Shown here piece by piece: positions 1-64,000 of a stretch of 64,000 nt of DNA (position 1 is the stretch's first letter; every line of letters begins with the position of its first letter). A program made the position numbers and the translations under genes. This DNA is from Leptolinea sp. HRD-7 (GTDB lineage: Bacteria; Chloroflexota; Anaerolineae; Anaerolineales; Anaerolineaceae), in NCBI GenBank assembly GCA_024363285.1, contig AP024710.1, forward strand, positions 2,078,001 to 2,142,000, written 5' to 3'. The notes under the pieces are model-generated. The model was given only the letters and a program-made list of their open reading frames with translations, had not been told where the DNA came from and made no database searches.

Positions 1-472
1 CTTCCACTATCTGTTTTACGGCGCACAATATTTCATCACGGCCGCCATAGTTGAAGGCAATGTTCAAGATCAGACGCTGATTGTTGCGGGTCAGTTCCAC
101 CGCGTCCATAACTTTTTTCTGGAGAATGGGATCTAGCTTGTCAAGGTGACCTATATGACGAAGTTGAACACCTTCTTTATGGAGTTCCACCAGCTCTTTT
201 TCAATGACTTCCCGGATGATATTCATCAAACCGGACACCTCATCTTCTGGACGTCCCCAGTTTTCAGTGGAAAAGGCATAGATTGTGAGGTATTTAATCC
301 CGAATTTGACACAGCCTTTGATAATCCGGCGGAGATTCTCTGTTCCGGCTTTGTGGCCTGCCAGACGGGGCAACCCGCGAGCTTTAGCCCAACGACCATT
401 GCCGTCCATAATAATGGCTACATGGGCAGGGATGTGTTCGGGTAATCCGGTTATGGTGGGTTCGGTAGTCAT
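1..472 (-). CDS. uppS: Isoprenyl transferase (undecaprenyl diphosphate synthase), 3' end cut by window edge
   Basis: Makes the long-chain cis-polyprenyl diphosphate used as lipid carrier for cell wall and polysaccharide precursors, by adding isopentenyl diphosphate units to an allylic primer. About 157 N-terminal residues are in the window. The hallmark block HVAIIMDGNGRWAKARG lies near residue 17; its Asp binds magnesium and diphosphate. It is followed by GHKAGTENLRRI and LTIYAFSTENWGRP, both typical of cis-prenyltransferases. The start is the ATG at 470-472, twelve bases after the frr stop, so the two genes are probably cotranscribed with frr first. The C-terminal part lies beyond base 1. 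Confidence 0.95.
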   Translation of the reverse strand, partial: MTTEPTITGLPEHIPAHVAIIMDGNGRWAKARGLPRLAGHKAGTENLRRIIKGCVKFGIKYLTIYAFSTENWGRPEDEVSGLMNIIREVIEKELVELHKEGVQLRHIGHLDKLDPILQKKVMDAVELTRNNQRLILNIAFNYGGRDEILCAVKQIVE

Positions 473-484
473 AAAAAGGGAGGA

Positions 485-1042
485 TTAAACCTCCATGATC
501 TCCTTTTCTTTTTTCGCGCCGACAGCATCAATCAGTTCGATGGTTTTGTCGGTGAGTTTCTGCAACTCATTTTCCGCATGTTTCAGATCATCTTCTGAAA
601 TTAATTTTTCTTTCTCAAATTCTTTTAGGTCTTTTATCACATCTCGACGGATATTGCGGGCAGAAACGCGGGCTTCTTCTAAACGGTTGTGCACCAATTT
701 GACCAGATCTTTACGGCGTTGCTCTGTCAGCATGGGAAGATTAAGGCGGATAACCTTACCGTCATTATTAGGGGTCAAACCCAGTTCGCTGGCGAGAATG
801 GCTTTTTCAATTGTTTTAATGGTTGAAGGGTCGAACGGTTTTATCATCAGTACTCTGGCTTCTGGAACTGAAATGGAAGCCAATTGCATCAGAGGTGTGG
901 GGGCGCCGTAGTAATCGACTGGCATGTGTTCCACCAGGGCAGGTGAGGCGCGGCCTGTGCGAATGGTTGACAGGTCTTCTTCAAGTGCCTGAATGGTGCT
1001 TTTCATGCGTTGATCAGATTCTGCAATCGTCTCCTTAATCAT
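485..1042 (-). CDS. frr: Ribosome recycling factor
   Basis: Releases mRNA and tRNA from the post-termination ribosome together with EF-G. At 185 residues it has the normal family length. Visible family blocks are [23 protein letters not shown] near residue 32, the IKPFD segment, [12 protein letters not shown], and the C-terminal helix with TDKTIELID. The start at 1042 has a strong ribosome binding site (AGGAGG six bases upstream). The gene precedes uppS in the same direction, a common order in bacteria. pyrH and tsf, often found upstream, are absent; the next gene upstream is on the other strand. Confidence 0.97.
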
Positions 1043-1196
1043 CTTGCCTCCTGTTGAAATTTCATTGTGGGGAGTTTTTACTGTCTCATGATACCGATAG
1101 GTTGTAATTATACAGCATCATTGAATAGCTATTTTGGCTCAATCCTTGCATCTATACCGCAAGAGTTATGATTTAGCTTGGCTTTTGGAGGAAAAC

Positions 1197-1442
1197 ATGA
1201 GCACTGGTATGCTCTGGTACGACAGCAATCCCAAGATCGATCTCTTATCGCAGATCGCCCAGGCTGCAGCCTATTATCAGTATAAATATGGGCAATATCC
1301 TGAATTATGTTATGTGAATCCAGATACCCTTACCGCGTTATCAGCCAGACCCAGTGACATTACCATACTGCCTGACAGGCAAGTTCAGCCCGGTCACCTT
1401 TGGCTGGGTGTACGAGATGGAATGGTACCTTTGGCAGCCTGA
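1197..1442 (+). CDS. Small protein of unknown function (81 aa)
   Basis: No family is recognised. The ATG at 1197 is preferred over one 63 bases upstream because GGAGG sits six bases before it. The protein is soluble, mildly acidic and rich in Tyr (AAAYYQYKYGQYPELCYVNP). The motif YPELCYVNPDTL resembles small conserved proteins that carry no assigned function. It converges with the ParB-fold gene that ends seven bases downstream, and it is divergent from frr. It could be a structural or regulatory small protein; nothing in the context decides this. Confidence 0.7.
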   Translation: MSTGMLWYDSNPKIDLLSQIAQAAAYYQYKYGQYPELCYVNPDTLTALSARPSDITILPDRQVQPGHLWLGVRDGMVPLAA

Positions 1443-1448
1443 TCTCTG

Positions 1449-2375
1449 CTATTTGGGAGGATTGATAAATGACCTGATCCTGTGAAGCAACCGCTTCACA
1501 GGATTTTCTGCATATTCCTGGTAAAAGTCACGTGCGGCATCTTCCAGTGATATCTCCGACCGGTTGTCTTTCATCAGGAACCAACGATGATCCATAATCC
1601 ATACGTACAGGTCAGCTTCAGTCCGTTCCGGGAAGCCTTCAAGGATTCTTTGCTCTCGAATAACCCTGACCATCGGAAGATAAATATTATCGTACCAGGA
1701 AAGGGTGGCTTCTTCAAAAGAGACTGCCCTGTTTAATTCTTCTCCGAGAAACCAGGCATGCGTTTGTATATGTTCCAATAGATGGGTGTATAGCTCGGGG
1801 ATAGTTAATTCGATGTTTGAATCAGGACGCAACTCTTTTAAACGAGTTTTGTGGTAAAAACGCGCCAACTGCCGTTTACCGATCAGATCAAGCAAATCGG
1901 TTTCAGGGGTGATAGGTATCGGTGTCTCAATTTCAATCACTACGGCATCAATGAATGCCTGCCCTCGTTCCCTCGCGACCGAGACGCGATGGTTGCCGTC
2001 TTTCACAAAGTACACTTCGCCCAATTTGTATAACTCAATTGCAGGCAACTCCACATCCATTAAATGAGCTCTGTCAATGCTCTCCCATCGACTGCGTGTA
2101 GATGTGCCTTTCGGTAGGAATGCCCGGTCAAAATCTTGAAAGCGGCCAACACTGCCCACTATGGCATCAATAGGGACCTGGCGCAACCCGATATAATGCT
2201 GTCCTTTGGTGGGAAGAAGTTTGAGAACCTGATCATACGGCAGGAGTTCATTGGATTGGCGGGTAAGCAAACTGATCACGCTGCGCCAGTTGCTCTTGCG
2301 ATGCGCTGAATCAAAATCGGATTGCGCACGTTCTTTGAAAGTCAAAGGTGAAACATCATTGGGGTCTGGAGACAT
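1449..2375 (-). CDS. ParB/sulfiredoxin-fold protein of unknown role
   Basis: A 308-residue soluble protein. Residues about 60-145 contain a ParB-like core: VPIDAIVGSVGRFQDFD, followed by VYFVKDGNHRVSVARERG, which matches the GxHR-type nucleotide-binding box of the ParB/Srx fold. The C-terminal half is helical with several Trp-rich segments (HAWFLGEELN, DHRWFLM) and has no HTH that I can identify. It is therefore unlikely to be the chromosome-partitioning ParB, and no parA is nearby. The start at 2375 has GGAG about eight bases upstream. It lies just downstream of the phosphoesterase gene and may share its transcript. Confidence 0.75.
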   Translation of the reverse strand: MSPDPNDVSPLTFKERAQSDFDSAHRKSNWRSVISLLTRQSNELLPYDQVLKLLPTKGQHYIGLRQVPIDAIVGSVGRFQDFDRAFLPKGTSTRSRWESIDRAHLMDVELPAIELYKLGEVYFVKDGNHRVSVARERGQAFIDAVVIEIETPIPITPETDLLDLIGKRQLARFYHKTRLKELRPDSNIELTIPELYTHLLEHIQTHAWFLGEELNRAVSFEEATLSWYDNIYLPMVRVIREQRILEGFPERTEADLYVWIMDHRWFLMKDNRSEISLEDAARDFYQEYAENPVKRLLHRIRSFINPPK

Positions 2376-2389
2376 ACTCTACTCCGGAT

Positions 2390-3028
2390 CTAATCAATTT
2401 CGATTGGAAGTTCTGTTACTTGATACCCGTAGGTATTAAGGATTTTTGTTTGACCCAGGAAGGTCAATTTGACCGCATCCTGGCGGTAAAGATGCACATG
2501 ACCATGAAGGTGGTAGGATGGGTGAAAAACACTGTCCAACCAGCGAAAGGCTTTTATCCCCTGATGAGGCCGGTCGTCGGCGTCATGGATGCCAGCCGGT
2601 GGAGCGTGCGTAACAAACACATCGAGAAACCGGCCGTGACGCAATTTGTTCCAGAACAGACCGGGAAGAAGTCGAAAGACATTCATCCACATTTCCCGTT
2701 GCGTATACTGGTATGGCCCTTTGTTGTATCGTAAGCAGCCTTCAACCCCGGCCATCAAAAGACCGCCCGGAGAGCGCGTTACACGCTGGTGCAGGTTATG
2801 TCCGCCCAATGGAAATTTGCGTTCCCATTCGGTTCCATATTCCACTACCGGTGCGTGATTTCCGCGAACATAATATAAGGGCCTGTTCAACATGCTAATG
2901 ATATATTCCAGATAGTAGTAAGGCAGGTCACCACAACCGATAACCACATCAACATCACCGAAACGGTCTACGATCTGCGGGCTGTAAATGAGGTTCAATT
3001 CTATATCGCTGACAGAGAGGATCTTCAT
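2390..3028 (-). CDS. Calcineurin-like metallophosphoesterase
   Basis: Predicted dinuclear-metal phosphoesterase of 212 residues. Metal-binding motifs appear in order: SVSDIELNLIYS near residue 5, GCGDLPYYY near 32, RGNHAP near 55, VTHAPPAGIHD near 140 and HGHVHLYRQ near 175. Motif I has Asp-Ile-Glu in place of the usual Asp-x-His; the following Leu-Tyr-Ser resembles a subfamily of small bacterial phosphoesterases, so activity is still plausible. Substrate is unknown. Its ATG overlaps the acpS stop by four bases, indicating translational coupling. Confidence 0.85.
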   Translation of the reverse strand: MKILSVSDIELNLIYSPQIVDRFGDVDVVIGCGDLPYYYLEYIISMLNRPLYYVRGNHAPVVEYGTEWERKFPLGGHNLHQRVTRSPGGLLMAGVEGCLRYNKGPYQYTQREMWMNVFRLLPGLFWNKLRHGRFLDVFVTHAPPAGIHDADDRPHQGIKAFRWLDSVFHPSYHLHGHVHLYRQDAVKLTFLGQTKILNTYGYQVTELPIEID

Positions 3029-3411
3029 CTGTCCACCATGCCCAGTGCTGTGACGGATGCCGCGGCCATCTGTCGGGTGTGTGAGATGCTCACCGCCCAG
3101 GTAGATAGACTCAGTTCATTTGCCAGTTCCACAGCGCGTCCATGCAACACAATCGATGGAGCGCCGAGGGGATCTGTGACTGTCTCTACATCTTGCCAAT
3201 GGATATCACCGATTCCCTGTCCCAGAGCTTTAGCTACCGCTTCTTTCACGCAAAAATAGCCGGAAAGAGTTGAATTCGAATCAGCGGCTTGAATCAATTC
3301 ACCCGGAGTGAAGACTCTTTTCAGAAACCGCTCCCGGATCTTTGGATCAAGTTGCTCCAATCGCGAAATATCCAGTATATCCAGGCCGGTTCGCAGAACC
3401 AACCGCGACAT
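3025..3411 (-). CDS. acpS: Holo-[acyl-carrier-protein] synthase
   Basis: Transfers 4'-phosphopantetheine from CoA to acyl carrier protein. The 128-residue length is normal. The two signature blocks are present: TGLDILDISRLE near residue 8, whose Asp binds magnesium, and YFCVKEAVAKALGQGI near residue 52, whose Lys-Glu pair is catalytic. The WAVSISHTRQMAAASV block follows near the C-terminus. The start at 3411 has GGAG eight bases upstream and lies three bases after the stop of the M16 gene. It is the third gene of an apparent M16-M16-acpS-phosphoesterase operon. Confidence 0.93.
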   Translation of the reverse strand: MSRLVLRTGLDILDISRLEQLDPKIRERFLKRVFTPGELIQAADSNSTLSGYFCVKEAVAKALGQGIGDIHWQDVETVTDPLGAPSIVLHGRAVELANELSLSTWAVSISHTRQMAAASVTALGMVDR

Positions 3412-3414
3412 GGT

Positions 3415-4707
3415 TTATTTCTCCGGACCGGCGCTGATGATGGCCATTTTGTCAGGGTGGATATACTGGCGGGCTGTTTCCAGAACACTTTCAGGCGTTA
3501 CGGCGTTCACAGTATCGGCATATCGCCGGTAATAATCGAGCCCCAACTGGAATCGCTCAATATTGAGTAACGCACCGGCAACACCGCCATTGGATTCCAG
3601 CGAAAGGGGAAGCCGGCCAATATAATTGGCTTTGCTATCCGCCAGTTCTTCGGCGGTTACCGGTTCGGCGGTGAATCGTTTGAGTTCATCATGAACCAGG
3701 TCAATGGTACGTTGCAAATTTGCCGGATTAACACCGGCAGAAACTTCCCATGAACCGGCTTCAATCCAGGAATTCAAGCTGGCAGAAGCGTGATAGGCCA
3801 ATCCGGATTTTTCGCGCACGATATCTCCTATACGGCCCATCATGCCGAATTGCCCCAGAATACTATTCCCCAGCGACGCAGACATATATTCAGGCGCGTT
3901 CCGGCGAGGCCCCAGTGTGCCAATGATCACATCCGCCTGACTTTTTCCTGGAATGCCGATATGTTTGACAATTTTCTTTTTTAGAGGAGTTACCACCGGG
4001 AATTGACGCAACGGCAGTGTGTTTTCCATCTGCCAGCCGCCCAATGCCTGACAGACCAGGTCATAGCACGCGTCCGGTTCAATCGCACCGACAACCACCA
4101 GAACCATTCCATGCGGGTGATACGAATTCTTCTGAAATCGTTGAATATCCTGACGTGTGATCTGGCTGATGGTTTCCACATAGCCATCTTCCGGAAGTCC
4201 GTACGGGTGGTCTGCGAAGAGGGTTTCATCAAAGGCGAGTGACGCCATTTCTTCTGTATCTTGCGCGCGTATGGCGAGACCTGTCAACAATTGTGTCCGC
4301 AGTCTTTCGATCTGATCTTCCGGGAAAACCGGTTCACGAAGAGAATCAGAGAGAATTTCAAGCACCAGAGGGAGGTCTTCTGCCAGGCATCGACCGCCAA
4401 AATTTGTGTGATGCACGCTGGAGCTGAAGCCGATACTTGCTCCCACACTTTCAAGAGCATCATAGGTTTGTTGGAAATCGCGCCGGGCTGACCCACGCAT
4501 AAGAGCCATGGCAGTAAAATGTGCCAGTCCCAATTTTTCTCTGGGATCAAACATACTGCCGCATTGGATGTATCCGTTTACCACAACAGACTGGCTGTTA
4601 AAATTCGGGCGGGTTAGCAGAATGATACCGTTTCGCAATTCATAGCGTTTGATATCATCCGGACCGGGGAGACTGTTCAGGTGAGAGGACAAAGGTTGTG
4701 GCATCAT
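3415..4707 (-). CDS. M16 peptidase-like subunit lacking the zinc site
   Basis: A 430-residue protein with the two-domain M16B fold. In the position of the HxxEH zinc motif it has LAHFTAMALMRGS, so zinc ligands are missing and it should not be catalytic by itself. The C-terminal domain retains the family segment LPLSLESNGGVAGALLNIERF. By analogy with mitochondrial processing peptidase and with bacterial paired M16B proteins, it probably supplies the substrate-binding half of a heterodimer with the gene immediately upstream, which has the intact motif. Its ATG overlaps that gene's stop by four bases. Confidence 0.88.
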   Translation of the reverse strand: MMPQPLSSHLNSLPGPDDIKRYELRNGIILLTRPNFNSQSVVVNGYIQCGSMFDPREKLGLAHFTAMALMRGSARRDFQQTYDALESVGASIGFSSSVHHTNFGGRCLAEDLPLVLEILSDSLREPVFPEDQIERLRTQLLTGLAIRAQDTEEMASLAFDETLFADHPYGLPEDGYVETISQITRQDIQRFQKNSYHPHGMVLVVVGAIEPDACYDLVCQALGGWQMENTLPLRQFPVVTPLKKKIVKHIGIPGKSQADVIIGTLGPRRNAPEYMSASLGNSILGQFGMMGRIGDIVREKSGLAYHASASLNSWIEAGSWEVSAGVNPANLQRTIDLVHDELKRFTAEPVTAEELADSKANYIGRLPLSLESNGGVAGALLNIERFQLGLDYYRRYADTVNAVTPESVLETARQYIHPDKMAIISAGPEK

Positions 4708-5999
4708 TCTTCGTCTCCTGCATTGCCATCGGCGTGGTAATACCCGATGACCCGGTTGACGGGTTTCAAATATTTCGCGGCAGTTTCACGAAGCACGTCA
4801 GGAGTCACCTGCTCGAGCCGGTTGACATACTGCTCGAACCATGCGTAACTGGCGAACATCTCTGAGTATCCCAGCCAAAAAGCCTGGTTAGTGATATTTT
4901 CGCTGCCATAGGCGAATAAAGCGCGTGCCTGCTTCACCGCGCGGGCGATTTCGGCTTCTGAAACCCGCTCGGAGATTATTCGGTCAATTTCGGAATCGAT
5001 GACCGACAGGGCTTTTTCCACAGGGCGGTCATTGCGCAGGGTAAGCATAATTTCATAAAGGAAGGGGTCAATGGTAGCCTGTAAGCCGCCGGAAATGGAA
5101 ACAGCCAGTTCATTATCCACTACGGCGCGGTACAGGCGGGATGTTTTATTGGAAATACCACCGCCGCCGAACATATTTAACCCCGATGGGCCGGTAAGCA
5201 GGCTATCGAGAACTGTAAATGGAAAGAAATCAGGATCAGAAGCCGCAGGCGCGCGGTAGGCTATTTGAACGTACTCCGTTTCACCGGGTCCTGTAACATC
5301 TACACGTTTTTCACCGGTTGGCGCACCTTCCGTTGGGACCGAAGTCCGGTCTACTTCACTGGATGGGATACGGCCGTATATTTCTTCGATCATGTGCAGC
5401 ATTTCATTCGTTTCAAAATCACCCGCCATAGCCAGCACAGCATTCCCCGGGCTGTAATGTGAGCGGTAATGCGTATAGAGGTCTTCACGGGTAATCGTTC
5501 GCAGGTCATCTTTGAGACCGACAATCTCGGTCTTATACGGATGAATGGTAAAAGCGGCATTCTGAACGGCTTCGCTCAACCGGAAGATGGGTTCGTTCTC
5601 ACTGCCTTCGCGTTCCGAAATGATCACCGTGCGTTCAGATTCAACCTCTTCAGGATCATACAGGCTGTTGACCATGCGGTCGGCTTCCAATTTGAGGCCG
5701 AGTTCTATTTTGTCAGCGGGCAGAGTTTCAAAAAAGGTGGTCCAATCCAGATAGGTGAACGCGTTCCAGTAACCGCCGTCACGGGATATGGCTTTATCCA
5801 GAATGCTGGCAGGGAACTGTGGGGTTCCCTTGAATTGCATGTGTTCCACCCAATGACTGATACCGGTCAACCCGGGTTTTTCGTTGCGCGAGCCGACACG
5901 GTACCATACCCAGTGACTGATAATAGGGGCGGTGTGAATTTCTTTTAACCGGACGGAAAGACCATTAGAGAGTGTGGTTTCTAAAATATTTGTTTTCAT
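4704..5999 (-). CDS. M16 family zinc peptidase, catalytic subunit
   Basis: A 431-residue M16B peptidase. The inverted zinc motif HWVEH is at about residue 49 (SHWVEHMQFKGT), and the third ligand Glu lies in the downstream EVESERTVIISERE segment. The C-terminal half resembles the non-catalytic M16 domain. No signal peptide is visible, so it probably acts in the cytoplasm on peptides. It is first in the operon M16-M16-acpS-phosphoesterase. An extended -10 sequence lies 12 bases upstream of the ATG. Substrate is unknown. Confidence 0.92.
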   Translation of the reverse strand: MKTNILETTLSNGLSVRLKEIHTAPIISHWVWYRVGSRNEKPGLTGISHWVEHMQFKGTPQFPASILDKAISRDGGYWNAFTYLDWTTFFETLPADKIELGLKLEADRMVNSLYDPEEVESERTVIISEREGSENEPIFRLSEAVQNAAFTIHPYKTEIVGLKDDLRTITREDLYTHYRSHYSPGNAVLAMAGDFETNEMLHMIEEIYGRIPSSEVDRTSVPTEGAPTGEKRVDVTGPGETEYVQIAYRAPAASDPDFFPFTVLDSLLTGPSGLNMFGGGGISNKTSRLYRAVVDNELAVSISGGLQATIDPFLYEIMLTLRNDRPVEKALSVIDSEIDRIISERVSEAEIARAVKQARALFAYGSENITNQAFWLGYSEMFASYAWFEQYVNRLEQVTPDVLRETAAKYLKPVNRVIGYYHADGNAGDEE

Positions 6000-6011
6000 A
6001 GGATGGTGTTT

Positions 6012-6020
6012 ACTATAGCA
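6012..6020 (-). promoter_or_regulatory. Extended -10 promoter of the M16 operon
   Basis: On the minus strand the sequence TGCTATAGT (extended -10 plus -10 hexamer) ends 12 bases before the ATG at 5999. The -35 region is weak, which fits an extended -10 promoter. The predicted transcript has a leader of only about five bases. Confidence 0.55.
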
Positions 6021-6126
6021 TAACCGGCGCAGAAATGGTATTCGGCCTTAACGCTAAATACTGTCTGTATGATTTTTGGGATTATTCGATTTTTTACTTT
6101 CGGTAGATCATCACCAGTAAGTTGAA

Positions 6127-7566
6127 TTAATCATTATCCAGCGTATGCAAGTATCGATGGATATCACGCGCTGCTTTGCGGCCAGCCCCCATAGCGAGGA
6201 TAACCGTAGCTGCTCCGGTAACCACATCGCCACCGGCCCATACCCGTGCTTTCGAAGTCTTTCCTGTGGCGTCTTCTGCGCTGATATTGCCTTTTTTCCC
6301 GATTACCAGGTCAGGTGTAGTGGCAGGGATCAGCGGATTGGGGCTGTTACCGATAGCGTAGATCACGGCGTCTACCGGCATCACATAATCGGATCCTGGA
6401 ACAGGAATAGGTGACCGTCTTCCGGAGGCATCTGGTTCACCGAGTTCCATTTTCTGACAGGCAAGACCTTTGACCCAGGCATGGCCGTCGTCTACACAGG
6501 CGGTTGGAAGGGTAAGGAAATCAAAGATAACGCCTTCTTCTTCCGCGTTTTCCACTTCTTCGAGGCGGGCAGGGAGTTCCGATCGTGACCGCCTGTATAC
6601 AATATGGGCTTCGGCACCCAGGCGCAGGGCGGTGCGGGCGCAATCCATGGCCACATTACCGCCGCCGATGACCGCCACACGTTTGTGCTGCTTGATGGGC
6701 GTTTGCACCGCGGGAAAGGTGTAACCTTTCATCAGGTTCATGCGGGTCAGGTATTCATTGGCAGAATACACCCCGTTCAGATTATTGCCGGGGATATCCA
6801 TGAACCAGGGCAAACCGGCGCCGCTGCCCACAAAGATAGCATCATGTTCTTCCAGCAGGCTATCGATGGTACGGGTCTTACCCACCACAAAACTGGTGAC
6901 AAATTCCACGCCCATGGCTTTCAAGTTTTCCACTTCGCGGCGGACGATTTTCTTGGGCAACCGGAATTCCGGGATGCCGTAGATCAACACTCCTCCCACC
7001 TTGTGCAGCGCTTCATAGACTGTTACCTGGTGACCAAGTTGGATAAGGTCACCGGCTACCGTCAAACCGGCAGGGCCACCACCGATCACGGCTACTTTGC
7101 GTCCGGTGGGGCGGGGTTTCTTAACAGACGGTGAGGTTGACACCTGGTTGGCTTCCCAATCGGCAAGAAAACGTTCCAAACGTCCAATGGCAACTGACGC
7201 TCCCTTTTTTGCGAAGACGCAGCCCCCCTCACATTGTTCTTCTTGAGGGCAAACCCGCCCTGTGACAGCCGGAAGACAGTTCTTCTCTCGGATGATTCGG
7301 ATCCCCTCCGCAAAATCACCCGCATTGATTGCCCGGATGAAATCAGGAATGCTGATTTCCACAGGGCAGTTGCCCACACAGCCGGGCTTTTTGCAGTCGA
7401 GACAGCGGCTGGCTTCGGCCATGGCTTCTTCAGGGGTGTACCCGAAGGCAACTTCGTCAAAATTTTGACCGCGCACTTCGGGACTTTGTTTTGACATCTC
7501 CACACGCTGGAGATTCACCTTTTTTTTCGGGGTTTCCGGGGTGGAAGATTCCATAGATGATCTCAC
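6127..7566 (-). CDS. NfnB/GltD-like NAD(P)H-dependent flavoprotein with iron-sulfur domain
   Basis: A 479-residue homologue of the glutamate synthase small subunit and of the NfnB subunit of NADH-dependent ferredoxin:NADP+ oxidoreductase. The N-terminal domain has the cysteine set SRCLDCKKPGCVGNCP near residue 54 and GRVCPQEEQCEGGC near 105, binding two [4Fe-4S] clusters. A first dinucleotide fold, VAVIGGGPAGLTVAG, binds FAD. A second, VAVIGGGNVAMDCART, binds NAD(P)H. No GltA large subunit is adjacent; an NfnA-like gene overlaps its start by four bases. It is the last gene of a five-gene redox operon, so a bifurcating or transhydrogenase role is more likely than glutamate synthesis. Confidence 0.92.
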   Translation of the reverse strand: MRSSMESSTPETPKKKVNLQRVEMSKQSPEVRGQNFDEVAFGYTPEEAMAEASRCLDCKKPGCVGNCPVEISIPDFIRAINAGDFAEGIRIIREKNCLPAVTGRVCPQEEQCEGGCVFAKKGASVAIGRLERFLADWEANQVSTSPSVKKPRPTGRKVAVIGGGPAGLTVAGDLIQLGHQVTVYEALHKVGGVLIYGIPEFRLPKKIVRREVENLKAMGVEFVTSFVVGKTRTIDSLLEEHDAIFVGSGAGLPWFMDIPGNNLNGVYSANEYLTRMNLMKGYTFPAVQTPIKQHKRVAVIGGGNVAMDCARTALRLGAEAHIVYRRSRSELPARLEEVENAEEEGVIFDFLTLPTACVDDGHAWVKGLACQKMELGEPDASGRRSPIPVPGSDYVMPVDAVIYAIGNSPNPLIPATTPDLVIGKKGNISAEDATGKTSKARVWAGGDVVTGAATVILAMGAGRKAARDIHRYLHTLDND

Positions 7567-8390
7567 TTCTCGGGAGCGCTGGTGCGCAACGTAATGGTTT
7601 CTTCGCGCAGATATGCCTGCCGGCGATTGGACAGCTCGTCCCAGTTAACTTCGTGGCCGTCAAAATGTGGACCGTCCACACAGGCGAATTTGTTGCTTCC
7701 ATTTACTGTTACGCGGCATACACCGCACATGCCGGTGCCATCGATCATTAATGTATTCAGACTGACGATGGTTTTTATCCCCAGCGGCCGGGTTTCTTCA
7801 CAGCCGCGCATCATTACATAGTTACAGCCGTTGAGGATCACCCGGTCCACGCCACCGTCGATCCCGGCGATTATCGTCCCCAGGTTGTTGATGTGGCCGC
7901 GCATGCCCTGCGTACCATCACGTGTGATGTAGAACATTTTATCCGCCACTTTACGGAGCTTTTCCTGCCAGTAGAACAGGAATGAACTGCGGGCTTCTAC
8001 CACACAGATGATCTTGTTGCCCATGGATTTCAGAGCTTTGGCGATAGGGTAAATGCTGGCAATACCGTAACATCCGCCGGCAAGAAGAACCGTTCCAAAG
8101 GCGCTTAATTCCATAGGGTTACCCAGCGGGCCGGCCGCGGTGGGGATGTTATCTCCGGTTTTCAGCTCCGCGAGTTTATTGGTGGTGGCGCCGATCTGCA
8201 TGAATACTACGGTGATCTCACCGGTTTCGGAATTCCAATCGGAGATGGTCAGAGGGATGCGTTCGCCATCTTCTTCTGCCTGCAGAATAACAAACTGCCC
8301 CGGCTGCGCTGCCCGGGCCACATCGGGCGCGAGCAACCGAAGATTATGGATATTGGGGGCCACCATGGTACGTTCCAGCACAGGTATCAT
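7563..8390 (-). CDS. NfnA-like FAD/[2Fe-2S] oxidoreductase subunit
   Basis: A 275-residue ferredoxin-NADP reductase-like protein, the usual partner of NfnB. The FAD-binding block is RIPLTISDWN near residue 64. The nucleotide-binding region starts with LLAGGCYGIASIYPIAKAL. The C-terminal [2Fe-2S] loop, GTGMCGVCRVTV with a later FACVDGP, is intact. In Nfn this subunit passes electrons between NAD(H), FAD and the bifurcating FAD of NfnB. Its ATG overlaps the stop of the NuoG-like gene by one base and its own stop overlaps nfnB by four, so the genes are translationally coupled. Confidence 0.92.
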   Translation of the reverse strand: MIPVLERTMVAPNIHNLRLLAPDVARAAQPGQFVILQAEEDGERIPLTISDWNSETGEITVVFMQIGATTNKLAELKTGDNIPTAAGPLGNPMELSAFGTVLLAGGCYGIASIYPIAKALKSMGNKIICVVEARSSFLFYWQEKLRKVADKMFYITRDGTQGMRGHINNLGTIIAGIDGGVDRVILNGCNYVMMRGCEETRPLGIKTIVSLNTLMIDGTGMCGVCRVTVNGSNKFACVDGPHFDGHEVNWDELSNRRQAYLREETITLRTSAPEK

Positions 8391-10453
8391 CAGTCACCTG
8401 CCTTCGCATGGTTTGAATCCAGCAGATATGCCAGGCCGGCTACTTTGGATGAGAGCGGCGAGCCAAGGAAAACAGGATCATTCGCGCGCGCGGATTGTGT
8501 GAACCAGCAACCGGCGGCCGACGTCTTTTTCCAGTTCTCTGCCGGTCGTGAAGTTGACATCTCTTCTCGGATCTCATTAACCGAAGTGAAATCAAGTCCG
8601 TGAATTCCCATTTTCCCGGCGATGCGGGTGACAATCTGCCAGTCTGGTATCACCAGTTCAGCAGGGTCAACTGCTTTTTGGAAGAACTGCTGCCTGAATT
8701 CGGAATTGACATACGAACCGTCACGTTCTGTAAAAAATGCCGATGGCAAAGCCAGCCCGACATCCTCTGACGGTTGAAAGCTATTCTGGTAGATCGTGAA
8801 TCCAGCAGGTAAAACAGGTTGGCAGCCAATAGTGTACAGCACATCCGGACTCGATGTATTTCCATAATACGGCAGCGCACCTGCTGCCAGCGCGCCAAAA
8901 ACATTGCCCTGCAGCGGCAGGCAAATGACAGACGCGTTTATTTCTTCCGCGAGACTGTTTATTTTTTCAACAAGCGTCAGGTCAGATAGACATGCGTCAC
9001 CAATGACCAAAACCCGATTGCGGGATTGGTTCAGGGTATCTACTGCCTGGTGAATTTGCCCGATGCCAGTTTCACCGGATTTCAATGTGGAAACCAGTTG
9101 GTTAAAGAGTTCCGCTGCATCTCCATTAGCGCGGATACATGTATCCGAGAAGCGTTCCAATTGACGTTCCTGCCGGTTGACCGAGATGATCTGCGCACCT
9201 TTTCGTTTAAGCTGTTTCAGTTCATATTCGAGCCATGAAAGGCTGTAGCGGGTATCCACACCGGCCAACAGCACGCAGTCAGCTCCGCGAAGGTCGTTAA
9301 ACGATGCGGTGCGGGTGAACAATCGGTCATACACGTCCTGTGAGGTTGTAGATTGTGTCTTATCCGATGGCACGATAGTTTTGGCAAATTTTTGAATCAC
9401 AAAGAGGTCTTCCAACGGAAGGCTGGATGAAACCTGAAGAGCTATTTTTTCGGGAGCAGAAGCGGAGAGTTCTTCCGCGGCCAGTTCTACAGCTTCTTCC
9501 CATGAGATTTCAAATGGATGACCGTCTGCCTTCTTCCAGGGTTTTTGCAGCCGAGATGTATGATTGGCGGTTTCGGGAATGCCAAATCGACCGTGGACGC
9601 ACAGATTCCTGCCGTTGACAGTCATGTCGCTGCCGGGTGTGGCGCCAATAACTGTACCTTTTTTAACGTCCAGATTGATTGAACATCCGGCAGAGCAAAA
9701 CGGGCAGATAGATTCCACGCTGCTTTCCGCTATACCTTCCCATTTACGGGTTTTCTCAGCCAGCGTACCGGTGGGGCAGTGGTCAACACAGGCACCGCAG
9801 AAGCTGCAACCCGCGTCAATGTGACTGCGGTTGAAGGCGGTGCCGACAAGCGCCTGCGGGCCGCGTTCCACGAAGGTCAATGTGGTATTGAAATGTAATT
9901 TTTCACAGATCTGAACACAACGCCCGCAAAGCACGCAAAGATTGTAATCACGATCGTAGAACGGATCTGCCTTTTCTACTGGATAATAACGGTATTTTAC
10001 CGGCAGGCGGATATCTTTAACGCCCAGGCGTTCCGCCAGGGTTTGTATCTCGCAACGACCATCCTTGTTGCACGAACCGCAGCCGGTGGTCACACCGCTT
10101 TTGCGTATGGTCACCATGCACTCGGAGCAATTTCCTTTTTCAGAACATACAAGGCAGCTTAAGGGATGTTCGCTGAGAAGCATATTGAAAATCTCTAACC
10201 GAAGGTTTTTGAGCGCTGCAGTTTCAGTGCGAACAATCATTCCTTCTTCTGCCGGTGTGGTGCAGGATGTGGGAAAACCGCGTAGACCTTCCACTTCGAC
10301 GACGCACATGCGGCACCCACCGAATGGGGGTAGATCTTCACAGGCACACAGAGTGGGGATATCTATCCCGTTCTTTTGAGCAGCCTGCAGGATGGTCTCT
10401 CCGCGGACCGCTTCAACATGTATATCGTTGATGGTCAAATGTACAGGGGTCAA
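8390..10453 (-). CDS. NuoG-like iron-sulfur protein with degenerate molybdopterin domain
   Basis: A 687-residue electron-transfer subunit. In order: [2Fe-2S] ferredoxin domain (C36, C47, C50, C64); His-Cys [4Fe-4S] site (H96, C100, C103, C109); extra cysteines C125, C128, C134; two ferredoxin-type [4Fe-4S] sites (C173-C183 and C216-C226); then a molybdopterin-oxidoreductase fold with its own cluster (C250, C253, C257, C285). Where active formate dehydrogenases have Sec or Cys, residues 342-349 read SSSLPLED. The molybdopterin domain is also short, with no recognisable C-terminal dinucleotide-binding domain. There is no [FeFe]-hydrogenase H-cluster motif. It is therefore probably a wiring subunit, as NuoG is in complex I, not an enzyme. 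It sits between NuoF-like and NfnA-like genes. Confidence 0.9.
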   Translation of the reverse strand: MTPVHLTINDIHVEAVRGETILQAAQKNGIDIPTLCACEDLPPFGGCRMCVVEVEGLRGFPTSCTTPAEEGMIVRTETAALKNLRLEIFNMLLSEHPLSCLVCSEKGNCSECMVTIRKSGVTTGCGSCNKDGRCEIQTLAERLGVKDIRLPVKYRYYPVEKADPFYDRDYNLCVLCGRCVQICEKLHFNTTLTFVERGPQALVGTAFNRSHIDAGCSFCGACVDHCPTGTLAEKTRKWEGIAESSVESICPFCSAGCSINLDVKKGTVIGATPGSDMTVNGRNLCVHGRFGIPETANHTSRLQKPWKKADGHPFEISWEEAVELAAEELSASAPEKIALQVSSSLPLEDLFVIQKFAKTIVPSDKTQSTTSQDVYDRLFTRTASFNDLRGADCVLLAGVDTRYSLSWLEYELKQLKRKGAQIISVNRQERQLERFSDTCIRANGDAAELFNQLVSTLKSGETGIGQIHQAVDTLNQSRNRVLVIGDACLSDLTLVEKINSLAEEINASVICLPLQGNVFGALAAGALPYYGNTSSPDVLYTIGCQPVLPAGFTIYQNSFQPSEDVGLALPSAFFTERDGSYVNSEFRQQFFQKAVDPAELVIPDWQIVTRIAGKMGIHGLDFTSVNEIREEMSTSRPAENWKKTSAAGCWFTQSARANDPVFLGSPLSSKVAGLAYLLDSNHAKAGD

Positions 10454-12315
10454 TGTACCGGACTCCCTTCGATGGCGTCAAACCGGCAGGTTTCATAGCA
10501 AGCCCTGCAGCGGATGCAAATGGAACTGTCGAGTGTGTGCGGTTGTTTGGCTTTGCCTTCGATGGCATTTACCGGGCAGACCTTCGCGCAGGCGTGACAT
10601 CCTGTGCAGGCCTCCGGGTCGATACGATATTGGAACAGGGTTTTGCACACTCCTGCTTCACAATATCCACTATGAATATGGGTTTCATATTCACTTCGGA
10701 AGGAACGCAGAGTTGTGGTCACCGGGTTGGAGGCCGTTTGACCCAGTCCGCAGAGAGAGCCCTGTGACATGGTTCTCGCGAGCCGCTCCATAGTGTCAAT
10801 ATCCTCCGGTGCTCCGGAGCCGTCTTTAATGCGGTCCAGAATTTCGTACAGGTGACGGGTGCCGATGCGGCACGGAGTGCATTTGCCGCAGCTTTCCTTA
10901 CGCAAAAAGTCCAGATAATAGTGTGCCAGATCGACCACGCAGGTATCTTTATCCATCACAATCAGGCCGCCGGATCCCATAATAGACCCAACAGCTTTGA
11001 GAGCTTCGTAGTCCACCGGAGTATCCAGGTACTCAGCCGACAGGCAGCCGCCGGATGGACCACCGGTCTGTACTGCTTTGAACGGTTTCTCCGTGCCGCC
11101 GCCGATCTCGACGATGATCTGACGCAGCGACATCCCCAGGGGGACTTCGATCAACCCGGTACGGCGAACGTCACCTACCAGCGAAAAGGTCTTTGTTCCA
11201 GAGCTGGTGGGTGTTCCATACTGGCGGTACCAATCGGCACCGTTACGGAGAATGTTCGGGATGGTACTGATCGTTTCAACGTTATTGTTGACTGTTGGTT
11301 TGCCATATAGCCCGCTGACCGCCGGGAAGGGCGGACGGGAACGCGGCATGCCGCGCCGGCCTTCAATGGAAGCGAACAGGGCAGTCTCCTCACCGCAGAC
11401 AAACGCGCCGGCACCTTCTTTGATCTTGATCTCAAAGTTGAAATCCGTTCCCAGGATGCGCGCGCCCAACAGACCGTGCTCGCGCATTTGCCGCAGGGCG
11501 TTTTTCAGGCGGGACACCGCGAGCGGGTATTCCGCGCGAATATAGATCACGCCATGGTTCGCGCCAATGGCATAGGCGGCGATCAACATACCTTCCAACA
11601 GCGCGTGCGGGTCGCCTTCAATAAGTGAGCGGTTCATGAAAGCCCCGGGATCACCTTCATCGGCGTTGCACACCAGATACTTGTCTTTTCCCGGGTTGAC
11701 GCGGCACAGTTCCCATTTTCTGGCAGTCGGGAAACCGCTGCCACCACGGCCGCGGAGACCAGAGAGTTTGACCTGTTCGATCACTTCTTCCGGAGTCATA
11801 CCCAGCGCGTTCTTTAAACCCACATAACCATTACGGGCTACATAATGATTAAAATTTTCAGGGTCAATCAAACCGCAATTTCGCAGAATTACGCGCACCT
11901 GCGGTTTTAGCATGGGCTGGTCAAAGAAACGCGGAAGCCCGCCGGTTTGACGGTTTTCGAGCGGTTCCAGAATCCCTGCGGCTTCATCCAGCGGGGGAGC
12001 GTTATTCTTGATAGCTTCGATGACGATGCGTTTGGCTTTAGCTGGCGTCATCTGGCCGTAACTGACACGAGCCCAACCCGGGAGGGTAATATCCATGATC
12101 GGTTCCATGTAACAAGGCCCGATGCATCCAACGTCAACCAACCGGGCTGTCAGGAAGTTTTCATCCAGTGCCTCTTCCACGGCTTTGCGAACTTCAACCG
12201 CGCCGGCGGCGCGTCCGCAGGATGCCATGCCGAAATAGATCACAGGGATGGTACTGTTTTCAAGTTCCTTCCATTCATCTCTGGCGGTTTGTTGCATTGA
12301 GGCAAAATCAGGCAT
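10450..12315 (-). CDS. NuoF/HydB-like NADH-binding flavoprotein subunit
   Basis: A 621-residue subunit with the HydB/HndC domain order. An N-terminal thioredoxin-like domain (about residues 1-105) carries Cys33, Cys68 and Cys72. The FMN/NADH domain has GLRGRGGSGFPTARKW and CNADEGDPGAFMNRS. An SLBB segment follows, then the N3-type [4Fe-4S] motif ESCGKCTPCRIGT with a later LCGLGQ. A C-terminal ferredoxin domain has CTGCHACAKVCP and CIRCRACYETC. In electron-bifurcating hydrogenases and in the Stn transhydrogenase this type of subunit is the site of NADH oxidation and bifurcation. It overlaps the NuoE-like gene by eight bases and the NuoG-like gene by four. Confidence 0.95.
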   Translation of the reverse strand: MPDFASMQQTARDEWKELENSTIPVIYFGMASCGRAAGAVEVRKAVEEALDENFLTARLVDVGCIGPCYMEPIMDITLPGWARVSYGQMTPAKAKRIVIEAIKNNAPPLDEAAGILEPLENRQTGGLPRFFDQPMLKPQVRVILRNCGLIDPENFNHYVARNGYVGLKNALGMTPEEVIEQVKLSGLRGRGGSGFPTARKWELCRVNPGKDKYLVCNADEGDPGAFMNRSLIEGDPHALLEGMLIAAYAIGANHGVIYIRAEYPLAVSRLKNALRQMREHGLLGARILGTDFNFEIKIKEGAGAFVCGEETALFASIEGRRGMPRSRPPFPAVSGLYGKPTVNNNVETISTIPNILRNGADWYRQYGTPTSSGTKTFSLVGDVRRTGLIEVPLGMSLRQIIVEIGGGTEKPFKAVQTGGPSGGCLSAEYLDTPVDYEALKAVGSIMGSGGLIVMDKDTCVVDLAHYYLDFLRKESCGKCTPCRIGTRHLYEILDRIKDGSGAPEDIDTMERLARTMSQGSLCGLGQTASNPVTTTLRSFRSEYETHIHSGYCEAGVCKTLFQYRIDPEACTGCHACAKVCPVNAIEGKAKQPHTLDSSICIRCRACYETCRFDAIEGSPVH

Positions 12316-12760
12316 AGCCCTCCAGAATTTTCTTCAGGCGCGAGCTGGTCACGCGGCCGTAGATCTGGTCGTCAATTTGCATGACCGGCGCCAGAGCGCA
12401 ACAACCCAGGCAGGCAACTCGTTGAAGGTCAAAGAGGCCGTCAGACGTGGTTTCACCCGGTTTAATATTCAATTCTCGTTCCAGGGCTTCCAGTAATTTT
12501 TCACCGTTGCGCACATGGCAGGCTGTACCAAGACATATCTTGATTGTATGCCGGCCGGGAGCGTTGAAGTGGAATTGTGTATAGAACGACGCGACTCCAT
12601 ACACGTCATTTTCAGAAATTTGCAACAATTCAGCTACTTCCCTGATGCTCTCCGCTGATAGATATCCGGCCCGGTCTTGAATTTCCTGCAGGAGCGGAAT
12701 CAGATCTCCCCTGGTATACGGTTGGGTCGGATTATTACCGGTTTTGTTTTCGAGGATCAT
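12308..12760 (-). CDS. NuoE/HydC-like [2Fe-2S] subunit
   Basis: A 150-residue thioredoxin-like [2Fe-2S] protein, first gene of the redox operon. The helical N-terminal half contains GYLSAESIREVAELL and YGVASFYTQFHF. The cluster ligands are CLGTAC near residue 96 and CLGCC near residue 132, each pair giving two cysteines. It is the usual partner of NuoF/HydB subunits and passes electrons from FMN. No clear ribosome binding site precedes the ATG at 12760. The gap of 119 bases upstream contains no other gene and should hold the promoter. Confidence 0.94.
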   Translation of the reverse strand: MILENKTGNNPTQPYTRGDLIPLLQEIQDRAGYLSAESIREVAELLQISENDVYGVASFYTQFHFNAPGRHTIKICLGTACHVRNGEKLLEALERELNIKPGETTSDGLFDLQRVACLGCCALAPVMQIDDQIYGRVTSSRLKKILEGYA

Positions 12761-12879
12761 AGGGGTTTTTCGAGTTTATTAAGAGTTATTTCAAAATTGA
12801 ATTCTAGTCCAAAAGAAGGAAATTTTGTAAGAGTGTCCCGAAAAAAGCGAGGAAAAGGGAAATATTGGATTAATTTAAT

Positions 12880-13437
12880 CTACTGGTATTCTGGATGCGA
12901 ATTGTTAGCTGAGTTATCCGATTCGGGTTGAGTGCGCCGGGTAATGATGCGGTCAAATGGGAACATCATCAAAATGCCCAGCCCGATGACAAACTCACCG
13001 ATTTGAACTCCAACCGATTGTAAGGGTCCAAAAAAAGGTCGAGGGAGAGGATGACTACCCAATCCAAGAACATCCGCCAGTCCGGTAAACAACGCGATGA
13101 CGTAACCGGTTTGAACGAAGCGCATACCAATCTGGAACAGCAAACTATACGGTTTACCCTGGCGTAAAGCCTGCATCACCAGAAAGGCGCCCACGCAAAT
13201 AATGGCAATACCAAAAAGAAAAACAGAAACCTGCACAAAGCCGATAACCGGGCTGCGGTCAAGTCCATATACAGAAGGGCGGGCCCCCAAAATGAATAAA
13301 GCAAATCCAATCCCGGTCATTATCAAACCGAGGCGGATTTTTCGTTTTGATTGTTGCACCGGCTGACTGGGTGGTTCTTCAGCGGCGGGTTGCAATGGAT
13401 TGTCGGGAGGGATTTGATCTTCGTCGTTAATAATCAT
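12880..13437 (-). CDS. Four-helix membrane protein of unknown function
   Basis: A 185-residue protein with a hydrophilic Pro/Gln-rich N-terminus (residues 1-35), then four hydrophobic segments beginning near LGLIMTGIGFALFILG, FVQVSVFLFGIAIICVGAFLV, YVIALFTGLADVLG and VQIGEFVIGLGILMMF. It ends in a polar tail. No family is recognised. Its start overlaps the dipeptidase stop by four bases, so the two are coupled, but this need not mean a shared function. Confidence 0.75.
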   Translation of the reverse strand: MIINDEDQIPPDNPLQPAAEEPPSQPVQQSKRKIRLGLIMTGIGFALFILGARPSVYGLDRSPVIGFVQVSVFLFGIAIICVGAFLVMQALRQGKPYSLLFQIGMRFVQTGYVIALFTGLADVLGLGSHPLPRPFFGPLQSVGVQIGEFVIGLGILMMFPFDRIITRRTQPESDNSANNSHPEYQ

Positions 13438-14525
13438 GACTCAGGTAATGCCTGGTAGAGAATTCGTTCCCAGTTTCCATGAAATATGGCTTCGATCTGC
13501 TCCAAAGTATACCCTCGTTTTTGCAGGATCGGTGCCAATTTTTGCATATCGCCGATCGAATTTACGCCATCCGGTACACAGGGCCAGCCGAATCCACCGT
13601 CAAAATCCGTTCCGATGGCCGCGTGGTCACAATTGCCGGCGATCTGGCAGATGGCATCGATATGGTTGGCCATATCATCCAGGGTGACATGCCTGGATGG
13701 ATCGCGGAAGTCCCAATCGGTGCGCAGGAAACGGGCGTAGGGCATAACGCCGATAACTCCACCGCGTTCGATCATGCGGCGCACATTCTCTTCCGAAAAA
13801 TGCCGCTGATTGGATGGAGCATTCAGCAGCCAGCGGCAATTAGCGTGACTGGCAATTACAGTTCCTTCGTACTCATCCAACGCGGTGGCAATGGAAACGT
13901 CATTCATATGCGCCACATCAAGAATATATCCAATGCTGGAAAGCGCGTGCAGAAGTTCATGCCCCTCGGAAGTGAAAGACTTGCCTTCGATCGTCCCGCC
14001 GCAAAAGCGTGTTCCGCCCCAGACCGGTCCGAGGAGACGGGCCCCCAATTGCCACCATTCCTCTAGCTCTTCCATGGAACCAAGCCCTTCGGCACCTTCG
14101 ATCAGGTTAACAATACCCAGGGGCTTTTTTGCAGCTAATGTTGTTTCTTTATGGGGAGCAAGAATTGCCGCCAGATCGGACCGGGTGAGCACCCGGCGGA
14201 ATTTTTCCGGGTGGGTGTCTGCGAGCATGCGGTAATAGTCAACGGATCGGTGGATCAGTTCACCATATTCTTTATTGGAGGCAAAGGTAGCCACATCCCA
14301 GTCTCCGCTGGAATATTTTTTGGGTGCCATGAACATAGTGCCAAAAACCAGAGCGACCTGTCCACGCGAGTATTCGTCCCAGCCGAACAATGTGCTGCCA
14401 CCGCGGCGTTCGTCAATTACTCCGGTTTCTGCCGCGCGAATCTCCTGTAAGGGGCGGGAGTAATCGGTTTTGAAGCATAGCCAGTTCCAGGCAAGGTCTT
14501 CATGGGCGTCAATCAGGTAGGGCAT
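13434..14525 (-). CDS. M19 (renal-type) membrane dipeptidase family protein
   Basis: A 363-residue zinc dipeptidase homologue with no signal peptide. Family residues are visible in order: DAHEDLAWNW at residue 7 (His-x-Asp zinc pair), VNLIEGAEG with the bridging Glu, DVAHMND, ASHANCRW and GTDFDGGFG near the C-terminus. The family hydrolyses a broad range of dipeptides, including D-amino-acid-containing ones. The ATG at 14525 lies 22 bases downstream of the rpsA terminator, with AGGA eight bases ahead of it. It therefore needs either its own promoter in a very short space or read-through from rpsA. Confidence 0.9.
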   Translation of the reverse strand: MPYLIDAHEDLAWNWLCFKTDYSRPLQEIRAAETGVIDERRGGSTLFGWDEYSRGQVALVFGTMFMAPKKYSSGDWDVATFASNKEYGELIHRSVDYYRMLADTHPEKFRRVLTRSDLAAILAPHKETTLAAKKPLGIVNLIEGAEGLGSMEELEEWWQLGARLLGPVWGGTRFCGGTIEGKSFTSEGHELLHALSSIGYILDVAHMNDVSIATALDEYEGTVIASHANCRWLLNAPSNQRHFSEENVRRMIERGGVIGVMPYARFLRTDWDFRDPSRHVTLDDMANHIDAICQIAGNCDHAAIGTDFDGGFGWPCVPDGVNSIGDMQKLAPILQKRGYTLEQIEAIFHGNWERILYQALPES

Positions 14526-14546
14526 AGGCGGGTCCTGGAAAAAAAA

Positions 14547-14568
14547 GAGCGCACCGGCTGGTGCGCTC
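14547..14568 (-). terminator. Intrinsic terminator of rpsA
   Basis: A perfect inverted repeat, GAGCGCACC and GGTGCGCTC around a four-base loop, is flanked by runs of A and T that give a U-tract on either strand. It lies 15 bases after the rpsA stop. Confidence 0.9.
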
Positions 14569-14582
14569 TTTTTTTTGTAATT

Positions 14583-15800
14583 CTAGTCAGCCGGAGAGTC
14601 TTCCTCGTCAGAGGTGGTGTCATCCAGAGCCTGCCAGTCCATCTCGGCATACGCCATTGAGTCAACGCGGCGGAGGCTGAGGCCGATGCGGTGATTGGCC
14701 GGATCGATCTTGATGACGCGGAGGGTAACAGTTTCGCCCTCTTTCAAGACTTCCTTCGGATGTTCGATGCGTTTTTCGCTCAGCTCAGAGATGTGGATCA
14801 GACCTTCAATGTCGCCTTCCAATTGGGCAAAGGCGCCGAATTTGGTCAGGCGGGTGATCTTACCCTGCACAAGCTGGCCGACAGTAAAGGCGGCCGCCTG
14901 GTTAGACCAGGGATCGTCCTGCAGCTGGCGGATTGACAGGCCGATGCGTTTCTTGTCGCGGTCGATGGAGATGACTTTGACTTTGATTTCCTGTCCGACT
15001 TTGAGAACTTCGCCGGGATGCTGAATGCGGTCCCAGGAGATCTCGGAGAGGTGGACGAGGCCGTCAGCCCCGTTGATGTTGACAAAGGCGCCAAAATCAG
15101 CCAGGCTGGTAACGTGACCGGAGCGAATTTCACCTTCTTTGAGTTCGTCAATAACACGTTCTTTGAGGGTTTCGCGGGTCTCGGTGCTGGCAGCGCGTTC
15201 TGAAAGGATCAGGCGGCGGCGTTCGCGGTCAACTTCAATGACGCAAACATCCACTTCCATGCCGACCATCTTGCTCCACTTCTGTTCAGGAGTGTCGCCT
15301 GAGATGTTGGCGCGGCGGGAAAGGGCGATCTGTGACGCGGGAACAAAACCGCGTAAGGTACCCAACGGTACAATAAGGCCGCCCTTATTGAAACCGATGA
15401 TCTTGCTGTGGAAAGAGCCTTTGGAAGCGAGCATATCTTCGGCTTCCTGCCAGCCTTTTTCTTCACGGGCGCGTACATAGGAAAGCACCAGTGTGCCATT
15501 TGAATCTTCCGGATTGACAACATACACCGGAATTTCCTGACCTACGGCCAGGGTGGATAGCTCAGTGGAGGGGATGGCCTCGAATTCTTTTCCGCTGATC
15601 ACGCCTTCGGACTTGGTTCCGACGCTGACCAATATCTGGCCCTGGCTGATGCTGGCAATAGTTCCGTTGCGGATCTCGCCCTGCGACGGAAAATCGATGC
15701 CAAGACCTTCCTTTTCCAACAGGGATGCCATGTTGTTGCTATCGTTCAAACTATTTTCGGGTTGTTCTCCCTGATTCTGAAAGGAAGCGTTTTGTTCCAT
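14583..15800 (-). CDS. rpsA: Ribosomal protein S1 with four S1 domains
   Basis: RNA-binding protein of the 30S subunit that helps initiate on structured mRNA. The start is taken at ATG 15800 (MEQNASFQ), giving 405 residues; 39 codons of open frame upstream look noncoding. Four S1/OB repeats follow: GEIRNGTIASISQGQILVSV, then HSKIIGFNKGGLIVPLG, then RSGHVTSLADFGAFVNI with DGLVHLSEISW, then QGKITRLTKFGAFAQL with EGLIHISELS. The acidic C-terminus (DDTTSDEEDSPAD) is common. Four repeats rather than six is typical outside Proteobacteria. GGAG is found about 11 bases before the start. Confidence 0.94.
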   Translation of the reverse strand: MEQNASFQNQGEQPENSLNDSNNMASLLEKEGLGIDFPSQGEIRNGTIASISQGQILVSVGTKSEGVISGKEFEAIPSTELSTLAVGQEIPVYVVNPEDSNGTLVLSYVRAREEKGWQEAEDMLASKGSFHSKIIGFNKGGLIVPLGTLRGFVPASQIALSRRANISGDTPEQKWSKMVGMEVDVCVIEVDRERRRLILSERAASTETRETLKERVIDELKEGEIRSGHVTSLADFGAFVNINGADGLVHLSEISWDRIQHPGEVLKVGQEIKVKVISIDRDKKRIGLSIRQLQDDPWSNQAAAFTVGQLVQGKITRLTKFGAFAQLEGDIEGLIHISELSEKRIEHPKEVLKEGETVTLRVIKIDPANHRIGLSLRRVDSMAYAEMDWQALDDTTSDEEDSPAD

Positions 15801-15960
15801 AGGAAATCTGACTCCGGACAAGAGGATTGCTGTCATTATAAAGGTGAATTCACGGATTGACAACCCTGACAAGGTCAAGGTGTAAGTAGTTGTGAAATTA
15901 ATTTGAATAAAATCCACTTTATGATTATTCGGAATGGTTATTTGTTTTTTTCGCGACTAA

Positions 15961-16001
15961 AAACAGACCCTTAAGATTTTTAAACTCCTAAGGGTCTGTT
16001 T
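15961..16001 (-). terminator. Terminator downstream of secA
   Basis: AAACAGACCCTTA pairs perfectly with TAAGGGTCTGTTT (13 bp) around a 15-base loop. On the minus strand the hairpin begins eleven bases after the secA stop and is followed by T-rich sequence. It could also act on the plus strand. Confidence 0.85.
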
Positions 16002-16011
16002 CTTTGCATAA

Positions 16012-19000
16012 CTAATGCCGGCGGCGTTTCTTCTTTTCCGCCGAACCTTCATCCGTTTCAGAGGGCAGCGGCGCGTCAGCTTCACCGCCTTCGGCGGTGG
16101 TGGTAGCAGCCCGGCGCGGCTGGTAGGTGAACATGCGGCTGATCACACCCATGCGGATATCACCCAGCAGTCCGGTGAACATCTCAGAGGCTTTGCTCTT
16201 GTACTGAATGAGCGGATCGCGCTGGGCATAGGCTTCCAGCCCGATGGAGACGCGCAGCGCCTCGACCTTTGTGAGGTATTCCACCCACAGGTCGGATATG
16301 ACGCTCAACAGGATATGGCGGTATATCTCTGTCTGCACTTTGGCGCCGATCACCTCGCAGGCAGCCGTTTTGAATTCGGGATCCTGCTCCGCGAGGGGAA
16401 TTGTCGCGGCAATGTCATATTTTTCCTGACCAACCGCTTCAGCGATTTTTGCCTGAACGTTGACATCCACCTGTGACAGCAGGACATTGTTCTGCTGCAG
16501 TCGTTCCCATTCGGCCTGCCCCATGGCGGTACGCAGGGCAACCGTTGCGCCTTCCAGGTGATTTAGCACGGTTTCTGTCATCTGGTCTACCGGGATGGAT
16601 CCTACCAGTTGGGCGGCAAAATAGATGTAATTCAGCCGGTTGGTAGCCTGGCGCACCTGGCGGTGGGTTTTCCTGTCAAACATAGTTCGGCTGCCCTGTG
16701 AAATGGTCATTAGCACGTTTACCAGGAATCCGTCACTCAGTTCGGTGCCGCCGCTGCGCCCCAGAACGGCTTCAATATCGCGCGGCACCTGTGCTCCGGA
16801 GCCGAACAGGCGGTCTTTACGCTGTTCCAGAATTTCCGCGGTTTTGGCATAGATTTCATCCGCCACTCCGGCCCAGTTGGAATCTGGCGAGATGGACAGG
16901 CGCATGTCTGCGGCTTCCGGCAGACGCCGGCGCAGGCCGCCCAGCACCCGCGTGGCGGTGATAGCCAGCATGGCGGTCTCTATCTGTTTGCGCAAAGAAT
17001 CTTTTATGTCTTTGTCGCCATCCGGAAGACGCCGTAGCTGGTCATTGGTCAGGCGCAGGGGTACACGTACCAGACTGGCAAGTTCGTCGAGTAATTCCTG
17101 AGGGCGGCGCGCGGGCATGCCTTCTTCTACATCACCGATACCTTCGAAATAAGTGTCCAGTGTGTCAAAGCGTTCTTCGATCTGGGTATCCATTGATTCG
17201 CCGGTGGACGTCAGCAGATTGTTCAGGTTTCGCAGAAGGTGATCATTTTCCGCGGTCAAAGAACGGGTAGCGATATCCACCAGCACTTCCTTGACCCTGT
17301 CAAGTGAGAAATCTCCCGCGGGAAGCTGGCTTCGGATCTCGTTCAACAGCAGCCGGAATGTGAAGGACGGGTAGCTTATGTCGTCATACTTCAGGGGCGG
17401 CTGTATCTCTTCAAGGTAGGCCAGTAAACGCCAGGGTCCCTCTTCATCTTTCAAACCCTGCGGTATGCGGATCTGCAGTTCTGTGTGCAGCATATCCATC
17501 ACATCACTGCTCAGGTCTTCCTTGGTGAAGACCATATCGCGCTGTGAGTAGATGCGCTTGCGCTGGGTGTTCAATACATCATCGTATTCCAGCAGATGCT
17601 TGCGGACGTCAAAGTTGGCGCCTTCCACACGTTCCTGTGACTGTTCGACCATGCGGCCGACCATACCGCTTTCGATGGGCAGACTTTCATCAATATTCAG
17701 GCGTTTCAGCAGATTTTCGACGTTCGGACCGCCAAACAGACGCATAAGTTCGTCATTCAGGGAAAGGTAGAAGCGGGAGGAACCCGGGTCGCCCTGGCGG
17801 GCGGCACGGCCGCGAAGCTGGTTGTCAATACGGCGGGCTTCATGCCGCTCAGAACCAATAACATGCAGTCCTCCAAGAGCGCGCACGCGCTCCATGTCGT
17901 CCATATACTGGAGGAATGCTTTCACCGATTCTTCTTTTAATCCGAATTGATCCGCCGGTAGCTTCTGCAATTGTTTGAGCCGTTCTTCATTATTGATGCC
18001 ATACGGGTCAAATCCACTTTTTTCGAGAACATGGTTGACATCGGCCAGGATATCTTCTGGAAGTTCGCCGCCCAGTTTAATATCCACACCACGGCCGGCC
18101 ATGTTCGTGGCAATGGTCACCGCGCCGAACGCGCCTGCTTTGGCGATGATCTGGGATTCTTCATCATGTTTTCGGGCGTTCAATACAGAGAGCGGAATGC
18201 CGGCCTGGATGACGCTGAGAAGCCTGGGTTTGTGCTCTTCTTTCAATCCCAGATAATTAATTAGACGGTCTAGATTTTCCGGCTCTTCCAGATTGATCGA
18301 AAGGTTCAACCCGCGTGCGAATTGACGCAGCTCGGGTGTCTTCAACTGATCGATGGGATTGTTCAAAAATTCAAGTTCGGGTATGGAGCGTTCGTCATTC
18401 TGACGGTTGTTCGCTTCCAACCAGACCTGCCGGATCAACAACGCCTGAAGAAGGGTTCGCACGGGTTCCGCGCGCAGACGGTCGCCCAGGCGGTCACTAT
18501 GTTCGACAGATGTGGTGCCAACCAGAATTGGCTGTCCTTTAACATGCCGCTCAATGATCTCTAGTGAGATGGCACGCAGTTTGGCTTCTTCTGTGCGGTA
18601 GACCACATCGGGGTAATCTTTCCTGCGCCAGTAGACAGGTTTCTTTTCAACATCTTCCCGGCGGGCGAAATAGGTGACCTTGTAGCCATCTTCATCCTTG
18701 GTATTCACCTCTTCCAGAGAGGAATTGGCTTTGGTGGCCTGGTATTCCAGGTTAGTGGGGATGGGCAGAACATCCAGTTTGTAGATTTTGTAGAATTCTT
18801 CCGATTCCGTCAGCGCGGTACCGGTCATACCGGCTAATTTTTCGTACATACGGAAGTAGTTCTGCAGGGTGATGGTGGCATAGGTAACGTTCTCCGCTTC
18901 AACCTTGACACCTTCTTTGGCCTCCACAGCCTGATGCAGACCGTCTGACCACCGTCGTCCGGGCATCAGGCGTCCGGTGAATTCGTCAATAATCACCACT

Positions 19001-20034
19001 TTTCCACCCTGAACAAGATAATCCTTGTTGCGTTTGAACAGGTGCTGGGCGCGCAGGGCTTGCTCGAGGTAACCCAGTTTCTGCGCCTGTTCAGGCGTGA
19101 TATCTTCCGGGCGGTCGGGATCACGGAGGGTTTCACCCAGCAGCTCTTCCACATGTGATTCGCCGATCTCGGTCAGTGAAACGGTGCGGTCTTTCTCGTT
19201 GATGTCGTAGTCTTCAGGCTGAAGCTGACGCACCACCTGTGCCATGCGAATATACCATTCCGCCTGGTCGGCAGCCGGGCCGCTGATAATCAACGGTGTA
19301 CGGGCTTCGTCGATAAGGATGTTATCAACTTCATCGACGATGGCGTAGTAATGGCCGCGCTGAACGCGTTCTGCCAGTGACATGGTCAGATTGTCGCGCA
19401 GGTAGTCAAAGCCAAACTCGCTGTTCGTGCCGTAGGTGATATCGGCTTTATAGGCTTCCGCGCGGGTGACCATTTGAAGCTGGTGCTGGTCTTCGTGCGG
19501 AGAGGTTTTCGAGAGATCCACGAGGAAGGCATACTTGCCATTCTCGGTGCGTGCCGCCATTTGCAGCACGCTGACGGTCAACCCGAGAGCCTGATAGACG
19601 GGCGCCATCCAACGGGCGTCACGGCGGGCCAGATAATCGTTGACGGTCACCAGGTGCACGCCGCGGCCGGTAATGGCATTCAGATAAAGGGGCAGCGTAG
19701 CTACCAGAGTCTTACCTTCACCGGTGCGCATCTCGGCAATGTTGCCGCGATGCAGCGTGATACCGCCGATCATCTGAACATCATAGTGGCGAAGACCGAT
19801 GGTACGTTTACTGGCTTCACGTACAGCTGCGAAGGCTTCGGGGAGCAGGTCATCCAGTGTTTCGCCTTTGGAAAGCCGCGCCCGAAATTCATCCGTTTTA
19901 GCTCGAAGGGCGACGTCATCTAATTTTTCGTATTCATCCTCCAACCCGTTGATCCGGTCGAGGATAGGTCCCATTTTCTGGACTTCTTTTTTGTGGGGGT
20001 CTCCCCCCAGTACTTTGACAATATTTTGAAACAT
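16012..20034 (-). CDS. secA: Protein translocase ATPase SecA, unusually large (1340 aa)
   Basis: Motor of the Sec pathway. Core motifs are intact: MRTGEGKT at 102-109 (Walker A), VDEVDNILIDEART at 233-246 (DEAD box), GRLMPGRRWSDGLHQA near 354, VGTTSVEHSDRLG near 505, ATNMAGRGVDIKLGG near 642 and IDNQLRGRAARQGDPG near 736. It is far above the usual 830-950 residues. Extra sequence lies at about 522-612 in the second motor domain, 657-718 before GGLHVIGSERHE, and mostly between residues 840 and 1240, within the helical scaffold; the scaffold resumes at HILLSVISDLWVEYL. The C-terminus ends in a basic tail and lacks the zinc-binding CxC...CH motif. It starts three bases after the lpd stop. Confidence 0.97.
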   Translation of the reverse strand: MFQNIVKVLGGDPHKKEVQKMGPILDRINGLEDEYEKLDDVALRAKTDEFRARLSKGETLDDLLPEAFAAVREASKRTIGLRHYDVQMIGGITLHRGNIAEMRTGEGKTLVATLPLYLNAITGRGVHLVTVNDYLARRDARWMAPVYQALGLTVSVLQMAARTENGKYAFLVDLSKTSPHEDQHQLQMVTRAEAYKADITYGTNSEFGFDYLRDNLTMSLAERVQRGHYYAIVDEVDNILIDEARTPLIISGPAADQAEWYIRMAQVVRQLQPEDYDINEKDRTVSLTEIGESHVEELLGETLRDPDRPEDITPEQAQKLGYLEQALRAQHLFKRNKDYLVQGGKVVIIDEFTGRLMPGRRWSDGLHQAVEAKEGVKVEAENVTYATITLQNYFRMYEKLAGMTGTALTESEEFYKIYKLDVLPIPTNLEYQATKANSSLEEVNTKDEDGYKVTYFARREDVEKKPVYWRRKDYPDVVYRTEEAKLRAISLEIIERHVKGQPILVGTTSVEHSDRLGDRLRAEPVRTLLQALLIRQVWLEANNRQNDERSIPELEFLNNPIDQLKTPELRQFARGLNLSINLEEPENLDRLINYLGLKEEHKPRLLSVIQAGIPLSVLNARKHDEESQIIAKAGAFGAVTIATNMAGRGVDIKLGGELPEDILADVNHVLEKSGFDPYGINNEERLKQLQKLPADQFGLKEESVKAFLQYMDDMERVRALGGLHVIGSERHEARRIDNQLRGRAARQGDPGSSRFYLSLNDELMRLFGGPNVENLLKRLNIDESLPIESGMVGRMVEQSQERVEGANFDVRKHLLEYDDVLNTQRKRIYSQRDMVFTKEDLSSDVMDMLHTELQIRIPQGLKDEEGPWRLLAYLEEIQPPLKYDDISYPSFTFRLLLNEIRSQLPAGDFSLDRVKEVLVDIATRSLTAENDHLLRNLNNLLTSTGESMDTQIEERFDTLDTYFEGIGDVEEGMPARRPQELLDELASLVRVPLRLTNDQLRRLPDGDKDIKDSLRKQIETAMLAITATRVLGGLRRRLPEAADMRLSISPDSNWAGVADEIYAKTAEILEQRKDRLFGSGAQVPRDIEAVLGRSGGTELSDGFLVNVLMTISQGSRTMFDRKTHRQVRQATNRLNYIYFAAQLVGSIPVDQMTETVLNHLEGATVALRTAMGQAEWERLQQNNVLLSQVDVNVQAKIAEAVGQEKYDIAATIPLAEQDPEFKTAACEVIGAKVQTEIYRHILLSVISDLWVEYLTKVEALRVSIGLEAYAQRDPLIQYKSKASEMFTGLLGDIRMGVISRMFTYQPRRAATTTAEGGEADAPLPSETDEGSAEKKKRRRH

Positions 20035-20037
20035 ACG

Positions 20038-21435
20038 TTATATGTGAATGGGTGAACCGCTTACACCATGAGCGGCTTCCATCAGTACCTCGCTTAATGT
20101 AGGATGGGCGTGCACATTGCGCGCGATGTCTTCGGCGGTCAGTTCCATTCGCTGCGCCAGAGTTAATTCCGGTAGTAGTTCTGAAACTTCAGGGCCGATC
20201 AGATGCGCGCCGAGTATTTCACCGTATTTCGCGTCGGTGATGATCTTGGTAAAACCGGCGGATTCACCCAGTCCCAGGCTCTTGCCGTTGGCGATAAAGG
20301 GGAACTTGCCAACCTTGATCTCAAAGCCCTTCTCTCTGGCCTGTGCTTCGGTGTAACCAAAGGAAGCCACCTGCGGTTGACAGTAAGTGGCTCGGGGCAT
20401 CATGGCATAATCCAGTTTTGTGGTTTCGTGTTTGGCGATGGTCTCAGCCGCGACCATGCCCTGAGCGGAGGCGACATGCGCCAGGAGGAACTTGCCTGTC
20501 ACGTCTCCGATGGCATAAATACCCGGGACGTTGGTAGCCATACTGTCATCGATAGCAATGTGACCGCGTTCGGTCAGTTTGACTCCTACGGCTTCCAGCC
20601 CGAGGTTGGCGGTGTTCGGTTTGAAGCCGATGGCGACGAGAGCCTGTTCGGCTTCAATTACCTTTTCACCGTCGGTGCCGGAAATTTTCACCGTCACGCC
20701 GGTATCGGTGGGTTCAACTGACAGTACTTTATGCCCGGTAAGAACATCAATTCCAGCTTTCTTGAACGCCTTTTCCAGTTCTATGCTGATTTCTTCATCT
20801 TCCAGCGGGGCGATATGCGGCAGCATTTCGACGATGGTCACCTTGCTGCCGTAGGAATTCCACACGGTGGAAAACTCAAGGCCGATGGCTCCGCCGCCGA
20901 TGACCACCACGGAAGCCGGCAGGTTCTCCTGCAGAATGGCTTCTTTATAGGTGACAATCTTCTTGCCGTCCATGGCCACGCCGGGGATGGGGGTGGGGTA
21001 GGAGCCGGTGGCAATAATGATGTTCTTCGCGTTCAGTTCCTGAACGGCGCCGTCACTGGTGGTCACCTGCACGGTATTCTTGTTCTTCAACATTGCGGTG
21101 CCCATGTAGACGTCGATGTTGTTCTTCTTCATCAGGAAGCCGACGCCTTTGGTCAGGCGGTCAGAGACCTGGCGTGAGCGTTTGACGGCCGCGCTGAAGT
21201 CAAAGGTGAGGTTATCGAAGGCGATGCCGAAATCTTTGGCCCGGTGGCGCAGAGTGTGGGCAAGCTCGGCATTCTTCAGTAACGCTTTAGACGGGATGCA
21301 GCCAATGTTCAGGCACACACCGCCCATCCACTGCTTATCCACGATGGCTGTTTTCAATCCAAGCTGAGAGGCGCGGATCGCGCTGACATATCCGCCGGGG
21401 CCGGCGCCAATAACAACAAGATCATATTCGGTCAT
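20038..21435 (-). CDS. lpdA: Dihydrolipoyl dehydrogenase (E3)
   Basis: FAD-dependent enzyme that reoxidises dihydrolipoyl groups of 2-oxoacid dehydrogenases or the glycine cleavage system. The 465 residues show VVIGAGPGGYVSAIRASQLG at the N-terminus, the redox disulfide GGVCLNIGCIPSK near residue 40, the NAD fold VVIGGGAIGLEFS near 180, YAIGDVTG near 308 and the catalytic HAHPTLSE at the C-terminus. No E1, E2 or lipoyl-protein genes lie nearby, so its partner complex cannot be named. It is the first gene before secA. The start at 21435 has GAGGA upstream. Confidence 0.95.
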   Translation of the reverse strand: MTEYDLVVIGAGPGGYVSAIRASQLGLKTAIVDKQWMGGVCLNIGCIPSKALLKNAELAHTLRHRAKDFGIAFDNLTFDFSAAVKRSRQVSDRLTKGVGFLMKKNNIDVYMGTAMLKNKNTVQVTTSDGAVQELNAKNIIIATGSYPTPIPGVAMDGKKIVTYKEAILQENLPASVVVIGGGAIGLEFSTVWNSYGSKVTIVEMLPHIAPLEDEEISIELEKAFKKAGIDVLTGHKVLSVEPTDTGVTVKISGTDGEKVIEAEQALVAIGFKPNTANLGLEAVGVKLTERGHIAIDDSMATNVPGIYAIGDVTGKFLLAHVASAQGMVAAETIAKHETTKLDYAMMPRATYCQPQVASFGYTEAQAREKGFEIKVGKFPFIANGKSLGLGESAGFTKIITDAKYGEILGAHLIGPEVSELLPELTLAQRMELTAEDIARNVHAHPTLSEVLMEAAHGVSGSPIHI

Positions 21436-21490
21436 CGGAATCCTCTTTCAAAAGTAACCAGTTGAGTGTACCTGTAGAAATTACGTGATG

Positions 21491-21496
21491 ATTATA
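21491..21496 (-). promoter_or_regulatory. Possible -10 box of the lpd-secA transcript
   Basis: TATAAT on the minus strand, about 55 bases upstream of the lpd ATG. No good -35 is found at 16-18 bases, so support is limited to the consensus -10. Confidence 0.35.
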
Positions 21497-21604
21497 CACA
21501 TATATGAACCGGTAATTCCATGCCGGAGTAGTTTTTTTGCCTGGTTTTGTATAAGAATTGTGAAAGAAAAGCGGGTTCACGGCTTTATAGAGGGAATTCA
21601 GGTA

Positions 21605-21633
21605 TTGACACTATACCGTCTGGACGGTATAGT
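21605..21633 (+). promoter_or_regulatory. Promoter with embedded perfect TetR-type operator
   Basis: TTGACA at 21605-21610, a 17-base spacer, then TATAGT at 21628-21633: a near-consensus sigma-70-type promoter. Lying across the spacer and -10 is a perfect inverted repeat, ACTATACCGTC at 21610-21620 and GACGGTATAGT at 21623-21633, separated by two bases. A repressor bound here would block RNA polymerase. The tetR gene is second in the operon, so autoregulation is expected. The -10 ends six bases before the ATG at 21640. Confidence 0.9.
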
Positions 21634-21639
21634 AACCAC

Positions 21640-22467
21640 ATGAAAACAAACTCACTCTCTCAAACAACTATTGTATTGATAGGCGCCAGCGGCGGATTGG
21701 GCGGCGCAATGGCAGAAAAACTGGACGCAGTCGGTTGCAAGCTGGTTCTTGCCGGGCGTAACAGGGCTGCATTGGACCGGCTTTCAGGGCGGCTATCCGG
21801 TGACCATATCACCGCGCAGGTTGACCTGACACAACCTGATTCCATAGACGCTTTACGCAAATTGTCGCTGGAAAAGTTCAACCGGGTTGACGTGGTGATC
21901 GACGTGGGCGGTATGGATCTTCGTAAACCGTTCTTGCAGCACTCACCGGAAGAGATCGCGCGGATCGTCAACCTCAACCTCGTGGCTGCCATGCAGGTGA
22001 CGCGGACGTTCCTGCCGGTGATGCGGCAGCAGGGCAGCGGCCAGATCGTGCTGGTGGGCGGCTTTGGGAATGGACGATTATCTTTCCCGTACTTTGCCCC
22101 GGATGTGGCCGCGCGGGCCGGGCTGGCGGCGTTTGTTGAAACCATCAACCGGGAATTGAAGCTGGAAGAAATTCTGGTGACAGTTACCTTCTTTTCGCCG
22201 GAACCGGCTTACACGGAGGCAGAACGGCCGTATTATGGGCTGTGGGATGCGATCGGTACAGCCATTGCCCCCGTGGAAAAGGTGGCGGATGAAATGCTGA
22301 TTACCCTACAAAAAAACAAGCCGGTGCATATTATGGGTGGATTGAGCACCCGGTTATACGGTATCATCAATGATCTATTTCCTGTGTTATTCGGGAAAAT
22401 ATTCCTCGCGATTTATGGCAAGGCCATAAAGAATTATCTTGGAAAGGGAGTTCATGAACCCGGTTGA
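21640..22467 (+). CDS. Short-chain dehydrogenase/reductase
   Basis: A 275-residue NAD(P)-dependent oxidoreductase with a Rossmann fold. The cofactor motif is GASGGLGGAMAEKL near residue 14. NLVAAMQVTR and QIVLVGGFGNGRLSFPYFAPD are in the expected places. In the active-site region the usual Tyr-x-x-x-Lys is not obvious: the segment reads FPYFAPDVAARAG, with Ala or Asp where Lys would be. It may be atypical or inactive as a dehydrogenase. The start at 21640 is chosen because the promoter -10 ends at 21633; there is no ribosome binding site, so the mRNA is probably leaderless. It is first of three genes with tetR and an SMR pump. Confidence 0.85.
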   Translation: MKTNSLSQTTIVLIGASGGLGGAMAEKLDAVGCKLVLAGRNRAALDRLSGRLSGDHITAQVDLTQPDSIDALRKLSLEKFNRVDVVIDVGGMDLRKPFLQHSPEEIARIVNLNLVAAMQVTRTFLPVMRQQGSGQIVLVGGFGNGRLSFPYFAPDVAARAGLAAFVETINRELKLEEILVTVTFFSPEPAYTEAERPYYGLWDAIGTAIAPVEKVADEMLITLQKNKPVHIMGGLSTRLYGIINDLFPVLFGKIFLAIYGKAIKNYLGKGVHEPG

Positions 22468-22999
22468 TTCCACCCGAACCCGTAAAACCATCCTGCAGGC
22501 CGCCAACAGAGTGGTTCTGCGGGATGGCAGCAACTCGCTGACTTTGGACGCTGTGGCAAAAGAAGCCGGAGTAAGCAAGGGAGGGCTGCTGTATCACTTC
22601 CCATCAAAAGACGCGTTGATCTCAGCTATGGTGGATGACCTTATCCAGACGGCGGATGAGTCGATGCGTGTGTTACAGGCGGGAGACCCCAACCCGCGAG
22701 GCAGTTGGACTCGCGCTTATATTAATGTCTGCCGCGAATCCGATGAAACGGATTCCATCAGCGCGGCCATGATCCCTGCCGCCGCCAGCAACCCGGAATT
22801 ATTGGAACCCATGCGCAAGATGTACGAAATCTGGCAGCGCAAGTTGGATGAAGATCTGGGCGACAGAAGCACATCCACGCTGATCCGGCTTGCTTTGGAT
22901 GGTCTGTGGCTGGTCGAACTGTTCAATCTGAATCCGCCGCGAGGCGCGCGCCGGGATGAATTCTTTAACATGGTCATCAAAATGACGGAACACGAATGA
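22454..22999 (+). CDS. TetR-family transcriptional repressor
   Basis: A 181-residue regulator. The N-terminal HTH is clear: RKTILQAANRVVLRDGSNSLTLDAVAKEAGVSKGGLLYHFPSKDALI. The C-terminal ligand domain is typical of the family in length but not in sequence. ATG 22454 is chosen over an in-frame TTG 15 bases upstream because AGGGAG lies three to eight bases before it. It overlaps the SDR gene by 14 bases and the SMR gene by four. It most likely represses its own operon through the perfect palindrome at 21610-21633. The ligand is presumably a hydrophobic or cationic compound handled by the SMR pump. Confidence 0.93.
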   Translation: MNPVDSTRTRKTILQAANRVVLRDGSNSLTLDAVAKEAGVSKGGLLYHFPSKDALISAMVDDLIQTADESMRVLQAGDPNPRGSWTRAYINVCRESDETDSISAAMIPAAASNPELLEPMRKMYEIWQRKLDEDLGDRSTSTLIRLALDGLWLVELFNLNPPRGARRDEFFNMVIKMTEHE

Positions 23000-23334
23000 A
23001 CATTCCTCCCTTCTTGATCCTGCTGGGCGCCATCCTGACAGAAGTAACCGCGACAAACCTGCTGAAAGCTTCCGATGGATTTTCGAGATTGGTACCCGGT
23101 GTTCTGTCAGTGGTTGCCTATGGAGGTGTGCTCTATTTGTTCTCCATCGCGCTGACCCGCATTCCCATCGGGCCGGCATATGCCATCTGGTCGGGGGTGG
23201 GCATCACCATCACGGTGTTGGCAGGTTTCTTACTCTGGCATGAAAATGTGACCTGGATGCAGATCGCCGGCATGGGACTTATTCTGGCCGGAGTGGTTGT
23301 GGTCAACCTGGCGCGGACTTCTACAGGAGACTGA
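22996..23334 (+). CDS. Small multidrug resistance (SMR/EmrE-type) transporter
   Basis: A 112-residue membrane protein with four helices. The essential membrane Glu of EmrE (Glu14) corresponds to Glu16 in AILTEVTATNLLKAS. The conserved loop and helix RIPIGPAYAIWSGVGITITVLAG is present. Proton-coupled SMR dimers export lipophilic cations or guanidinium compounds; the exact subclass cannot be decided. It is the last gene of the SDR-tetR-SMR operon and overlaps tetR by four bases. A strong bidirectional terminator follows. Confidence 0.93.
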   Translation: MNIPPFLILLGAILTEVTATNLLKASDGFSRLVPGVLSVVAYGGVLYLFSIALTRIPIGPAYAIWSGVGITITVLAGFLLWHENVTWMQIAGMGLILAGVVVVNLARTSTGD

Positions 23335-23347
23335 TAGGCAAATCATA

Positions 23348-23386
23348 AAAGAAGAGGTGGACCGGAATGCCGTCCACCTCTTCTTT
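23348..23386. terminator. Bidirectional terminator between the SMR and nadB genes
   Basis: A 15-bp perfect stem, AAAGAAGAGGTGGAC with GTCCACCTCTTCTTT, around a nine-base loop between converging genes. It can serve the SMR operon on plus and nadCAB on minus. Confidence 0.88.
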
Positions 23387-23409
23387 CATATACATCAGAT
23401 TATTTACTG

Positions 23410-25038
23410 TCAGATCAGGCGGTCGCCTTCCACCTGAACCGCGTCTTTGCGGTAATGGCACCCGCGTGACTGGCGGTTGTGAAGCGCTGCCTGCGCGATG
23501 ATCAGTGCCACTTCCACTGAGTTGCGCAGGCCGATCAGGCCGTCGCTCAGGCGGGTGGTTCGGTAGAAGGTTTCGATCTCGTTCCACAGGTGGCGTAGTT
23601 CGCGGATGGCGCGCGACAGGCGTTCTTCGCTGCGATCCAGACCTACGTAGTGCCACATGATGTTCTGGATGGTCTGCATATCACCCTGGATCAGGGCGGA
23701 GTCGGCATCTTCGAACAGGTTGCTCTCGTCCCATTGTGGAACCTCTTCGCGGGCGGGGGAGCATTCGCTGCCGCATTCCTTCAATTCCCGGGCGATGTCG
23801 CGTGCGGCTCGGTCACCCCACACCAGGCCTTCGAGCAGTGACGTGGACGCCAGACGGTTCGCGCCGTGCAGTCCGGTGCAGCTGATCTCACCCACGGCAT
23901 ACAGGTTCTTGATATTGGTGCGGCCCCATTCGTCCACCAGCACACCGCCGCAAAAGTAATGCGCGGCCGGCACTACGGGGATGGGTTCTTTGGTGATATC
24001 AATACCCGCCTTCAGGCAGGTGGAGTAGATATTCGGGAATCGCTCACGGATGGCGTCCGCGTCCATATGGGTGGCGATATCCAGCAGCACATAATGGTAG
24101 CCGTGAGTCTCCATCTCCTGATGGATGGCGCGGGCGACCACATCGCGCGGGGCGAGGTCTTTCCACTGCGGGGAATAATCGGCCATGAAGGCGCGGCCGT
24201 CAGGGGTGAGCAGAATACCGCCCTCTCCGCGCACCGCCTCGCTGATCAGGAAGCCGTCGGCTCCCGGGGCGACCAGCGTGGTGGGGTGGAACTGCACATA
24301 CTCCGCGTTGACGATGCGCGCGCCAGCCCGGTGGGCCATCGCGAGACCGTCACCGCGTGCGCCGGCCGGGTTGGAGGTGTTGCGGTAAATGCGGCCGATG
24401 CCGCCGGTAGCCAGGATGGTCATATCCGCCAGGTAGCGGTGGACAGTGCGGGCTTTGCGGTCAAACGCGAACGCGCCGTGACACACCAGCGGGTCATAGG
24501 TGCGTAAGGGATCTTTGGAATGGTGCGGGAAGGTGATCAGGTCGACGGCCGTCATGTTTGGCAGAATGGTGATGTTAGGCGTGGCCTTCATCGTTTCCAC
24601 CAGCCCGTTGACGATCGCCTGACCGGTGCCATCACCCACATGTAATATGCGGCGGCGGGAATGCGCGGCTTCGCGGCCGTATTCCGGCTCGCCGTCGGGT
24701 TCGCTGTCAAACTGAATGTGTGCCTTATTGATCAAAACGTCGCGCAGCAGGTCAGGGCCTTCTTCCGCCAGGATGCGCGCCGCTTTGGGCGAACTGGCGC
24801 CAGCGCCGGCTGCCAGAATATCCTTGACCAGCAGGTCGGCGTTGTCATCATGCCCGCGGCCGATGATGCCGCCCTGGGCGTACTTGGAATTGGATTCATG
24901 CGGGTCGGGGTCGCGGGTGATCACAAGTATCTTGCGGTCAGGATCTTCCGCCAGGCGCAATGCGGCAGTAGCCCCGGCAATGCCGCAGCCGATGATCAGT
25001 ACATTCGTGGTATCGAGGTGAACCTTATTCTCAGCCAA
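23410..25038 (-). CDS. nadB: L-aspartate oxidase
   Basis: First step of de novo NAD synthesis: oxidises L-aspartate to iminoaspartate with FAD. The 542-residue length is normal. The FAD motif is VLIIGCGIAGATAALRLAED near residue 13. SKYAQGGI near 51, the active-site region EAVRGEGGILL with FHPTTL upstream, and GLHGANRLASTSLLEGLVWG near 390 are all standard for NadB and separate it from fumarate reductase flavoproteins by context. Its ATG overlaps the nadA stop by eight bases. In an anaerobe the electron acceptor is probably fumarate or quinone rather than oxygen. Confidence 0.96.
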   Translation of the reverse strand: MAENKVHLDTTNVLIIGCGIAGATAALRLAEDPDRKILVITRDPDPHESNSKYAQGGIIGRGHDDNADLLVKDILAAGAGASSPKAARILAEEGPDLLRDVLINKAHIQFDSEPDGEPEYGREAAHSRRRILHVGDGTGQAIVNGLVETMKATPNITILPNMTAVDLITFPHHSKDPLRTYDPLVCHGAFAFDRKARTVHRYLADMTILATGGIGRIYRNTSNPAGARGDGLAMAHRAGARIVNAEYVQFHPTTLVAPGADGFLISEAVRGEGGILLTPDGRAFMADYSPQWKDLAPRDVVARAIHQEMETHGYHYVLLDIATHMDADAIRERFPNIYSTCLKAGIDITKEPIPVVPAAHYFCGGVLVDEWGRTNIKNLYAVGEISCTGLHGANRLASTSLLEGLVWGDRAARDIARELKECGSECSPAREEVPQWDESNLFEDADSALIQGDMQTIQNIMWHYVGLDRSEERLSRAIRELRHLWNEIETFYRTTRLSDGLIGLRNSVEVALIIAQAALHNRQSRGCHYRKDAVQVEGDRLI

Positions 25039-26062
25039 TGGCGATCATGCGCTCCACCGCGCGGACAGCTTTCACGCGGATCTCTTCCGGGACTTCGATC
25101 ACGATCTTGTTTTCACGCAGTGATTCCAGCGTGTTTTCAAGAGTGATCTGGTTCATGTGCGGGCAGCGGACCATGCACAGCTTCAGCATGTTCTTATCGG
25201 GATTGGCGGCGGCGATATTGTCACCCATGGAACATTCGGTTAGCAGCAGATAATGCGGAGCATGGGTCTTTTCCACATATTTGATCATCGCCTGAGTGCT
25301 GCCAGAGAAATCGGACGCGGCGGTGACTTCGGGGCTGCACTCGGGGTGTGCCAGAATGAGCACGTCAGGGTACTGCTCGCGGATCAGGCGGATGTCTTCC
25401 ACACTGTATTTTTCGTGTACTTCGCAGCGACCCTTCCAGCCGATCATCTGGTAATCCAGATCGGTTGACGGCGAGGCGGGCATGGTGAGGGTGGGGTAGA
25501 TGATGTGCTTGCCGGTCTCGCGGGCCACATTTCCAGCCAGATATTCATCCGGCAGGAAGATGACGGTCTGCGCGCCGAGTGATTCGACCACTGCCACGGC
25601 ATTACCCGAGGTGCAGCAGATATCCGACTCGGCTTTGACGTCGGCATACGTGTTAACGTAGGTCACCACCGGTACGCCGGGGAAGCGTTCTTTCAGGGCG
25701 CGCACGTCCGCCGCGGTGATGCTGGCCGCCAGCGAGCAGCCGGCATCCGAAGGAAGCAGTACGGTTTTGGACGGATTGAGGATCTTGGCGGTCTCGGCCA
25801 TGAACTTGACGCCGCAGAAGACGATCACGTCTTTATCTGTGGCGGCAGCTTTGCGGCTGAGCTCCAGTGAGTCACCAATAAAATCTGAGATGGAATTGTA
25901 GAGCAGGGGTTCCATATAATTGTGACCCAGGATCACCGCGTTGCGTTCCTTCTTCAGACGGTTGATCTCCACGGCAATTTCCGCCTTATAGCGGATCTCG
26001 CCGTCCGGGATAATGTTGCCAATAATCCCCTTTAGATGTTCATACATTTCCTGTGCATTCAT
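25031..26062 (-). CDS. nadA: Quinolinate synthase
   Basis: Condenses iminoaspartate with dihydroxyacetone phosphate to quinolinate using a [4Fe-4S] cluster. In the 343 residues the three cluster cysteines can be placed in VIVFCGVKFMAET, LLTECSMGDNIAA and the central CTSGNAVAVVESL region. HNYMEPLLYNS near the N-terminus and HPECSPEV in the middle are typical NadA substrate-binding blocks. It is the second gene of nadC-nadA-nadB, three bases after nadC. Confidence 0.96.
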   Translation of the reverse strand: MNAQEMYEHLKGIIGNIIPDGEIRYKAEIAVEINRLKKERNAVILGHNYMEPLLYNSISDFIGDSLELSRKAAATDKDVIVFCGVKFMAETAKILNPSKTVLLPSDAGCSLAASITAADVRALKERFPGVPVVTYVNTYADVKAESDICCTSGNAVAVVESLGAQTVIFLPDEYLAGNVARETGKHIIYPTLTMPASPSTDLDYQMIGWKGRCEVHEKYSVEDIRLIREQYPDVLILAHPECSPEVTAASDFSGSTQAMIKYVEKTHAPHYLLLTECSMGDNIAAANPDKNMLKLCMVRCPHMNQITLENTLESLRENKIVIEVPEEIRVKAVRAVERMIAIG

Positions 26063-26065
26063 TCG

Positions 26066-26914
26066 CTATCTACCTTCATATTTAAAACTGACATCAAATA
26101 CGATCACGGAGTGGGTGAGCGCGCCCACTGAGATATAGTCTACTCCCGTTTCGGCTACAGAACGAATATTTTCAATGGTGATGTTACCCGAGGCTTCCAG
26201 CTTCGCGCGGCCTTTTACCAGTTTAACGGCATCGCGCATGGTTTCATTTGACATGTTGTCCAGCATGATCCAGTCCACGCCCAGGCTCAGGGCTTCTGAA
26301 ACATCGGCCAGCGAGCGGGTTTCCACCTCGATCTGCAGGTCTCCGGCGGCGGCGCGGGCCAGTTCAACGGCGCGGGTAATGGACCCGGCAAAGTCGATAT
26401 GGTTGTCTTTAATAAGCACCATATCATACAAAGCATGGCGGTGATTTTGACCGCCGCCGCGTTTGACAGCCAGCTTGTCAAGGTCGCGCAGCCCGGGGAC
26501 GGTCTTACGGGTATCCAGCACCACGGCTTTGGTTCCGGCCAGCGCTTCCATATATTTGTGGGTCATGGTGGCGATGCCGGACATACGTCCCAGGAAGTTG
26601 AGGGCGGTGCGCTCGCCGGTGAGCAGGGCGCGCGCCGGCCCGGTGACCTGTGCCAGCAGGTCGCGGTTCTTCACCTGGGCGCCTTCTTCCACGCAGGCGG
26701 AGAAGGTCACCTTCGGGTCGACCATTTCGTACACGGCTTTGGCCACGTCCAGCCCGGCCACGATGCCGTCCTGTTTGGCCACGATGCGGCCGCGCATCTC
26801 CGCGCGGGCGGGGATGATGGCGTTGGTGGTCACATCACCCGGGCCGATATCTTCAGCCAGGGCGCGGCGGATACAGTCAACGATCTCGGGGGTGATGGCG
26901 GATGGAGTGGTCAT
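26066..26914 (-). CDS. nadC: Nicotinate-nucleotide pyrophosphorylase (carboxylating)
   Basis: Converts quinolinate and PRPP to nicotinate mononucleotide with loss of CO2. The 282-residue protein has the N-terminal EDIGPGDVTTNAI, the active-site segments TALNFLGRMSGIAT, DTRKTVPGLRDLDKLAVKRGG and HRHALYDMVLIKDNH, and the C-terminal LEASGNITIENIRSVAETGVDYISVGALTHS. It is first in the operon. The start at 26914 has GGAGAAACC upstream, and a plausible promoter is 33-61 bases further back. Confidence 0.96.
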   Translation of the reverse strand: MTTPSAITPEIVDCIRRALAEDIGPGDVTTNAIIPARAEMRGRIVAKQDGIVAGLDVAKAVYEMVDPKVTFSACVEEGAQVKNRDLLAQVTGPARALLTGERTALNFLGRMSGIATMTHKYMEALAGTKAVVLDTRKTVPGLRDLDKLAVKRGGGQNHRHALYDMVLIKDNHIDFAGSITRAVELARAAAGDLQIEVETRSLADVSEALSLGVDWIMLDNMSNETMRDAVKLVKGRAKLEASGNITIENIRSVAETGVDYISVGALTHSVIVFDVSFKYEGR

Positions 26915-26946
26915 AGTCAGGTTTCTCCGGGGGCAGGGTTAATCCG

Positions 26947-26975
26947 AGTATACAATGAACACGGGGCTTTGACGA
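26947..26975 (-). promoter_or_regulatory. Putative promoter of nadCAB
   Basis: On the minus strand, TATACT (plus-strand 26947-26952) lies 17 bases downstream of TCGTCA (26970-26975), which matches the -35 consensus in four of six positions. No NadQ/NrtR-type operator is evident. Confidence 0.45.
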
Positions 26976-27052
26976 TGGGAATTTGGACGATATGCAACAG
27001 GTATCAGGATTTCTATCTGGATTGGCAGCAGCAGGCTTAAACCCCCATCCCG

Positions 27053-27088
27053 GCCTTCCCCCATCCCAAAAGGCGGGATGGAGGAAGG
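27053..27088. repeat. GC-rich imperfect inverted repeat in the nadC-pseudogene gap
   Basis: CCTTCCCCCATCCC and GGGATGGAGGAAGG are imperfectly complementary across a short loop. It lies between nadC and the decayed VOC gene and is not followed by a U-tract. It could be a small dispersed repeat, but only one copy is in the window. Confidence 0.35.
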
Positions 27089-27142
27089 TGACGTATTTCC
27101 ATAGAATTAACTTTTACAAGGTATGGAATGACATTTCAACAC

Positions 27143-27480
27143 ATGAACAATATTTTGTTCATGGTTGACGACCTGCGGTCAACCATCACGATGCTGCGCA
27201 TCCCGGACGGGCACGGACGGATCGAGTTGCATTAATTCCACACGCCGGAAGCGGTCAGAGTTGGGCAGGGGGATGTTCCGGTGAACGCGCTGGGGATCCG
27301 GCGCATAATGTTTGCCGTGGATGATATTGATGAGGTTGTCACACGCCTGTTTAGTCATGGAGCCTAATTGATGGGTGATGTGTTGCAATACGGCGACACG
27401 TACCGGCTGTGTTACATTCGCGGTACCGAAAGGATCATTATCGGGCTTGCCGAAGAGGTTGGGAAATCAATGATCAAGCA
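27143..27480 (+). pseudogene. Decayed VOC (glyoxalase/bleomycin-resistance fold) family gene
   Basis: One reading frame carries all the conserved segments of a VOC protein but is broken. It begins with ILFMVDDLRSTIT, then jumps directly to MLRIPDGHGRIELH, so about 40 residues that normally lie between are missing. An in-frame stop follows, then FHTPEAVRVGQG and LGIRRIMFAVDDIDEVVTRLFSHGA, a second in-frame stop, and GDVLQYGDTYRLCYIRGTE ending in GLAEEVG. The two TAA codons (near 27232 and 27365) and the internal deletion make function very unlikely. The original product would have been a metal-dependent small-molecule enzyme or binding protein of roughly 145 residues. Confidence 0.85.
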
Positions 27481-27492
27481 AATGAGAGCTTT

Positions 27493-29211
27493 TTACCTCA
27501 CCTCAAACCCGTCACCAAATGACTTGCCCCGCAGGAACACATTGGGGAAACTCTGAGGCACGCAGGGGAAGGGATTGTAGCCGCACTGCTGGTACTGCGT
27601 GGCGCAGGAGACGCCGAAGTCACCAAAGTTGCACGGCTCCGTCGGCAGGTTGACGTAGTCCGCTGGCAGCCATAACCGGGCATTCAGCGTCTTCGGTTCG
27701 GCGGATTCAAATAGCACCATTGACAGGTAGGCAACGGTCAGCAGGGCAGCGGCCAGCGGGACGAAACGTGCCAATGGTCTCAACCACGCGCGGAACAACC
27801 CAATGCCGCACAGCACCACCAGCACCAACCCGGCCATCAACACGCCGTTGCCGAAGCGGTAGCGCGGAACACTGAAGAACCAGAAGAGGATGCCGGCGTA
27901 CGTCGCCAGCCAGACGGGCAGGGTGAGGGTAAAGGGCCGGAACCAATCTTTGAAATGCTTTCGGAATAAAGCAAAGGCAGCCAGCGCGGCCAGCCCGAAG
28001 CCGAGCGGCGCGGCGGCCAGTACCAGCAAAATGATCTGGCGGTTTTTGGTAAGGTCGTCAAACCACATCGGCGCCCACTGGGTCACCGGCATGGCCAGCA
28101 CCTGTTCTTTGTCCATGCGCGGGAAGCGCGCCCAACTGACGATCCAATCGGCTTCATCTTTGACGCCCTTGAGCGGCATTTTCCAAGGCAGGTCGAACAC
28201 GTCGACGGCCGTCTGCGGGTAGGCCAGGTAGCCGGAGAGGATCACGTTGCGCGCCAGCCAGGGCGCCCAAAGCAGCAGGGTGAAGGCGGCGGTCAACCAC
28301 AGGGCGGACCAACCGCCGGCTTTGCGCAGGCGGGGCAGCAACACCCACGCGGTGACCAGCATCAACGGGAAGGCGGAGAGTTTGATGGATACCAGCAGGG
28401 CGGGCAGGGTGACCAGCAGCAGGTGCCGCCAGTCAAGCCCTTCCGCCGGTGTTTCAAGAGTTTCAATCCACACACACAGGATCACCCAGGTCAGCAATGT
28501 GACGGGCAGGTCGGTGCCGGTAGAGGAGACCTCCGAAGCCAGCACATAAAACGTCAGCGGGAGAAAGGCGAAGCGCATCCAGCGGCTGAAGGAATGACCC
28601 TTGGTGAACAGGTCCTGCAGCCCGCCGGTGAACCAGGCCAGGCACAGGGCAGTCAACACCGCACCCATCAGGTGGAAAGAGCGCAGGTCAAGGAAGGCAA
28701 AGCTGAACCCGGCCTGCAGCGGGAACCAGTTGGAGTTGTAGGCGAAGCGTGAATGCAGGTTACCCAGCCCGGGGACGGCCGCGTAACTTTCGATCCAGCG
28801 GATGGCCTGGGCGTGGTACAGCCCGGTATCGGAGTTGCCCGGTTTGAGTGTGGCTAGCACCAGTGTGGTGACCAGCGCCGCGGCGGCCGTCAACAAGGTG
28901 AGGGGATGCAGTCCGGAAAAGCCTTTTTGCCAGCCGGCGAGCCAGTCACGGCGGCGTAGGAAGAGCCAGACTGATATAGCTATCGCACCCAGCAGAAGCC
29001 CGATGGCAACCGGCTTATCCACAGGACGGAAGATCGAGATGAGCGATGTCAACCAGACCAGCGGGACAAAACCCGCCAGCGAAACCTGGATGAAGGATGG
29101 CGGTTGTTCCGGTTTGATGCGCAGCACTCGGGCGGCCAGCGCCAGAAACCCGGCGCCGTAGATTACCAGAAGCAGGGCGGAGTACAGCCCGATCAATAGT
29201 ACAGCCAGCAT
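27493..29211 (-). CDS. Polytopic membrane protein, glycosyltransferase-like (LIC_10190 type)
   Basis: A 572-residue protein with about a dozen hydrophobic segments from the N-terminus to near residue 510. It has a short extramembrane tail with cysteines (FGVSCATQYQQCGYNPFPC). The arrangement, with NSDTGLYHAQAIRWIESYAAVPGLGNLHSRFAYNSNWF after the third or fourth helix, resembles membrane-embedded glycosyltransferase-like proteins that use lipid-linked sugars; the acidic SDTGLYH could be the functional loop. I assign the family from memory only. Its start abuts the folP stop by one base, yet no link to folate synthesis is apparent. Confidence 0.7.
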   Translation of the reverse strand: MLAVLLIGLYSALLLVIYGAGFLALAARVLRIKPEQPPSFIQVSLAGFVPLVWLTSLISIFRPVDKPVAIGLLLGAIAISVWLFLRRRDWLAGWQKGFSGLHPLTLLTAAAALVTTLVLATLKPGNSDTGLYHAQAIRWIESYAAVPGLGNLHSRFAYNSNWFPLQAGFSFAFLDLRSFHLMGAVLTALCLAWFTGGLQDLFTKGHSFSRWMRFAFLPLTFYVLASEVSSTGTDLPVTLLTWVILCVWIETLETPAEGLDWRHLLLVTLPALLVSIKLSAFPLMLVTAWVLLPRLRKAGGWSALWLTAAFTLLLWAPWLARNVILSGYLAYPQTAVDVFDLPWKMPLKGVKDEADWIVSWARFPRMDKEQVLAMPVTQWAPMWFDDLTKNRQIILLVLAAAPLGFGLAALAAFALFRKHFKDWFRPFTLTLPVWLATYAGILFWFFSVPRYRFGNGVLMAGLVLVVLCGIGLFRAWLRPLARFVPLAAALLTVAYLSMVLFESAEPKTLNARLWLPADYVNLPTEPCNFGDFGVSCATQYQQCGYNPFPCVPQSFPNVFLRGKSFGDGFEVR

Positions 29212-30062
29212 CAGTGTTTGCTCCGTACAATGGCATCGGTCATGCGCGCCACGCGCGTCATGGCAGCTACGTCATGCACACGGATGATGTCAGCGCCGCG
29301 GGTGATGCCCACGGCCACGGCGGCCGCGGTGCCTTCCACCCGGTCTTCCGGCGGCAGGTTCAGCGTGTACCCGATGAAGGATTTGCGCGAAGGCCCCAGC
29401 AGCACCGGGTAACCCAGCGCTTTGACCTCGTCCAGCCGGTTAAGCAGTTCAAGGTTCTGTTCCACGGTTTTACCGAACCCGATGCCGGGATCGAGGATGA
29501 TATTTTCTTTTTTGATACCTGCATTTAGAGCGATGTCCACACTGGCCAGCAATTCATGTTTAACGTCTTCCAGCAGGTCGGCGTATTCCACGTCAACATA
29601 ACGGCCGAGCACGGCGCGGCCTGCCTTGCTGCGGTTGTGCATCAGCACCACGGGGACGTCGGCGCGGGCACAGACGCTGGCCAGATCCGCGTCTGCCTGC
29701 AGGCCCCACACGTCGTTGATCCAATCGGCTCCTGCGTTGAGGGCGGCTTCGGCCGTGGCCGCGCGGTAGGTGTCAACGGACAGGATGGCATTCGGGAAGG
29801 CGGCGGAAAGCGCTTCGATAACCGGTATGACCCGGTTCAGTTCCTGCTGGGCTGTCACCGGTTCAGCGCCGGGACGGGTGCTTTCACCGCCAATATCCAG
29901 AACGTCTGCTCCGGCGGCAAGGAATTTTTCCGCCTGTTCCAGCGCCGAACGCACGGGATAGGCGGTGTCCGCCAGACCGTCACCCGAAAAACTGTCGGGG
30001 GTGACGTTTATGATGCCCATCACAAATGTCCGTGAACCGAAGGCCAGAGGCTGCTTGCTCAT
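29211..30062 (-). CDS. folP: Dihydropteroate synthase
   Basis: Joins 6-hydroxymethyl-7,8-dihydropterin diphosphate to p-aminobenzoate. The 283-residue TIM barrel has MGIINVTPDSFSGDG near residue 15, LDIGGESTRPGAEPV near 55, the WINDVWGLQAD strand, VLMHNRSK, ILDPGIGFGKTVEQNLELL near 165 and GPSRKSFIG near 220. These are the pterin- and pABA-binding elements. It overlaps folK by four bases. folB and folC are not in the window. Confidence 0.96.
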   Translation of the reverse strand: MSKQPLAFGSRTFVMGIINVTPDSFSGDGLADTAYPVRSALEQAEKFLAAGADVLDIGGESTRPGAEPVTAQQELNRVIPVIEALSAAFPNAILSVDTYRAATAEAALNAGADWINDVWGLQADADLASVCARADVPVVLMHNRSKAGRAVLGRYVDVEYADLLEDVKHELLASVDIALNAGIKKENIILDPGIGFGKTVEQNLELLNRLDEVKALGYPVLLGPSRKSFIGYTLNLPPEDRVEGTAAAVAVGITRGADIIRVHDVAAMTRVARMTDAIVRSKH

Positions 30063-30541
30063 TTCACTTCTTTGATCCCTTTTTTCTCGTGCCGCCCCAA
30101 CAGTTCAGCCACGCTGTGTTTCATACCGGGGATGACCATATCCGGTTCGAGGTCGGCCAGCGGCGCCAGCACAAAAGCGCGCTCGCTGATGCGCGGGTGC
30201 GGGATGACCAGATCAGCCGACCGGAACATCAGGTTGGAATACAGCAAAATATCAATATCGATCAGCCGCGGCCCGTAACGTACCGAAGGTTTACGTCCGA
30301 GAACGGTCTCCACCTGTTTCAGGCGGTGCAGCAGTTCCAGCGGCGGCAGGGTGGTGGAGGCTTCCCACACCTGGTTAAGGAAATCCGGCTGGTCGGTCAT
30401 ACCCCAGGGCGCGGTCTCATAGACGCGCGATGTTTTCATGATGATCACAAATTCTGACACGGCAGCCTGCGCGGCGGCCAGGTTGGCGCGGCGGTCACCC
30501 AGGTTGGTACCCACTCCGAGGAAAACGCGCGCTTCTTTCAT
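30059..30541 (-). CDS. folK: 2-amino-4-hydroxy-6-hydroxymethyldihydropteridine pyrophosphokinase
   Basis: Transfers pyrophosphate from ATP to the pterin just before the FolP step. The 160-residue length is usual. Family motifs are LGVGTNLGDRRANLAAA at the N-terminus, SRVYETAPWGMTDQPDFLNQVWE near 40, and RKPSVRYGPRLIDIDILLYSN near 90, containing the two magnesium-binding Asp residues. HPRISERAFVLAPLADL follows. It overlaps both neighbours by four bases. Confidence 0.96.
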   Translation of the reverse strand: MKEARVFLGVGTNLGDRRANLAAAQAAVSEFVIIMKTSRVYETAPWGMTDQPDFLNQVWEASTTLPPLELLHRLKQVETVLGRKPSVRYGPRLIDIDILLYSNLMFRSADLVIPHPRISERAFVLAPLADLEPDMVIPGMKHSVAELLGRHEKKGIKEVK

Positions 30542-31242
30542 AATGGCAGCACCAGCATGGCGTCACCCGGTTCGCCGGGTATTATGTGCGCCCATACCGC
30601 GGGGTCGGTCTTTGACCGGGACACCGCGTCAGCGAGTTTGACCAGCAGGGGAAACAGGTTGGAGCCGGTCAGGAATCGGTCTTCCGGCCAATCCGGGATG
30701 TCTGCCGGTTCTTTTGAATGGACGGCCAGCCAGGGCCGGGCGGGTTTCTTTGGCGCCACGCGCAGATCAGGGGCATCGGTTTCGGAATCCGGTTCTTCTC
30801 TGGGGATGGATGCCAGTAATTTTGTAACGCAATCCGACAAATTGGAAATGCCTTCCGGATGAGTGGAGCGATGGGACAGAACAACCATTGGGGTCAGGTT
30901 GAACCGCCCGACGGCAGAGGGATTGGCCAGTAAAATGGCGCAGGACAATTGCGCGGAATTTTCCACCAGTACACAGGTGGAAATCTCACCGCTTTCCAAC
31001 GCGCGGCAGGTGGAGAACAGCGTGCTCACCGCTAAATGAGGAATGAGCGGCCACTGGATCACCGCGCCAAAGATGGTATCTCGTTTTCGTTCGAACAGCG
31101 CGGAGGCTTCATCGGTGAACAGATGGATCTCATTCACCTGGTTCGGCTTCAAACCGCCGGTTTTTAACACGTCTTGAAGCAGCGCGTCAAGTGACGAGCC
31201 GGCCGGCAACTGGCATCCGCTTATTAAGTAGGCTTCGCTCAT
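30538..31242 (-). CDS. Uncharacterised protein with thiolase-like N-terminal half
   Basis: A 234-residue protein I cannot assign with certainty. Residues 1-130 have the pattern of a thiolase/ketoacyl-synthase half-domain: an N-terminal strand AYLISGCQLPAG, a helix with LDALLQDVLKTGGLKPNQVNEIHLFTDEA, then VSTLFSTCRALESGEISTCVLVENSAQLS where a thiolase would carry the segment after the nucleophile. No second half and no His/Cys catalytic pair are present. The rest is Pro/Asp-rich and ends in AHIIPGEPGDAMLVLPL. It overlaps hom and folK by four bases each, so it is translated as part of that operon. Confidence 0.6.
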   Translation of the reverse strand: MSEAYLISGCQLPAGSSLDALLQDVLKTGGLKPNQVNEIHLFTDEASALFERKRDTIFGAVIQWPLIPHLAVSTLFSTCRALESGEISTCVLVENSAQLSCAILLANPSAVGRFNLTPMVVLSHRSTHPEGISNLSDCVTKLLASIPREEPDSETDAPDLRVAPKKPARPWLAVHSKEPADIPDWPEDRFLTGSNLFPLLVKLADAVSRSKTDPAVWAHIIPGEPGDAMLVLPL

Positions 31243-32273
31243 TGGCCGCGCACCGCGTTGATGAGGTCAGCCAGCAGGCCGTATGCCGTGGTATCCGGGC
31301 TGGGGTCGCCTTCCACAATGCCCAGTCCGGGGAGGACATCCGTTTCAAACTGAACAAAGGAACTGGTTCCATTTATGGAAAACAGGGGAGAGGTTGGGCG
31401 CACGCGCTGCGGTTTAACGCTGGCTTTAATGCCGCCTTTACCATCACGGCGGGCGGTGCACACCAGTTTCCAACGTTCGCCTGCGGCGCGGGCATCGAGG
31501 ATCATCTGCGGGGTGATCGAGCGGATGCCTTCGCGTTCGACGTCTGCCGGTTTGAGGGGCACACCCATCACTACCGAAGAAAGGGCTGCCACTTTGATGG
31601 CCGCGTCCCATCCGTCAATGTCACCGGAGGGATCGGTTTCGGCGATGCCGATTGACTGCGCGTAGGCAACGGCTTCATCGAAAGTTTTTTCTTCTTCCAT
31701 TAAGCCGATCAGAAGGTTGGTACAGGAGTTGAGAATGCCGGTAAATCCACGCAGTTCAATGGCTGGCAGCGGTCCCCGAAAAAGAGAGAAGATCGGCGCA
31801 CCGTCCATCACGGCGGATTCGAACATGAAACGCTTTCCCTGCTGTTTCGCGAGATCAGTCAATTCACAGTGGGCGTGAACCACCGGTCCTTTGTTGGCGG
31901 TAATGGCGTGCATGCCAAATTCCAGAGCCGTACGGATATGATTGATCGCCGGTTGCCCGTCTTTGTAGCTCACCGGGCTGTTCTCGAACATCACGTCGGC
32001 ATTGCTCAAACGGATAAAATCGAACACGTCCTTAATTTCAGGGCCACGGTGAAATTCAGCGATTGATCCATGTGAATTCATGGCTTCCAGCAGCAAATCC
32101 ATTGGCAAGCCTGAAGGATCCAGCGCCATGCCGTGACGCCCGGTAGCCACACCTACGATCCGGTAGTCAAACCCATAGACCTCATCGAGAATTTCACGTT
32201 TCCGTTCCAGTAATTTGTACAGTGCCTTACCCACGTTGCCGAAGCCGACGAAAATGATTGAAAGGGTGCTCAT
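31239..32273 (-). CDS. hom: Homoserine dehydrogenase
   Basis: NAD(P)-dependent reduction of aspartate semialdehyde to homoserine for threonine and methionine. At 344 residues it has the dehydrogenase domains but no C-terminal ACT domain, so no threonine feedback site is visible. Motifs are IIFVGFGNVGKALYKLL at the N-terminus, HAITANKGPVVHAH (catalytic Lys region), FESAVMDGAPIF, GILNSCTNLLIGLM, and GDIDGWDAAIKVAALSSV near 215. ATG 32273 fits family starts; an in-frame GTG at 32303 is an alternative. It begins 34 bases after the SCO1664-family gene. Confidence 0.92.
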   Translation of the reverse strand: MSTLSIIFVGFGNVGKALYKLLERKREILDEVYGFDYRIVGVATGRHGMALDPSGLPMDLLLEAMNSHGSIAEFHRGPEIKDVFDFIRLSNADVMFENSPVSYKDGQPAINHIRTALEFGMHAITANKGPVVHAHCELTDLAKQQGKRFMFESAVMDGAPIFSLFRGPLPAIELRGFTGILNSCTNLLIGLMEEEKTFDEAVAYAQSIGIAETDPSGDIDGWDAAIKVAALSSVVMGVPLKPADVEREGIRSITPQMILDARAAGERWKLVCTARRDGKGGIKASVKPQRVRPTSPLFSINGTSSFVQFETDVLPGLGIVEGDPSPDTTAYGLLADLINAVRGQ

Positions 32274-32306
32274 ACGTTTGCCTTTAATGAATTGGAGATA
32301 CACGAA

Positions 32307-33041
32307 TTATACAGGCGGCCACGGGAACTGACGGCGGTTTTTATCGGGCATCGGGAATAAACCGCCTATCTGTAGGGATTCCGCTCGTTTTATGATGGCC
32401 TTGATTTCGCCCTTTCGTAAGTAAACAGAAAGGTCTTCAAAAACCGGTTGCCCCGGCTGCAGCATCCCGGCCAGCCGGGACAGATCATCCAGTAGATTTC
32501 CCGGTATAGGTTGCCCGGCAAAATCCCAGATGACGGTTCTCAGTTTATCTTCTGTGTGGAAACACACCCCGTGATCGATACAATATAAACGTTTATCTTC
32601 AGACCATAAAATGTGACTTCCCTTTCGGTCAGCGTTGTTAATAAGCAGGTCAAACAATACCACCGGGCGCAGCAGTTCCTTCTCTTCCGGTAACAGGTTG
32701 AAATAGTGGTGTTCAGGGTCGTGATTGATAAACTGCTGGACAGACCCCTTGCCGAATGGAAGACCTTTGCGGCGGAATACCGTTGGAGGCACAATATGCC
32801 AGCCCAGAGCTTCGCTCAGCAAAAAGGCAGCCACCTCGCGCTTTGACAGGCTTCCGGTGGGAAAGTCCCACAGCGGGTTTTCGCCGCGAACCGGTTTATA
32901 CACAGCCTGCATGACGCCGGTTGGAGTGGTTAATGAGAGAAAGAACGTGTAATTGGAACCGTTGATAAACTGGCCTTTCAAATCGCACGGAGCGGTTTCC
33001 AGGTATTCCAGTACGGTTTGATTATTCGGGGGTTGCGCCAT
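32307..33041 (-). CDS. SCO1664-family, PI3/4-kinase-like protein
   Basis: A 244-residue protein that I recognise as the SCO1664 family. Kinase-like elements are visible: AVYKPVRGENPLWDF near residue 45 (candidate ATP-binding Lys), SKREVAAFLLSEALGW, VLFDLLINNADRKGSHILW near 130 (catalytic-loop-like Asn-Asn-Ala-Asp) and YCIDHGVCFH near 155 (metal-binding Asp). The substrate is unknown. In actinobacteria and Chloroflexota this gene regularly neighbours DUF3090, as here, where it starts five bases after the DUF3090 stop. Confidence 0.85.
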   Translation of the reverse strand: MAQPPNNQTVLEYLETAPCDLKGQFINGSNYTFFLSLTTPTGVMQAVYKPVRGENPLWDFPTGSLSKREVAAFLLSEALGWHIVPPTVFRRKGLPFGKGSVQQFINHDPEHHYFNLLPEEKELLRPVVLFDLLINNADRKGSHILWSEDKRLYCIDHGVCFHTEDKLRTVIWDFAGQPIPGNLLDDLSRLAGMLQPGQPVFEDLSVYLRKGEIKAIIKRAESLQIGGLFPMPDKNRRQFPWPPV

Positions 33042-33046
33042 TCACA

Positions 33047-33574
33047 CTAATGCTTGTGGCCGTTCTTCTTGGGGCAAAAATGGCCTTCCGGTTCCATAGG
33101 CAGTCCGCACTGCGGGCACAGAGGCCGGCCGCGGCCGGTCACTTCTAGCCCCCAGGCGCACAGCGCCATGATCTGACTTCGGGTGCACCACAGACGTACC
33201 ACACTGGCTTCTTCCTGGTCCAGTTCGTCACCCAGTATTTCCCGCGCTACAAGGATCACCATATCGCGGTCAGGAGCGTATGCTAAACCGAGTTCACCCA
33301 CTCGGAAGAGTGGGTCTACCGGAGGATTTATGTGCATTTTGGATTCATCATAATCCGCGCTGGCTTCTGGGAGGTTTGGATACTTACTATCAACTTCTTG
33401 AAGGTATTGTTCCAATCCGATGGCCAACGATTGGATCTGAACTTTTTCCACCAGTAAAGTGACCACCCGCTGGTCCTGCCACGCTTGAATGTAAAACGTG
33501 CGTTGACCGGGCTGGCCGATCGCATCAGTCGTAATATGCGTTACTGGATCCAGATCTAAATCGATGTGGGGCAT
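33047..33574 (-). CDS. DUF3090 family protein with C-terminal zinc ribbon
   Basis: A 175-residue protein matching DUF3090. The N-terminal part has FYIQAWQDQRVVTLLVEKVQIQSLAIGLEQYL; the C-terminus has CPQCGLPMEPEGHFCPKKNGH, a CxxC plus Cys/His zinc-ribbon remnant. It is the constant partner of SCO1664-family proteins. The phosphomutase-like gene that often accompanies the pair is missing here. The role is unknown; the set has been found near the mycothiol ligase gene in actinobacteria, which does not apply here. Confidence 0.85.
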   Translation of the reverse strand: MPHIDLDLDPVTHITTDAIGQPGQRTFYIQAWQDQRVVTLLVEKVQIQSLAIGLEQYLQEVDSKYPNLPEASADYDESKMHINPPVDPLFRVGELGLAYAPDRDMVILVAREILGDELDQEEASVVRLWCTRSQIMALCAWGLEVTGRGRPLCPQCGLPMEPEGHFCPKKNGHKH

Positions 33575-33647
33575 AAGGCCATCCTTTCAATTATTTAAAG
33601 TATACCAGAGCGATTTTTTTTGGAAAGCAGGGTTATGCGGTCATTGG

Positions 33648-34466
33648 TCAGGATAGCGGTAAATGGTTGTCCGCGTTCCACCTGATGGTGTGGACGGAAA
33701 AGGTTTCTTTGATCGAGGTTCGAGCAAGATTTTCGAGTCCGGTGGTTTCGCCGGTGGAATACAAACGAATGGACCGATCGCCTTGCGGTTGCTGCAGGGT
33801 TTCCGGAAGCACACGAACGGCCTGCCGGGCGACAGCTGGCGCGGGATCGATCACTCGCACATTCGGGCCGGTGATCTGCTGAATTAACGGAATGACGAAA
33901 GGAAAGTGAGTACAGCCCATTACAATCGTATCGATGCCTTTTTCCAGCATTGGAAACAGCGCTTTTTCCAGAATGCGGCGGGTTTCATCACCTTCCAGAT
34001 TGCCGGCTTCGATCTGTTCCACCAGGCCCGGGCAGGTGTCTTCTAACACGGTAACCCCGCTGGCAAAGCGTTCGACCACTGACGCGTACAATTCCCCCTG
34101 GAAAGTGGCCGGTGTGGCGATCACCCCCACTACACCGGTATGGGTTTGTTCCGCGGCCGGTTTGACGGCCGGTTCCATTCCGACAAACGGAATGTTTGGA
34201 TAGGCTTTCCGCAATTTGTGCAGGGCGGCGGCTGATGCCGTGTTGCAGGCCACGATGATCTCGCCACAATGCTGCATCAGCAACCATCGGGTGATCTCAA
34301 AAGAAAACGCCTGCACCTCTTCCAGAGTACGGGGGCCATAAGGCACATGAGCCTGATCGGCCAGGTATATGATGGAATGCTCGGGCAATAGACCGGTCAA
34401 TTGACGTAGGACGGATAGTCCCCCAACGCCTGAGTCAAAAATACCGATCTTGCGTTCGCCCGTCAT
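33648..34466 (-). CDS. murI: Glutamate racemase
   Basis: Provides D-glutamate for peptidoglycan. The 272-residue protein has the paired catalytic cysteine motifs: VACNTASAAALHKLR near residue 70 and VMGCTHFPFV near 180. GIFDSGVGGLSVLRQL is at the N-terminus with the catalytic Asp. PEHSIIYLADQAHVPYG and PFVGMEPAVKPA are standard. Presence of murI implies peptidoglycan synthesis. It starts three bases after the amidotransferase gene. Confidence 0.95.
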   Translation of the reverse strand: MTGERKIGIFDSGVGGLSVLRQLTGLLPEHSIIYLADQAHVPYGPRTLEEVQAFSFEITRWLLMQHCGEIIVACNTASAAALHKLRKAYPNIPFVGMEPAVKPAAEQTHTGVVGVIATPATFQGELYASVVERFASGVTVLEDTCPGLVEQIEAGNLEGDETRRILEKALFPMLEKGIDTIVMGCTHFPFVIPLIQQITGPNVRVIDPAPAVARQAVRVLPETLQQPQGDRSIRLYSTGETTGLENLARTSIKETFSVHTIRWNADNHLPLS

Positions 34467-34469
34467 TGT

Positions 34470-35195
34470 CTATTCCTCCAACGTGGCTGCCCGGATAAAC
34501 GCGGAGAATATTGCCTGGTTGGGAGCTGAATCCGGAAGGCACTCCGGATGCCATTGCACACCCAGGAAGAAGGGATGAAACATAAACTCCACACCTTCGA
34601 TCAACCCGTCGGGTGACATGGCCGACATGGTCAGGTCCGGAGCCAGATCTTTGATTCCCTGGTGGTGCAGGCTGTTAACCTTCATCTGGTTTTGGCCTGT
34701 GATGGCTGTCAGATGGGTGTTTACTTTGATCATTACATTATGAGCGAGGTAATCGCGGGCGTAATCGGGGTAACAGGGATGTTTAAGCGCGCCTGGGAGT
34801 TGGTCGCTGATATCCGTATAAAGAGTACCACCCAACGCGACATTGATGACCTGCAGACCTCGGCAGATGCCCAGCAGAGGAATTTTGTTATCCGCGCAGT
34901 AATTTGCCAGGGCGATCTCGATTGAATCGCGGGTGGGGTCAACCCCGTAGACTTTCGGATGCGGTTCGCCATGGAACAATTCAGGGTTAATATCCGCGCC
35001 GCCGGTCAACAGAATGCCCCTGAAGCCGGAAACAACCTCGGCTAATTTTTCCACCGGTGTGTCCATCGGGAATACAACCGGTTCACCGCCAGCTTTTTCG
35101 ATGCTGGAAAAATAGGCCTCTTTGAGTCGTAGTTCTTTCGTGCGGTCCCGGGTTTCGTCCGCGCTGATGGTCACACCGATGCGGGGTTTGGTCAT
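34470..35195 (-). CDS. Class I glutamine amidotransferase, gamma-glutamyl-GABA hydrolase type
   Basis: A 241-residue PuuD-like amidase. The nucleophile elbow GICRGLQVINVALGG holds Cys near residue 110, and VQWHPECLPDSAPN near 215 supplies the catalytic His and Glu. LLTGGADINPELF near 78 is typical of the peptidase C26 group. It may release amino acids from gamma-glutamyl compounds; with murI next to it a role in glutamate recycling is possible but unproven. Confidence 0.88.
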   Translation of the reverse strand: MTKPRIGVTISADETRDRTKELRLKEAYFSSIEKAGGEPVVFPMDTPVEKLAEVVSGFRGILLTGGADINPELFHGEPHPKVYGVDPTRDSIEIALANYCADNKIPLLGICRGLQVINVALGGTLYTDISDQLPGALKHPCYPDYARDYLAHNVMIKVNTHLTAITGQNQMKVNSLHHQGIKDLAPDLTMSAMSPDGLIEGVEFMFHPFFLGVQWHPECLPDSAPNQAIFSAFIRAATLEE

Positions 35196-35224
35196 AATGT
35201 GTTTCCTGTCCTTTATAGCAAAAT

Positions 35225-35252
35225 GGGTGCAACCTCGGCGTAGGCTGCACCC
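35225..35252 (-). terminator. Hairpin downstream of rplS
   Basis: GGGTGCA and TGCACCC form a 7-bp stem around a 14-base loop 25 bases after the rplS stop. The T-tract on the minus strand is weak (TTTGCTATAAAG). Confidence 0.5.
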
Positions 35253-35277
35253 GGAAAGATCGAATTAGAAGGTGACT

Positions 35278-35625
35278 CTAGGAAAATTTCTGTTTAAGAC
35301 GGGCGGATTTACCCGTGCGGCCGCGGAGGAAGTACAGGCGGGCGCGGCGGACAACATTGTGCCGTTCCACAACCACTTTGTCGATGCGGGGTGATCGGGT
35401 GAGGAAAGAACGCTCCACACCGATACCGTTGCTGGCCATGCGGCGTACGGTGAAGGTGGAGTTAGTTCCATTGTTTTTGACATACAGAACCGTACCCTTA
35501 AATTCCTGGATACGTTCGCGGGTGCCTTCTTTGATTTTTACGTGAACCGAAACGGTATCGCCGGCACGCAGTTCGGGGATATTCGGATTTACCGGGGCCT
35601 CAACGGCAGTTAATATATCGCTCAT
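35278..35625 (-). CDS. rplS: Ribosomal protein L19
   Basis: A 115-residue large-subunit protein at the 30S-50S interface. Motifs: [76 protein letters not shown], all highly conserved. The ATG at 35625 is chosen because GGAAGG lies nine bases upstream; an in-frame TTG at 35643 overlaps that site. trmD and rimM are not adjacent, so the usual S16-L19 operon is broken here. Confidence 0.97.
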
Positions 35626-35784
35626 TGTGATTATTCCTTCCAAGAAATTACCAGTTCCACGTCACCGCAAAAATCTGGTAAGCGGCGCGAAGAGAGATTA
35701 TATCACGATTTCATAGCAATTCCCCTGTGATCAGAGGAGAATCGCTTTATTTTGATTATTTCCAGACCATTATTTTACTTAAAA

Positions 35785-35825
35785 TTTGGGTCCCCTTCCA
35801 GTACCAATCTGGAAAGGGACCCAAA
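35785..35825 (-). terminator. Terminator of the sigma/anti-sigma transcript
   Basis: TTTGGGTCCCCTTCCAG and CTGGAAAGGGACCCAAA form a 17-bp stem with one mismatch and a seven-base loop, 20 bases after the stop. AATTTTAAG follows on the minus strand. Confidence 0.82.
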
Positions 35826-35844
35826 AAATATTCTTTATCTTCAA

Positions 35845-38319
35845 TTATCTGATGTATTTTTCATCTACAGCCTGAACAAACAGACTAACAGAACGTCCGT
35901 CCTGCAGCGATCCGGAAAATTCCCATAGAGGCTGCAAAACACGGGCAGGGTGATCTTCTGGCAAGTGTCCACCGGCAAAATCCATCAAGAGGTATACCAG
36001 CCGGGCGTTATTAATATTTACCTGACCGCTGATAAGATCCACAACACTTTCATCCGGCCCAATCTCCATCATTTGTGTGGATTGCGGTTGGATGTCACCC
36101 TGCGGGCGCCCGTTCATGTTCATCACGTCGCGAATAACCGGATAACCGCCCATTTTTTCGGGCAGTAGAACGCCTTCCACCGTGTTCAGTCCGCCGGCAT
36201 TCTGATCGTTGTTTTCGAAAGCCTGAGGAGGCAGGCGCAGCGAACTTCTCAGGATGTATTTTGTCCCATCGAGAGTGGTGAGCACAAAGACATTCTTCCC
36301 ATCAATACTGTTAGCTTCAATTGAGCCCTGCCATACGCCGATCTTCTCCGCCGGGTCTACCCGTTCATAACGATCGACAATGATCTCGGGGCTGTTCTTT
36401 GCCTGTCGATATGTGCCCCATAATCGCACCATCATGTGCAATTGATTTTCCAAACCGGTGAGCCTGTCACCCTGAAGGTTAGCACTCCATTCCAATTCGC
36501 CGTTATTGTCAAAAACATTGCCGTAGAACTGCGGAACGCGGGTTCCATTTGTTTTGACCAGCATGTAACCATTGATCTCTACCACCAATCCATCAATAGA
36601 ATCACCGGTTTTATACGGTGTAACTACTGCAGCGGGGTTAACCAGAGAATCTCCAGGCTGCAGATTGTCAAACCCGCCGGTGGTCGTGTTTCCGTGGAGG
36701 TTGGGGTATTTAAGGCACATATCACCTTCTCCGTTACCACCGCCGCCGCCACCACCGCCGCCACCTCCCCCGTTTCCTGCATCTGAGTAAGAGAAACCGG
36801 AGGAAAATGATGCGCACATTTCTGGACCTGCGAATATTCGCTCCCATTGGATGATCCCATCCTGTCGGAGAAAACCGGAGATCGAGGCTGGTTCTTTATC
36901 CGGCAGTCCCGCGGGAGGATTGGCAATGGGAAGCGTGCGTCCATCCAGGGTTGATATCGACGCGCTCTGCCCTGTTACCGTCAGTGTGCCCAGAAAACCC
37001 ATGTCTTCTAATGGAATACTGGCCGGTTCGATGGTTTCAACAATCAAGACGTTCTCCGATTTCATCGTACCGGTGATATGCATCACCTGCTCGTTGTCAG
37101 CCGCGATCTGCGGCAGGCTGCCTTCGAGGATCAGGTTGTCCATCATCACGATTGCCTGCCCGCCATCCGCTGAAGGGACAGATTGGGGAGTCCCAATCGT
37201 TTCAACTTTCTGACCGGCGGTATAGCGCACGACCCAGCTCTGACTGTTGACTGGCGGATAGTAACTGGCTACCTGATAGCCAAACCGGCCGCTGATATTT
37301 CCGCTGATCAGATCTTTCCAGGCTTCGGCGGCAGATCGAATGGGATAAATTCCGGCTTCTTGAAGATTCAGCGTCTGTCCGCGGATCGACTGTATGGTTC
37401 CGTCACCCGCTACGTTGACCACATATTCCGGACTGGTTGGTTCTGTAAACAGAAGCGCGTATTTTCCATCCATGCGACGGCTGATATACACTTCGTTTGT
37501 GTTCAACTTCCCGGGTTCAACGGAATAATCAAAATCCAATAATCCCCGTGATTTCATGAACGCAACAGCAACTTCCGCCCTTTGTTGGAATGGCAGAGAT
37601 ACTGTGTGGTTGTCATTTTCCCGCGTAACATCCGGCCGGAAGGTAAAAGACATATTCTGTCCGAATACATCCAACTCTGACAGGCCATCGATCACTATAT
37701 ACGATATGAAATCTTGTTGACCGGAGCCGCGCGAATAGATCTGTCCTTTCAGTCCAAACTTGTCGGCCAGATCGCGGATGTTCTCCAGGGAAACTTCAGG
37801 GCGATTTACAGACCGGTACACTTTCGCGGATGTCGGATCAGAGGGAAGGTTCGCCTGTAATGTCCACTGGGCATTAGGAAATTGTTCGCTCAGATTCACA
37901 CTGGCCTGCACGCTGGAGGGACCAAGCAGCGGTAGAAATGGTAATTCCGTTGGGACAATCGTTGGAACCAGCGCCACCTGAGATGTGACAACAGACGGTG
38001 TCACATTGGAGACTGCCACCGGGGGAATTGGCTGCCGCAAAAAAGGCAATCCAAAGAGCAGAATTAAGATCGCCGCCGCCCCGCCGGCAAACGCCAGCCA
38101 GAAGTTCCGGAGTTTGAACATTGACGGTTTATTCGCGGGATGCCGCAGCCATAACCGGTTTGAAAGGTCTTCCACAAACCGGCTATCCGGTGGGTTGGAT
38201 TGAGCCTGTCTCATAAGGTCCTCCGCGAATTTCTGTTCATCCAGGGGCAGATCGGCAGGCAGGTCAGAAAGAAGACGGTCAAGCTCACCGGATGGATCAT
38301 TCATTTCTGGAGTAGTCAT
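35845..38319 (-). CDS. Large membrane-anchored protein, candidate anti-sigma factor
   Basis: An 824-residue protein encoded directly after an ECF sigma factor, with a four-base overlap. The first 75 residues are cytoplasmic, acidic and helical (LDRLLSDLPADLPLDEQKF). A single membrane helix lies at about 75-97 (FWLAFAGGAAAILILLFGLPFL). The remaining 720 residues should be outside: a Pro/Val/Thr-rich linker, then several beta-rich domains. A run of twelve glycines with flanking Asn is near residue 525, splitting the outer part in two. No zinc-type HxxxCxxC anti-sigma motif is seen. The role as anti-sigma is inferred from gene order and topology. Confidence 0.75.
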   Translation of the reverse strand: MTTPEMNDPSGELDRLLSDLPADLPLDEQKFAEDLMRQAQSNPPDSRFVEDLSNRLWLRHPANKPSMFKLRNFWLAFAGGAAAILILLFGLPFLRQPIPPVAVSNVTPSVVTSQVALVPTIVPTELPFLPLLGPSSVQASVNLSEQFPNAQWTLQANLPSDPTSAKVYRSVNRPEVSLENIRDLADKFGLKGQIYSRGSGQQDFISYIVIDGLSELDVFGQNMSFTFRPDVTRENDNHTVSLPFQQRAEVAVAFMKSRGLLDFDYSVEPGKLNTNEVYISRRMDGKYALLFTEPTSPEYVVNVAGDGTIQSIRGQTLNLQEAGIYPIRSAAEAWKDLISGNISGRFGYQVASYYPPVNSQSWVVRYTAGQKVETIGTPQSVPSADGGQAIVMMDNLILEGSLPQIAADNEQVMHITGTMKSENVLIVETIEPASIPLEDMGFLGTLTVTGQSASISTLDGRTLPIANPPAGLPDKEPASISGFLRQDGIIQWERIFAGPEMCASFSSGFSYSDAGNGGGGGGGGGGGGNGEGDMCLKYPNLHGNTTTGGFDNLQPGDSLVNPAAVVTPYKTGDSIDGLVVEINGYMLVKTNGTRVPQFYGNVFDNNGELEWSANLQGDRLTGLENQLHMMVRLWGTYRQAKNSPEIIVDRYERVDPAEKIGVWQGSIEANSIDGKNVFVLTTLDGTKYILRSSLRLPPQAFENNDQNAGGLNTVEGVLLPEKMGGYPVIRDVMNMNGRPQGDIQPQSTQMMEIGPDESVVDLISGQVNINNARLVYLLMDFAGGHLPEDHPARVLQPLWEFSGSLQDGRSVSLFVQAVDEKYIR

Positions 38320-38954
38320 TTCTCCTCCATTTCATACTCGCAGACCAGATTCTTTCGCAGGTCCTGCAGGGCACGATAAACAAGGTTTCGCACAGCACCC
38401 TCACTTTTCGAAAGCAGCCGGGCGATCTCGGAAGAGCTCAACTGGCCATACACGCGCAAAGTCAGGGCTTCCACCCGTTCCGGGTCCATGGTCTGAAGGG
38501 AACGATTGATCTCATCCAATCGCAGTTTGTGGTCAATAGCCTCTTCTAGCAAGCCGTTCAGGTTCTCTGCCATTTCAAGTGGCAGCGGGGTTGGACGGCG
38601 GTAATGGTCAGCCAGTTTACGGCGAGCGATGCCAAATAACCAGACTGAGAAATTTCCCTGTTTTCTATAACCCTGTAAACCTTCCAGCGCGGCAAGAAAG
38701 GTTTGCGATGTCAGGTCTTCCGCCTCTTCACGGCTGCCGGTTCGAATCAGATGGTACGCGAACACCCGGTTGACATTCTGTCGGTAGAGTTCGTCAAACG
38801 CCTGCGGATCTCGAATGGCATTTGAGATAATTTCCGCCTCCCGTTCCGGAGACAGTTCATCCATTTGATCAATATGGAACAGCATCCGCATAAGCCGGAT
38901 GACCAACCCGGGAGGCGCGGATATCTTAGACAATGGGATCGTAATATTCGTCAT
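38316..38954 (-). CDS. ECF-type RNA polymerase sigma factor
   Basis: A 212-residue sigma factor with regions 2 and 4 only. Region 2: AFDELYRQNVNRVFAYHLIRTGSREEAEDLTSQTFLAAL near 55-95. Region 4: TMDPERVEALTLRVYGQLSSSEIARLLSKSEGAVRNLVYRALQDLRK at the C-terminus, with the HTH at SSSEIARLLSKSEGAVRNLV. The N-terminal 40 residues are an extension. AAAGGA six bases upstream supports the start at 38954. Cotranscribed with the large membrane protein, which probably holds it inactive until a surface signal arrives. Confidence 0.93.
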   Translation of the reverse strand: MTNITIPLSKISAPPGLVIRLMRMLFHIDQMDELSPEREAEIISNAIRDPQAFDELYRQNVNRVFAYHLIRTGSREEAEDLTSQTFLAALEGLQGYRKQGNFSVWLFGIARRKLADHYRRPTPLPLEMAENLNGLLEEAIDHKLRLDEINRSLQTMDPERVEALTLRVYGQLSSSEIARLLSKSEGAVRNLVYRALQDLRKNLVCEYEMEEK

Positions 38955-39058
38955 GATCTTTCCTTTATTTGATGATTTGCATGCATGCTGCTATTTAAAC
39001 AGTCGCAGAAATCCATGATTTGTCACACCATTTCTCGATATTCCCCCTTGATATTCTA

Positions 39059-40918
39059 TTAATCCAATGAAGCTCGAAGCGAAGCGACAACGTCCGCGTT
39101 CATACCGGGAACAGCTGCCAGTTGTTCATCACTGGCAGCCAGTATGTTTTCAATTGAACCGAATTGTTTTAGAAGAGCTTTACGCCGGGCGGGGCCAATG
39201 CCCTTCACTTTGTCTAACCGCGAAGCCAGACCTTCCTTCGTACGGCGGTTGCGGTGCGCCGTGATGGCAAAGCGGTGCGCTTCGTCTCGTACGCGTTGAA
39301 CCAGGTACAGCCCTTGCGAATGTCGGGGCAGGATCAGTGGATCTGATTGATGCGGGAAGAAGAGCTCCTCTTCCTGCTTGGCCAGTCCGGCCAGAGTAAA
39401 CATCCCTGTTAGCCCCAGTTCGTCCATCACTTTAACAGCCCGGCTGAGCTGTCCCTTGCCGCCGTCTACGATCAGCAGATCCGGGAGGCGCGAGAAAGAT
39501 TCGTCATTCTTTTTCCCCACATCCGACTGTTCCTGAGCGGCCAGCCAGCGTTTGAAACGGCGGGTGAGGGCTTCTTCCATGCTGGCAAAGTCATCCGGTC
39601 CATCCACTGTTTGGATGTTGAAGCGCCGGTACATTTTTTTATTAGGAACACCCTGTTCAAAAACCACCATGCTGGCCACAGAATTTGTGCCCTGCGTATT
39701 GGAGATATCGAAGCATTCGATACGGTTGGGCGGCTCGTTCATTTTCAAAGCCTGCTGCAGTTCTGTCAGGGCTTCCGTTTGTTTATTGGTATCCGCCTGC
39801 CACTGGTTGCGCAGGGCAGTCAGCGTTTCAACCGCGTTGTTAGTGGCCATCTGCACCAGGTCACGCCCCTGACCGGTCGTGGGTACTTTTATGCGTACTT
39901 TCTTTCCGCCGCGCCGGGTATTCAGCCACTCTTCAATGATGCGGTGCTCTTCGATTTCTTGAGGAAGCAAAACCTGTGACGGTACATTGGCGGCATCCAC
40001 GTAGAACTGCTTCAGGAACTCTGAGACCACTTCACTATCGTTGACTTCTTCGGTGCCTTCAAGAATGAAGTATTCACGGCCGATCAACTTGCCGCTGCGG
40101 ATGAAGAATATCTGCACACAGGCTTCGCCATCCGCCCGTGCCATGGCGATAATGTCACTATCAACCTGATTGGTGGAGACAACCTTCTGTTTTTCCACCA
40201 CTTTTTCAATGGCGGTGATCTGGTCGCGGATAGTGGCGGCTTTTTCGAACTTCAGGTCATCCGATGCTGCCAGCATCTCTTTCTTCAGGCGGTTAACAAT
40301 CGGGTCAGTGCGGCCCTGAAGAAAGCCGCACAGGTCGTCGATCATCTGGCGGTACGATTTGGCGTCAATCGCACCGATGCACGGCGCGGTGCATAGCTTG
40401 ATGTCGTGATACAAACAGGCACGCGCATCCTGACCGGTGATCTCGCGGTCACAGGAGAGATACGGGAAGATGCGCCGTAGCAGATCAAGTGTCTGGTGCA
40501 CAGCCCACACACTAGTGTATGGGCCGAAATAACGCGAGCCGTCCTGTTCCATCAGTCGGGTGATAGTCACCTTGGGGAAAGGTTCCGCCCAGTGGACTTT
40601 GATGTACGGGTAGCGCTTGTCGTCTTTCAGCCGGATGTTGTACTGCGGCCGGTAGCGCTTGATCAGATTCATTTCCAGGATCAGCGCTTCCAGTTCGGAG
40701 CCGACGACGATCCATTCGATATTGGCGATATGTTTTACCAGTTGGCGGGTTTTAAAATCCAGACGGTTTTCGTTCTGGAAATAACTGCGCACCCGGTTGC
40801 GCAGAATAATGGCCTTACCGACGTAAATAACCTTGCCGTTGATATCTTTATAGATATAACAGCCGGGTTTTTGAGGCAGGTTATCGAGAATACCCTGAAG
40901 GTGAGCCGGAATGTCCAT
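39059..40918 (-). CDS. uvrC: Excinuclease ABC subunit C
   Basis: Makes the two incisions in nucleotide excision repair. From ATG 40918 it is 619 residues, starting MDIPAHLQGILDNLPQKPGCYIYKD as is usual; an ATG 36 bases upstream is less likely since a -10 box falls between. The GIY-YIG nuclease is at the N-terminus (GCYIYKDINGKVIYVGKA). A cysteine-rich segment near residue 150 (CDREITGQDARACLYHDIKLCTAPC) matches the [4Fe-4S]-binding pattern of UvrC. UVR, RNase H-like (ECFDISNTQGTNSVASMV, LLIVDGGKGQLSRA) and helix-hairpin-helix (VKGIGPARRKALLKQFG) parts follow. Confidence 0.96.
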   Translation of the reverse strand: MDIPAHLQGILDNLPQKPGCYIYKDINGKVIYVGKAIILRNRVRSYFQNENRLDFKTRQLVKHIANIEWIVVGSELEALILEMNLIKRYRPQYNIRLKDDKRYPYIKVHWAEPFPKVTITRLMEQDGSRYFGPYTSVWAVHQTLDLLRRIFPYLSCDREITGQDARACLYHDIKLCTAPCIGAIDAKSYRQMIDDLCGFLQGRTDPIVNRLKKEMLAASDDLKFEKAATIRDQITAIEKVVEKQKVVSTNQVDSDIIAMARADGEACVQIFFIRSGKLIGREYFILEGTEEVNDSEVVSEFLKQFYVDAANVPSQVLLPQEIEEHRIIEEWLNTRRGGKKVRIKVPTTGQGRDLVQMATNNAVETLTALRNQWQADTNKQTEALTELQQALKMNEPPNRIECFDISNTQGTNSVASMVVFEQGVPNKKMYRRFNIQTVDGPDDFASMEEALTRRFKRWLAAQEQSDVGKKNDESFSRLPDLLIVDGGKGQLSRAVKVMDELGLTGMFTLAGLAKQEEELFFPHQSDPLILPRHSQGLYLVQRVRDEAHRFAITAHRNRRTKEGLASRLDKVKGIGPARRKALLKQFGSIENILAASDEQLAAVPGMNADVVASLRASLD

Positions 40919-40936
40919 AAGTGAATAACACGATCC

Positions 40937-40959
40937 AGTATAAACCGGCATCATGCCGG
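40937..40959 (-). promoter_or_regulatory. uvrC -10 box with adjoining perfect palindrome
   Basis: TATACT on the minus strand (40937-40942) ends 18 bases before ATG 40918. Just upstream, at 40945-40959, is a perfect palindrome of 7-bp arms around one base (CCGGCAT C ATGCCGG), located in the promoter spacer. It is a candidate repressor site; the -35 (CGAACC) is weak. Confidence 0.5.
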
Positions 40960-41036
40960 GGTTCGATAATGTGTTCTACTCTACCAATAATACCGTATTA
41001 TTAGACCGGGGAAGAAAAATTCCCCATGGAAAGAGC

Positions 41037-42104
41037 TTACTCGACTGTGATCCCGCTTCCGGTTTCCACGAAGCCGATCTCCCAGACTGGTTGATCCATC
41101 GCGGAAGCTTTTAATATAAATTCATCCACCCTGTCTTCCGGGACGCTCATCAGCAAACCGCCGCTGGTCTGCGGGTCAAACAACAGCATACGGCGCTGTT
41201 CTTCAATGCCATCCGCGAAGGTGACGTTACCGCCGAAGAATTCTTTATTGTCAAAAGCGCCGCCGGGGAAGGTTTCCATGCGCGCGTACTTCATGGCGCC
41301 ATCCAAAAGCGGGAATTTATCCATAGAAAAGCGCATTCGCATACCGCTGGCTTTACCCATTTCCGCGGCGTGACCAAGCAGACTATAGCCGGTGATATCC
41401 GTAGCGCCAAGCAGGTCAACTGCCCTTGCCAGCCGGGATGCATCGCGGTTCAGGCGTTTCATCCAGCCTACCGCCTGTTCAAGATCAGCCGGGTCAACTT
41501 TCTCACGTTTCAACGCGGTGGTGGTCACACCAAAGCCCAGCGGTTTGGTGAGGAAAAGCCGGTCACCGGATTTCGCTCCGGCTTTGGTGAAGCTCTGCCC
41601 ATGAGGGACAAACCCCAGTACCACCAGCCCGAACTTGGGTTCTTTATCCTGCACAGTGTGACCGCCAGCGATCACCACACCGGCTTCGCGGGCTTTTTCC
41701 GCTGCTCCTCGGATGATCTCGGCGGATATTTCAACCGGAAGATTGGGGGGCAGGGCGGCCACATTCAATGCCAGGAAGGGTTCGCCACCCATGGCATAAA
41801 TATCAGACAGGCTGTTGGCAGCCGCAATCGCCCCGTAATCGTACGGGTCATCCACAACCGGGGTGAAAAAATCGGTTGTGACGACCAGATCGCGGGTGTC
41901 ATCCAGTTTCCAAACCGCGGCATCATCCGGCGAATCCAACCCGACCAACAGATCAGGGAAGGACATCGCGCCGAACGTGTCTTTAACCGGGCGCAGAACC
42001 TGCGCCAACGCTTGCGCGTTTAGTTTGGACGCTCAACCAGCGCAACTGGATAAGGTAGTGAGCCGGACTTCTTTTCCGGATGTGGAATGAATGGCATTAT
42101 CCAT
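41037..42104 (-). CDS. selD: Selenide, water dikinase (SelD), itself a predicted selenoprotein
   Basis: Makes selenophosphate from selenide and ATP for Sec-tRNA synthesis. Reading from ATG 42104, the N-terminus is EVRLTTLSSCAG, then UGA at codon 24, then ASKLNAQALAQVLRPVKDTFG. This aligns with E. coli SelD, where Cys17 and Lys20 are essential: UGA takes the Cys place and Lys27 the Lys place. With UGA read as Sec the protein is 355 residues, the normal length. Downstream motifs include DDAAVWKLDD, AANSLSDIYAMGGEP and GGHTVQDKEPKFG. A -10 box (TACAAT) ends seven bases before this ATG, supporting the start. A call from TTG 42008 would lack the active site. Confidence 0.93.
41990..42006 (-). promoter_or_regulatory. 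SECIS-like hairpin in selD
   Basis: On the mRNA, GGCGCA-GGUUC-UGCGCC forms a perfect 6-bp stem with a five-base loop. The loop starts about 32 bases after the UGA, in the range reported for bacterial SECIS elements. Its tip (GCAGGUUCUGC) closely resembles the GCAGGUCUGC tip of the E. coli fdhF SECIS, recognised by SelB. Confidence 0.8.
42033..42035 (-). other. In-frame UGA predicted to encode selenocysteine (selD codon 24)
   Basis: This TGA is in frame with both the conserved SelD N-terminus upstream and the whole SelD body downstream. It occupies the position of the catalytic Cys and is followed by a SECIS-like hairpin. Confidence 0.9.
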
Positions 42105-42111
42105 GCAACAA

Positions 42112-42117
42112 ATTGTA
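42112..42117 (-). promoter_or_regulatory. -10 box of selD (leaderless)
   Basis: TGTTACAAT (extended -10 and hexamer) on the minus strand, seven bases before the selD ATG. No ribosome binding site is present, so the transcript should start at or next to the ATG. Confidence 0.55.
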
Positions 42118-42119
42118 AC

Positions 42120-42893
42120 ATGGCCAATTTATCTGTACCAACACAGCGGGATGTCCCGTGGATTTTTCTATCTCCGCATCTGGATGATGCGGTGTTTTCG
42201 TGCGGTGGACTGCTTTCATATCTCGCGGAACAGGGGGTTCCTACAAAGATTGTGACGGTATTTTCTGAACAAATCTCCGATCCCGCTGATTTCACCGAAT
42301 ACGCGCGGACATTGCATGCGCGCTGGGAGACCGGTGATGATCCGTACCGCATCCGCAAGCAGGAAGATTCAAATGCCTGCCGACTGCTGGGCGCGGAACA
42401 GGTCCATCTCGGTTTCCATGATTGCATTTACCGTACATTACCGGATGGTTCGCCGGTTGTTTCATCTGATGAAGAATTATTCGGTGAGATCAAACCGGGA
42501 GAAGATGCCCTTATCCGGCGGGTGACTGAAAGGATCGCCGGGATCACCAATGGTAAACACGTTTGTGTGTGTCCTCTGGGTTTGGGTCACCATATAGACC
42601 ACCAGATCACCCGGCGCGCGGCGGAAATGTCACTGAAACCATTGTATTACGCCGATCTGCCGTACGCATTGAGTCTTCCAATACAGGTGCTAGCTGGCAT
42701 GACACGTCTTTCTTTCAATATTCCAGATCGGAACGCGGCAGAATGGGCCAGGGCCAATCTAATGTACGCCTCCCAGATATCAACTTTCTGGAAAAGCCCG
42801 CTCGATATGGTTGACCAGTACAACGCCTTTTTGGAAGCCTACAACGGTTGGCCGATGTGGATGGAAGTACCTGAACCGGAAGGGGAGAAGTAG
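42120..42893 (+). CDS. PIG-L/LmbE family deacetylase
   Basis: A 257-residue zinc-dependent N-deacetylase homologue. LSPHLDDAVFSCGG near residue 18 gives the His and Asp-Asp zinc/catalytic residues, and LGLGHHIDHQITRRA near 155 the second His pair. The family deacetylates GlcNAc-containing small molecules or glycans. It is divergent from selD, with only 15 bases between starts; an ATG at 42087 would overlap selD. No ribosome binding site favours either start. The substrate is unknown. Confidence 0.85.
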   Translation: MANLSVPTQRDVPWIFLSPHLDDAVFSCGGLLSYLAEQGVPTKIVTVFSEQISDPADFTEYARTLHARWETGDDPYRIRKQEDSNACRLLGAEQVHLGFHDCIYRTLPDGSPVVSSDEELFGEIKPGEDALIRRVTERIAGITNGKHVCVCPLGLGHHIDHQITRRAAEMSLKPLYYADLPYALSLPIQVLAGMTRLSFNIPDRNAAEWARANLMYASQISTFWKSPLDMVDQYNAFLEAYNGWPMWMEVPEPEGEK

Positions 42894-42897
42894 TCTA

Positions 42898-42906
42898 TGC
42901 TATACT
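42898..42906 (+). promoter_or_regulatory. Extended -10 promoter of the GlmL/membrane module
   Basis: TGCTATACT, an extended -10 plus hexamer, lies just after the PIG-L stop and ends eight bases before the ATG at 42915. No -35 is evident. Confidence 0.55.
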
Positions 42907-42914
42907 TTTCTCAT

Positions 42915-43163
42915 ATGAATCCAACCCGATCAGCCTCCACGGAATCGATCGCTGCCCCGACTGATCCAGACAATACCGTTTTTTCCGGCGCTTTGTTGGA
43001 TGAACTTTCACCCTTTGGTATTTTCCTCTCGCAATTTTTATATCTCGGCAGCTGGTTGTTTCCCTCAAACAGACTGCCAGATTCGCTTCGAAAGTTGGCA
43101 GAACGGTTTGAAGGGTCCCAATCCGGGTCGTCAAACGAGAAGGAGACCGATGGTCGCCTTTGA
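42915..43163 (+). CDS. Possible small protein (82 aa) or leader
   Basis: An open frame from the first ATG after the extended -10 box, overlapping the next gene by 14 bases. The peptide starts polar (MNPTRSASTESIAAPTDPD) and has one short hydrophobic stretch (FGIFLSQFLYLGSWLF), then a charged tail. Composition is protein-like and a leaderless start is possible, but no family is recognised and the frame could be chance. If noncoding, this is a 235-base leader of the membrane module. Confidence 0.4.
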   Translation: MNPTRSASTESIAAPTDPDNTVFSGALLDELSPFGIFLSQFLYLGSWLFPSNRLPDSLRKLAERFEGSQSGSSNEKETDGRL

Positions 43164-43905
43164 TAGTCTCATTGGTCTGATGATCATCGGACTTGCCACT
43201 GCTCTTATGCTGGTTTTTTCCGCGCAGGCCCGCCGGTCACCGCTGCCTGTGCGTCCGATCAAAGCCATGGAGCATCTCGCGCGGATCGTAGGATTGACCG
43301 TGGAAGACGGCCGACGAATTCATATCAGCTTTGGCCGGGGGGACTTCCTTGATTCGCATGCCGCCTCAACGGTTACCAACACAGGATTGTTAAAGGAAAT
43401 ATTGAAACGTTCGGCCGGAAGTGACCGGCCGCCATCAATTACCTCGGGTGACGGACTTTCAACATTGCTGGCGGTCGATACACTGTATTCTTCCCGACAG
43501 GGTGGAATTTCGCCTGATCGGATCGACGCGAGGCGTGGACGGCTGGCGGGGACTACTCCGATGTCCTTCGCGGCTGGTGTTTTACCGGCTCTGCAATCGG
43601 AGCAAACATCCATGTTCATAGCCGGCGGTATGATCGGTGCTGAGCTCAGCCTCATTCTGGATTCAGCGGAGGATGAGTCGGTCAGTATTCTTGCCGCGCC
43701 CGATTCCCCGGTCGGGCAGGCTGTTGCTTTTGCCAAGCCGGTGGATGTTTTGCTGGGTGAGGAAATTTTCGCGTTACCGGCATATCTGAACATGGGGAGC
43801 ATTTACGCTGCCAGCCTTCTGGCACAGGACGCGTTACGCTGGATTCTGATCATCTTCCTTGTCATGGCCGCGATACTCCGCGCCATTGGGTTAACCTTAT
43901 TATGA
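43150..43905 (+). CDS. Membrane protein, DUF6754-like
   Basis: A 251-residue protein with an N-terminal helix (LIGLMIIGLATALMLVFSA), a soluble domain of about 175 residues, and a C-terminal helix (WILIIFLVMAAILRAIGLTLL). The soluble part includes RIHISFGRGDFLDSHAASTVTNTGLLKEI, and GGMIGAELSLILDSAEDESVSILAAPDSPVGQAV. I associate it with DUF6754 from memory. AAGGAG five bases ahead of ATG 43150 fixes the start. It is the first secure gene of a tightly packed module ending at 50639 and overlaps the next gene by four bases. Confidence 0.78.
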   Translation: MVAFDSLIGLMIIGLATALMLVFSAQARRSPLPVRPIKAMEHLARIVGLTVEDGRRIHISFGRGDFLDSHAASTVTNTGLLKEILKRSAGSDRPPSITSGDGLSTLLAVDTLYSSRQGGISPDRIDARRGRLAGTTPMSFAAGVLPALQSEQTSMFIAGGMIGAELSLILDSAEDESVSILAAPDSPVGQAVAFAKPVDVLLGEEIFALPAYLNMGSIYAASLLAQDALRWILIIFLVMAAILRAIGLTLL

Positions 43906-44522
43906 AAGCTCCACTGACCACAATTGTTTCTATTCTAAGTGGCTTGATCGTACTACTGGCCTATTTTGTTCCGTTTGGACCACTGGGTGATGTTAGCTAT
44001 GTGATTATCAACTGGGCGGTTTCGTTGTCCGGTGTCGCTGTGGTGGCGGCAATAGTCTCACTGCTGGCCGCACACTGGCAGAAGGTCCGGACCAGGCGGC
44101 CGTCTGATCGCTATAGTCTACTGGTCATCTTTGGGTTCGGGTTGGTGTTTCTTGCCGGTCTGGTTTTTGGTGGTCCGGGTAATCTGGAGGTTCAGCATAT
44201 TGTCACCGGGATAATACTACCGATTGAAGGCGGTTTGTTGGGCGCGTTGGCGATAGGTCTTACTGTGGCTGCTCTTCGTCTCTACCGGGCCAGGCGCGGC
44301 TGGATGACCATAGTTTTTGGTATCTCTACGTTGTTATTTGTATTGTTAAACAGCGGTATTTTTACAACCAGTCTGGATATCCCCCTGATTAAGAACGCTC
44401 TGGGAATTCTACAACGGCTGCCGGATGCCGGCGGGCGTGGGATTTTGCTGGGTTTGGCGTTGGGTGCCATTACAGCGGGAATTCGGGTCATTCTGGGTGT
44501 GGATCGGCCATATAACGGGTAG
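43902..44522 (+). CDS. Six-helix membrane protein of unknown function
   Basis: A 206-residue hydrophobic protein with around six helices, starting IVSILSGLIVLLAYFVPFGPLG. A cytoplasmic loop holds the basic HWQKVRTRRPSDR and another RLYRARRGW. No transport or enzyme motif is seen. It overlaps the DUF6754-like gene by four bases and ends one base before the next ATG, so the three are coupled. Confidence 0.78.
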   Translation: MKAPLTTIVSILSGLIVLLAYFVPFGPLGDVSYVIINWAVSLSGVAVVAAIVSLLAAHWQKVRTRRPSDRYSLLVIFGFGLVFLAGLVFGGPGNLEVQHIVTGIILPIEGGLLGALAIGLTVAALRLYRARRGWMTIVFGISTLLFVLLNSGIFTTSLDIPLIKNALGILQRLPDAGGRGILLGLALGAITAGIRVILGVDRPYNG

Positions 44523-44523
44523 T

Positions 44524-46512
44524 ATGAAAAACGAGATCGTTTGCCCCAATTGCGGAAAAATCAACCCTCTGACAGCTGAGTTTTGCTCTGAGTGTCTGAC
44601 GCGTTTTCCTCCGCAGCCTCAAGAACCGGCAGAACCACCTGATTGGCTGAAAAAGATTCGTGAACGCAGTCAGGCAGAACGACCGCCGACACCACCATTG
44701 GGTGAATTTGGTGAAGCGGAAGAACGTCCATTTGGAGAAAAAATCGATTCTCCCGATGAAATTCCGGATTGGCTGAAGCAGATACAACCCGGTGAATCGC
44801 CATCTAAACCAAAAGAAGAAGAACCGTCGACGGATTGGATGTCGCGTCTTCATGAATTGCTCCCTCCGCAGGAGGGTAAACCGACCGGGCAATCAACAAC
44901 CCTGTATTCGGAAGAAGAATTGGCTGCCATGGCGGCGGCTGCCCGGCGGTTCAACGAGTTGCGTCAGGAACCACCTGAACAGGGTCCAACTCAACCACTG
45001 GGACTTCCATCGGAAGAGCCGCCATCTGACTTTGTCTATGAGCCTTCTTCCCTGGAGGAAGATCGTTTCTTCGGCGGTCCCGCGCAACCGGAGCCACTAT
45101 CTGCCGAGGAGCAGCCGGTAGATCAAATTCCTAACGTGGATGGTCCACAGGGAGGCCAGACCTCACCGGAAGAGATTGAACCCGTCATTTCCGTTCCGGA
45201 AATTCCGGTCTCCCCTATTGAAGGGCAGTCCAATGAGTATGTTCCATGGCTGAAAGAACCGGCATCCGGAACTCCTGTTATACCCGCCATGGAAGCCGCG
45301 CCAGAGTCAGTGCGTGAAATAGAACCGCCTGCTGTGGAAAAACCGGGTAAAAAGAAAAAATCCACACCCGAAACCGAGCCGCAAACGGAAGAAGGTTCTT
45401 CGGGGCAAGAAATTTCGACAGCCTCTCTCGAATCCCTGATAGGTGAAGAAACCCTGCCTGAGCAAGATAACCGGCAGGTTGGAAAACCAGAAAAACTGAT
45501 CCCTGAAAGCATATTGCAGCCGCGCTATGACCGTCCCGCGGAACTCTCCGGGCGGTTAGAGATCAGCGAAACGCAAAAAGCCAGTATTGACCTGTTGAAG
45601 ACTATGCTGGCCGGCGAGATCCAACCGGCCGGACCCGTAAGAAAAGCTTCTAGAGTCAGTAACCGGATTTTTCGCTGGGGAATCGGAATTCTTCTTCTGG
45701 CTGTGATGCTATTTCCGCTGATTACCGGATATCTGTTGACGGGGCAACAGGTGTTGTTCTCTCCGGGAGTGGTGGCCATGCATAACACGGTGAAATCTCT
45801 TCCCGATAACTCCCTGATCCTGGTGATCAATGATTATGAACCGGCATTCGCCGGCGAAATGAAGGCTGCATCCGCCGGGGTGGTTGACAATTTGATGATG
45901 AAAGGTATGAATTTCTCCATTCTGTCAACCGTTACCACAGGACCGGCATTAGCCCGGGATCTGATAACATATGTTCGCCCGGCCGGTTTTGGTTACCAGC
46001 CGGAAAAGATCGCCTATCTTGGCTACCTTCCCGGCGGCTCTACTGGCATGCTGGACTTTATCCGCAATCCACGCTCTGCGATGCCTTTGTTGGATACCGG
46101 CCGCTATGGATGGACGTACCCTGCCACTCAGTCGGTTCATACGATTCAGGATTATGCGGCGATCTTAATCATCACAGAAAATTCAGAGATCGGCCGTGCC
46201 TGGCTGGAACAGCTTTATTCGTATGTGCCTGAGAAACCAATAATGATGGTGATTTCAGCCCAAAGTGCTCCTTTAATGAGGCCATATCTTGATTCATCTC
46301 AACTGAAAGGCTTGATAGGCGGGAGGGTGGAAGGCGCCATGTATGACCGCATCATGGAAGCGCCTGCCCGTTATCCGGCTGTCAACTCGGCTTATCAAGC
46401 GGGTATGTTACTTGCGGCGACTTTAATTGCTATGGGTGGTGTTTTTGGAATTTTCCACGCGTTGATTAACCGCCGCCCACCGGCGCCCATGGAGGACCGG
46501 CATGTCGGCTGA
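44524..46512 (+). CDS. Zinc-ribbon membrane protein with long disordered linker
   Basis: A 662-residue protein. Residues 4-25 form a zinc ribbon, CPNCGKINPLTAEFCSEC. Next come about 350 residues rich in Pro and Glu with repeated short DWLKKI/DWLKQI and EEEPS-type segments, likely disordered, and two basic patches. A membrane helix is near 385-405 (WGIGILLLAVMLFPLITGYLL). A folded outer domain of about 220 residues follows, then a final helix (GMLLAATLIAMGGVFGIFHALI). ATG 44524 is preferred because 33 upstream codons overlap the preceding gene. The role is unknown; the ribbon may bind nucleic acid or a partner protein. Confidence 0.78.
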   Translation: MKNEIVCPNCGKINPLTAEFCSECLTRFPPQPQEPAEPPDWLKKIRERSQAERPPTPPLGEFGEAEERPFGEKIDSPDEIPDWLKQIQPGESPSKPKEEEPSTDWMSRLHELLPPQEGKPTGQSTTLYSEEELAAMAAAARRFNELRQEPPEQGPTQPLGLPSEEPPSDFVYEPSSLEEDRFFGGPAQPEPLSAEEQPVDQIPNVDGPQGGQTSPEEIEPVISVPEIPVSPIEGQSNEYVPWLKEPASGTPVIPAMEAAPESVREIEPPAVEKPGKKKKSTPETEPQTEEGSSGQEISTASLESLIGEETLPEQDNRQVGKPEKLIPESILQPRYDRPAELSGRLEISETQKASIDLLKTMLAGEIQPAGPVRKASRVSNRIFRWGIGILLLAVMLFPLITGYLLTGQQVLFSPGVVAMHNTVKSLPDNSLILVINDYEPAFAGEMKAASAGVVDNLMMKGMNFSILSTVTTGPALARDLITYVRPAGFGYQPEKIAYLGYLPGGSTGMLDFIRNPRSAMPLLDTGRYGWTYPATQSVHTIQDYAAILIITENSEIGRAWLEQLYSYVPEKPIMMVISAQSAPLMRPYLDSSQLKGLIGGRVEGAMYDRIMEAPARYPAVNSAYQAGMLLAATLIAMGGVFGIFHALINRRPPAPMEDRHVG

Positions 46513-47176
46513 TATGATCTGGACTACCGTCGCGTTCATTCTCACCCTGGTTGTCATCCTGGCTTATTTTCTCGGTGAGAGAAACCCTGTGTTTAACGTC
46601 ATATCGAACCTGTTTATTGGCATAGCCGCTGGATATGCGGCGTTAGTGGTGATCTTTCAGGTCATCTATCCGCGGTTAATTGTGCCGGTGATGTTCCCGT
46701 CACTCGGATATTCGCGCGCTCTGGCACTTGTCCCCTTGCTGCTGGGTTTTCTTCTGCTGTTCAAGAGTTTCCCACGGCTATCAAAAATCGGTAACCTGGC
46801 AACCGGGTTGATTGTGGGGGCGGCAGCCGGTGTGATCATTGGCGGCGCGGTACTGGGTACCCTGTATGCTCAATCGAAAGCGGCCATTTCGTTGTTTGAT
46901 CCTGTCACCGGTATTCAATCGGGAAAGCTGGTCGATTCGATATTTATGTTGATTGGAACCATCGCCACATTGGCCTACTTCCAGTTTGGCGGCATCCGCC
47001 GCCCGGGGAAGGTGATTGAACGCCCGAAAGCCACCCGATTTCTGGCTAATCTGGGTAAATTCTTTATCGCCGTCACTTTGGGCGCGTTATTTGCCGGCGT
47101 GATTTCTGCTACTATGGCCGTCCTGGCAGAGCGGCTCAGTTTTCTCGTTATGGTTGTTCAGTTATGGATGCGGTGA
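46502..47176 (+). CDS. Membrane protein of unknown function (about six helices)
   Basis: A 224-residue polytopic protein overlapping the previous gene by 11 bases. Helices begin at TTVAFILTLVVILAYFLG, VISNLFIGIAAGYAALVV, ALVPLLLGFLLLF, LATGLIVGAAAGVIIGGAVLG, IFMLIGTIATLAYFQFG and FFIAVTLGALFAGVISATM. One loop has the basic RPGKVIERPKATR. No family is recognised. Three bases separate it from the GlmL-like gene. Confidence 0.78.
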   Translation: MSADMIWTTVAFILTLVVILAYFLGERNPVFNVISNLFIGIAAGYAALVVIFQVIYPRLIVPVMFPSLGYSRALALVPLLLGFLLLFKSFPRLSKIGNLATGLIVGAAAGVIIGGAVLGTLYAQSKAAISLFDPVTGIQSGKLVDSIFMLIGTIATLAYFQFGGIRRPGKVIERPKATRFLANLGKFFIAVTLGALFAGVISATMAVLAERLSFLVMVVQLWMR

Positions 47177-47179
47177 AAT

Positions 47180-48907
47180 ATGATGCCAAATGAGCAATTT
47201 GCCGAATCCATTCTGTCAATTGATATCGGTTCGGTCAATACACGGGCGGTATTATTTGATGTGGTCGGCTCTTCCTATCGCATGTTATCAGCCGGGTACG
47301 CGCCGAGCACTTTTCAAGCGCCTTTGCTAGACGCGTTAGAAGGTGTATCGGCAGCCATCCGCAATCTGGAACAAAATACCGGCCGGGTGATACTCGATGC
47401 CAGCCACAGCCTGATCATACCTACATCAGAAACAGGCGAGGGGGTTGACCATATTCTGGTCACCAGCTCAGCCGGTATTGATGTGCGCATTGTGACAATC
47501 GGCCTGTTGGAAGAGTATTCGTTGGCCTGTGTTGAATCGCTGGCTGCCAGAACGTATTCCAGGGTTGTTGACCGATTTTCGTTGAACGATCCACGCAAAC
47601 CAGAAGACCGATTGAACGCATTTATTCAGGCGTCACCTGATCTGGTCATTCTGGCCGGAGGAACTAACCGGGGTGCCAGCCGGTCTGTTTTGAAAATGAC
47701 CGAACAATTACATCTCTGGCTGCAGGCGTGTCAAAAAGAAAAGCGCCCGGCTGTGCTATTTGCGGGAAACGAGAACCTAAAAGACCGTGTAACCGAATTA
47801 TTAAGCAGCCTGACAAAAGTACATACATCGCCCAATGTGATGCCTTTTTCTGAGACAGAAGATACCGGTTCCGCAGAAGAGAATCTCACCCGGGTATTAA
47901 ATTCCATCCGGGCTGCCAGAATGGCAGGATTTGCTGACCTTGAAAAAGTCAGCGGGTCACAGATCTTGCCCACGGCTGGCGCGGAAGCCAGGATTATCCG
48001 GTTTGAAAGCCTTCAGCAGGATCCAGAATTGACAGTATTCGGTGTGAATGTTGGTTCCGCCGCGTCTCACATGATCGCATCGATCGATGGAGAAATGCGA
48101 ACAAATGTATACCGCGGATTGGGCGTTGGCCAGGCCGCGGCAGAAACCCTGAAGAATGTAGGTTTGGAAGCGATCACCCGATGGATTTCGCTGGATATTC
48201 CTGATAACCTGGTTCGTGATTACCTTTGGCAGAAATCTCTTTTTCCAGCCGGTCTGCCAATGGATAATGAGACCCTCGAGATCGAACAGGCTTTGGCACG
48301 GGCAATCCTCTTTGACATGAAGCGGCGGTTTACCGGAATGTCGAACAATCTGCTTCCTTATAGTGAACCGATCCTGGTCAGCGGAGCGGTGATAGCCCAG
48401 GCTCCCGCGTTACAACAATCCCTTCTGATGATACTCGACGGTTTACAGCCGGCCGGTGTTACCACCATTCTATGTGATCGATTTGGAGTTCTTCCGGCTC
48501 TTGGTTCAGCGGCTGCTGTCAACCCGGCTATGGTTGTTCAGGTGCTGGAATCGGGAGTGTTAACAAATCTGGGGACGGTAATTTCACCAGAGATCAAGGC
48601 TAAGCCAGGTGAACCGGCGTTGCGTGTCCGCCTGAATGAGGAAGACGGACCAGAAAAACTTTATGAAATTTGCCAAGGTGATATTGTCCGGCTTCCATTG
48701 ATGATTAACAAACCGGCAAAATTGACCATCAAACCATTGAAACACATGGAGGCGTTCCCGGGTTCAAAGAACCTTCGCGTTGTCGGTGGAGAACTGGGTG
48801 TAGTTATTGACCTTCGCGGCCGTCCGTTATCCATACCATCCGACCCTGAAACCCGAAGGAAAACCTACCTGCACTGGCAAAATACTTTGAAGGAGTGTCT
48901 CGGATGA
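47180..48907 (+). CDS. GlmL/MutL-like ATPase of the actin/Hsp70 fold
   Basis: A 575-residue protein of the glutamate mutase L family. The phosphate-1 motif SILSIDIGSVNTRAVLFDVV is near residue 9, with a second nucleotide segment VFGVNVGSAASHMIASIDGE near 285 and the adenosine-type LVSGAVIAQAPALQQSLLMILDGL near 405. In clostridia MutL/GlmL lies between the two glutamate mutase subunits and is thought to act as a chaperone. No cobalamin mutase gene is present here; the neighbours are all membrane proteins. A role as assembly ATPase of that module, similar to PilM/FtsA-type proteins, is an inference. Confidence 0.85.
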   Translation: MMPNEQFAESILSIDIGSVNTRAVLFDVVGSSYRMLSAGYAPSTFQAPLLDALEGVSAAIRNLEQNTGRVILDASHSLIIPTSETGEGVDHILVTSSAGIDVRIVTIGLLEEYSLACVESLAARTYSRVVDRFSLNDPRKPEDRLNAFIQASPDLVILAGGTNRGASRSVLKMTEQLHLWLQACQKEKRPAVLFAGNENLKDRVTELLSSLTKVHTSPNVMPFSETEDTGSAEENLTRVLNSIRAARMAGFADLEKVSGSQILPTAGAEARIIRFESLQQDPELTVFGVNVGSAASHMIASIDGEMRTNVYRGLGVGQAAAETLKNVGLEAITRWISLDIPDNLVRDYLWQKSLFPAGLPMDNETLEIEQALARAILFDMKRRFTGMSNNLLPYSEPILVSGAVIAQAPALQQSLLMILDGLQPAGVTTILCDRFGVLPALGSAAAVNPAMVVQVLESGVLTNLGTVISPEIKAKPGEPALRVRLNEEDGPEKLYEICQGDIVRLPLMINKPAKLTIKPLKHMEAFPGSKNLRVVGGELGVVIDLRGRPLSIPSDPETRRKTYLHWQNTLKECLG

Positions 48908-49956
48908 CGTACGCTCCCGTAGTTCATTATCTCCGTCAGACCAACATCCGGCGTGAACGATTATTGGATGTACCCGGCCGTGTACTGGTTTCGCCGGGAC
49001 AGAAAGTTACCTCAAATGACATCGTAGCCGAATCCGCTAATCCTACCGGACATTTCTTTATGGATATCCGGAAGTTGTTAAAAGTGGATACTGAAACCGC
49101 GGATAAATTGATCCAGCGCAAGAAAGGTGAGCGTTTAGAGAAGGGCGATATACTTGCTGAAACCGGAGGCGCGTTTTCACGGGTTGTTCGTGCTCCGGTG
49201 AATTGTCTGGTTACAGAGATCAATGCGGGTGTGATGATCATGGAAACCCATGGTGAACCTGTTCGGATAGAAGCCGGTCTCCCGGGTTTCGTTCGTGAAT
49301 TGAAAGGTGAATTTGGAGTCATAATAGAATCAGGTGGTGCTCTGGTTCAAGGTGTCTGGGGGAATGGACGAATAAATGCCGGCCCGATTGTTGTTCTCTG
49401 CGATTCGCCAGAACAGGAGTTGACCATCCGCCAGTTGGAGGGTTGTGCCCGTGGTTCTATTGCTGTGGGTGGTTACTGTTATACCGGTGAAGTGTTTCGT
49501 CAGGCTTCTGAGATGCAATTGAACGGGCTGGTATTATCGGCTATTAACCCGGAACTGGTTGAACTGGCTGAAAACCTGAGCTTTCCACTAGTATTAATAG
49601 AAGGATTTGGCAAGATCCCATTAAATGAGACAGCTTTTAATATTTTCCGTGAATATGAAAAACGTGACGCGGGAATCAATGCGATGAAATGGGACCAATT
49701 TTCCGGAAACAGGCCGGAAATCTTGATACCATTCCAGAATCAAGCATTACAACCACCGGAAGTAGACAAATTTGCTCCCGGTCAGATTGTTCATATAAAA
49801 TTGCCTCCCCATTTTGGGGAAGTTGGCACGATTCTTGAACGGTATGATGCTCAGATCAACCTTCCGAACGGGCTGCGCGCACCCGCCGCGGTGTTGCGTA
49901 AACAAAATGGAGATCGCATCACGGTTCCTCTGGCTAATCTGGAGTTGATCATCTAG
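48904..49956 (+). CDS. Barrel-sandwich/KOW-like protein linked to the GlmL-like ATPase
   Basis: A 350-residue soluble protein that starts within the stop of the GlmL-like gene (ATGA), with AAGGAG eight bases upstream. The N-terminal 130 residues resemble a lipoyl/RnfC-type barrel-sandwich: PGRVLVSPGQKVTSNDIVAES, KGERLEKGDILAETGG and RVVRAPVNCLVTEINAGVMIM. The middle has IAVGGYCYTGEVFRQASEMQLNGLVL. The C-terminus has a small KOW-like barrel, GQIVHIKLPPHFGEVGTILERY. There is no Lys in the usual lipoyl-attachment context. It may be a scaffold or membrane-fusion-like subunit. Confidence 0.78.
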   Translation: MTYAPVVHYLRQTNIRRERLLDVPGRVLVSPGQKVTSNDIVAESANPTGHFFMDIRKLLKVDTETADKLIQRKKGERLEKGDILAETGGAFSRVVRAPVNCLVTEINAGVMIMETHGEPVRIEAGLPGFVRELKGEFGVIIESGGALVQGVWGNGRINAGPIVVLCDSPEQELTIRQLEGCARGSIAVGGYCYTGEVFRQASEMQLNGLVLSAINPELVELAENLSFPLVLIEGFGKIPLNETAFNIFREYEKRDAGINAMKWDQFSGNRPEILIPFQNQALQPPEVDKFAPGQIVHIKLPPHFGEVGTILERYDAQINLPNGLRAPAAVLRKQNGDRITVPLANLELII

Positions 49957-49988
49957 GGGTTGCCCACCCGGATACAGGAGAAGAAAAC

Positions 49989-50639
49989 ATGTCATACCCT
50001 GATAACCAAAACCAATATCAAGATTTCGACGAATACGAAGGTGACGATCTCTCTGGCGAACAAGAAGCTAAGCCAAATAATAAAACCTTCTTCGTATCCT
50101 TTGCACTGATCGCGGTTATATTCGCGCTTACACTGGCGGCTCTGGCTTTTGTTGTATTTTATGTTTTACCTCAATCCCGAGCCAAACGTGAAGCACAGAA
50201 TATCCAAATTTACGCGGCTAATACGGCTACAGCTCTGGCTGCCACTCAACTTTCTGAGAGTCTGGCACTGGCGGCTGCCGCGACGGAAGAACCAACCGCT
50301 ACCATTGCCCCTACTTTTACTCAACTCCCAACATACACCGCCACTCCTGAATTGCAGGAGATCGCGATTGAGCCCTCAGTAGAAGTTACACCAGAAAACG
50401 CACAGGGTGGAAGCGACCCGGGCGCCGGTTTAGGTGACAGCCGAACAGCAACGCTGGCCGCTCTGCAGACTCAAGCCGCGGCTGCTCGTCTTACGGCTAT
50501 AGCGGAAGGACGGACTACCACTGCGCTGCCCACTACCGGTATTATGGATGGGATAGGATTTCCGGGTGCGGTCGGTCTAACTGTAGTGCTGGGGTTGGTG
50601 ATCGTTGCCTCACGCAAATTGCGCTCATCCAACAACTAG
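49989..50639 (+). CDS. Bitopic protein with LPTTG-type C-terminal sorting signal
   Basis: A 216-residue protein, last of the module. The first 32 residues are acidic and polar, followed by a membrane helix at about 33-60 (FVSFALIAVIFALTLAALAFVVFYVL). Then comes an Ala/Thr-rich stretch with TATIAPTFTQLPTYTATPE. The end reads LPTTGIMDGIGFPGAVGLTVVLGLVIVASRKLR: a sortase-like LPxTG, a hydrophobic helix and a basic tail. No cleavable signal peptide is obvious. No sortase gene is in the window. A ribosome binding site (AGGAGAAG) precedes ATG 49989. Confidence 0.75.
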   Translation: MSYPDNQNQYQDFDEYEGDDLSGEQEAKPNNKTFFVSFALIAVIFALTLAALAFVVFYVLPQSRAKREAQNIQIYAANTATALAATQLSESLALAAAATEEPTATIAPTFTQLPTYTATPELQEIAIEPSVEVTPENAQGGSDPGAGLGDSRTATLAALQTQAAAARLTAIAEGRTTTALPTTGIMDGIGFPGAVGLTVVLGLVIVASRKLRSSNN

Positions 50640-50659
50640 ACATCATCCAAAAACAAGAA

Positions 50660-50686
50660 AACAGCCCTGATTTTTTCAGGGCTGTT
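50660..50686. terminator. Bidirectional terminator after the membrane module
   Basis: AACAGCCCTGA and TCAGGGCTGTT make an 11-bp stem with a T-rich loop between converging genes; T-rich sequence follows on the plus strand. Confidence 0.85.
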
Positions 50687-50708
50687 ATTGATTCAGTGGA
50701 AGGTGATT

Positions 50709-52169
50709 TTAGCAAATGCTTGCCGCGATCTGTTCACCAAATCCAAGCAAAGCTTTAACCATTTCCTGTGAACGACCTTCCGCGTAAACGCGAAGAACAG
50801 GTTCAGTTCCGGATGGGCGAATTAGAAGCCATGAATCATCCGCCATGATGTACTTTACACCGTCCAGTGAGGCTACTTCTTTCACACTCTCGCCACCGAT
50901 GGAAGCCGGTGCTTCGTTGATCAATTTTTTCGTCATCTGGTCTTTTGCCACCGGTCGTTTCAAGCGAAGGTCGGTACGTTCATAAAAAGCGGGTCCGACT
51001 CGTTTAAGAAGGTCTTCAACCAACTCATACAACGTAACGCCAGAAGCTGCCACGATCTCAAGTAATAACAACCCCATAATGATGCCGTCACCTTCAGGGA
51101 TGTGCCCCTTAAAGGATATTCCGCCCGATTCTTCGCCGCCAATCAGCACGTCTTCTTGCATCATGATATCGGCAATATGGTTAAAGCCCACGGGAGTCTC
51201 ATGCACTTTCAAACCATACTGGCTGCACAGACGGTCGATCATGCGTGTCGTGGAAACAGTGCGCACCACTGAACCGGTCCATCCGCGGTTGTTGTGGAGA
51301 TATTCCAGAGATAGTGCCATTATCTTATGCGGGTCGACAAAATTGCCACGTTCATCCATAGCGCCAATGCGATCGGCATCGCCATCGGTGGCTAAACCAA
51401 AATTCCCGAGATGGGCGCCAATCGCTCCCGCCAACGGGCTAAGAAAGCGAGCTATAGGTTCGGGATGCACCCCGCCGAATCCGGGATTCATTTCGCTGCG
51501 GATCTCGGTGACTTCGCAGCCGGTGCCCTGGAGGATGCCTTTGATAACACCGCGTCCGGCGCCGTACATAGAATCAACCACAATGCGTTGGGGGCGTTCG
51601 GCGATTTTGTCAAAATCGATCAGGGTCCGCAAATGGTCGTTGTAGGAAGGAATGGGATTAAACCGTTGGATCAATTTCGCGTTGATGGCCTGGTCCAGAT
51701 CCATAAGGTTCGGGCCTCGGCCGAGGTTTTCATTATCATTCAAATACACTTCCACACGGCGGCATTGTTCGGGGAGGGCTGAACCGCCATACGCGGATTT
51801 CAGTTTGACCCCGTTATAGCGTGGCGCGTTGTGAGAGGCGGTTATCATCACACCACCCATCGCATTTAGGTTGCGGACCGCGTAGGATATCACCGGGGTG
51901 GGGGCGTCAGACGTAGCCAGGTAGACAGTAAACCCGTTGGCAGCCAGAACACGGGCAACCTCGGCAGCAAAACGATCGCTTAGAAAGCGGGTATCAAATC
52001 CGACCACAATTTTTTTGGGGTCAGGTGTTACATGAACCACTGTCCCGTTATTCCACTGATCCGATGCAATGGCATCGGCGATAGCCTGAGTAACCTGCCG
52101 CAAATTCGCAAAAGTGAAGGTGTCTGAGATAACGGCGCGCCAGCCGTCGGTGCCGAAATGGATCGTCAT
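50709..52169 (-). CDS. Phosphoglucomutase/phosphomannomutase family protein
   Basis: Alpha-D-phosphohexomutase of 486 residues, interconverting sugar 1- and 6-phosphates. IHFGTDGWRAVISD is at the N-terminus. The phosphoserine loop GGVMITASHNAPRYNGVKLK is near residue 108, the metal loop TDGDADRIGAMDERG near 262, the sugar-binding GGEESGGISFKGHIPEGDG near 345 and the phosphate-binding RPSGTEPVLRVYAEG near 460. All four active-site loops are intact. Whether glucose, mannose or glucosamine phosphate is used cannot be told. CAGGAG precedes the start at 52169. Confidence 0.95.
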   Translation of the reverse strand: MTIHFGTDGWRAVISDTFTFANLRQVTQAIADAIASDQWNNGTVVHVTPDPKKIVVGFDTRFLSDRFAAEVARVLAANGFTVYLATSDAPTPVISYAVRNLNAMGGVMITASHNAPRYNGVKLKSAYGGSALPEQCRRVEVYLNDNENLGRGPNLMDLDQAINAKLIQRFNPIPSYNDHLRTLIDFDKIAERPQRIVVDSMYGAGRGVIKGILQGTGCEVTEIRSEMNPGFGGVHPEPIARFLSPLAGAIGAHLGNFGLATDGDADRIGAMDERGNFVDPHKIMALSLEYLHNNRGWTGSVVRTVSTTRMIDRLCSQYGLKVHETPVGFNHIADIMMQEDVLIGGEESGGISFKGHIPEGDGIIMGLLLLEIVAASGVTLYELVEDLLKRVGPAFYERTDLRLKRPVAKDQMTKKLINEAPASIGGESVKEVASLDGVKYIMADDSWLLIRPSGTEPVLRVYAEGRSQEMVKALLGFGEQIAASIC

Positions 52170-52200
52170 AAAGAGATGCTCCTGTAATTTTAATAAATTA

Positions 52201-53418
52201 TTACCCCTGGGTAGTGGGGGATAGCGTGGGTGTGTCTGATGGTATGGGTGTGGCTGTTATCAGCACCGATTGTAACACCCACCCTTCGATTCCGTCGGGG
52301 CTTTTTACATGCACCCAGGTCTTTCCATCCGCCTGGGTAGCTTCGGGCAAAAGTTCCAAGGGACTGCCATTCAAAAGACTTTTGATCAGGCTGCCTTCAT
52401 ACCCGGGTGTTTTTCGGATAAACGCGCCGCCGCCAGTCTCCGCTGACATCCACGCGCGCACCGGTGTGGATGTAGGGGTAAATGTTTGAGTAGGGGTATT
52501 TGTGGGTGCCGGAGTGGGTGAAATGGTGGGTGTAGCTGTTGGTGGAATCCTGGTGCGTGTAGGTGTTCGCGTGGCTGTGGGAACCGGTGTGGCTGTAGGA
52601 ATGAGTGTTGGCAGAGCTACCTGAAAATGGCGGGCGGTTTCAACACCACTAAACGCGACTACAGCGCACAGCCCGACCAGAACTGCCGAAGTTCCAATGG
52701 TGTACCCCAGATTGATCATTGGCCGTAATCCGGTGAGGGCCAGTACCGCCACTCCAATTAACACAGAAGCGGCCAGGTATACGCTGAAGACCAGCAGTCC
52801 ATCTGGCCATAACCCTTTGCTGCCGGTCATTACTCCATAACCCGCAACTCCTAAAGGAAGATAGAGCTCATAGATTAGCGCGATATTGGTTACCTGAAAA
52901 CGGTTCTTTTCATTGTTGCGCACAATAAACAGGGTAGTCAGAGAGGAACCCAGGAAGAGCAAAAGAAAGTCATACCAGGCAAAGTGCGCGTGTAAATACG
53001 CATGCTGAACAATAATGTTATCTTGCTGTAAGGCGACCAATCCACCCAGAGCACCGCCAATAAATACCAGTGCCGCGCCAGCCAGGGTGGAGATCAATTC
53101 GCGGAGAAAGAACTTCTTTGACCCGATGATGGAAGCCAGCGAAAGCCCGATCACCGGTGAAAGGAATGGCGCGGTAAGCGCGGCCAACACAAACAGCGAC
53201 GGGGTATTAATTAAGGCTGCCAGTCCTGATATCAAACCGCAAATAAATGAAAAAACCAAAAAATCAAAAGAAGGTGTTAACCGAATGACGAGTTGCTCCA
53301 GCATGGCTACCTGTTCGTCCGTGGTATCTGGCGCAAGGAGCCGCCGTTGACGTCGCCGACGGGCCGGAGGCAGCATAGAATCTTCAGGCGGAAGGGGTTC
53401 GCTGGTAGGAAGGCTCAT
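52201..53418 (-). CDS. DUF389-like membrane protein with extracellular SH3-type domain
   Basis: A 405-residue fusion. After a cytoplasmic basic N-terminus (ARRRRQRRLL), eight or so membrane helices contain LAALTAPFLSPVIGLSLASIIGS, characteristic of DUF389. A Thr/Pro linker of about 55 residues (PTATPVPTATRTPTRTR and similar) leads to a bacterial SH3 domain: GGAFIRKTPGYEGSLIKSLLNGSPLEL and GKTWVHVKSPDGIEGWVLQSVL. The SH3 domain may bind cell-wall material. A second short Thr/Pro tail ends the protein. The start overlaps the HAD gene stop by four bases. Confidence 0.85.
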   Translation of the reverse strand: MSLPTSEPLPPEDSMLPPARRRRQRRLLAPDTTDEQVAMLEQLVIRLTPSFDFLVFSFICGLISGLAALINTPSLFVLAALTAPFLSPVIGLSLASIIGSKKFFLRELISTLAGAALVFIGGALGGLVALQQDNIIVQHAYLHAHFAWYDFLLLFLGSSLTTLFIVRNNEKNRFQVTNIALIYELYLPLGVAGYGVMTGSKGLWPDGLLVFSVYLAASVLIGVAVLALTGLRPMINLGYTIGTSAVLVGLCAVVAFSGVETARHFQVALPTLIPTATPVPTATRTPTRTRIPPTATPTISPTPAPTNTPTQTFTPTSTPVRAWMSAETGGGAFIRKTPGYEGSLIKSLLNGSPLELLPEATQADGKTWVHVKSPDGIEGWVLQSVLITATPIPSDTPTLSPTTQG

Positions 53419-53885
53419 GATCGAAGTGTTGCCACTATACGCAGGGGATTTTCGAGAAAATTGAACGCGGAATAGATATCAGGCATAACAACGCGAGAGG
53501 CCTTAAGGGTTTCAGTACACAACCCTTCTGGAGAAATAATGGCTATTCCCAGAAAAGCTTCAGACAACATAAGCGCGTCATTGGCACCCTGTCCGATTGC
53601 CGCGCAATGATGCCCACCCAACGACCGGATATATTCCGCTTTTTGTGTTGCTTCATTTCCCGGGGTCAATCGCACGGCGGTAAGATTGAGCAACCGATCG
53701 ATCTGATCCTGGTGTCCGTGCGTGTCTGCGGTAATCAAGTGTACGTCTAATCGGTTGGAGATAGAGGCAATCGCTCGCGGGATTCCGTCCAGCAGTTTAC
53801 CATCCAGCGCCAGAGTCCCGTTCACGTCCAGAACCAGATGCAATATCTGGATATTTCCTATCCCCGGGATGTTCAGATCAATCAT
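53415..53885 (-). CDS. HAD-superfamily protein resembling the P-type ATPase phosphorylation domain
   Basis: A 156-residue soluble HAD protein. Motif I is LVLDVNGTLALDG near residue 17 (Asp-x-Asn-Gly-Thr). Motif II is in VHLITADTHG near 48. Motif III/IV is AAIGQGANDALMLSEAFLGIAI near 97. The GxGxND segment and lack of membrane helices match small soluble homologues of P-type ATPase P-domains. The phosphorylated substrate is unknown. A consensus -10 lies six bases before the ATG and there is no ribosome binding site. Confidence 0.8.
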   Translation of the reverse strand: MIDLNIPGIGNIQILHLVLDVNGTLALDGKLLDGIPRAIASISNRLDVHLITADTHGHQDQIDRLLNLTAVRLTPGNEATQKAEYIRSLGGHHCAAIGQGANDALMLSEAFLGIAIISPEGLCTETLKASRVVMPDIYSAFNFLENPLRIVATLRS

Positions 53886-53891
53886 GTGGCT

Positions 53892-53897
53892 ATTATA
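53892..53897 (-). promoter_or_regulatory. -10 box of the HAD gene (leaderless)
   Basis: TATAAT on the minus strand, six bases before ATG 53885. The -35 region is poor. The position implies that transcription begins at the start codon. Confidence 0.5.
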
Positions 53898-53957
53898 ATA
53901 TAGCCGCCCGCGGAGTAACTTTTATTGATTTTTCCGGGGAGCTGGATTGGTAAATTA

Positions 53958-54971
53958 ATGAAACGTTTTCTTACAGTGATTATTATCGGATTGGTAATAT
54001 CCTCCATCAGTGGATGCAGCGGGTTTACTGTTTCCGCGTTCAGCCCAACGGCAACAGCGACAGCCACTATTGTTCCATCACCGGTTCCGACGGCTACTCC
54101 TGAACCAGGACGTGTGACAATTGTCGCGCCGCCGGAGATCTTACCGGATACGGTCAAAGCTGTTTCTGACGCCATCCAGCCGATTGTTTCACAGGCTGGC
54201 CTGGTGATAGAAGTACTGGGTCAGGTCCCATCCGGTGCGCTCGGTCCTAACCGAAAAGCCGCCATTTTTTTGACGCAACCGGGTAACCTGGTTGATATTA
54301 TTAATGCCAATCCTGAAACTCAGATACTGGTTTTAAGTGATACCGACCTTCAAACTGGGCCAACATTGACAATCGTGCGTCAACATCCTGAATTTTTGGC
54401 TTTCATCGCAGGCTACACTGCGGCTGCCATTTCTCCCAATTGGCGGGCTGCCGGTTTGCTGCCCAGCAGTGGCGGGACAAACGAACTCGCGAATGCGTTC
54501 ATGTCGGGTGGACGGTACCTGTGCGGACGCTGCGGCACGTCAACTCCACCTTTTGCTGCGTATCCGATTACCGAAACACTACCGCCAAATTCAACACCGG
54601 TGGAATGGCACACCGCCGTTGGAAATATTCTCCCTGCCGGACTTGAGACTCTCTATTTCTCTAAAGATGCCCAGTCACCGGAATTATTGCAAGCGCTGGT
54701 CTCTCAAAATATCGTCTACATGGGCACCAGTTTCCCTGGAGAGGAAATGCGAAGCCGGTGGGCAGTCACCTTAAGTATGGATACTGTCGGCGCGATTGCC
54801 ACGGCTTTACCGGATATGCTTGCAGGGCAGGGTGGAAAGACAATTCAGGTAGGGGTAAAACTCCTGGATGTCAACGAAAATTTCATCTCAGCCGGCAAAC
54901 TCCGGTTGATTGAGCAGACCAATGAGATGCTAATGAAGGGATGGATCAATCCCTATACTGTCACCGGTTAA
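53958..54971 (+). CDS. BMP/PnrA-like substrate-binding lipoprotein
   Basis: A 337-residue secreted lipoprotein. ATG 53958 opens a signal peptide (MKRFLTVIIIGLVISSISGC) whose lipobox SISGC gives the lipidated Cys at residue 20. A Thr/Pro/Ala-rich tether follows. The body resembles the type 1 periplasmic-binding fold of the BMP family: VIEVLGQVPSG, HPEFLAFIAGYTAAAISPNWRAAGLLPSSGG and a late VQVGVKLLDVNENFISAGKL. No ABC permease or ATPase is adjacent. It may be an orphan nucleoside- or sugar-binding protein. Divergent from the HAD gene. Confidence 0.78.
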   Translation: MKRFLTVIIIGLVISSISGCSGFTVSAFSPTATATATIVPSPVPTATPEPGRVTIVAPPEILPDTVKAVSDAIQPIVSQAGLVIEVLGQVPSGALGPNRKAAIFLTQPGNLVDIINANPETQILVLSDTDLQTGPTLTIVRQHPEFLAFIAGYTAAAISPNWRAAGLLPSSGGTNELANAFMSGGRYLCGRCGTSTPPFAAYPITETLPPNSTPVEWHTAVGNILPAGLETLYFSKDAQSPELLQALVSQNIVYMGTSFPGEEMRSRWAVTLSMDTVGAIATALPDMLAGQGGKTIQVGVKLLDVNENFISAGKLRLIEQTNEMLMKGWINPYTVTG

Positions 54972-55585
54972 TTATTCTTTGAACCGGTAAATTCTTCCGC
55001 CGTAACTGAACCCGGCTGATTAATTCCCTCGCGCTTGAATACTTTGATAAAAGTGAGCGCGAGGATTTTTATATCCAGCCAGAGCGACCAATGGTCCACA
55101 TACCAAACATCCAGTGAAAATTTGTCTTCCCAGGTGAGGGCATTACGACCGTTGATCTGTGCCCAGCCTGTGATGCCGGGCAGTACATCATGCCGGCGGG
55201 CTTGCTCGGGAGAGTAACGGTCAAGGTATGCTACCAGCAGCGGACGGGGACCGACCAGGCTCATTTCGCCTTTAAGCACATTGAGCAGTTCGGGGAGTTC
55301 ATCCAGGCTGGAGGCACGCAGAAAACGGCCAAACGGGGTGAGGCGCACAGAATCGGGCAGCAATGAACCATCCGGACTGCGCTGATCTGTCATGCTGCGA
55401 AATTTATTGAGGGTGAACAGACGGCCTTTATAACCGGGGCGCACCTGCCGGAAGAGAACCGGGCTGCCCAGTTTGACGCGAACAAGAATTGCCAGGATCA
55501 GGATCACCGGCGAGATGATGATAAGGCCGGGGATGGTGAGAGCCAGGTCAAAGATACGTTTAGGGAGAGGTACGCCTTCGGGCAT
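54968..55585 (-). CDS. Polyprenyl-phosphate sugar-1-phosphate transferase
   Basis: Starts surface polysaccharide synthesis by moving a sugar phosphate onto undecaprenyl phosphate. The 205 residues, from ATG 55585, have one N-terminal membrane helix (LALTIPGLIIISPVILILAIL). Then follow GSPVLFRQVRPGYKGRLFTLNKFRSM, LTPFGRFLRASSLDELPELLNVLKGEMSLVGPRPL and LPGITGWAQINGRNALTWEDKFSLDVWYVDHWS, the hallmarks of bacterial sugar transferases in their short form. The ATG is seven bases after a consensus -10, so the in-frame TTG at 55621 within the -35 box is excluded. Confidence 0.93.
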   Translation of the reverse strand: MPEGVPLPKRIFDLALTIPGLIIISPVILILAILVRVKLGSPVLFRQVRPGYKGRLFTLNKFRSMTDQRSPDGSLLPDSVRLTPFGRFLRASSLDELPELLNVLKGEMSLVGPRPLLVAYLDRYSPEQARRHDVLPGITGWAQINGRNALTWEDKFSLDVWYVDHWSLWLDIKILALTFIKVFKREGINQPGSVTAEEFTGSKNN

Positions 55586-55592
55586 GCGCTGG

Positions 55593-55621
55593 ATTATAGC
55601 CTGCTCATAAACCTTTGACAA
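55593..55621 (-). promoter_or_regulatory. Consensus promoter of the sugar transferase gene (leaderless)
   Basis: On the minus strand, TTGTCA (plus 55616-55621), a 17-base spacer and TATAAT (plus 55593-55598). The -10 ends seven bases before ATG 55585 and no ribosome binding site exists. Its -35 overlaps the -35 of the divergent tRNA promoter. Confidence 0.8.
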
Positions 55622-55643
55622 CCAGCGTATGGCATGGTATATT
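55615..55643 (+). promoter_or_regulatory. Consensus promoter of tRNA-Glu
   Basis: TTGACA at 55615-55620, 17-base spacer, TATATT at 55638-55643, ending ten bases before the mature tRNA 5' end. Confidence 0.85.
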
Positions 55644-55653
55644 TTTCGTCCCC

Positions 55654-55726
55654 GCCCCCATCGTCTAGCGGCCCAGGACGCAGCCCTCTCAAGGCTAAAA
55701 CAGGGGTTCGAGTCCCCTTGGGGGCA
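55654..55726 (+). tRNA. tRNA-Glu (anticodon CUC)
   Basis: A 73-base cloverleaf. Acceptor stem GCCCCCA pairs with TGGGGGC; D arm is closed by GTC/GAC; the anticodon loop is CTCTCAA with CTC at 34-36; T arm is AGGGG-TTCGAGT-CCCCT. The first anticodon-stem pair is a C-A mismatch. The discriminator is A and CCA is not encoded. This reads GAG. Confidence 0.95.
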
Positions 55727-55903
55727 CTACCCGTATTTATAAAAATTCATTGTTCACAAGCTCCACTCGTGGAGCTTCCCAGAACTGTATCTGCCCTTTG
55801 ACAACCTTGTCTTCGCGGCAGGCAGTAACTTTACCAATGAATCCCCCCAGTATCGGCCTGATGTCGTCCACGGGTATCTGGTCGACATCACCTACAAGGG
55901 CCA

Positions 55904-55950
55904 AAATCCGCTCCATCAGGTGGACGATAACCACCTGATGGAGCGGATTT
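55904..55950 (+). terminator. Perfect 20-bp hairpin downstream of tRNA-Glu
   Basis: AAATCCGCTCCATCAGGTGG and CCACCTGATGGAGCGGATTT form an uninterrupted 20-bp stem around a seven-base loop, followed by TT. It lies 178 bases after the tRNA and 66 bases beyond the moaE stop, so it could terminate either. The stretch between the tRNA and the hairpin contains no secure gene; a minus-strand frame starting in the stem (55737-55934) is not well supported. Confidence 0.7.
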
Positions 55951-56015
55951 TTGATTCATCAGCCCTTTTTCATACCATCGAGCTAAAGCAATGATATGGA
56001 AAAACGATAAACTTT

Positions 56016-56474
56016 TTATTCCCCTGCTTTGGGCTGGTAATGCCCTTCGATCCATTCCTGCCCGTCCGGTCCCACTTCCTTCTTCCACACGGGAACGATC
56101 TCTTTGAGCCGGTCAATGCCGTAATGGGCCGCATCAAACACCCCGGTATCGCGGTGGGCGGCGGTGCAGCCGATCACTACTGTGGGTGTCTGCGGCATCA
56201 ATTTCCCGATGCGCTGGATGATCACGATCCCTTCCACAGACGGCCAGCGTTCGCGGATCTCGTCCGCCACCTGTTTCATCTTCGCTTCGGCCATCGGTTT
56301 GTAGGCTTCATATTCCAGGAAGGATGTTTCGCGGTTCTCCCGGGCGGTTTCCCCGCGCACGATGCCGGCAAAGATCGCCGCCGCCCCGGTGGAGGGCAGG
56401 GTGATCTGTTCCAGCAATTTGTTGATATCCAGTTCTTCTTCGGTAATCGAAAAAATCAGCGGGAAATCGGCCAT
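56016..56474 (-). CDS. moaE: Molybdopterin synthase catalytic subunit
   Basis: Adds sulfur carried by MoaD to precursor Z to make molybdopterin. The 152 residues include GAAAIFAGIVRGETARENRE, LEYEAYKPMAEAKMKQVADEI, IQRIGKLMPQTPTVVIGCTAAHRDTGVFDAAHYGIDRLKEIVPVWKKE near the C-terminus, with the catalytic Lys in KEIVPVWKKE. It is the last gene of moaA-moaC-moaE and starts three bases after moaC ends. Confidence 0.95.
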   Translation of the reverse strand: MADFPLIFSITEEELDINKLLEQITLPSTGAAAIFAGIVRGETARENRETSFLEYEAYKPMAEAKMKQVADEIRERWPSVEGIVIIQRIGKLMPQTPTVVIGCTAAHRDTGVFDAAHYGIDRLKEIVPVWKKEVGPDGQEWIEGHYQPKAGE

Positions 56475-56477
56475 CTT

Positions 56478-56966
56478 TTACTCCAGAGGCTCATTGATAA
56501 TGTCGCCAGAGACACCGCCGTGTTTTTCGATCAGCCGGATGTTTTCGATATGCATGGTCTTTTCAACCGCTTTGGCCATATCATAAATAGTCAGCGCCGC
56601 CACGCTGACGGCGGTCAGCGCTTCCATTTCCACTCCGGTTTTTCCGGTGACTTTTGTGGTGGCGGTGATGATCACTCCCGGTAGTGCATCATCCAGCGTG
56701 AAGGTGATGTCAACTTTGGTGATGGGAAGGGGATGGCAGAGGGGGATCAGGTCGGAAGTGCGTTTGGCTGCCTGAATGCCTGCCACCTGGGCAACGGTGA
56801 GGACGTCACCTTTTTTCATCAACCCGGCGCGGATCAAAGCCAGTGTTTCCGGTTTCATGTGGATCTCACCACGGGCGATGGCCGTTCGGCACGAATCTGG
56901 TTTTTCGCTAACGTCCACCATGCGGGCGTTGCCATATTCATCAATATGAGAGAGTTGCTGGCTCAT
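56478..56966 (-). CDS. moaC: Cyclic pyranopterin monophosphate synthase
   Basis: Second enzyme of molybdenum-cofactor synthesis, working on the MoaA product. From ATG 56966 ([23 protein letters not shown]) it is 162 residues, the usual length; 25 upstream codons overlap moaA and are not counted. Motifs: [32 protein letters not shown] near 50-80 and [25 protein letters not shown] near 115, with the catalytic Lys and Asp residues. Confidence 0.95.
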
Positions 56967-56982
56967 CGGTATCCTTATTATC

Positions 56983-57969
56983 CTAGCCGCCGATTTGGGA
57001 CATACAGCGTGTATCGGGGCAGTTGTGATCATGCAGCTCATGGCCGCGCGGCTTTTCTTCCACGGCCTTCATCAGGAAGGCTTCCAGATCGGCGCCGGAT
57101 TTGATGGCATCACGGATCGATATTTCTTTATCCACCAGCAGGCACGAACGCAGGCGTCCGTCCGCGGTGAGGCGCAGGCGGTTGCAGCGGGCACAGAAAT
57201 GTTCACCGAGGGGTGAAATGAACCCGACCGTGCCGGGCGCGCCAGGAATGCGGAATGTACGCTCCGGGCCTGAGTTTGCGGATGTCGCTTCTGGTTCAAG
57301 CGACAGGTCCGCGAGCATCTCATGCATCGTCTGAACAGAAACGTATCGTTGATTCACCGGGGGAAGCCCGTTTCCCCAATCATTACTATTGGCAACAGGC
57401 ATCAGTTCGATGAACCGGATATGCCAGGGATGGTCGAGAGAGAGGCGAGCCAGGGCAGGAATTTCATCATCATTGAAACCCCCTACCACTACGGTGTTCA
57501 ATTTAATAGGGGATAGGCCGGCTTCTTCAGCCGCCATAATACCCTTCCATGCCTGGTTAAAATCACCAAATCGGGTAACACGCCTGTATTTTTCTGGATC
57601 GAGCGTATCAAGACTGATGTTGACCCGTTTCAACCCTGCTGCTGCCATCGGTTTAGCCATCTCCTCCAGGAGTATGGCATTAGAAGTAAGGCTAAGGTCT
57701 TGAATTCCGGGGATGGCACCAATACGCTCGATTATTTCGAGAACGTCCGGGTGGACAAGGGGTTCTCCGCCGGTTATTCGGATCTTGGTGATGCCGAGTG
57801 ATGCGGCAGCTTTTGCCAGGCGCACAAAGTCATCTTTGTTCAGAAGTTTATCTTCGGGTATCCACGACAATCCGGAGGCTGGCTGACAATACGCGCAGCG
57901 CAGGTTGCAGCGATCTGTGATCGATATGCGTAAATAGGTTATTGCCCGGCCGTAATGATCGATCAGCAT
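56983..57969 (-). CDS. moaA: GTP 3',8-cyclase (radical SAM)
   Basis: First step of molybdenum-cofactor synthesis. The 328-residue protein has the radical SAM cluster motif [13 protein letters not shown] near residue 18, [16 protein letters not shown] near 68, TSNAILL near 98, and the second cluster [19 protein letters not shown] near 262. The C-terminus ends in Gly-Gly (MSQIGG), needed for activity in MoaA. GAGAAGG upstream supports the start at 57969. Confidence 0.96.
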
Positions 57970-58051
57970 GGTTTACCTTCTCTCCGTTGATTGACCATTG
58001 CAGGGTGATTGTTGGGTGACTCCATGTGATACCTGTAAATTCCTGCCAATA

Positions 58052-58312
58052 TTACCCACCACTCACAGGAGGAAATAATGCAATTTCGTCTCCCTGGTAG
58101 ATGCGATGTTCTGGTCCGGCAAAATTTTGATTGACCGAAACGATCATGTTGCGGGAAAATGGTTGTAATTCAGGGTATTGAGCAAATAACGCGCTCTGGA
58201 ATTCAGCCAGGCTGCAACCATCATTGACCTGAACCATGATCTGGCTTTTGCCCATTCGTTCTTTCAATGAAGCGAATAATAGAATGTTTAATCCCGAAGG
58301 GTTATCTGACAA
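58052..58312 (-). CDS. moaD: Molybdopterin synthase sulfur carrier subunit
   Basis: An 86-residue ubiquitin-fold protein ending in ALFPPVSGG, whose terminal Gly is thiocarboxylated to donate sulfur to MoaE. LLFASLKERMG at the N-terminus is typical. The only usable initiator in frame is TTG at 58312, because a stop precedes it closely. It lies 82 bases upstream of moaA. A MoeB-type activating enzyme is encoded 4 kb away at 62573. Confidence 0.88.
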   Translation of the reverse strand: MSDNPSGLNILLFASLKERMGKSQIMVQVNDGCSLAEFQSALFAQYPELQPFSRNMIVSVNQNFAGPEHRIYQGDEIALFPPVSGG

Positions 58313-58430
58313 TTTTTGCTCGTAGCGTTTGAAATTTTCGATTCATAAACCATTTATTGCGATTAATTTTACTCCCAATCAAGTCTGAAAAAATGTAATA
58401 AGCTGCCTCCCTGAAAATTCGAGAATAATG

Positions 58431-59537
58431 TCACTGGTTTTGGATTACAGAGGCAATACCTCTTGCTGCCAGCAGGTGAACGGCGGATGCTTTGAAAACA
58501 GCGTAAACGTTCCTGTCGACTTTCAACCCCAACTCTTCCACTGATGGACGAGTTACCAGGGCGACCAGTTTAATCCCGGCATCCATTTCTATGCGGATGA
58601 GGGAACCATGATTGAACATGCCGGTGATGCGGCATAGAAGCCGGTTTCGGGCTGTGGAAGGTCTGATCTCTTCATCGGCAGAATATAACGTTATATCCTC
58701 AGGGCGCAGACAAACAAACACATTTGATCCGGCTTGAAGTTGACCGGATGCTTCCAGGGTCACATTGCCCGAACGAATTGTCAGTACATCTTCCTTTACT
58801 CCGGTCACAACACCCGGAATGATATTCTCAACACCCATAAAAGCGGCAACTTCGGGTGTTTTGGGGTGGTCAAATGTATTTTGAACCGGGCCGATCTGAT
58901 GCAGGTGGCCGCCAAACATGACGGCCACCCGGTCACCAATGGTCAGGGCTTCATCAATATCATGGGTGACATATACACAGGTCTGATTGGTTTTTGAGAG
59001 AATATTCCGCAGATCTTCCAGTAATTCCTGGCGGGTGGGCGCGTCAACCGCGCTGAAAGGTTCATCCATCAGGATCAATTCTGTTTCCAGACAAAACGCG
59101 CGCGCCAGGCTTACGCGTTGCGCCTCTCCGCCGGAAAGAACTTTAGCCTGCCGGTCTTTAAGCCGGGTGATGTGCAGCAGGTCCATCCAGTGGTCAACGC
59201 GCTCACGGATCTCGGTTTTGGATAGTCCTCGGAACGCCAGCCCTGTGGCTATATTGTTGCTGACCGTATCGGATAGCAACAGGGGCGATTGAAAAACCGT
59301 GCTCACCTTTCGGCGGTATTCCAGATCTGTCAGATGAGGTTCGCCGGCAAAGCGGATGGAACCGGCGGACGGTTTCATCAAGCCGGCCGCCGCGCGGAGC
59401 AGGGTGCTTTTGCCGGCGCCGTTGGGTCCCAGAAGGATCAGCACTTCATTTTTATACACATCAAGTGATGGCAAATCCAATATGCTGGTTTTGCCCGCCT
59501 TCATCACAAGGCCGCGAATTTCAAGAAGTGTTTCCAT
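58431..59537 (-). CDS. tupC: Tungstate/molybdate ABC transporter ATP-binding protein
   Basis: A 368-residue ATPase. Walker A is LLGPNGAGKSTLLRAAAG near residue 35, the signature is LSGGEAQRVSLARAF near 135, Walker B is LILMDEPFSAVDAP near 155 and the switch His follows in YVTHDIDEAL. The last 130 residues form a TOBE/molbindin-like domain (NVFVCLRPEDITLYSADE, GSLIRIEMDAGIKLVALVTRP) that may bind the oxyanion as a feedback sensor. One base separates it from the permease gene. Confidence 0.92.
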   Translation of the reverse strand: METLLEIRGLVMKAGKTSILDLPSLDVYKNEVLILLGPNGAGKSTLLRAAAGLMKPSAGSIRFAGEPHLTDLEYRRKVSTVFQSPLLLSDTVSNNIATGLAFRGLSKTEIRERVDHWMDLLHITRLKDRQAKVLSGGEAQRVSLARAFCLETELILMDEPFSAVDAPTRQELLEDLRNILSKTNQTCVYVTHDIDEALTIGDRVAVMFGGHLHQIGPVQNTFDHPKTPEVAAFMGVENIIPGVVTGVKEDVLTIRSGNVTLEASGQLQAGSNVFVCLRPEDITLYSADEEIRPSTARNRLLCRITGMFNHGSLIRIEMDAGIKLVALVTRPSVEELGLKVDRNVYAVFKASAVHLLAARGIASVIQNQ

Positions 59538-59538
59538 G

Positions 59539-60231
59539 TTACCGGTTCCGTTGTTGGATGGTTGTCAATGCGAGGTTGACCATAAAAGCGATGCCGATCA
59601 GGATCAGGCTCAACGCGATGGCAGAGGCAAAAATCCCGCGCGAGGCTTCGAGCACAATGGCCGTCGTCAAAACGCGTGTGTGGCCTTCCAGATTGCCGCC
59701 GACCATCATGGACGCACCAACCTCGGAGATCACGCTGCCGAATGCCGCGATGATGGCGGCAAACATTGGCAGGCGGGCTTCTTTCCAGAGGACCAGTACC
59801 ATTTGCGTATTGGAGGCGCCCAGACCGAGCATTTGAACCCGTAGACGGGGGTCAAGCTGCTGGAGGGCGCTGATGATCAGGCCGGCTGCCATGGGGAAGG
59901 CGATCAACACCTGGGCGATGACAATTGCCGCCGGGGTGTAGATCAGATGCAGGTCACCCAGCGGCCCGCTGCGCCAAAGAAAAATGGATACTACCAACCC
60001 AACGACAACCGGAGGAAGCGCCATGCCGGTGTTGATCACGCTGATCCAGAACCGCCTGGTCGGGAAATTCACCAACGCCAGAAATGTGCCGACGGGTAAA
60101 CCAAGCAAAAGGCTAATAATAGTGGCCAGCCCTGAGACCTGTAAAGAAAGCAGGGTGATCCGGATTACTTCCGGATCACCCTGTATCAGTAATTGAAAAG
60201 CCTTTATTACACCATCAACAATATTTTGCAT
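59539..60231 (-). CDS. tupB: Tungstate/molybdate ABC transporter permease
   Basis: A 230-residue inner-membrane permease with about five helices. The ATPase-docking EAA loop is LGASNTQMVLVLWKEARLPMFAAIIAAFGSVISEVGASMMVGGN near 145-190. ISLLLGLPVGTFLALV and GMALPPVVVGLVVSIFL are typical of the TupB group. It begins six bases after tupA ends. Confidence 0.92.
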   Translation of the reverse strand: MQNIVDGVIKAFQLLIQGDPEVIRITLLSLQVSGLATIISLLLGLPVGTFLALVNFPTRRFWISVINTGMALPPVVVGLVVSIFLWRSGPLGDLHLIYTPAAIVIAQVLIAFPMAAGLIISALQQLDPRLRVQMLGLGASNTQMVLVLWKEARLPMFAAIIAAFGSVISEVGASMMVGGNLEGHTRVLTTAIVLEASRGIFASAIALSLILIGIAFMVNLALTTIQQRNR

Positions 60232-60237
60232 TACCTG

Positions 60238-61275
60238 TTATTTTACTGCATCCTCGGCTTTACCGGCATCGGCGATAAACAGCGCCTGGCCGTATTTCTC
60301 TTTGCCAAATTCAGCGATCATTTTCTGGGTATCCGCCGCTACCATCCAATCGGCGAATGCTTTACCGCCGGCGTAGTTGATCTTCGGCCATTTATCGGGA
60401 TTGACGGTGATCACGTGGTAGATATTCAGCAGTGCCTTGTCGCCTTCGTAGAGGATTTCCAGATCGAGAGTATCTTTCATGGAGAGGTAGGTGGCGCGGT
60501 CAGTGAAGGTGTAACCCGCTTTTTCTGAGGCAATCCGCAGTGTGTCACCCATACCCTGACCGGTCTTCAGGTACCAGTCGCCTTCCGGCGTGATCTTGGC
60601 GGATTTCCAGAGGGTCAATTCGGCTTTGTTAGTACCGGAATCGTCGCCGCGGGAAACAAAGGTTGATTTTGATTCAGCGATAGCTTTATAGGCATCGGCT
60701 GTGGAGGCAGCGCCTTTGATCTTGGCCGGGTCGGCTTTGGGGCCAACAATGATGAAGTCATTGTGCATCACCAGCAGGCGTTCTTTGCCAAATCCGCCGG
60801 TCATGTATTCTTTTTCTGAGGCAGGTGCGTGGACGAGAAGCACATCGGCGTTGCCTTCTTTACCCATGGTCAAAGCCTGACCGGTACCCACGGCAACCAT
60901 CTTGACGGTGTAGCCGGAAGCTTTTTCGAAAGCAGGCAGCAGCACATCAAGCAGGCCGGAATCGCGGGTGCTGGTCGTGGTAGCCAGGATGATCTCTTTA
61001 CTGGTAGAGGCATCGGGGCGAGCGGTGGGGGCTGTAGTGGCAGCCGCTGCATCAGCAGGCTTGGCCGCGGCATCGGCGGGGGCGGCGGTGTCAGCAGGTT
61101 TGGCCGCGGCATCGGCGGGGGCGGCGGTGTCAGCAGGTTTGGCTGCAGCATCGGCGGGGGCGGCGGTGTCAGCAGGTTTTGCGGCTTCTGTGGGGGCGGC
61201 AGCCGGCGCGCAGGCAACCAGAACCATGCTGATGAGCATCATTACACTGACTAACGACAAAATTCTCTTCTTCAT
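60238..61275 (-). CDS. tupA: Tungstate-binding lipoprotein TupA
   Basis: Extracellular oxyanion receptor. ATG 61275 has GGAG ten bases upstream and opens a signal peptide with lipobox LVAC (Cys near residue 22). An Ala/Pro/Asp/Lys tether of about 65 residues follows, made of three 13-residue repeats of KPADTAAPADAAA. The binding domain begins EIILATTTSTRDSGLLDVLLPAFEKASG; TTTS is the tungstate-contacting motif of TupA. DVLLVHAPASEKEYM, FVSRGDDSGTNKAELTLW and YTFTDRATYLSM follow. Its similarity is to TupA rather than ModA or WtpA, so tungstate is favoured. Confidence 0.93.
   Translation of the reverse strand: MKKRILSLVSVMMLISMVLVACAPAAAPTEAAKPADTAAPADAAAKPADTAAPADAAAKPADTAAPADAAAKPADAAAATTAPTARPDASTSKEIILATTTSTRDSGLLDVLLPAFEKASGYTVKMVAVGTGQALTMGKEGNADVLLVHAPASEKEYMTGGFGKERLLVMHNDFIIVGPKADPAKIKGAASTADAYKAIAESKSTFVSRGDDSGTNKAELTLWKSAKITPEGDWYLKTGQGMGDTLRIASEKAGYTFTDRATYLSMKDTLDLEILYEGDKALLNIYHVITVNPDKWPKINYAGGKAFADWMVAADTQKMIAEFGKEKYGQALFIADAGKAEDAVK
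61067..61183 (-). repeat. Three tandem 39-base repeats in the TupA tether
   Basis: Units at 61067-61105, 61106-61144 and 61145-61183 are almost identical, each coding 13 residues. A degenerate partial unit precedes them on the plus strand. The repeat is in frame, so copy number can vary without breaking TupA. Confidence 0.92.
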
Positions 61276-61360
61276 TATGTCTCCTTGCACAACATATCGA
61301 TTTGATAAGCCGGTCAAAAATAGGCCGGATTAATCCATTGGTTGGAATATTTCTTCTTCA

Positions 61361-61401
61361 ACTGTATAATTGTATATAGACAATAATACATATACTATAC
61401 A
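61361..61401. promoter_or_regulatory. AT-rich region with TGTATA/TATACA half-sites, candidate operator
   Basis: TGTATA at 61371-61376 and TATACA at 61396-61401 are inverted copies; further GTATAAT-like copies lie at 61363-61369. The right copy overlaps the tupA -10. This is a plausible binding site for the divergently encoded GntR-type regulator. Confidence 0.45.
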
Positions 61402-61422
61402 CTTGATGATTTTTCATGTCAA
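61394..61422 (-). promoter_or_regulatory. Consensus promoter of tupA
   Basis: On the minus strand TTGACA (plus 61417-61422), a 17-base spacer, then TATAGT (plus 61394-61399). The leader is about 110 bases and ends in a ribosome binding site. Confidence 0.8.
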
Positions 61423-61456
61423 TAGATGAGTTTATGTGTTTAGAAAACAGACCCAC

Positions 61457-61473
61457 TATAATAAGTAGCTACT
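61457..61473 (+). promoter_or_regulatory. -10 box and palindrome at the regulator start
   Basis: TATAAT at 61457-61462 is followed by a perfect ten-base palindrome AGTAGCTACT at 61464-61473, directly before the ATG. The -35 is poor and no ribosome binding site is present. The palindrome could be an autoregulatory site. Confidence 0.45.
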
Positions 61474-62568
61474 ATGGATGATGAAAAATTCCAATACATA
61501 CAGATCGCCGCTTCTTTACGCCGGGATATTTTCAATGGTTTATACAAAACCGGGGATAATCTTCCATCCTTGAGGTCAATTTCTGACGCCTGGCATTGCA
61601 CGCTTGGAACGGCGCAGCGGGCATACCAGAAATTGGCGGATGAAGGTTTGGTGACAAGCCACATAGGTAAGGGCACACGGGTGACGGGTATGGTGCCCGT
61701 CAAACAGGAGGATACGCTCCGCCAGGCCAGTTTGATCAATCAGTCAGAAAAATTCCTTATCGAGCTTCTGACGTCAGGGTACACTCCGGTGGAAGTGGAA
61801 GACGCGTTCCGGGTGGCCATGGAGCGGTGGCGGAAGGTCTCACATTCGCAGATCACATCCACACAGCAGACAATCCTCTTTGCCGGCAGCCATGACCCTG
61901 TTGTTGCCTGGATTGCCACGCATTTCAATGAAGTCTCGGTGCGTTACAACCTGAATATCAGTTTCTCCGGCAGCCTCGCCGGGTTGATGACTCTGGCGGA
62001 TGGCAAAGCGGATATCGCCGGTTCTCATCTCTGGGATCGGGAGACGGAAACCTATAACACACCCATGTTGAAAACCCTGTTTCCGGGGGAGAAAATGGCC
62101 CTGATCACGATGGCAAATCGCCGGATGGGGTGGATGATAAAAAAGGGAAATCCGAAAGGATTTCATACCATACAGGATCTATCGCGGCAGGATATCCGGT
62201 TTGTGAATCGCCATGCCGGATCCGGGACACGCGTCTATCTTGACGCGCTCCTGAGTAAAGACAAAATTGATCCGGCGGTAATCAACGGATTTGACAATCA
62301 AAAGGCCAACCACGCGGAAGTCGCCATGGAAATTTCTGAAGGAAAATCGGATGTTGGACTGGGACTCGAAGCAGCCGCCCGAGCCTACGGTCTCGATTTC
62401 ATCTTTGAGAACCTGGAATGCTATGACCTCATCGTCACAGAAAAATCATTTGCCGCGCAGCCTGTGCAGGAATTGATCGCCTGGCTGAAAACAGACAGGT
62501 TCCAGCAGATACTGGCCAGTATGGGCGGGTATGATGGCAAAAACAGCGGTGATGTGCGCTGGACGTGA
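61474..62568 (+). CDS. GntR-type HTH fused to a periplasmic-binding-like domain, candidate oxyanion-responsive regulator
   Basis: A 364-residue regulator. Residues 1-75 are a GntR winged helix: YIQIAASLRRDIFNGLYKTGDNLPSLRSISDAWHCTLGTAQRAYQKLADEGLVTSHIGKGTRV. Residues about 125-350 are a PBP-like domain: ILFAGSHDPVVAWIATHF, GLMTLADGKADIAGSHLWD, IRFVNRHAGSGTRVYLDALL and SDVGLGLEAAARAYGLDFIF, like those attached to ModE-type HTHs. It is divergent from tupABC. I infer that it senses tungstate, molybdate or the cofactor and controls import. No membrane segment is present, so it senses cytoplasmic ligand. Confidence 0.88.
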   Translation: MDDEKFQYIQIAASLRRDIFNGLYKTGDNLPSLRSISDAWHCTLGTAQRAYQKLADEGLVTSHIGKGTRVTGMVPVKQEDTLRQASLINQSEKFLIELLTSGYTPVEVEDAFRVAMERWRKVSHSQITSTQQTILFAGSHDPVVAWIATHFNEVSVRYNLNISFSGSLAGLMTLADGKADIAGSHLWDRETETYNTPMLKTLFPGEKMALITMANRRMGWMIKKGNPKGFHTIQDLSRQDIRFVNRHAGSGTRVYLDALLSKDKIDPAVINGFDNQKANHAEVAMEISEGKSDVGLGLEAAARAYGLDFIFENLECYDLIVTEKSFAAQPVQELIAWLKTDRFQQILASMGGYDGKNSGDVRWT

Positions 62569-62572
62569 TTAT

Positions 62573-63715
62573 CTAGTACCGGAACGTTTCGGGTTCGTAC
62601 AGTGATACCCAGGCATTGATGCCGCCGGTCAGGTTTTTGACCGATGTAAACCCGGCTTTCTTTAAGATCGAAACTCCGCGCGCGGACCGGCGCCCGGAGC
62701 GGCAGATCACCACAATTTCTTTTTGTCTGTCCAGTTCATCCAACCTTTCGGCAAGTTTTTCAAGTGGAATGTTGACCGCGTTGGGCATGGAAGATATCTG
62801 AAGTTCAACCGGGGCGCGCACATCCAGCAGGGTGACCGGCGCGTCACCCTGGAGTTTATTTTGCAGCTCTTCGGGGGTGATCCTGTCTTCGGGCGCAAGC
62901 GTGAAGAGGCTTGAATCCGCGCAAGACGCGGCTGAATCCGTCAGTGTGTGAATGGTAGGATTCTCGCCGCATACCAGGCAGCCGGGCTGTTTGGGGAACG
63001 TCACCTTGTGGAAAGCGGCTTCCAGACCGTCATAGATCATGAATTGACCGATCATTGGAGTCCCAATGCCCAATGCCAGTTTTATCGCCTCCGTAGCCAT
63101 CATGGTGCCCACCACGCCCGGTAAAATACCAAATACGCCGGCATCGGAACAACTGGGAGAAAGCTCCGGCGGGGGAACATTCGGGAAAAGGCAGCGGTAA
63201 CATGGCCCGATCTTCGCGTCAAACACGCTGACCTGACCCTCAAAGCGGTAGATTGCGCCATACACTTCCGGCTTTCCGGTAAGAACACACAGGTCATTGA
63301 TCAGATAACGAGTGGCGAAGTTATCGGTGCAATCCAGAATGATGTCATACTCTTTTGAAATTTCCATAGCAGAACCGGCATTGAAAAATTCTGTGATGGC
63401 ATCAACTTCGATATACGGATTGAGCGCCAGCAGTTTTTGTTTCCCGGATTCCGCTTTCAATTCGCCCACATGCGCTGTGTCATGCAGTATCTGCCGCTGC
63501 AGGTTCGACGCGTCGACCACATCGTCGTCCACCAGACCAATATGCCCAACGCCGGCGGCTGCGAGATAATACGCTGCCGGGGAGCCAAGTCCTCCGGCTC
63601 CTACCAGCAGCATCGAACATTCTTTTAATTTCCGTTGACCTTCCAACCCGACTTCGGGGATCATCAGATGACGGGAATACCGGTAGATTTCTTCCTGCGA
63701 GAATAATTGATTCAT
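62573..63715 (-). CDS. moeB: MoeB/ThiF-type adenylyltransferase with C-terminal rhodanese domain
   Basis: Activates the C-terminal Gly of MoaD-like carriers and probably supplies sulfur through its rhodanese domain. The 380 residues start YRYSRHLMIPEVGLEGQRKL, then the ATP-binding loop LLVGAGGLGSPAAYYLAAAGVG near 36 and ILDCTDNFATRYLINDLC near 130. Zinc cysteines are in CYRCLFP near 178 and CLVCGENP near 254. The rhodanese part has LLDVRAPVELQISSMPNAVNIPLEKL and the active-site loop VVICRSGRRSARG. ThiS could also be a target; nearby moa genes favour MoaD. AGGA precedes the start. Confidence 0.93.
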   Translation of the reverse strand: MNQLFSQEEIYRYSRHLMIPEVGLEGQRKLKECSMLLVGAGGLGSPAAYYLAAAGVGHIGLVDDDVVDASNLQRQILHDTAHVGELKAESGKQKLLALNPYIEVDAITEFFNAGSAMEISKEYDIILDCTDNFATRYLINDLCVLTGKPEVYGAIYRFEGQVSVFDAKIGPCYRCLFPNVPPPELSPSCSDAGVFGILPGVVGTMMATEAIKLALGIGTPMIGQFMIYDGLEAAFHKVTFPKQPGCLVCGENPTIHTLTDSAASCADSSLFTLAPEDRITPEELQNKLQGDAPVTLLDVRAPVELQISSMPNAVNIPLEKLAERLDELDRQKEIVVICRSGRRSARGVSILKKAGFTSVKNLTGGINAWVSLYEPETFRY

Positions 63716-63799
63716 CTTATTCCTGTGAACAAATGCGTATTTTTCTTCAAACGATCAAAAAACCATTATACAGAATTTATTTGTGGATTCGAAAAAAAT

Positions 63800-63830
63800 G
63801 AACCTGTTGATGAATCCCATCAACAGGTTC
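63800..63830 (-). terminator. Terminator of the hydrogenase large-subunit transcript
   Basis: GAACCTGTTGATG and CATCAACAGGTTC form a 13-bp perfect stem with a five-base loop. On the minus strand it is followed by ATTTTTTTC, 40 bases after the hydrogenase stop. Confidence 0.9.
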
Positions 63831-63869
63831 ACAGGGAAGTGTTTGATTTTAAACCTGAATACGTCAGGG

Positions 63870-64000
63870 TTACCGGTCTGTACAGGAACAGCAGGGATCG
63901 ATGGACGCCTGAATCAGGGGCATGTCCGCCAGATACTGTCCTTTGACCATCGCCTTAATGGATGGAATGTTCATGAAAGACGGCGTGCGAATTTTGACAC
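63870..64000 (-). CDS. Group 4 [NiFe]-hydrogenase large subunit (Ech/Hyc-type), C-terminal fragment
   Basis: Only the last 43 residues are in the window; the 5' part lies beyond base 64000. They read VKIRTPSFMNIPSIKAMVKGQYLADMPLIQASIDPCCSCTDR and stop. This matches the C-terminus of NuoD-like hydrogenase subunits; DPCCSC holds the two nickel-binding cysteines that NuoD lacks, so it is a hydrogenase and not complex I. There is no peptide after the motif beyond three residues, so no maturation-protease tail, as I recall for EchE and CooH. The preceding operon genes are not visible. It would act at the membrane in proton reduction linked to ion pumping. Confidence 0.85.
   Translation of the reverse strand, partial: VKIRTPSFMNIPSIKAMVKGQYLADMPLIQASIDPCCSCTDR

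Follow-up and report, generated by a model that had tools for sequence, protein, structure and literature searches.

Results

Seven genes in one direction

The window, the whole 64,000-nucleotide stretch of DNA analysed here, belongs to a 3.79 Mb genome (G000) that lies within the Chloroflexota and has its nearest relatives, among the sampled genomes, in the Anaerolineae. An open reading frame check identified seven frames on the + strand at 43150–50639 that overlap or are separated by short gaps, as the original prediction had described, with two starts corrected. The DUF6754 gene was reassigned to the ATG at 43150 (the start reported earlier, 42915, is not a conserved gene start) and the tether gene to the ATG at 44524, directly past the stop of the preceding gene. 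Bases 42915–43149, the 235 positions at the head of the original span, contain just a frame of 83 aa that lacks conserved homologs; the small frame at 42897–43163 likewise had none. An Rfam search returned no match, and promoter and terminator scans were near background. The features are as follows.

43150..43905, +: DUF6754 protein, 251 aa; transmembrane (TM) helix, predicted cytoplasmic alpha/beta domain (Rossmann/DHS-like), TM helix; PF20539 E 1.2e-16; model pLDDT 93.0; basic residues after TM1
43902..44522, +: TM6a, 206 aa, predicted to have six TM helices, without a known family
44524..46512, +: zinc-ribbon tether protein, 662 aa; zinc ribbon, disordered linker, TM helix, predicted extracytoplasmic alpha/beta domain, TM helix
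44542..44595, +: zinc ribbon (CPNC...CSEC) of the tether
44638..44649, +: PDWL motif copy 1 (PPDWLKKI) of the tether
44764..44775, +: PDWL motif copy 2 (IPDWLKQI) of the tether
44830..44844, +: possible degenerate third PDWL copy (TDWMSRL) of the tether, identified by eye only
45643..46473, +: conserved TM, predicted extracytoplasmic alpha/beta domain and TM of the tether; profile of 37 relatives; model pLDDT 89.9
46502..47176, +: TM6b, 224 aa, predicted to have six TM helices, without a known family
47180..48907, +: actin-fold ATPase of the MutL family, 575 aa; residues 11–457 form the MutL core, and a conserved C-terminal domain bears the signature GVVIDLRGRPL
48895..49956, +: barrel-sandwich hybrid/KOW protein, 353 aa from a GTG start, with the ATG at 48904 as the alternative
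49989..50639, +: small twice-anchored protein, 216 aa; LPTTG at 50526–50540

The family calls made in the original prediction were upheld: DUF6754 and MutL were assigned by Pfam, and the zinc ribbon and barrel-sandwich assignments were supported. A KOW assignment was supported too; like the barrel-sandwich one, it came mainly via relatives. Six helices were predicted for each of the two proteins described as six-helix proteins, TM6a and TM6b. The disordered linker, put at 350 residues, is present and spans approximately 340 residues from the zinc ribbon to the first membrane helix.

The ATPase belongs to the MutL branch but is not GlmL

The window ATPase matched Pfam MutL (PF13941) with an E value of 9.6e-52 and 176.7 bits (cut-off 27) over profile positions 1–447 of 450, which places it in that family. 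Its scores for GlmL were far below the cut-offs (78 bits against 475 for NF040745 and 42 against 204 for TIGR01319), whereas true GlmL proteins of Chloroflexota score 586–610 on NF040745. The MutL core is shared with GlmL/MutL proteins, but the module ATPase carries an extra C-terminal domain of approximately 115 residues, has no adjoining mutase, and forms a separate clade. In the tree, nine GlmL-type proteins were split from 26 module ATPases with 100/100 support; owing to the length of several module branches, relationships within the module ATPase group are unsure. The low scores, the extra domain, and the separate clade indicate that the module ATPase is not GlmL.

Gene context points the same way. 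True GlmL genes adjoin methylaspartate mutase genes on plasmids of Prevotella, Rhizobium, and Peptoclostridium and in the Chloroflexota genomes G040 (L229) and G230 (L230 and L231); the loci with mutase genes beside true GlmL are L223–L225 and L229–L231. Both ATPase types, GlmL and module, are carried by G040 and G072. No mutase gene was found in the module neighborhood, and no methylaspartate (glutamate) mutase E subunit scored over the cut-off in the host genome or in 19 other Chloroflexota genomes. The earlier argument that the usual explanation for GlmL is inapplicable, there being no cobalamin mutase nearby, therefore stands, and a GlmL role for the module ATPase is ruled out by its sub-cut-off scores, the lack of a mutase, the extra domain, and its position in the tree. 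The label "glutamate mutase L", a likely misannotation, can be removed from a family that over half of the sampled Chloroflexota genomes carry.

Phosphate motif 1 is kept in 29 of 30 ATPases. The Asp of the second phosphate motif, present in 26 of 30 relatives, is replaced by Asn290 in the window ATPase, which suggests that this protein may bind ATP without hydrolyzing it; hydrolysis is uncertain in this species.

The protein encoded next to the ATPase produced PDB profile matches to NqrA and NusG/Spt5, and its relatives matched KOW in 8 of 30 cases and RnfC_N in 6 of 30. The barrel-sandwich part is held in common with RnfC and NqrA, but a C-terminal KOW motif takes the place of further RnfC parts and the central region is unmatched.

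Two alpha/beta domains are predicted on opposite faces of the membrane

The DUF6754 protein scored 61.1 bits (cut-off 27) against PF20539, a domain of unknown function, and is a member of that family. In the structure models for this protein (pLDDT 93.0) and the tether ectodomain (pLDDT 89.9), an alpha/beta domain lies between two membrane helices. Transhydrogenase domain III is among the DHS-like domains that the DUF6754 model resembles (Z about 9–12), and the two models share a loose set of Rossmann/DHS-like lookalikes (CODH epsilon, MT0777; Z 8–12). Values of Z 8–12 are common for such folds; therefore, these matches were not used to assign function. PDB profile searches of both domains returned nothing significant. 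Sequence kinship between the two was also considered, and none was detected (hhalign probability 2%).

The distribution of basic residues suggests how the domains are oriented. DUF6754 proteins have 0.8 basic residues before helix 1 and 4.4 after it, so the alpha/beta domain is probably cytoplasmic; tethers have 2.7 before the helix and 0.8 after, so their domain is probably outside. Alignments of TM6a and TM6b matched no RnfA/E or NqrD/E family at E 0.01, and their near-invariant residues include no cysteines.

The tether linker carries a repeated PDWL motif

Tethers carry up to 38 copies of the motif [ED][LV]PDWLxxL on a linker predicted to be disordered. The consensus, [ED]-[LV]-P-D-W-L-x-x-[LMI], was derived from 815 instances in 118 proteins. 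Linkers range from <100 to >1,000 residues, and the number of P-[DESAN]-W-[LMIV] copies in them runs from 0 to 38 with a median of 6; 762 copies were seen in linkers compared with 10.2 after shuffling. Motif density was 8.27 per 1000 residues, compared with 0.09 in neighboring unrelated proteins, so that PDWL can be regarded as a feature of this system in the loci covered. It also occurs in two ATPase C-tails. The window tether has only two clear copies, and at least three lineages (L063/L067/L068/L100, L071, and L079/L209) retain the module with no PDWL in their tethers. Residues lost together with the motif were found in 8 of 112 conserved columns of the ATPase, 8 of 68 of the partner, and 4 of 41 of TM6b, with no preference for the ATPase. 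No papers on the module, PDWL, DUF6754, or GlmL in Chloroflexi were found in the open-access literature, which most subscription journals lie outside.

A two-gene core and a full form across Chloroflexota

Searches with profiles built from relatives identified the order DUF6754, TM6a, tether, TM6b, ATPase, barrel-sandwich protein in approximately 40 sampled loci of many Chloroflexota families, which excludes a chance arrangement. Conservation of the neighborhood, claimed at the outset, thus extends to the first six genes. Two findings had been named beforehand as fatal to the original prediction, an ATPase always beside mutase genes and a neighborhood not conserved in relatives; what was found is an ATPase with no mutase gene near it and a recurring gene order.

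Presence was surveyed as profile matches over 301 Chloroflexota genomes. The ATPase profile, which also picks up a few true GlmL proteins (e.g., G230), matched 180 of the 301; the barrel-sandwich profile matched 178, or 171 once seven matches near E 1e-4 were removed. Both were present in 166 genomes, the ATPase alone in 13, the partner alone in 5, and neither in 117 (18 discordant; Fisher p 3.6e-61, genomes being counted without regard to shared ancestry). The tether ectodomain was found in 69 genomes and DUF6754 in 67, with both in 66, neither in 231, and 4 discordant (shared ancestry uncorrected), and every tether-bearing genome also had the ATPase. The seven genes had been described as a single module; the persistent part is the ATPase with its barrel-sandwich partner, and in most core-bearing genomes the four membrane genes went undetected. 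By sequence, the core consists of a MutL-branch actin-fold ATPase distinct from GlmL and a barrel-sandwich/KOW protein, to which the full form adds DUF6754, TM6a, the tether, and TM6b. Chloroflexia also keep the barrel-sandwich gene, although at a distant chromosomal site, and in G259 the two core genes are megabases apart (320,939 and 4,096,274).

Many families have a reduced form in which just the ATPase and barrel-sandwich genes are adjacent, often with a zinc-ribbon protein upstream. Several of these zinc-ribbon proteins bear PDWL-type motifs; their C-terminus is a membrane helix in L066 and L200 and a basic aromatic tail, for example KKRGGWRRIFGR, in L189–L194. Similar basic tails (e.g., RKGWFRRK) end the ATPases of L074–L078. 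By analogy with FtsA, the tails on ATPases and reduced-form tethers may be membrane binding.

In a profile search of genome contigs, the best 80 matches were all from Chloroflexota, and the barrel-sandwich protein had no match on plasmids. The module is absent from one Anaerolineae family (f5) and from a small-genome family (f58) that we take to be Dehalococcoides and kin. It is present in G372, which we take to be C. aggregans.

A candidate peptide-docking assembly at the membrane

The actin-fold proteins PilM and FtsA each have an IA-IC cleft in which a short cytoplasmic peptide docks, supplied by the membrane proteins PilN and FtsN, respectively (PMC7613929). Repeated Trp-containing peptides on a tether encoded beside an actin-fold ATPase, kept in the reduced form, suggest a similar logic here, and we propose a working principle of the PilM/FtsA kind, with differences in ATPase branch, repeats, and membrane proteins. 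The original prediction, which suggested an envelope-spanning assembly, had likewise compared its logic with that of PilM- or FtsA-based machines. The repeated short motif on a membrane-anchored tether adds something tangible to that comparison; membership by sequence was not found, as the ATPase had no PilM_2 or FtsA match in the Pfam scan and its PilM match in the PDB profile search was sub-threshold (E 0.024). The module also differs in having up to 38 peptide repeats and a long linker, and it lacks pilin, platform, and FtsZ genes.

It is plausible, though we hold it tentatively, that the module is a cytoplasmic-membrane assembly of Chloroflexota in which the PDWL tether brings the ATPase and its partner to the membrane complex. 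The two core proteins would form a soluble complex on which PDWL peptides dock, more likely on the ATPase than on the partner, and the docked peptides would hold one or several copies of that complex at the membrane, much as PilN and FtsN peptides hold PilM and FtsA. By binding and hydrolyzing ATP, the ATPase could then determine which state the DUF6754/TM6a/tether/TM6b membrane complex adopts, and the alpha/beta domains on opposite faces might relay a signal or force from the cytoplasm to the outside. Where only the reduced form exists, the zinc-ribbon/PDWL protein would anchor alone through its C-terminal membrane helix or basic amphipathic tail. This reading is favored by the conserved gene order, the co-occurrence of the core proteins and of DUF6754 with the tether, the enrichment of PDWL in linkers, the basic tails, the conserved phosphate motif 1, and the opposite orientation of the two domains. 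Counting against it are the lineages that keep the module without PDWL, the two clear copies in the window tether, the lack of a preference for the ATPase among residues lost with the motif, the sub-threshold PilM match, and Asn290. Chloroflexota, whose cell biology is little known, gain a defined gene set and a testable candidate binding motif. If docking does occur, MutL-branch ATPases, known as enzyme reactivators, also became a membrane-bound machine, like the FtsA/PilM branch. A bolder form of this proposal, in which we place less confidence, is a new trans-membrane machine across much of Chloroflexota: the repeat tether would gather many MutL-branch ATPases and drive or gate the four-protein complex, possibly within the unusual envelope of these bacteria or their cell-cell connections.

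The ATPase might instead be a reactivase or chaperone, acting in GlmL fashion on another, perhaps membrane-bound, enzyme with the barrel-sandwich protein as substrate or adaptor. GlmL/MutL is the closest characterized family by sequence, and the ATPase and barrel-sandwich protein are the pair that persists, but no conserved candidate client enzyme lies beside them in the loci examined. With the host genome lacking a mutase E subunit, the ATPase clade separate and bearing an extra domain, and tethering to the membrane by motif repeats not a known feature of GlmL, we consider this reading unlikely.

An FtsA-like scaffold, in which the ATPase polymerizes under the membrane and organizes cell-wall growth, septation, or multicellular filaments, would account for the basic, amphipathic-looking tails on some ATPases and the multivalent tethers, and the absence from family f58 fits. 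Absence from family f5 speaks against it, as does the module in G372. In favor of a scaffold, Chloroflexales are known to have septal channels with an unknown genetic basis, but none are clear in C. aggregans (PMC7332563). We consider such a role improbable. An Rnf/Nqr-style redox or transport complex, in which a barrel-sandwich subunit would join two six-helix subunits and alpha/beta domains that bind nucleotides, is very improbable despite the likeness to RnfC/NqrA and transhydrogenase domain III: TM6a and TM6b match no Rnf/Nqr family and lack near-invariant cysteines, the tether has no known cofactor motif besides its zinc ribbon, and an actin-fold ATPase is foreign to Rnf/Nqr.

The small downstream protein and flanking genes

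Orthologs of the small protein (49989–50639) occupy the same place in most Anaerolineae sampled. It had been described as an LPTTG bitopic protein anchored at the surface. The window protein does have LPxTG, a membrane helix, and a basic tail, and the genome encodes a sortase; however, a membrane helix lies at each end, and LPxTG is found in only 65 of 102 homologs, so the sortase motif is not their conserved feature and the claim of a surface-anchored component is not sustained. Sortase anchoring of this protein is weakly indicated. The feature that the homologs have in common is TGFADEVGLPGL together with a membrane helix and RRLR.

Near the module, on the opposite strand, is a selD-like gene (selenide, water dikinase; 41037–42008, −) that scores above the TIGR00476 cut-off; no selenocysteine tRNA was found within the window. 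A PIG-L deacetylase gene (42087–42893, +) lies directly upstream of the module, and one is also upstream in L081 (10121–10813), a locus of the same family, and not in the other sampled loci. Beyond the module, the gene at 52201–53418 (−) encodes a DUF389-like stretch, just under the cut-off, fused to a bacterial SH3 domain.
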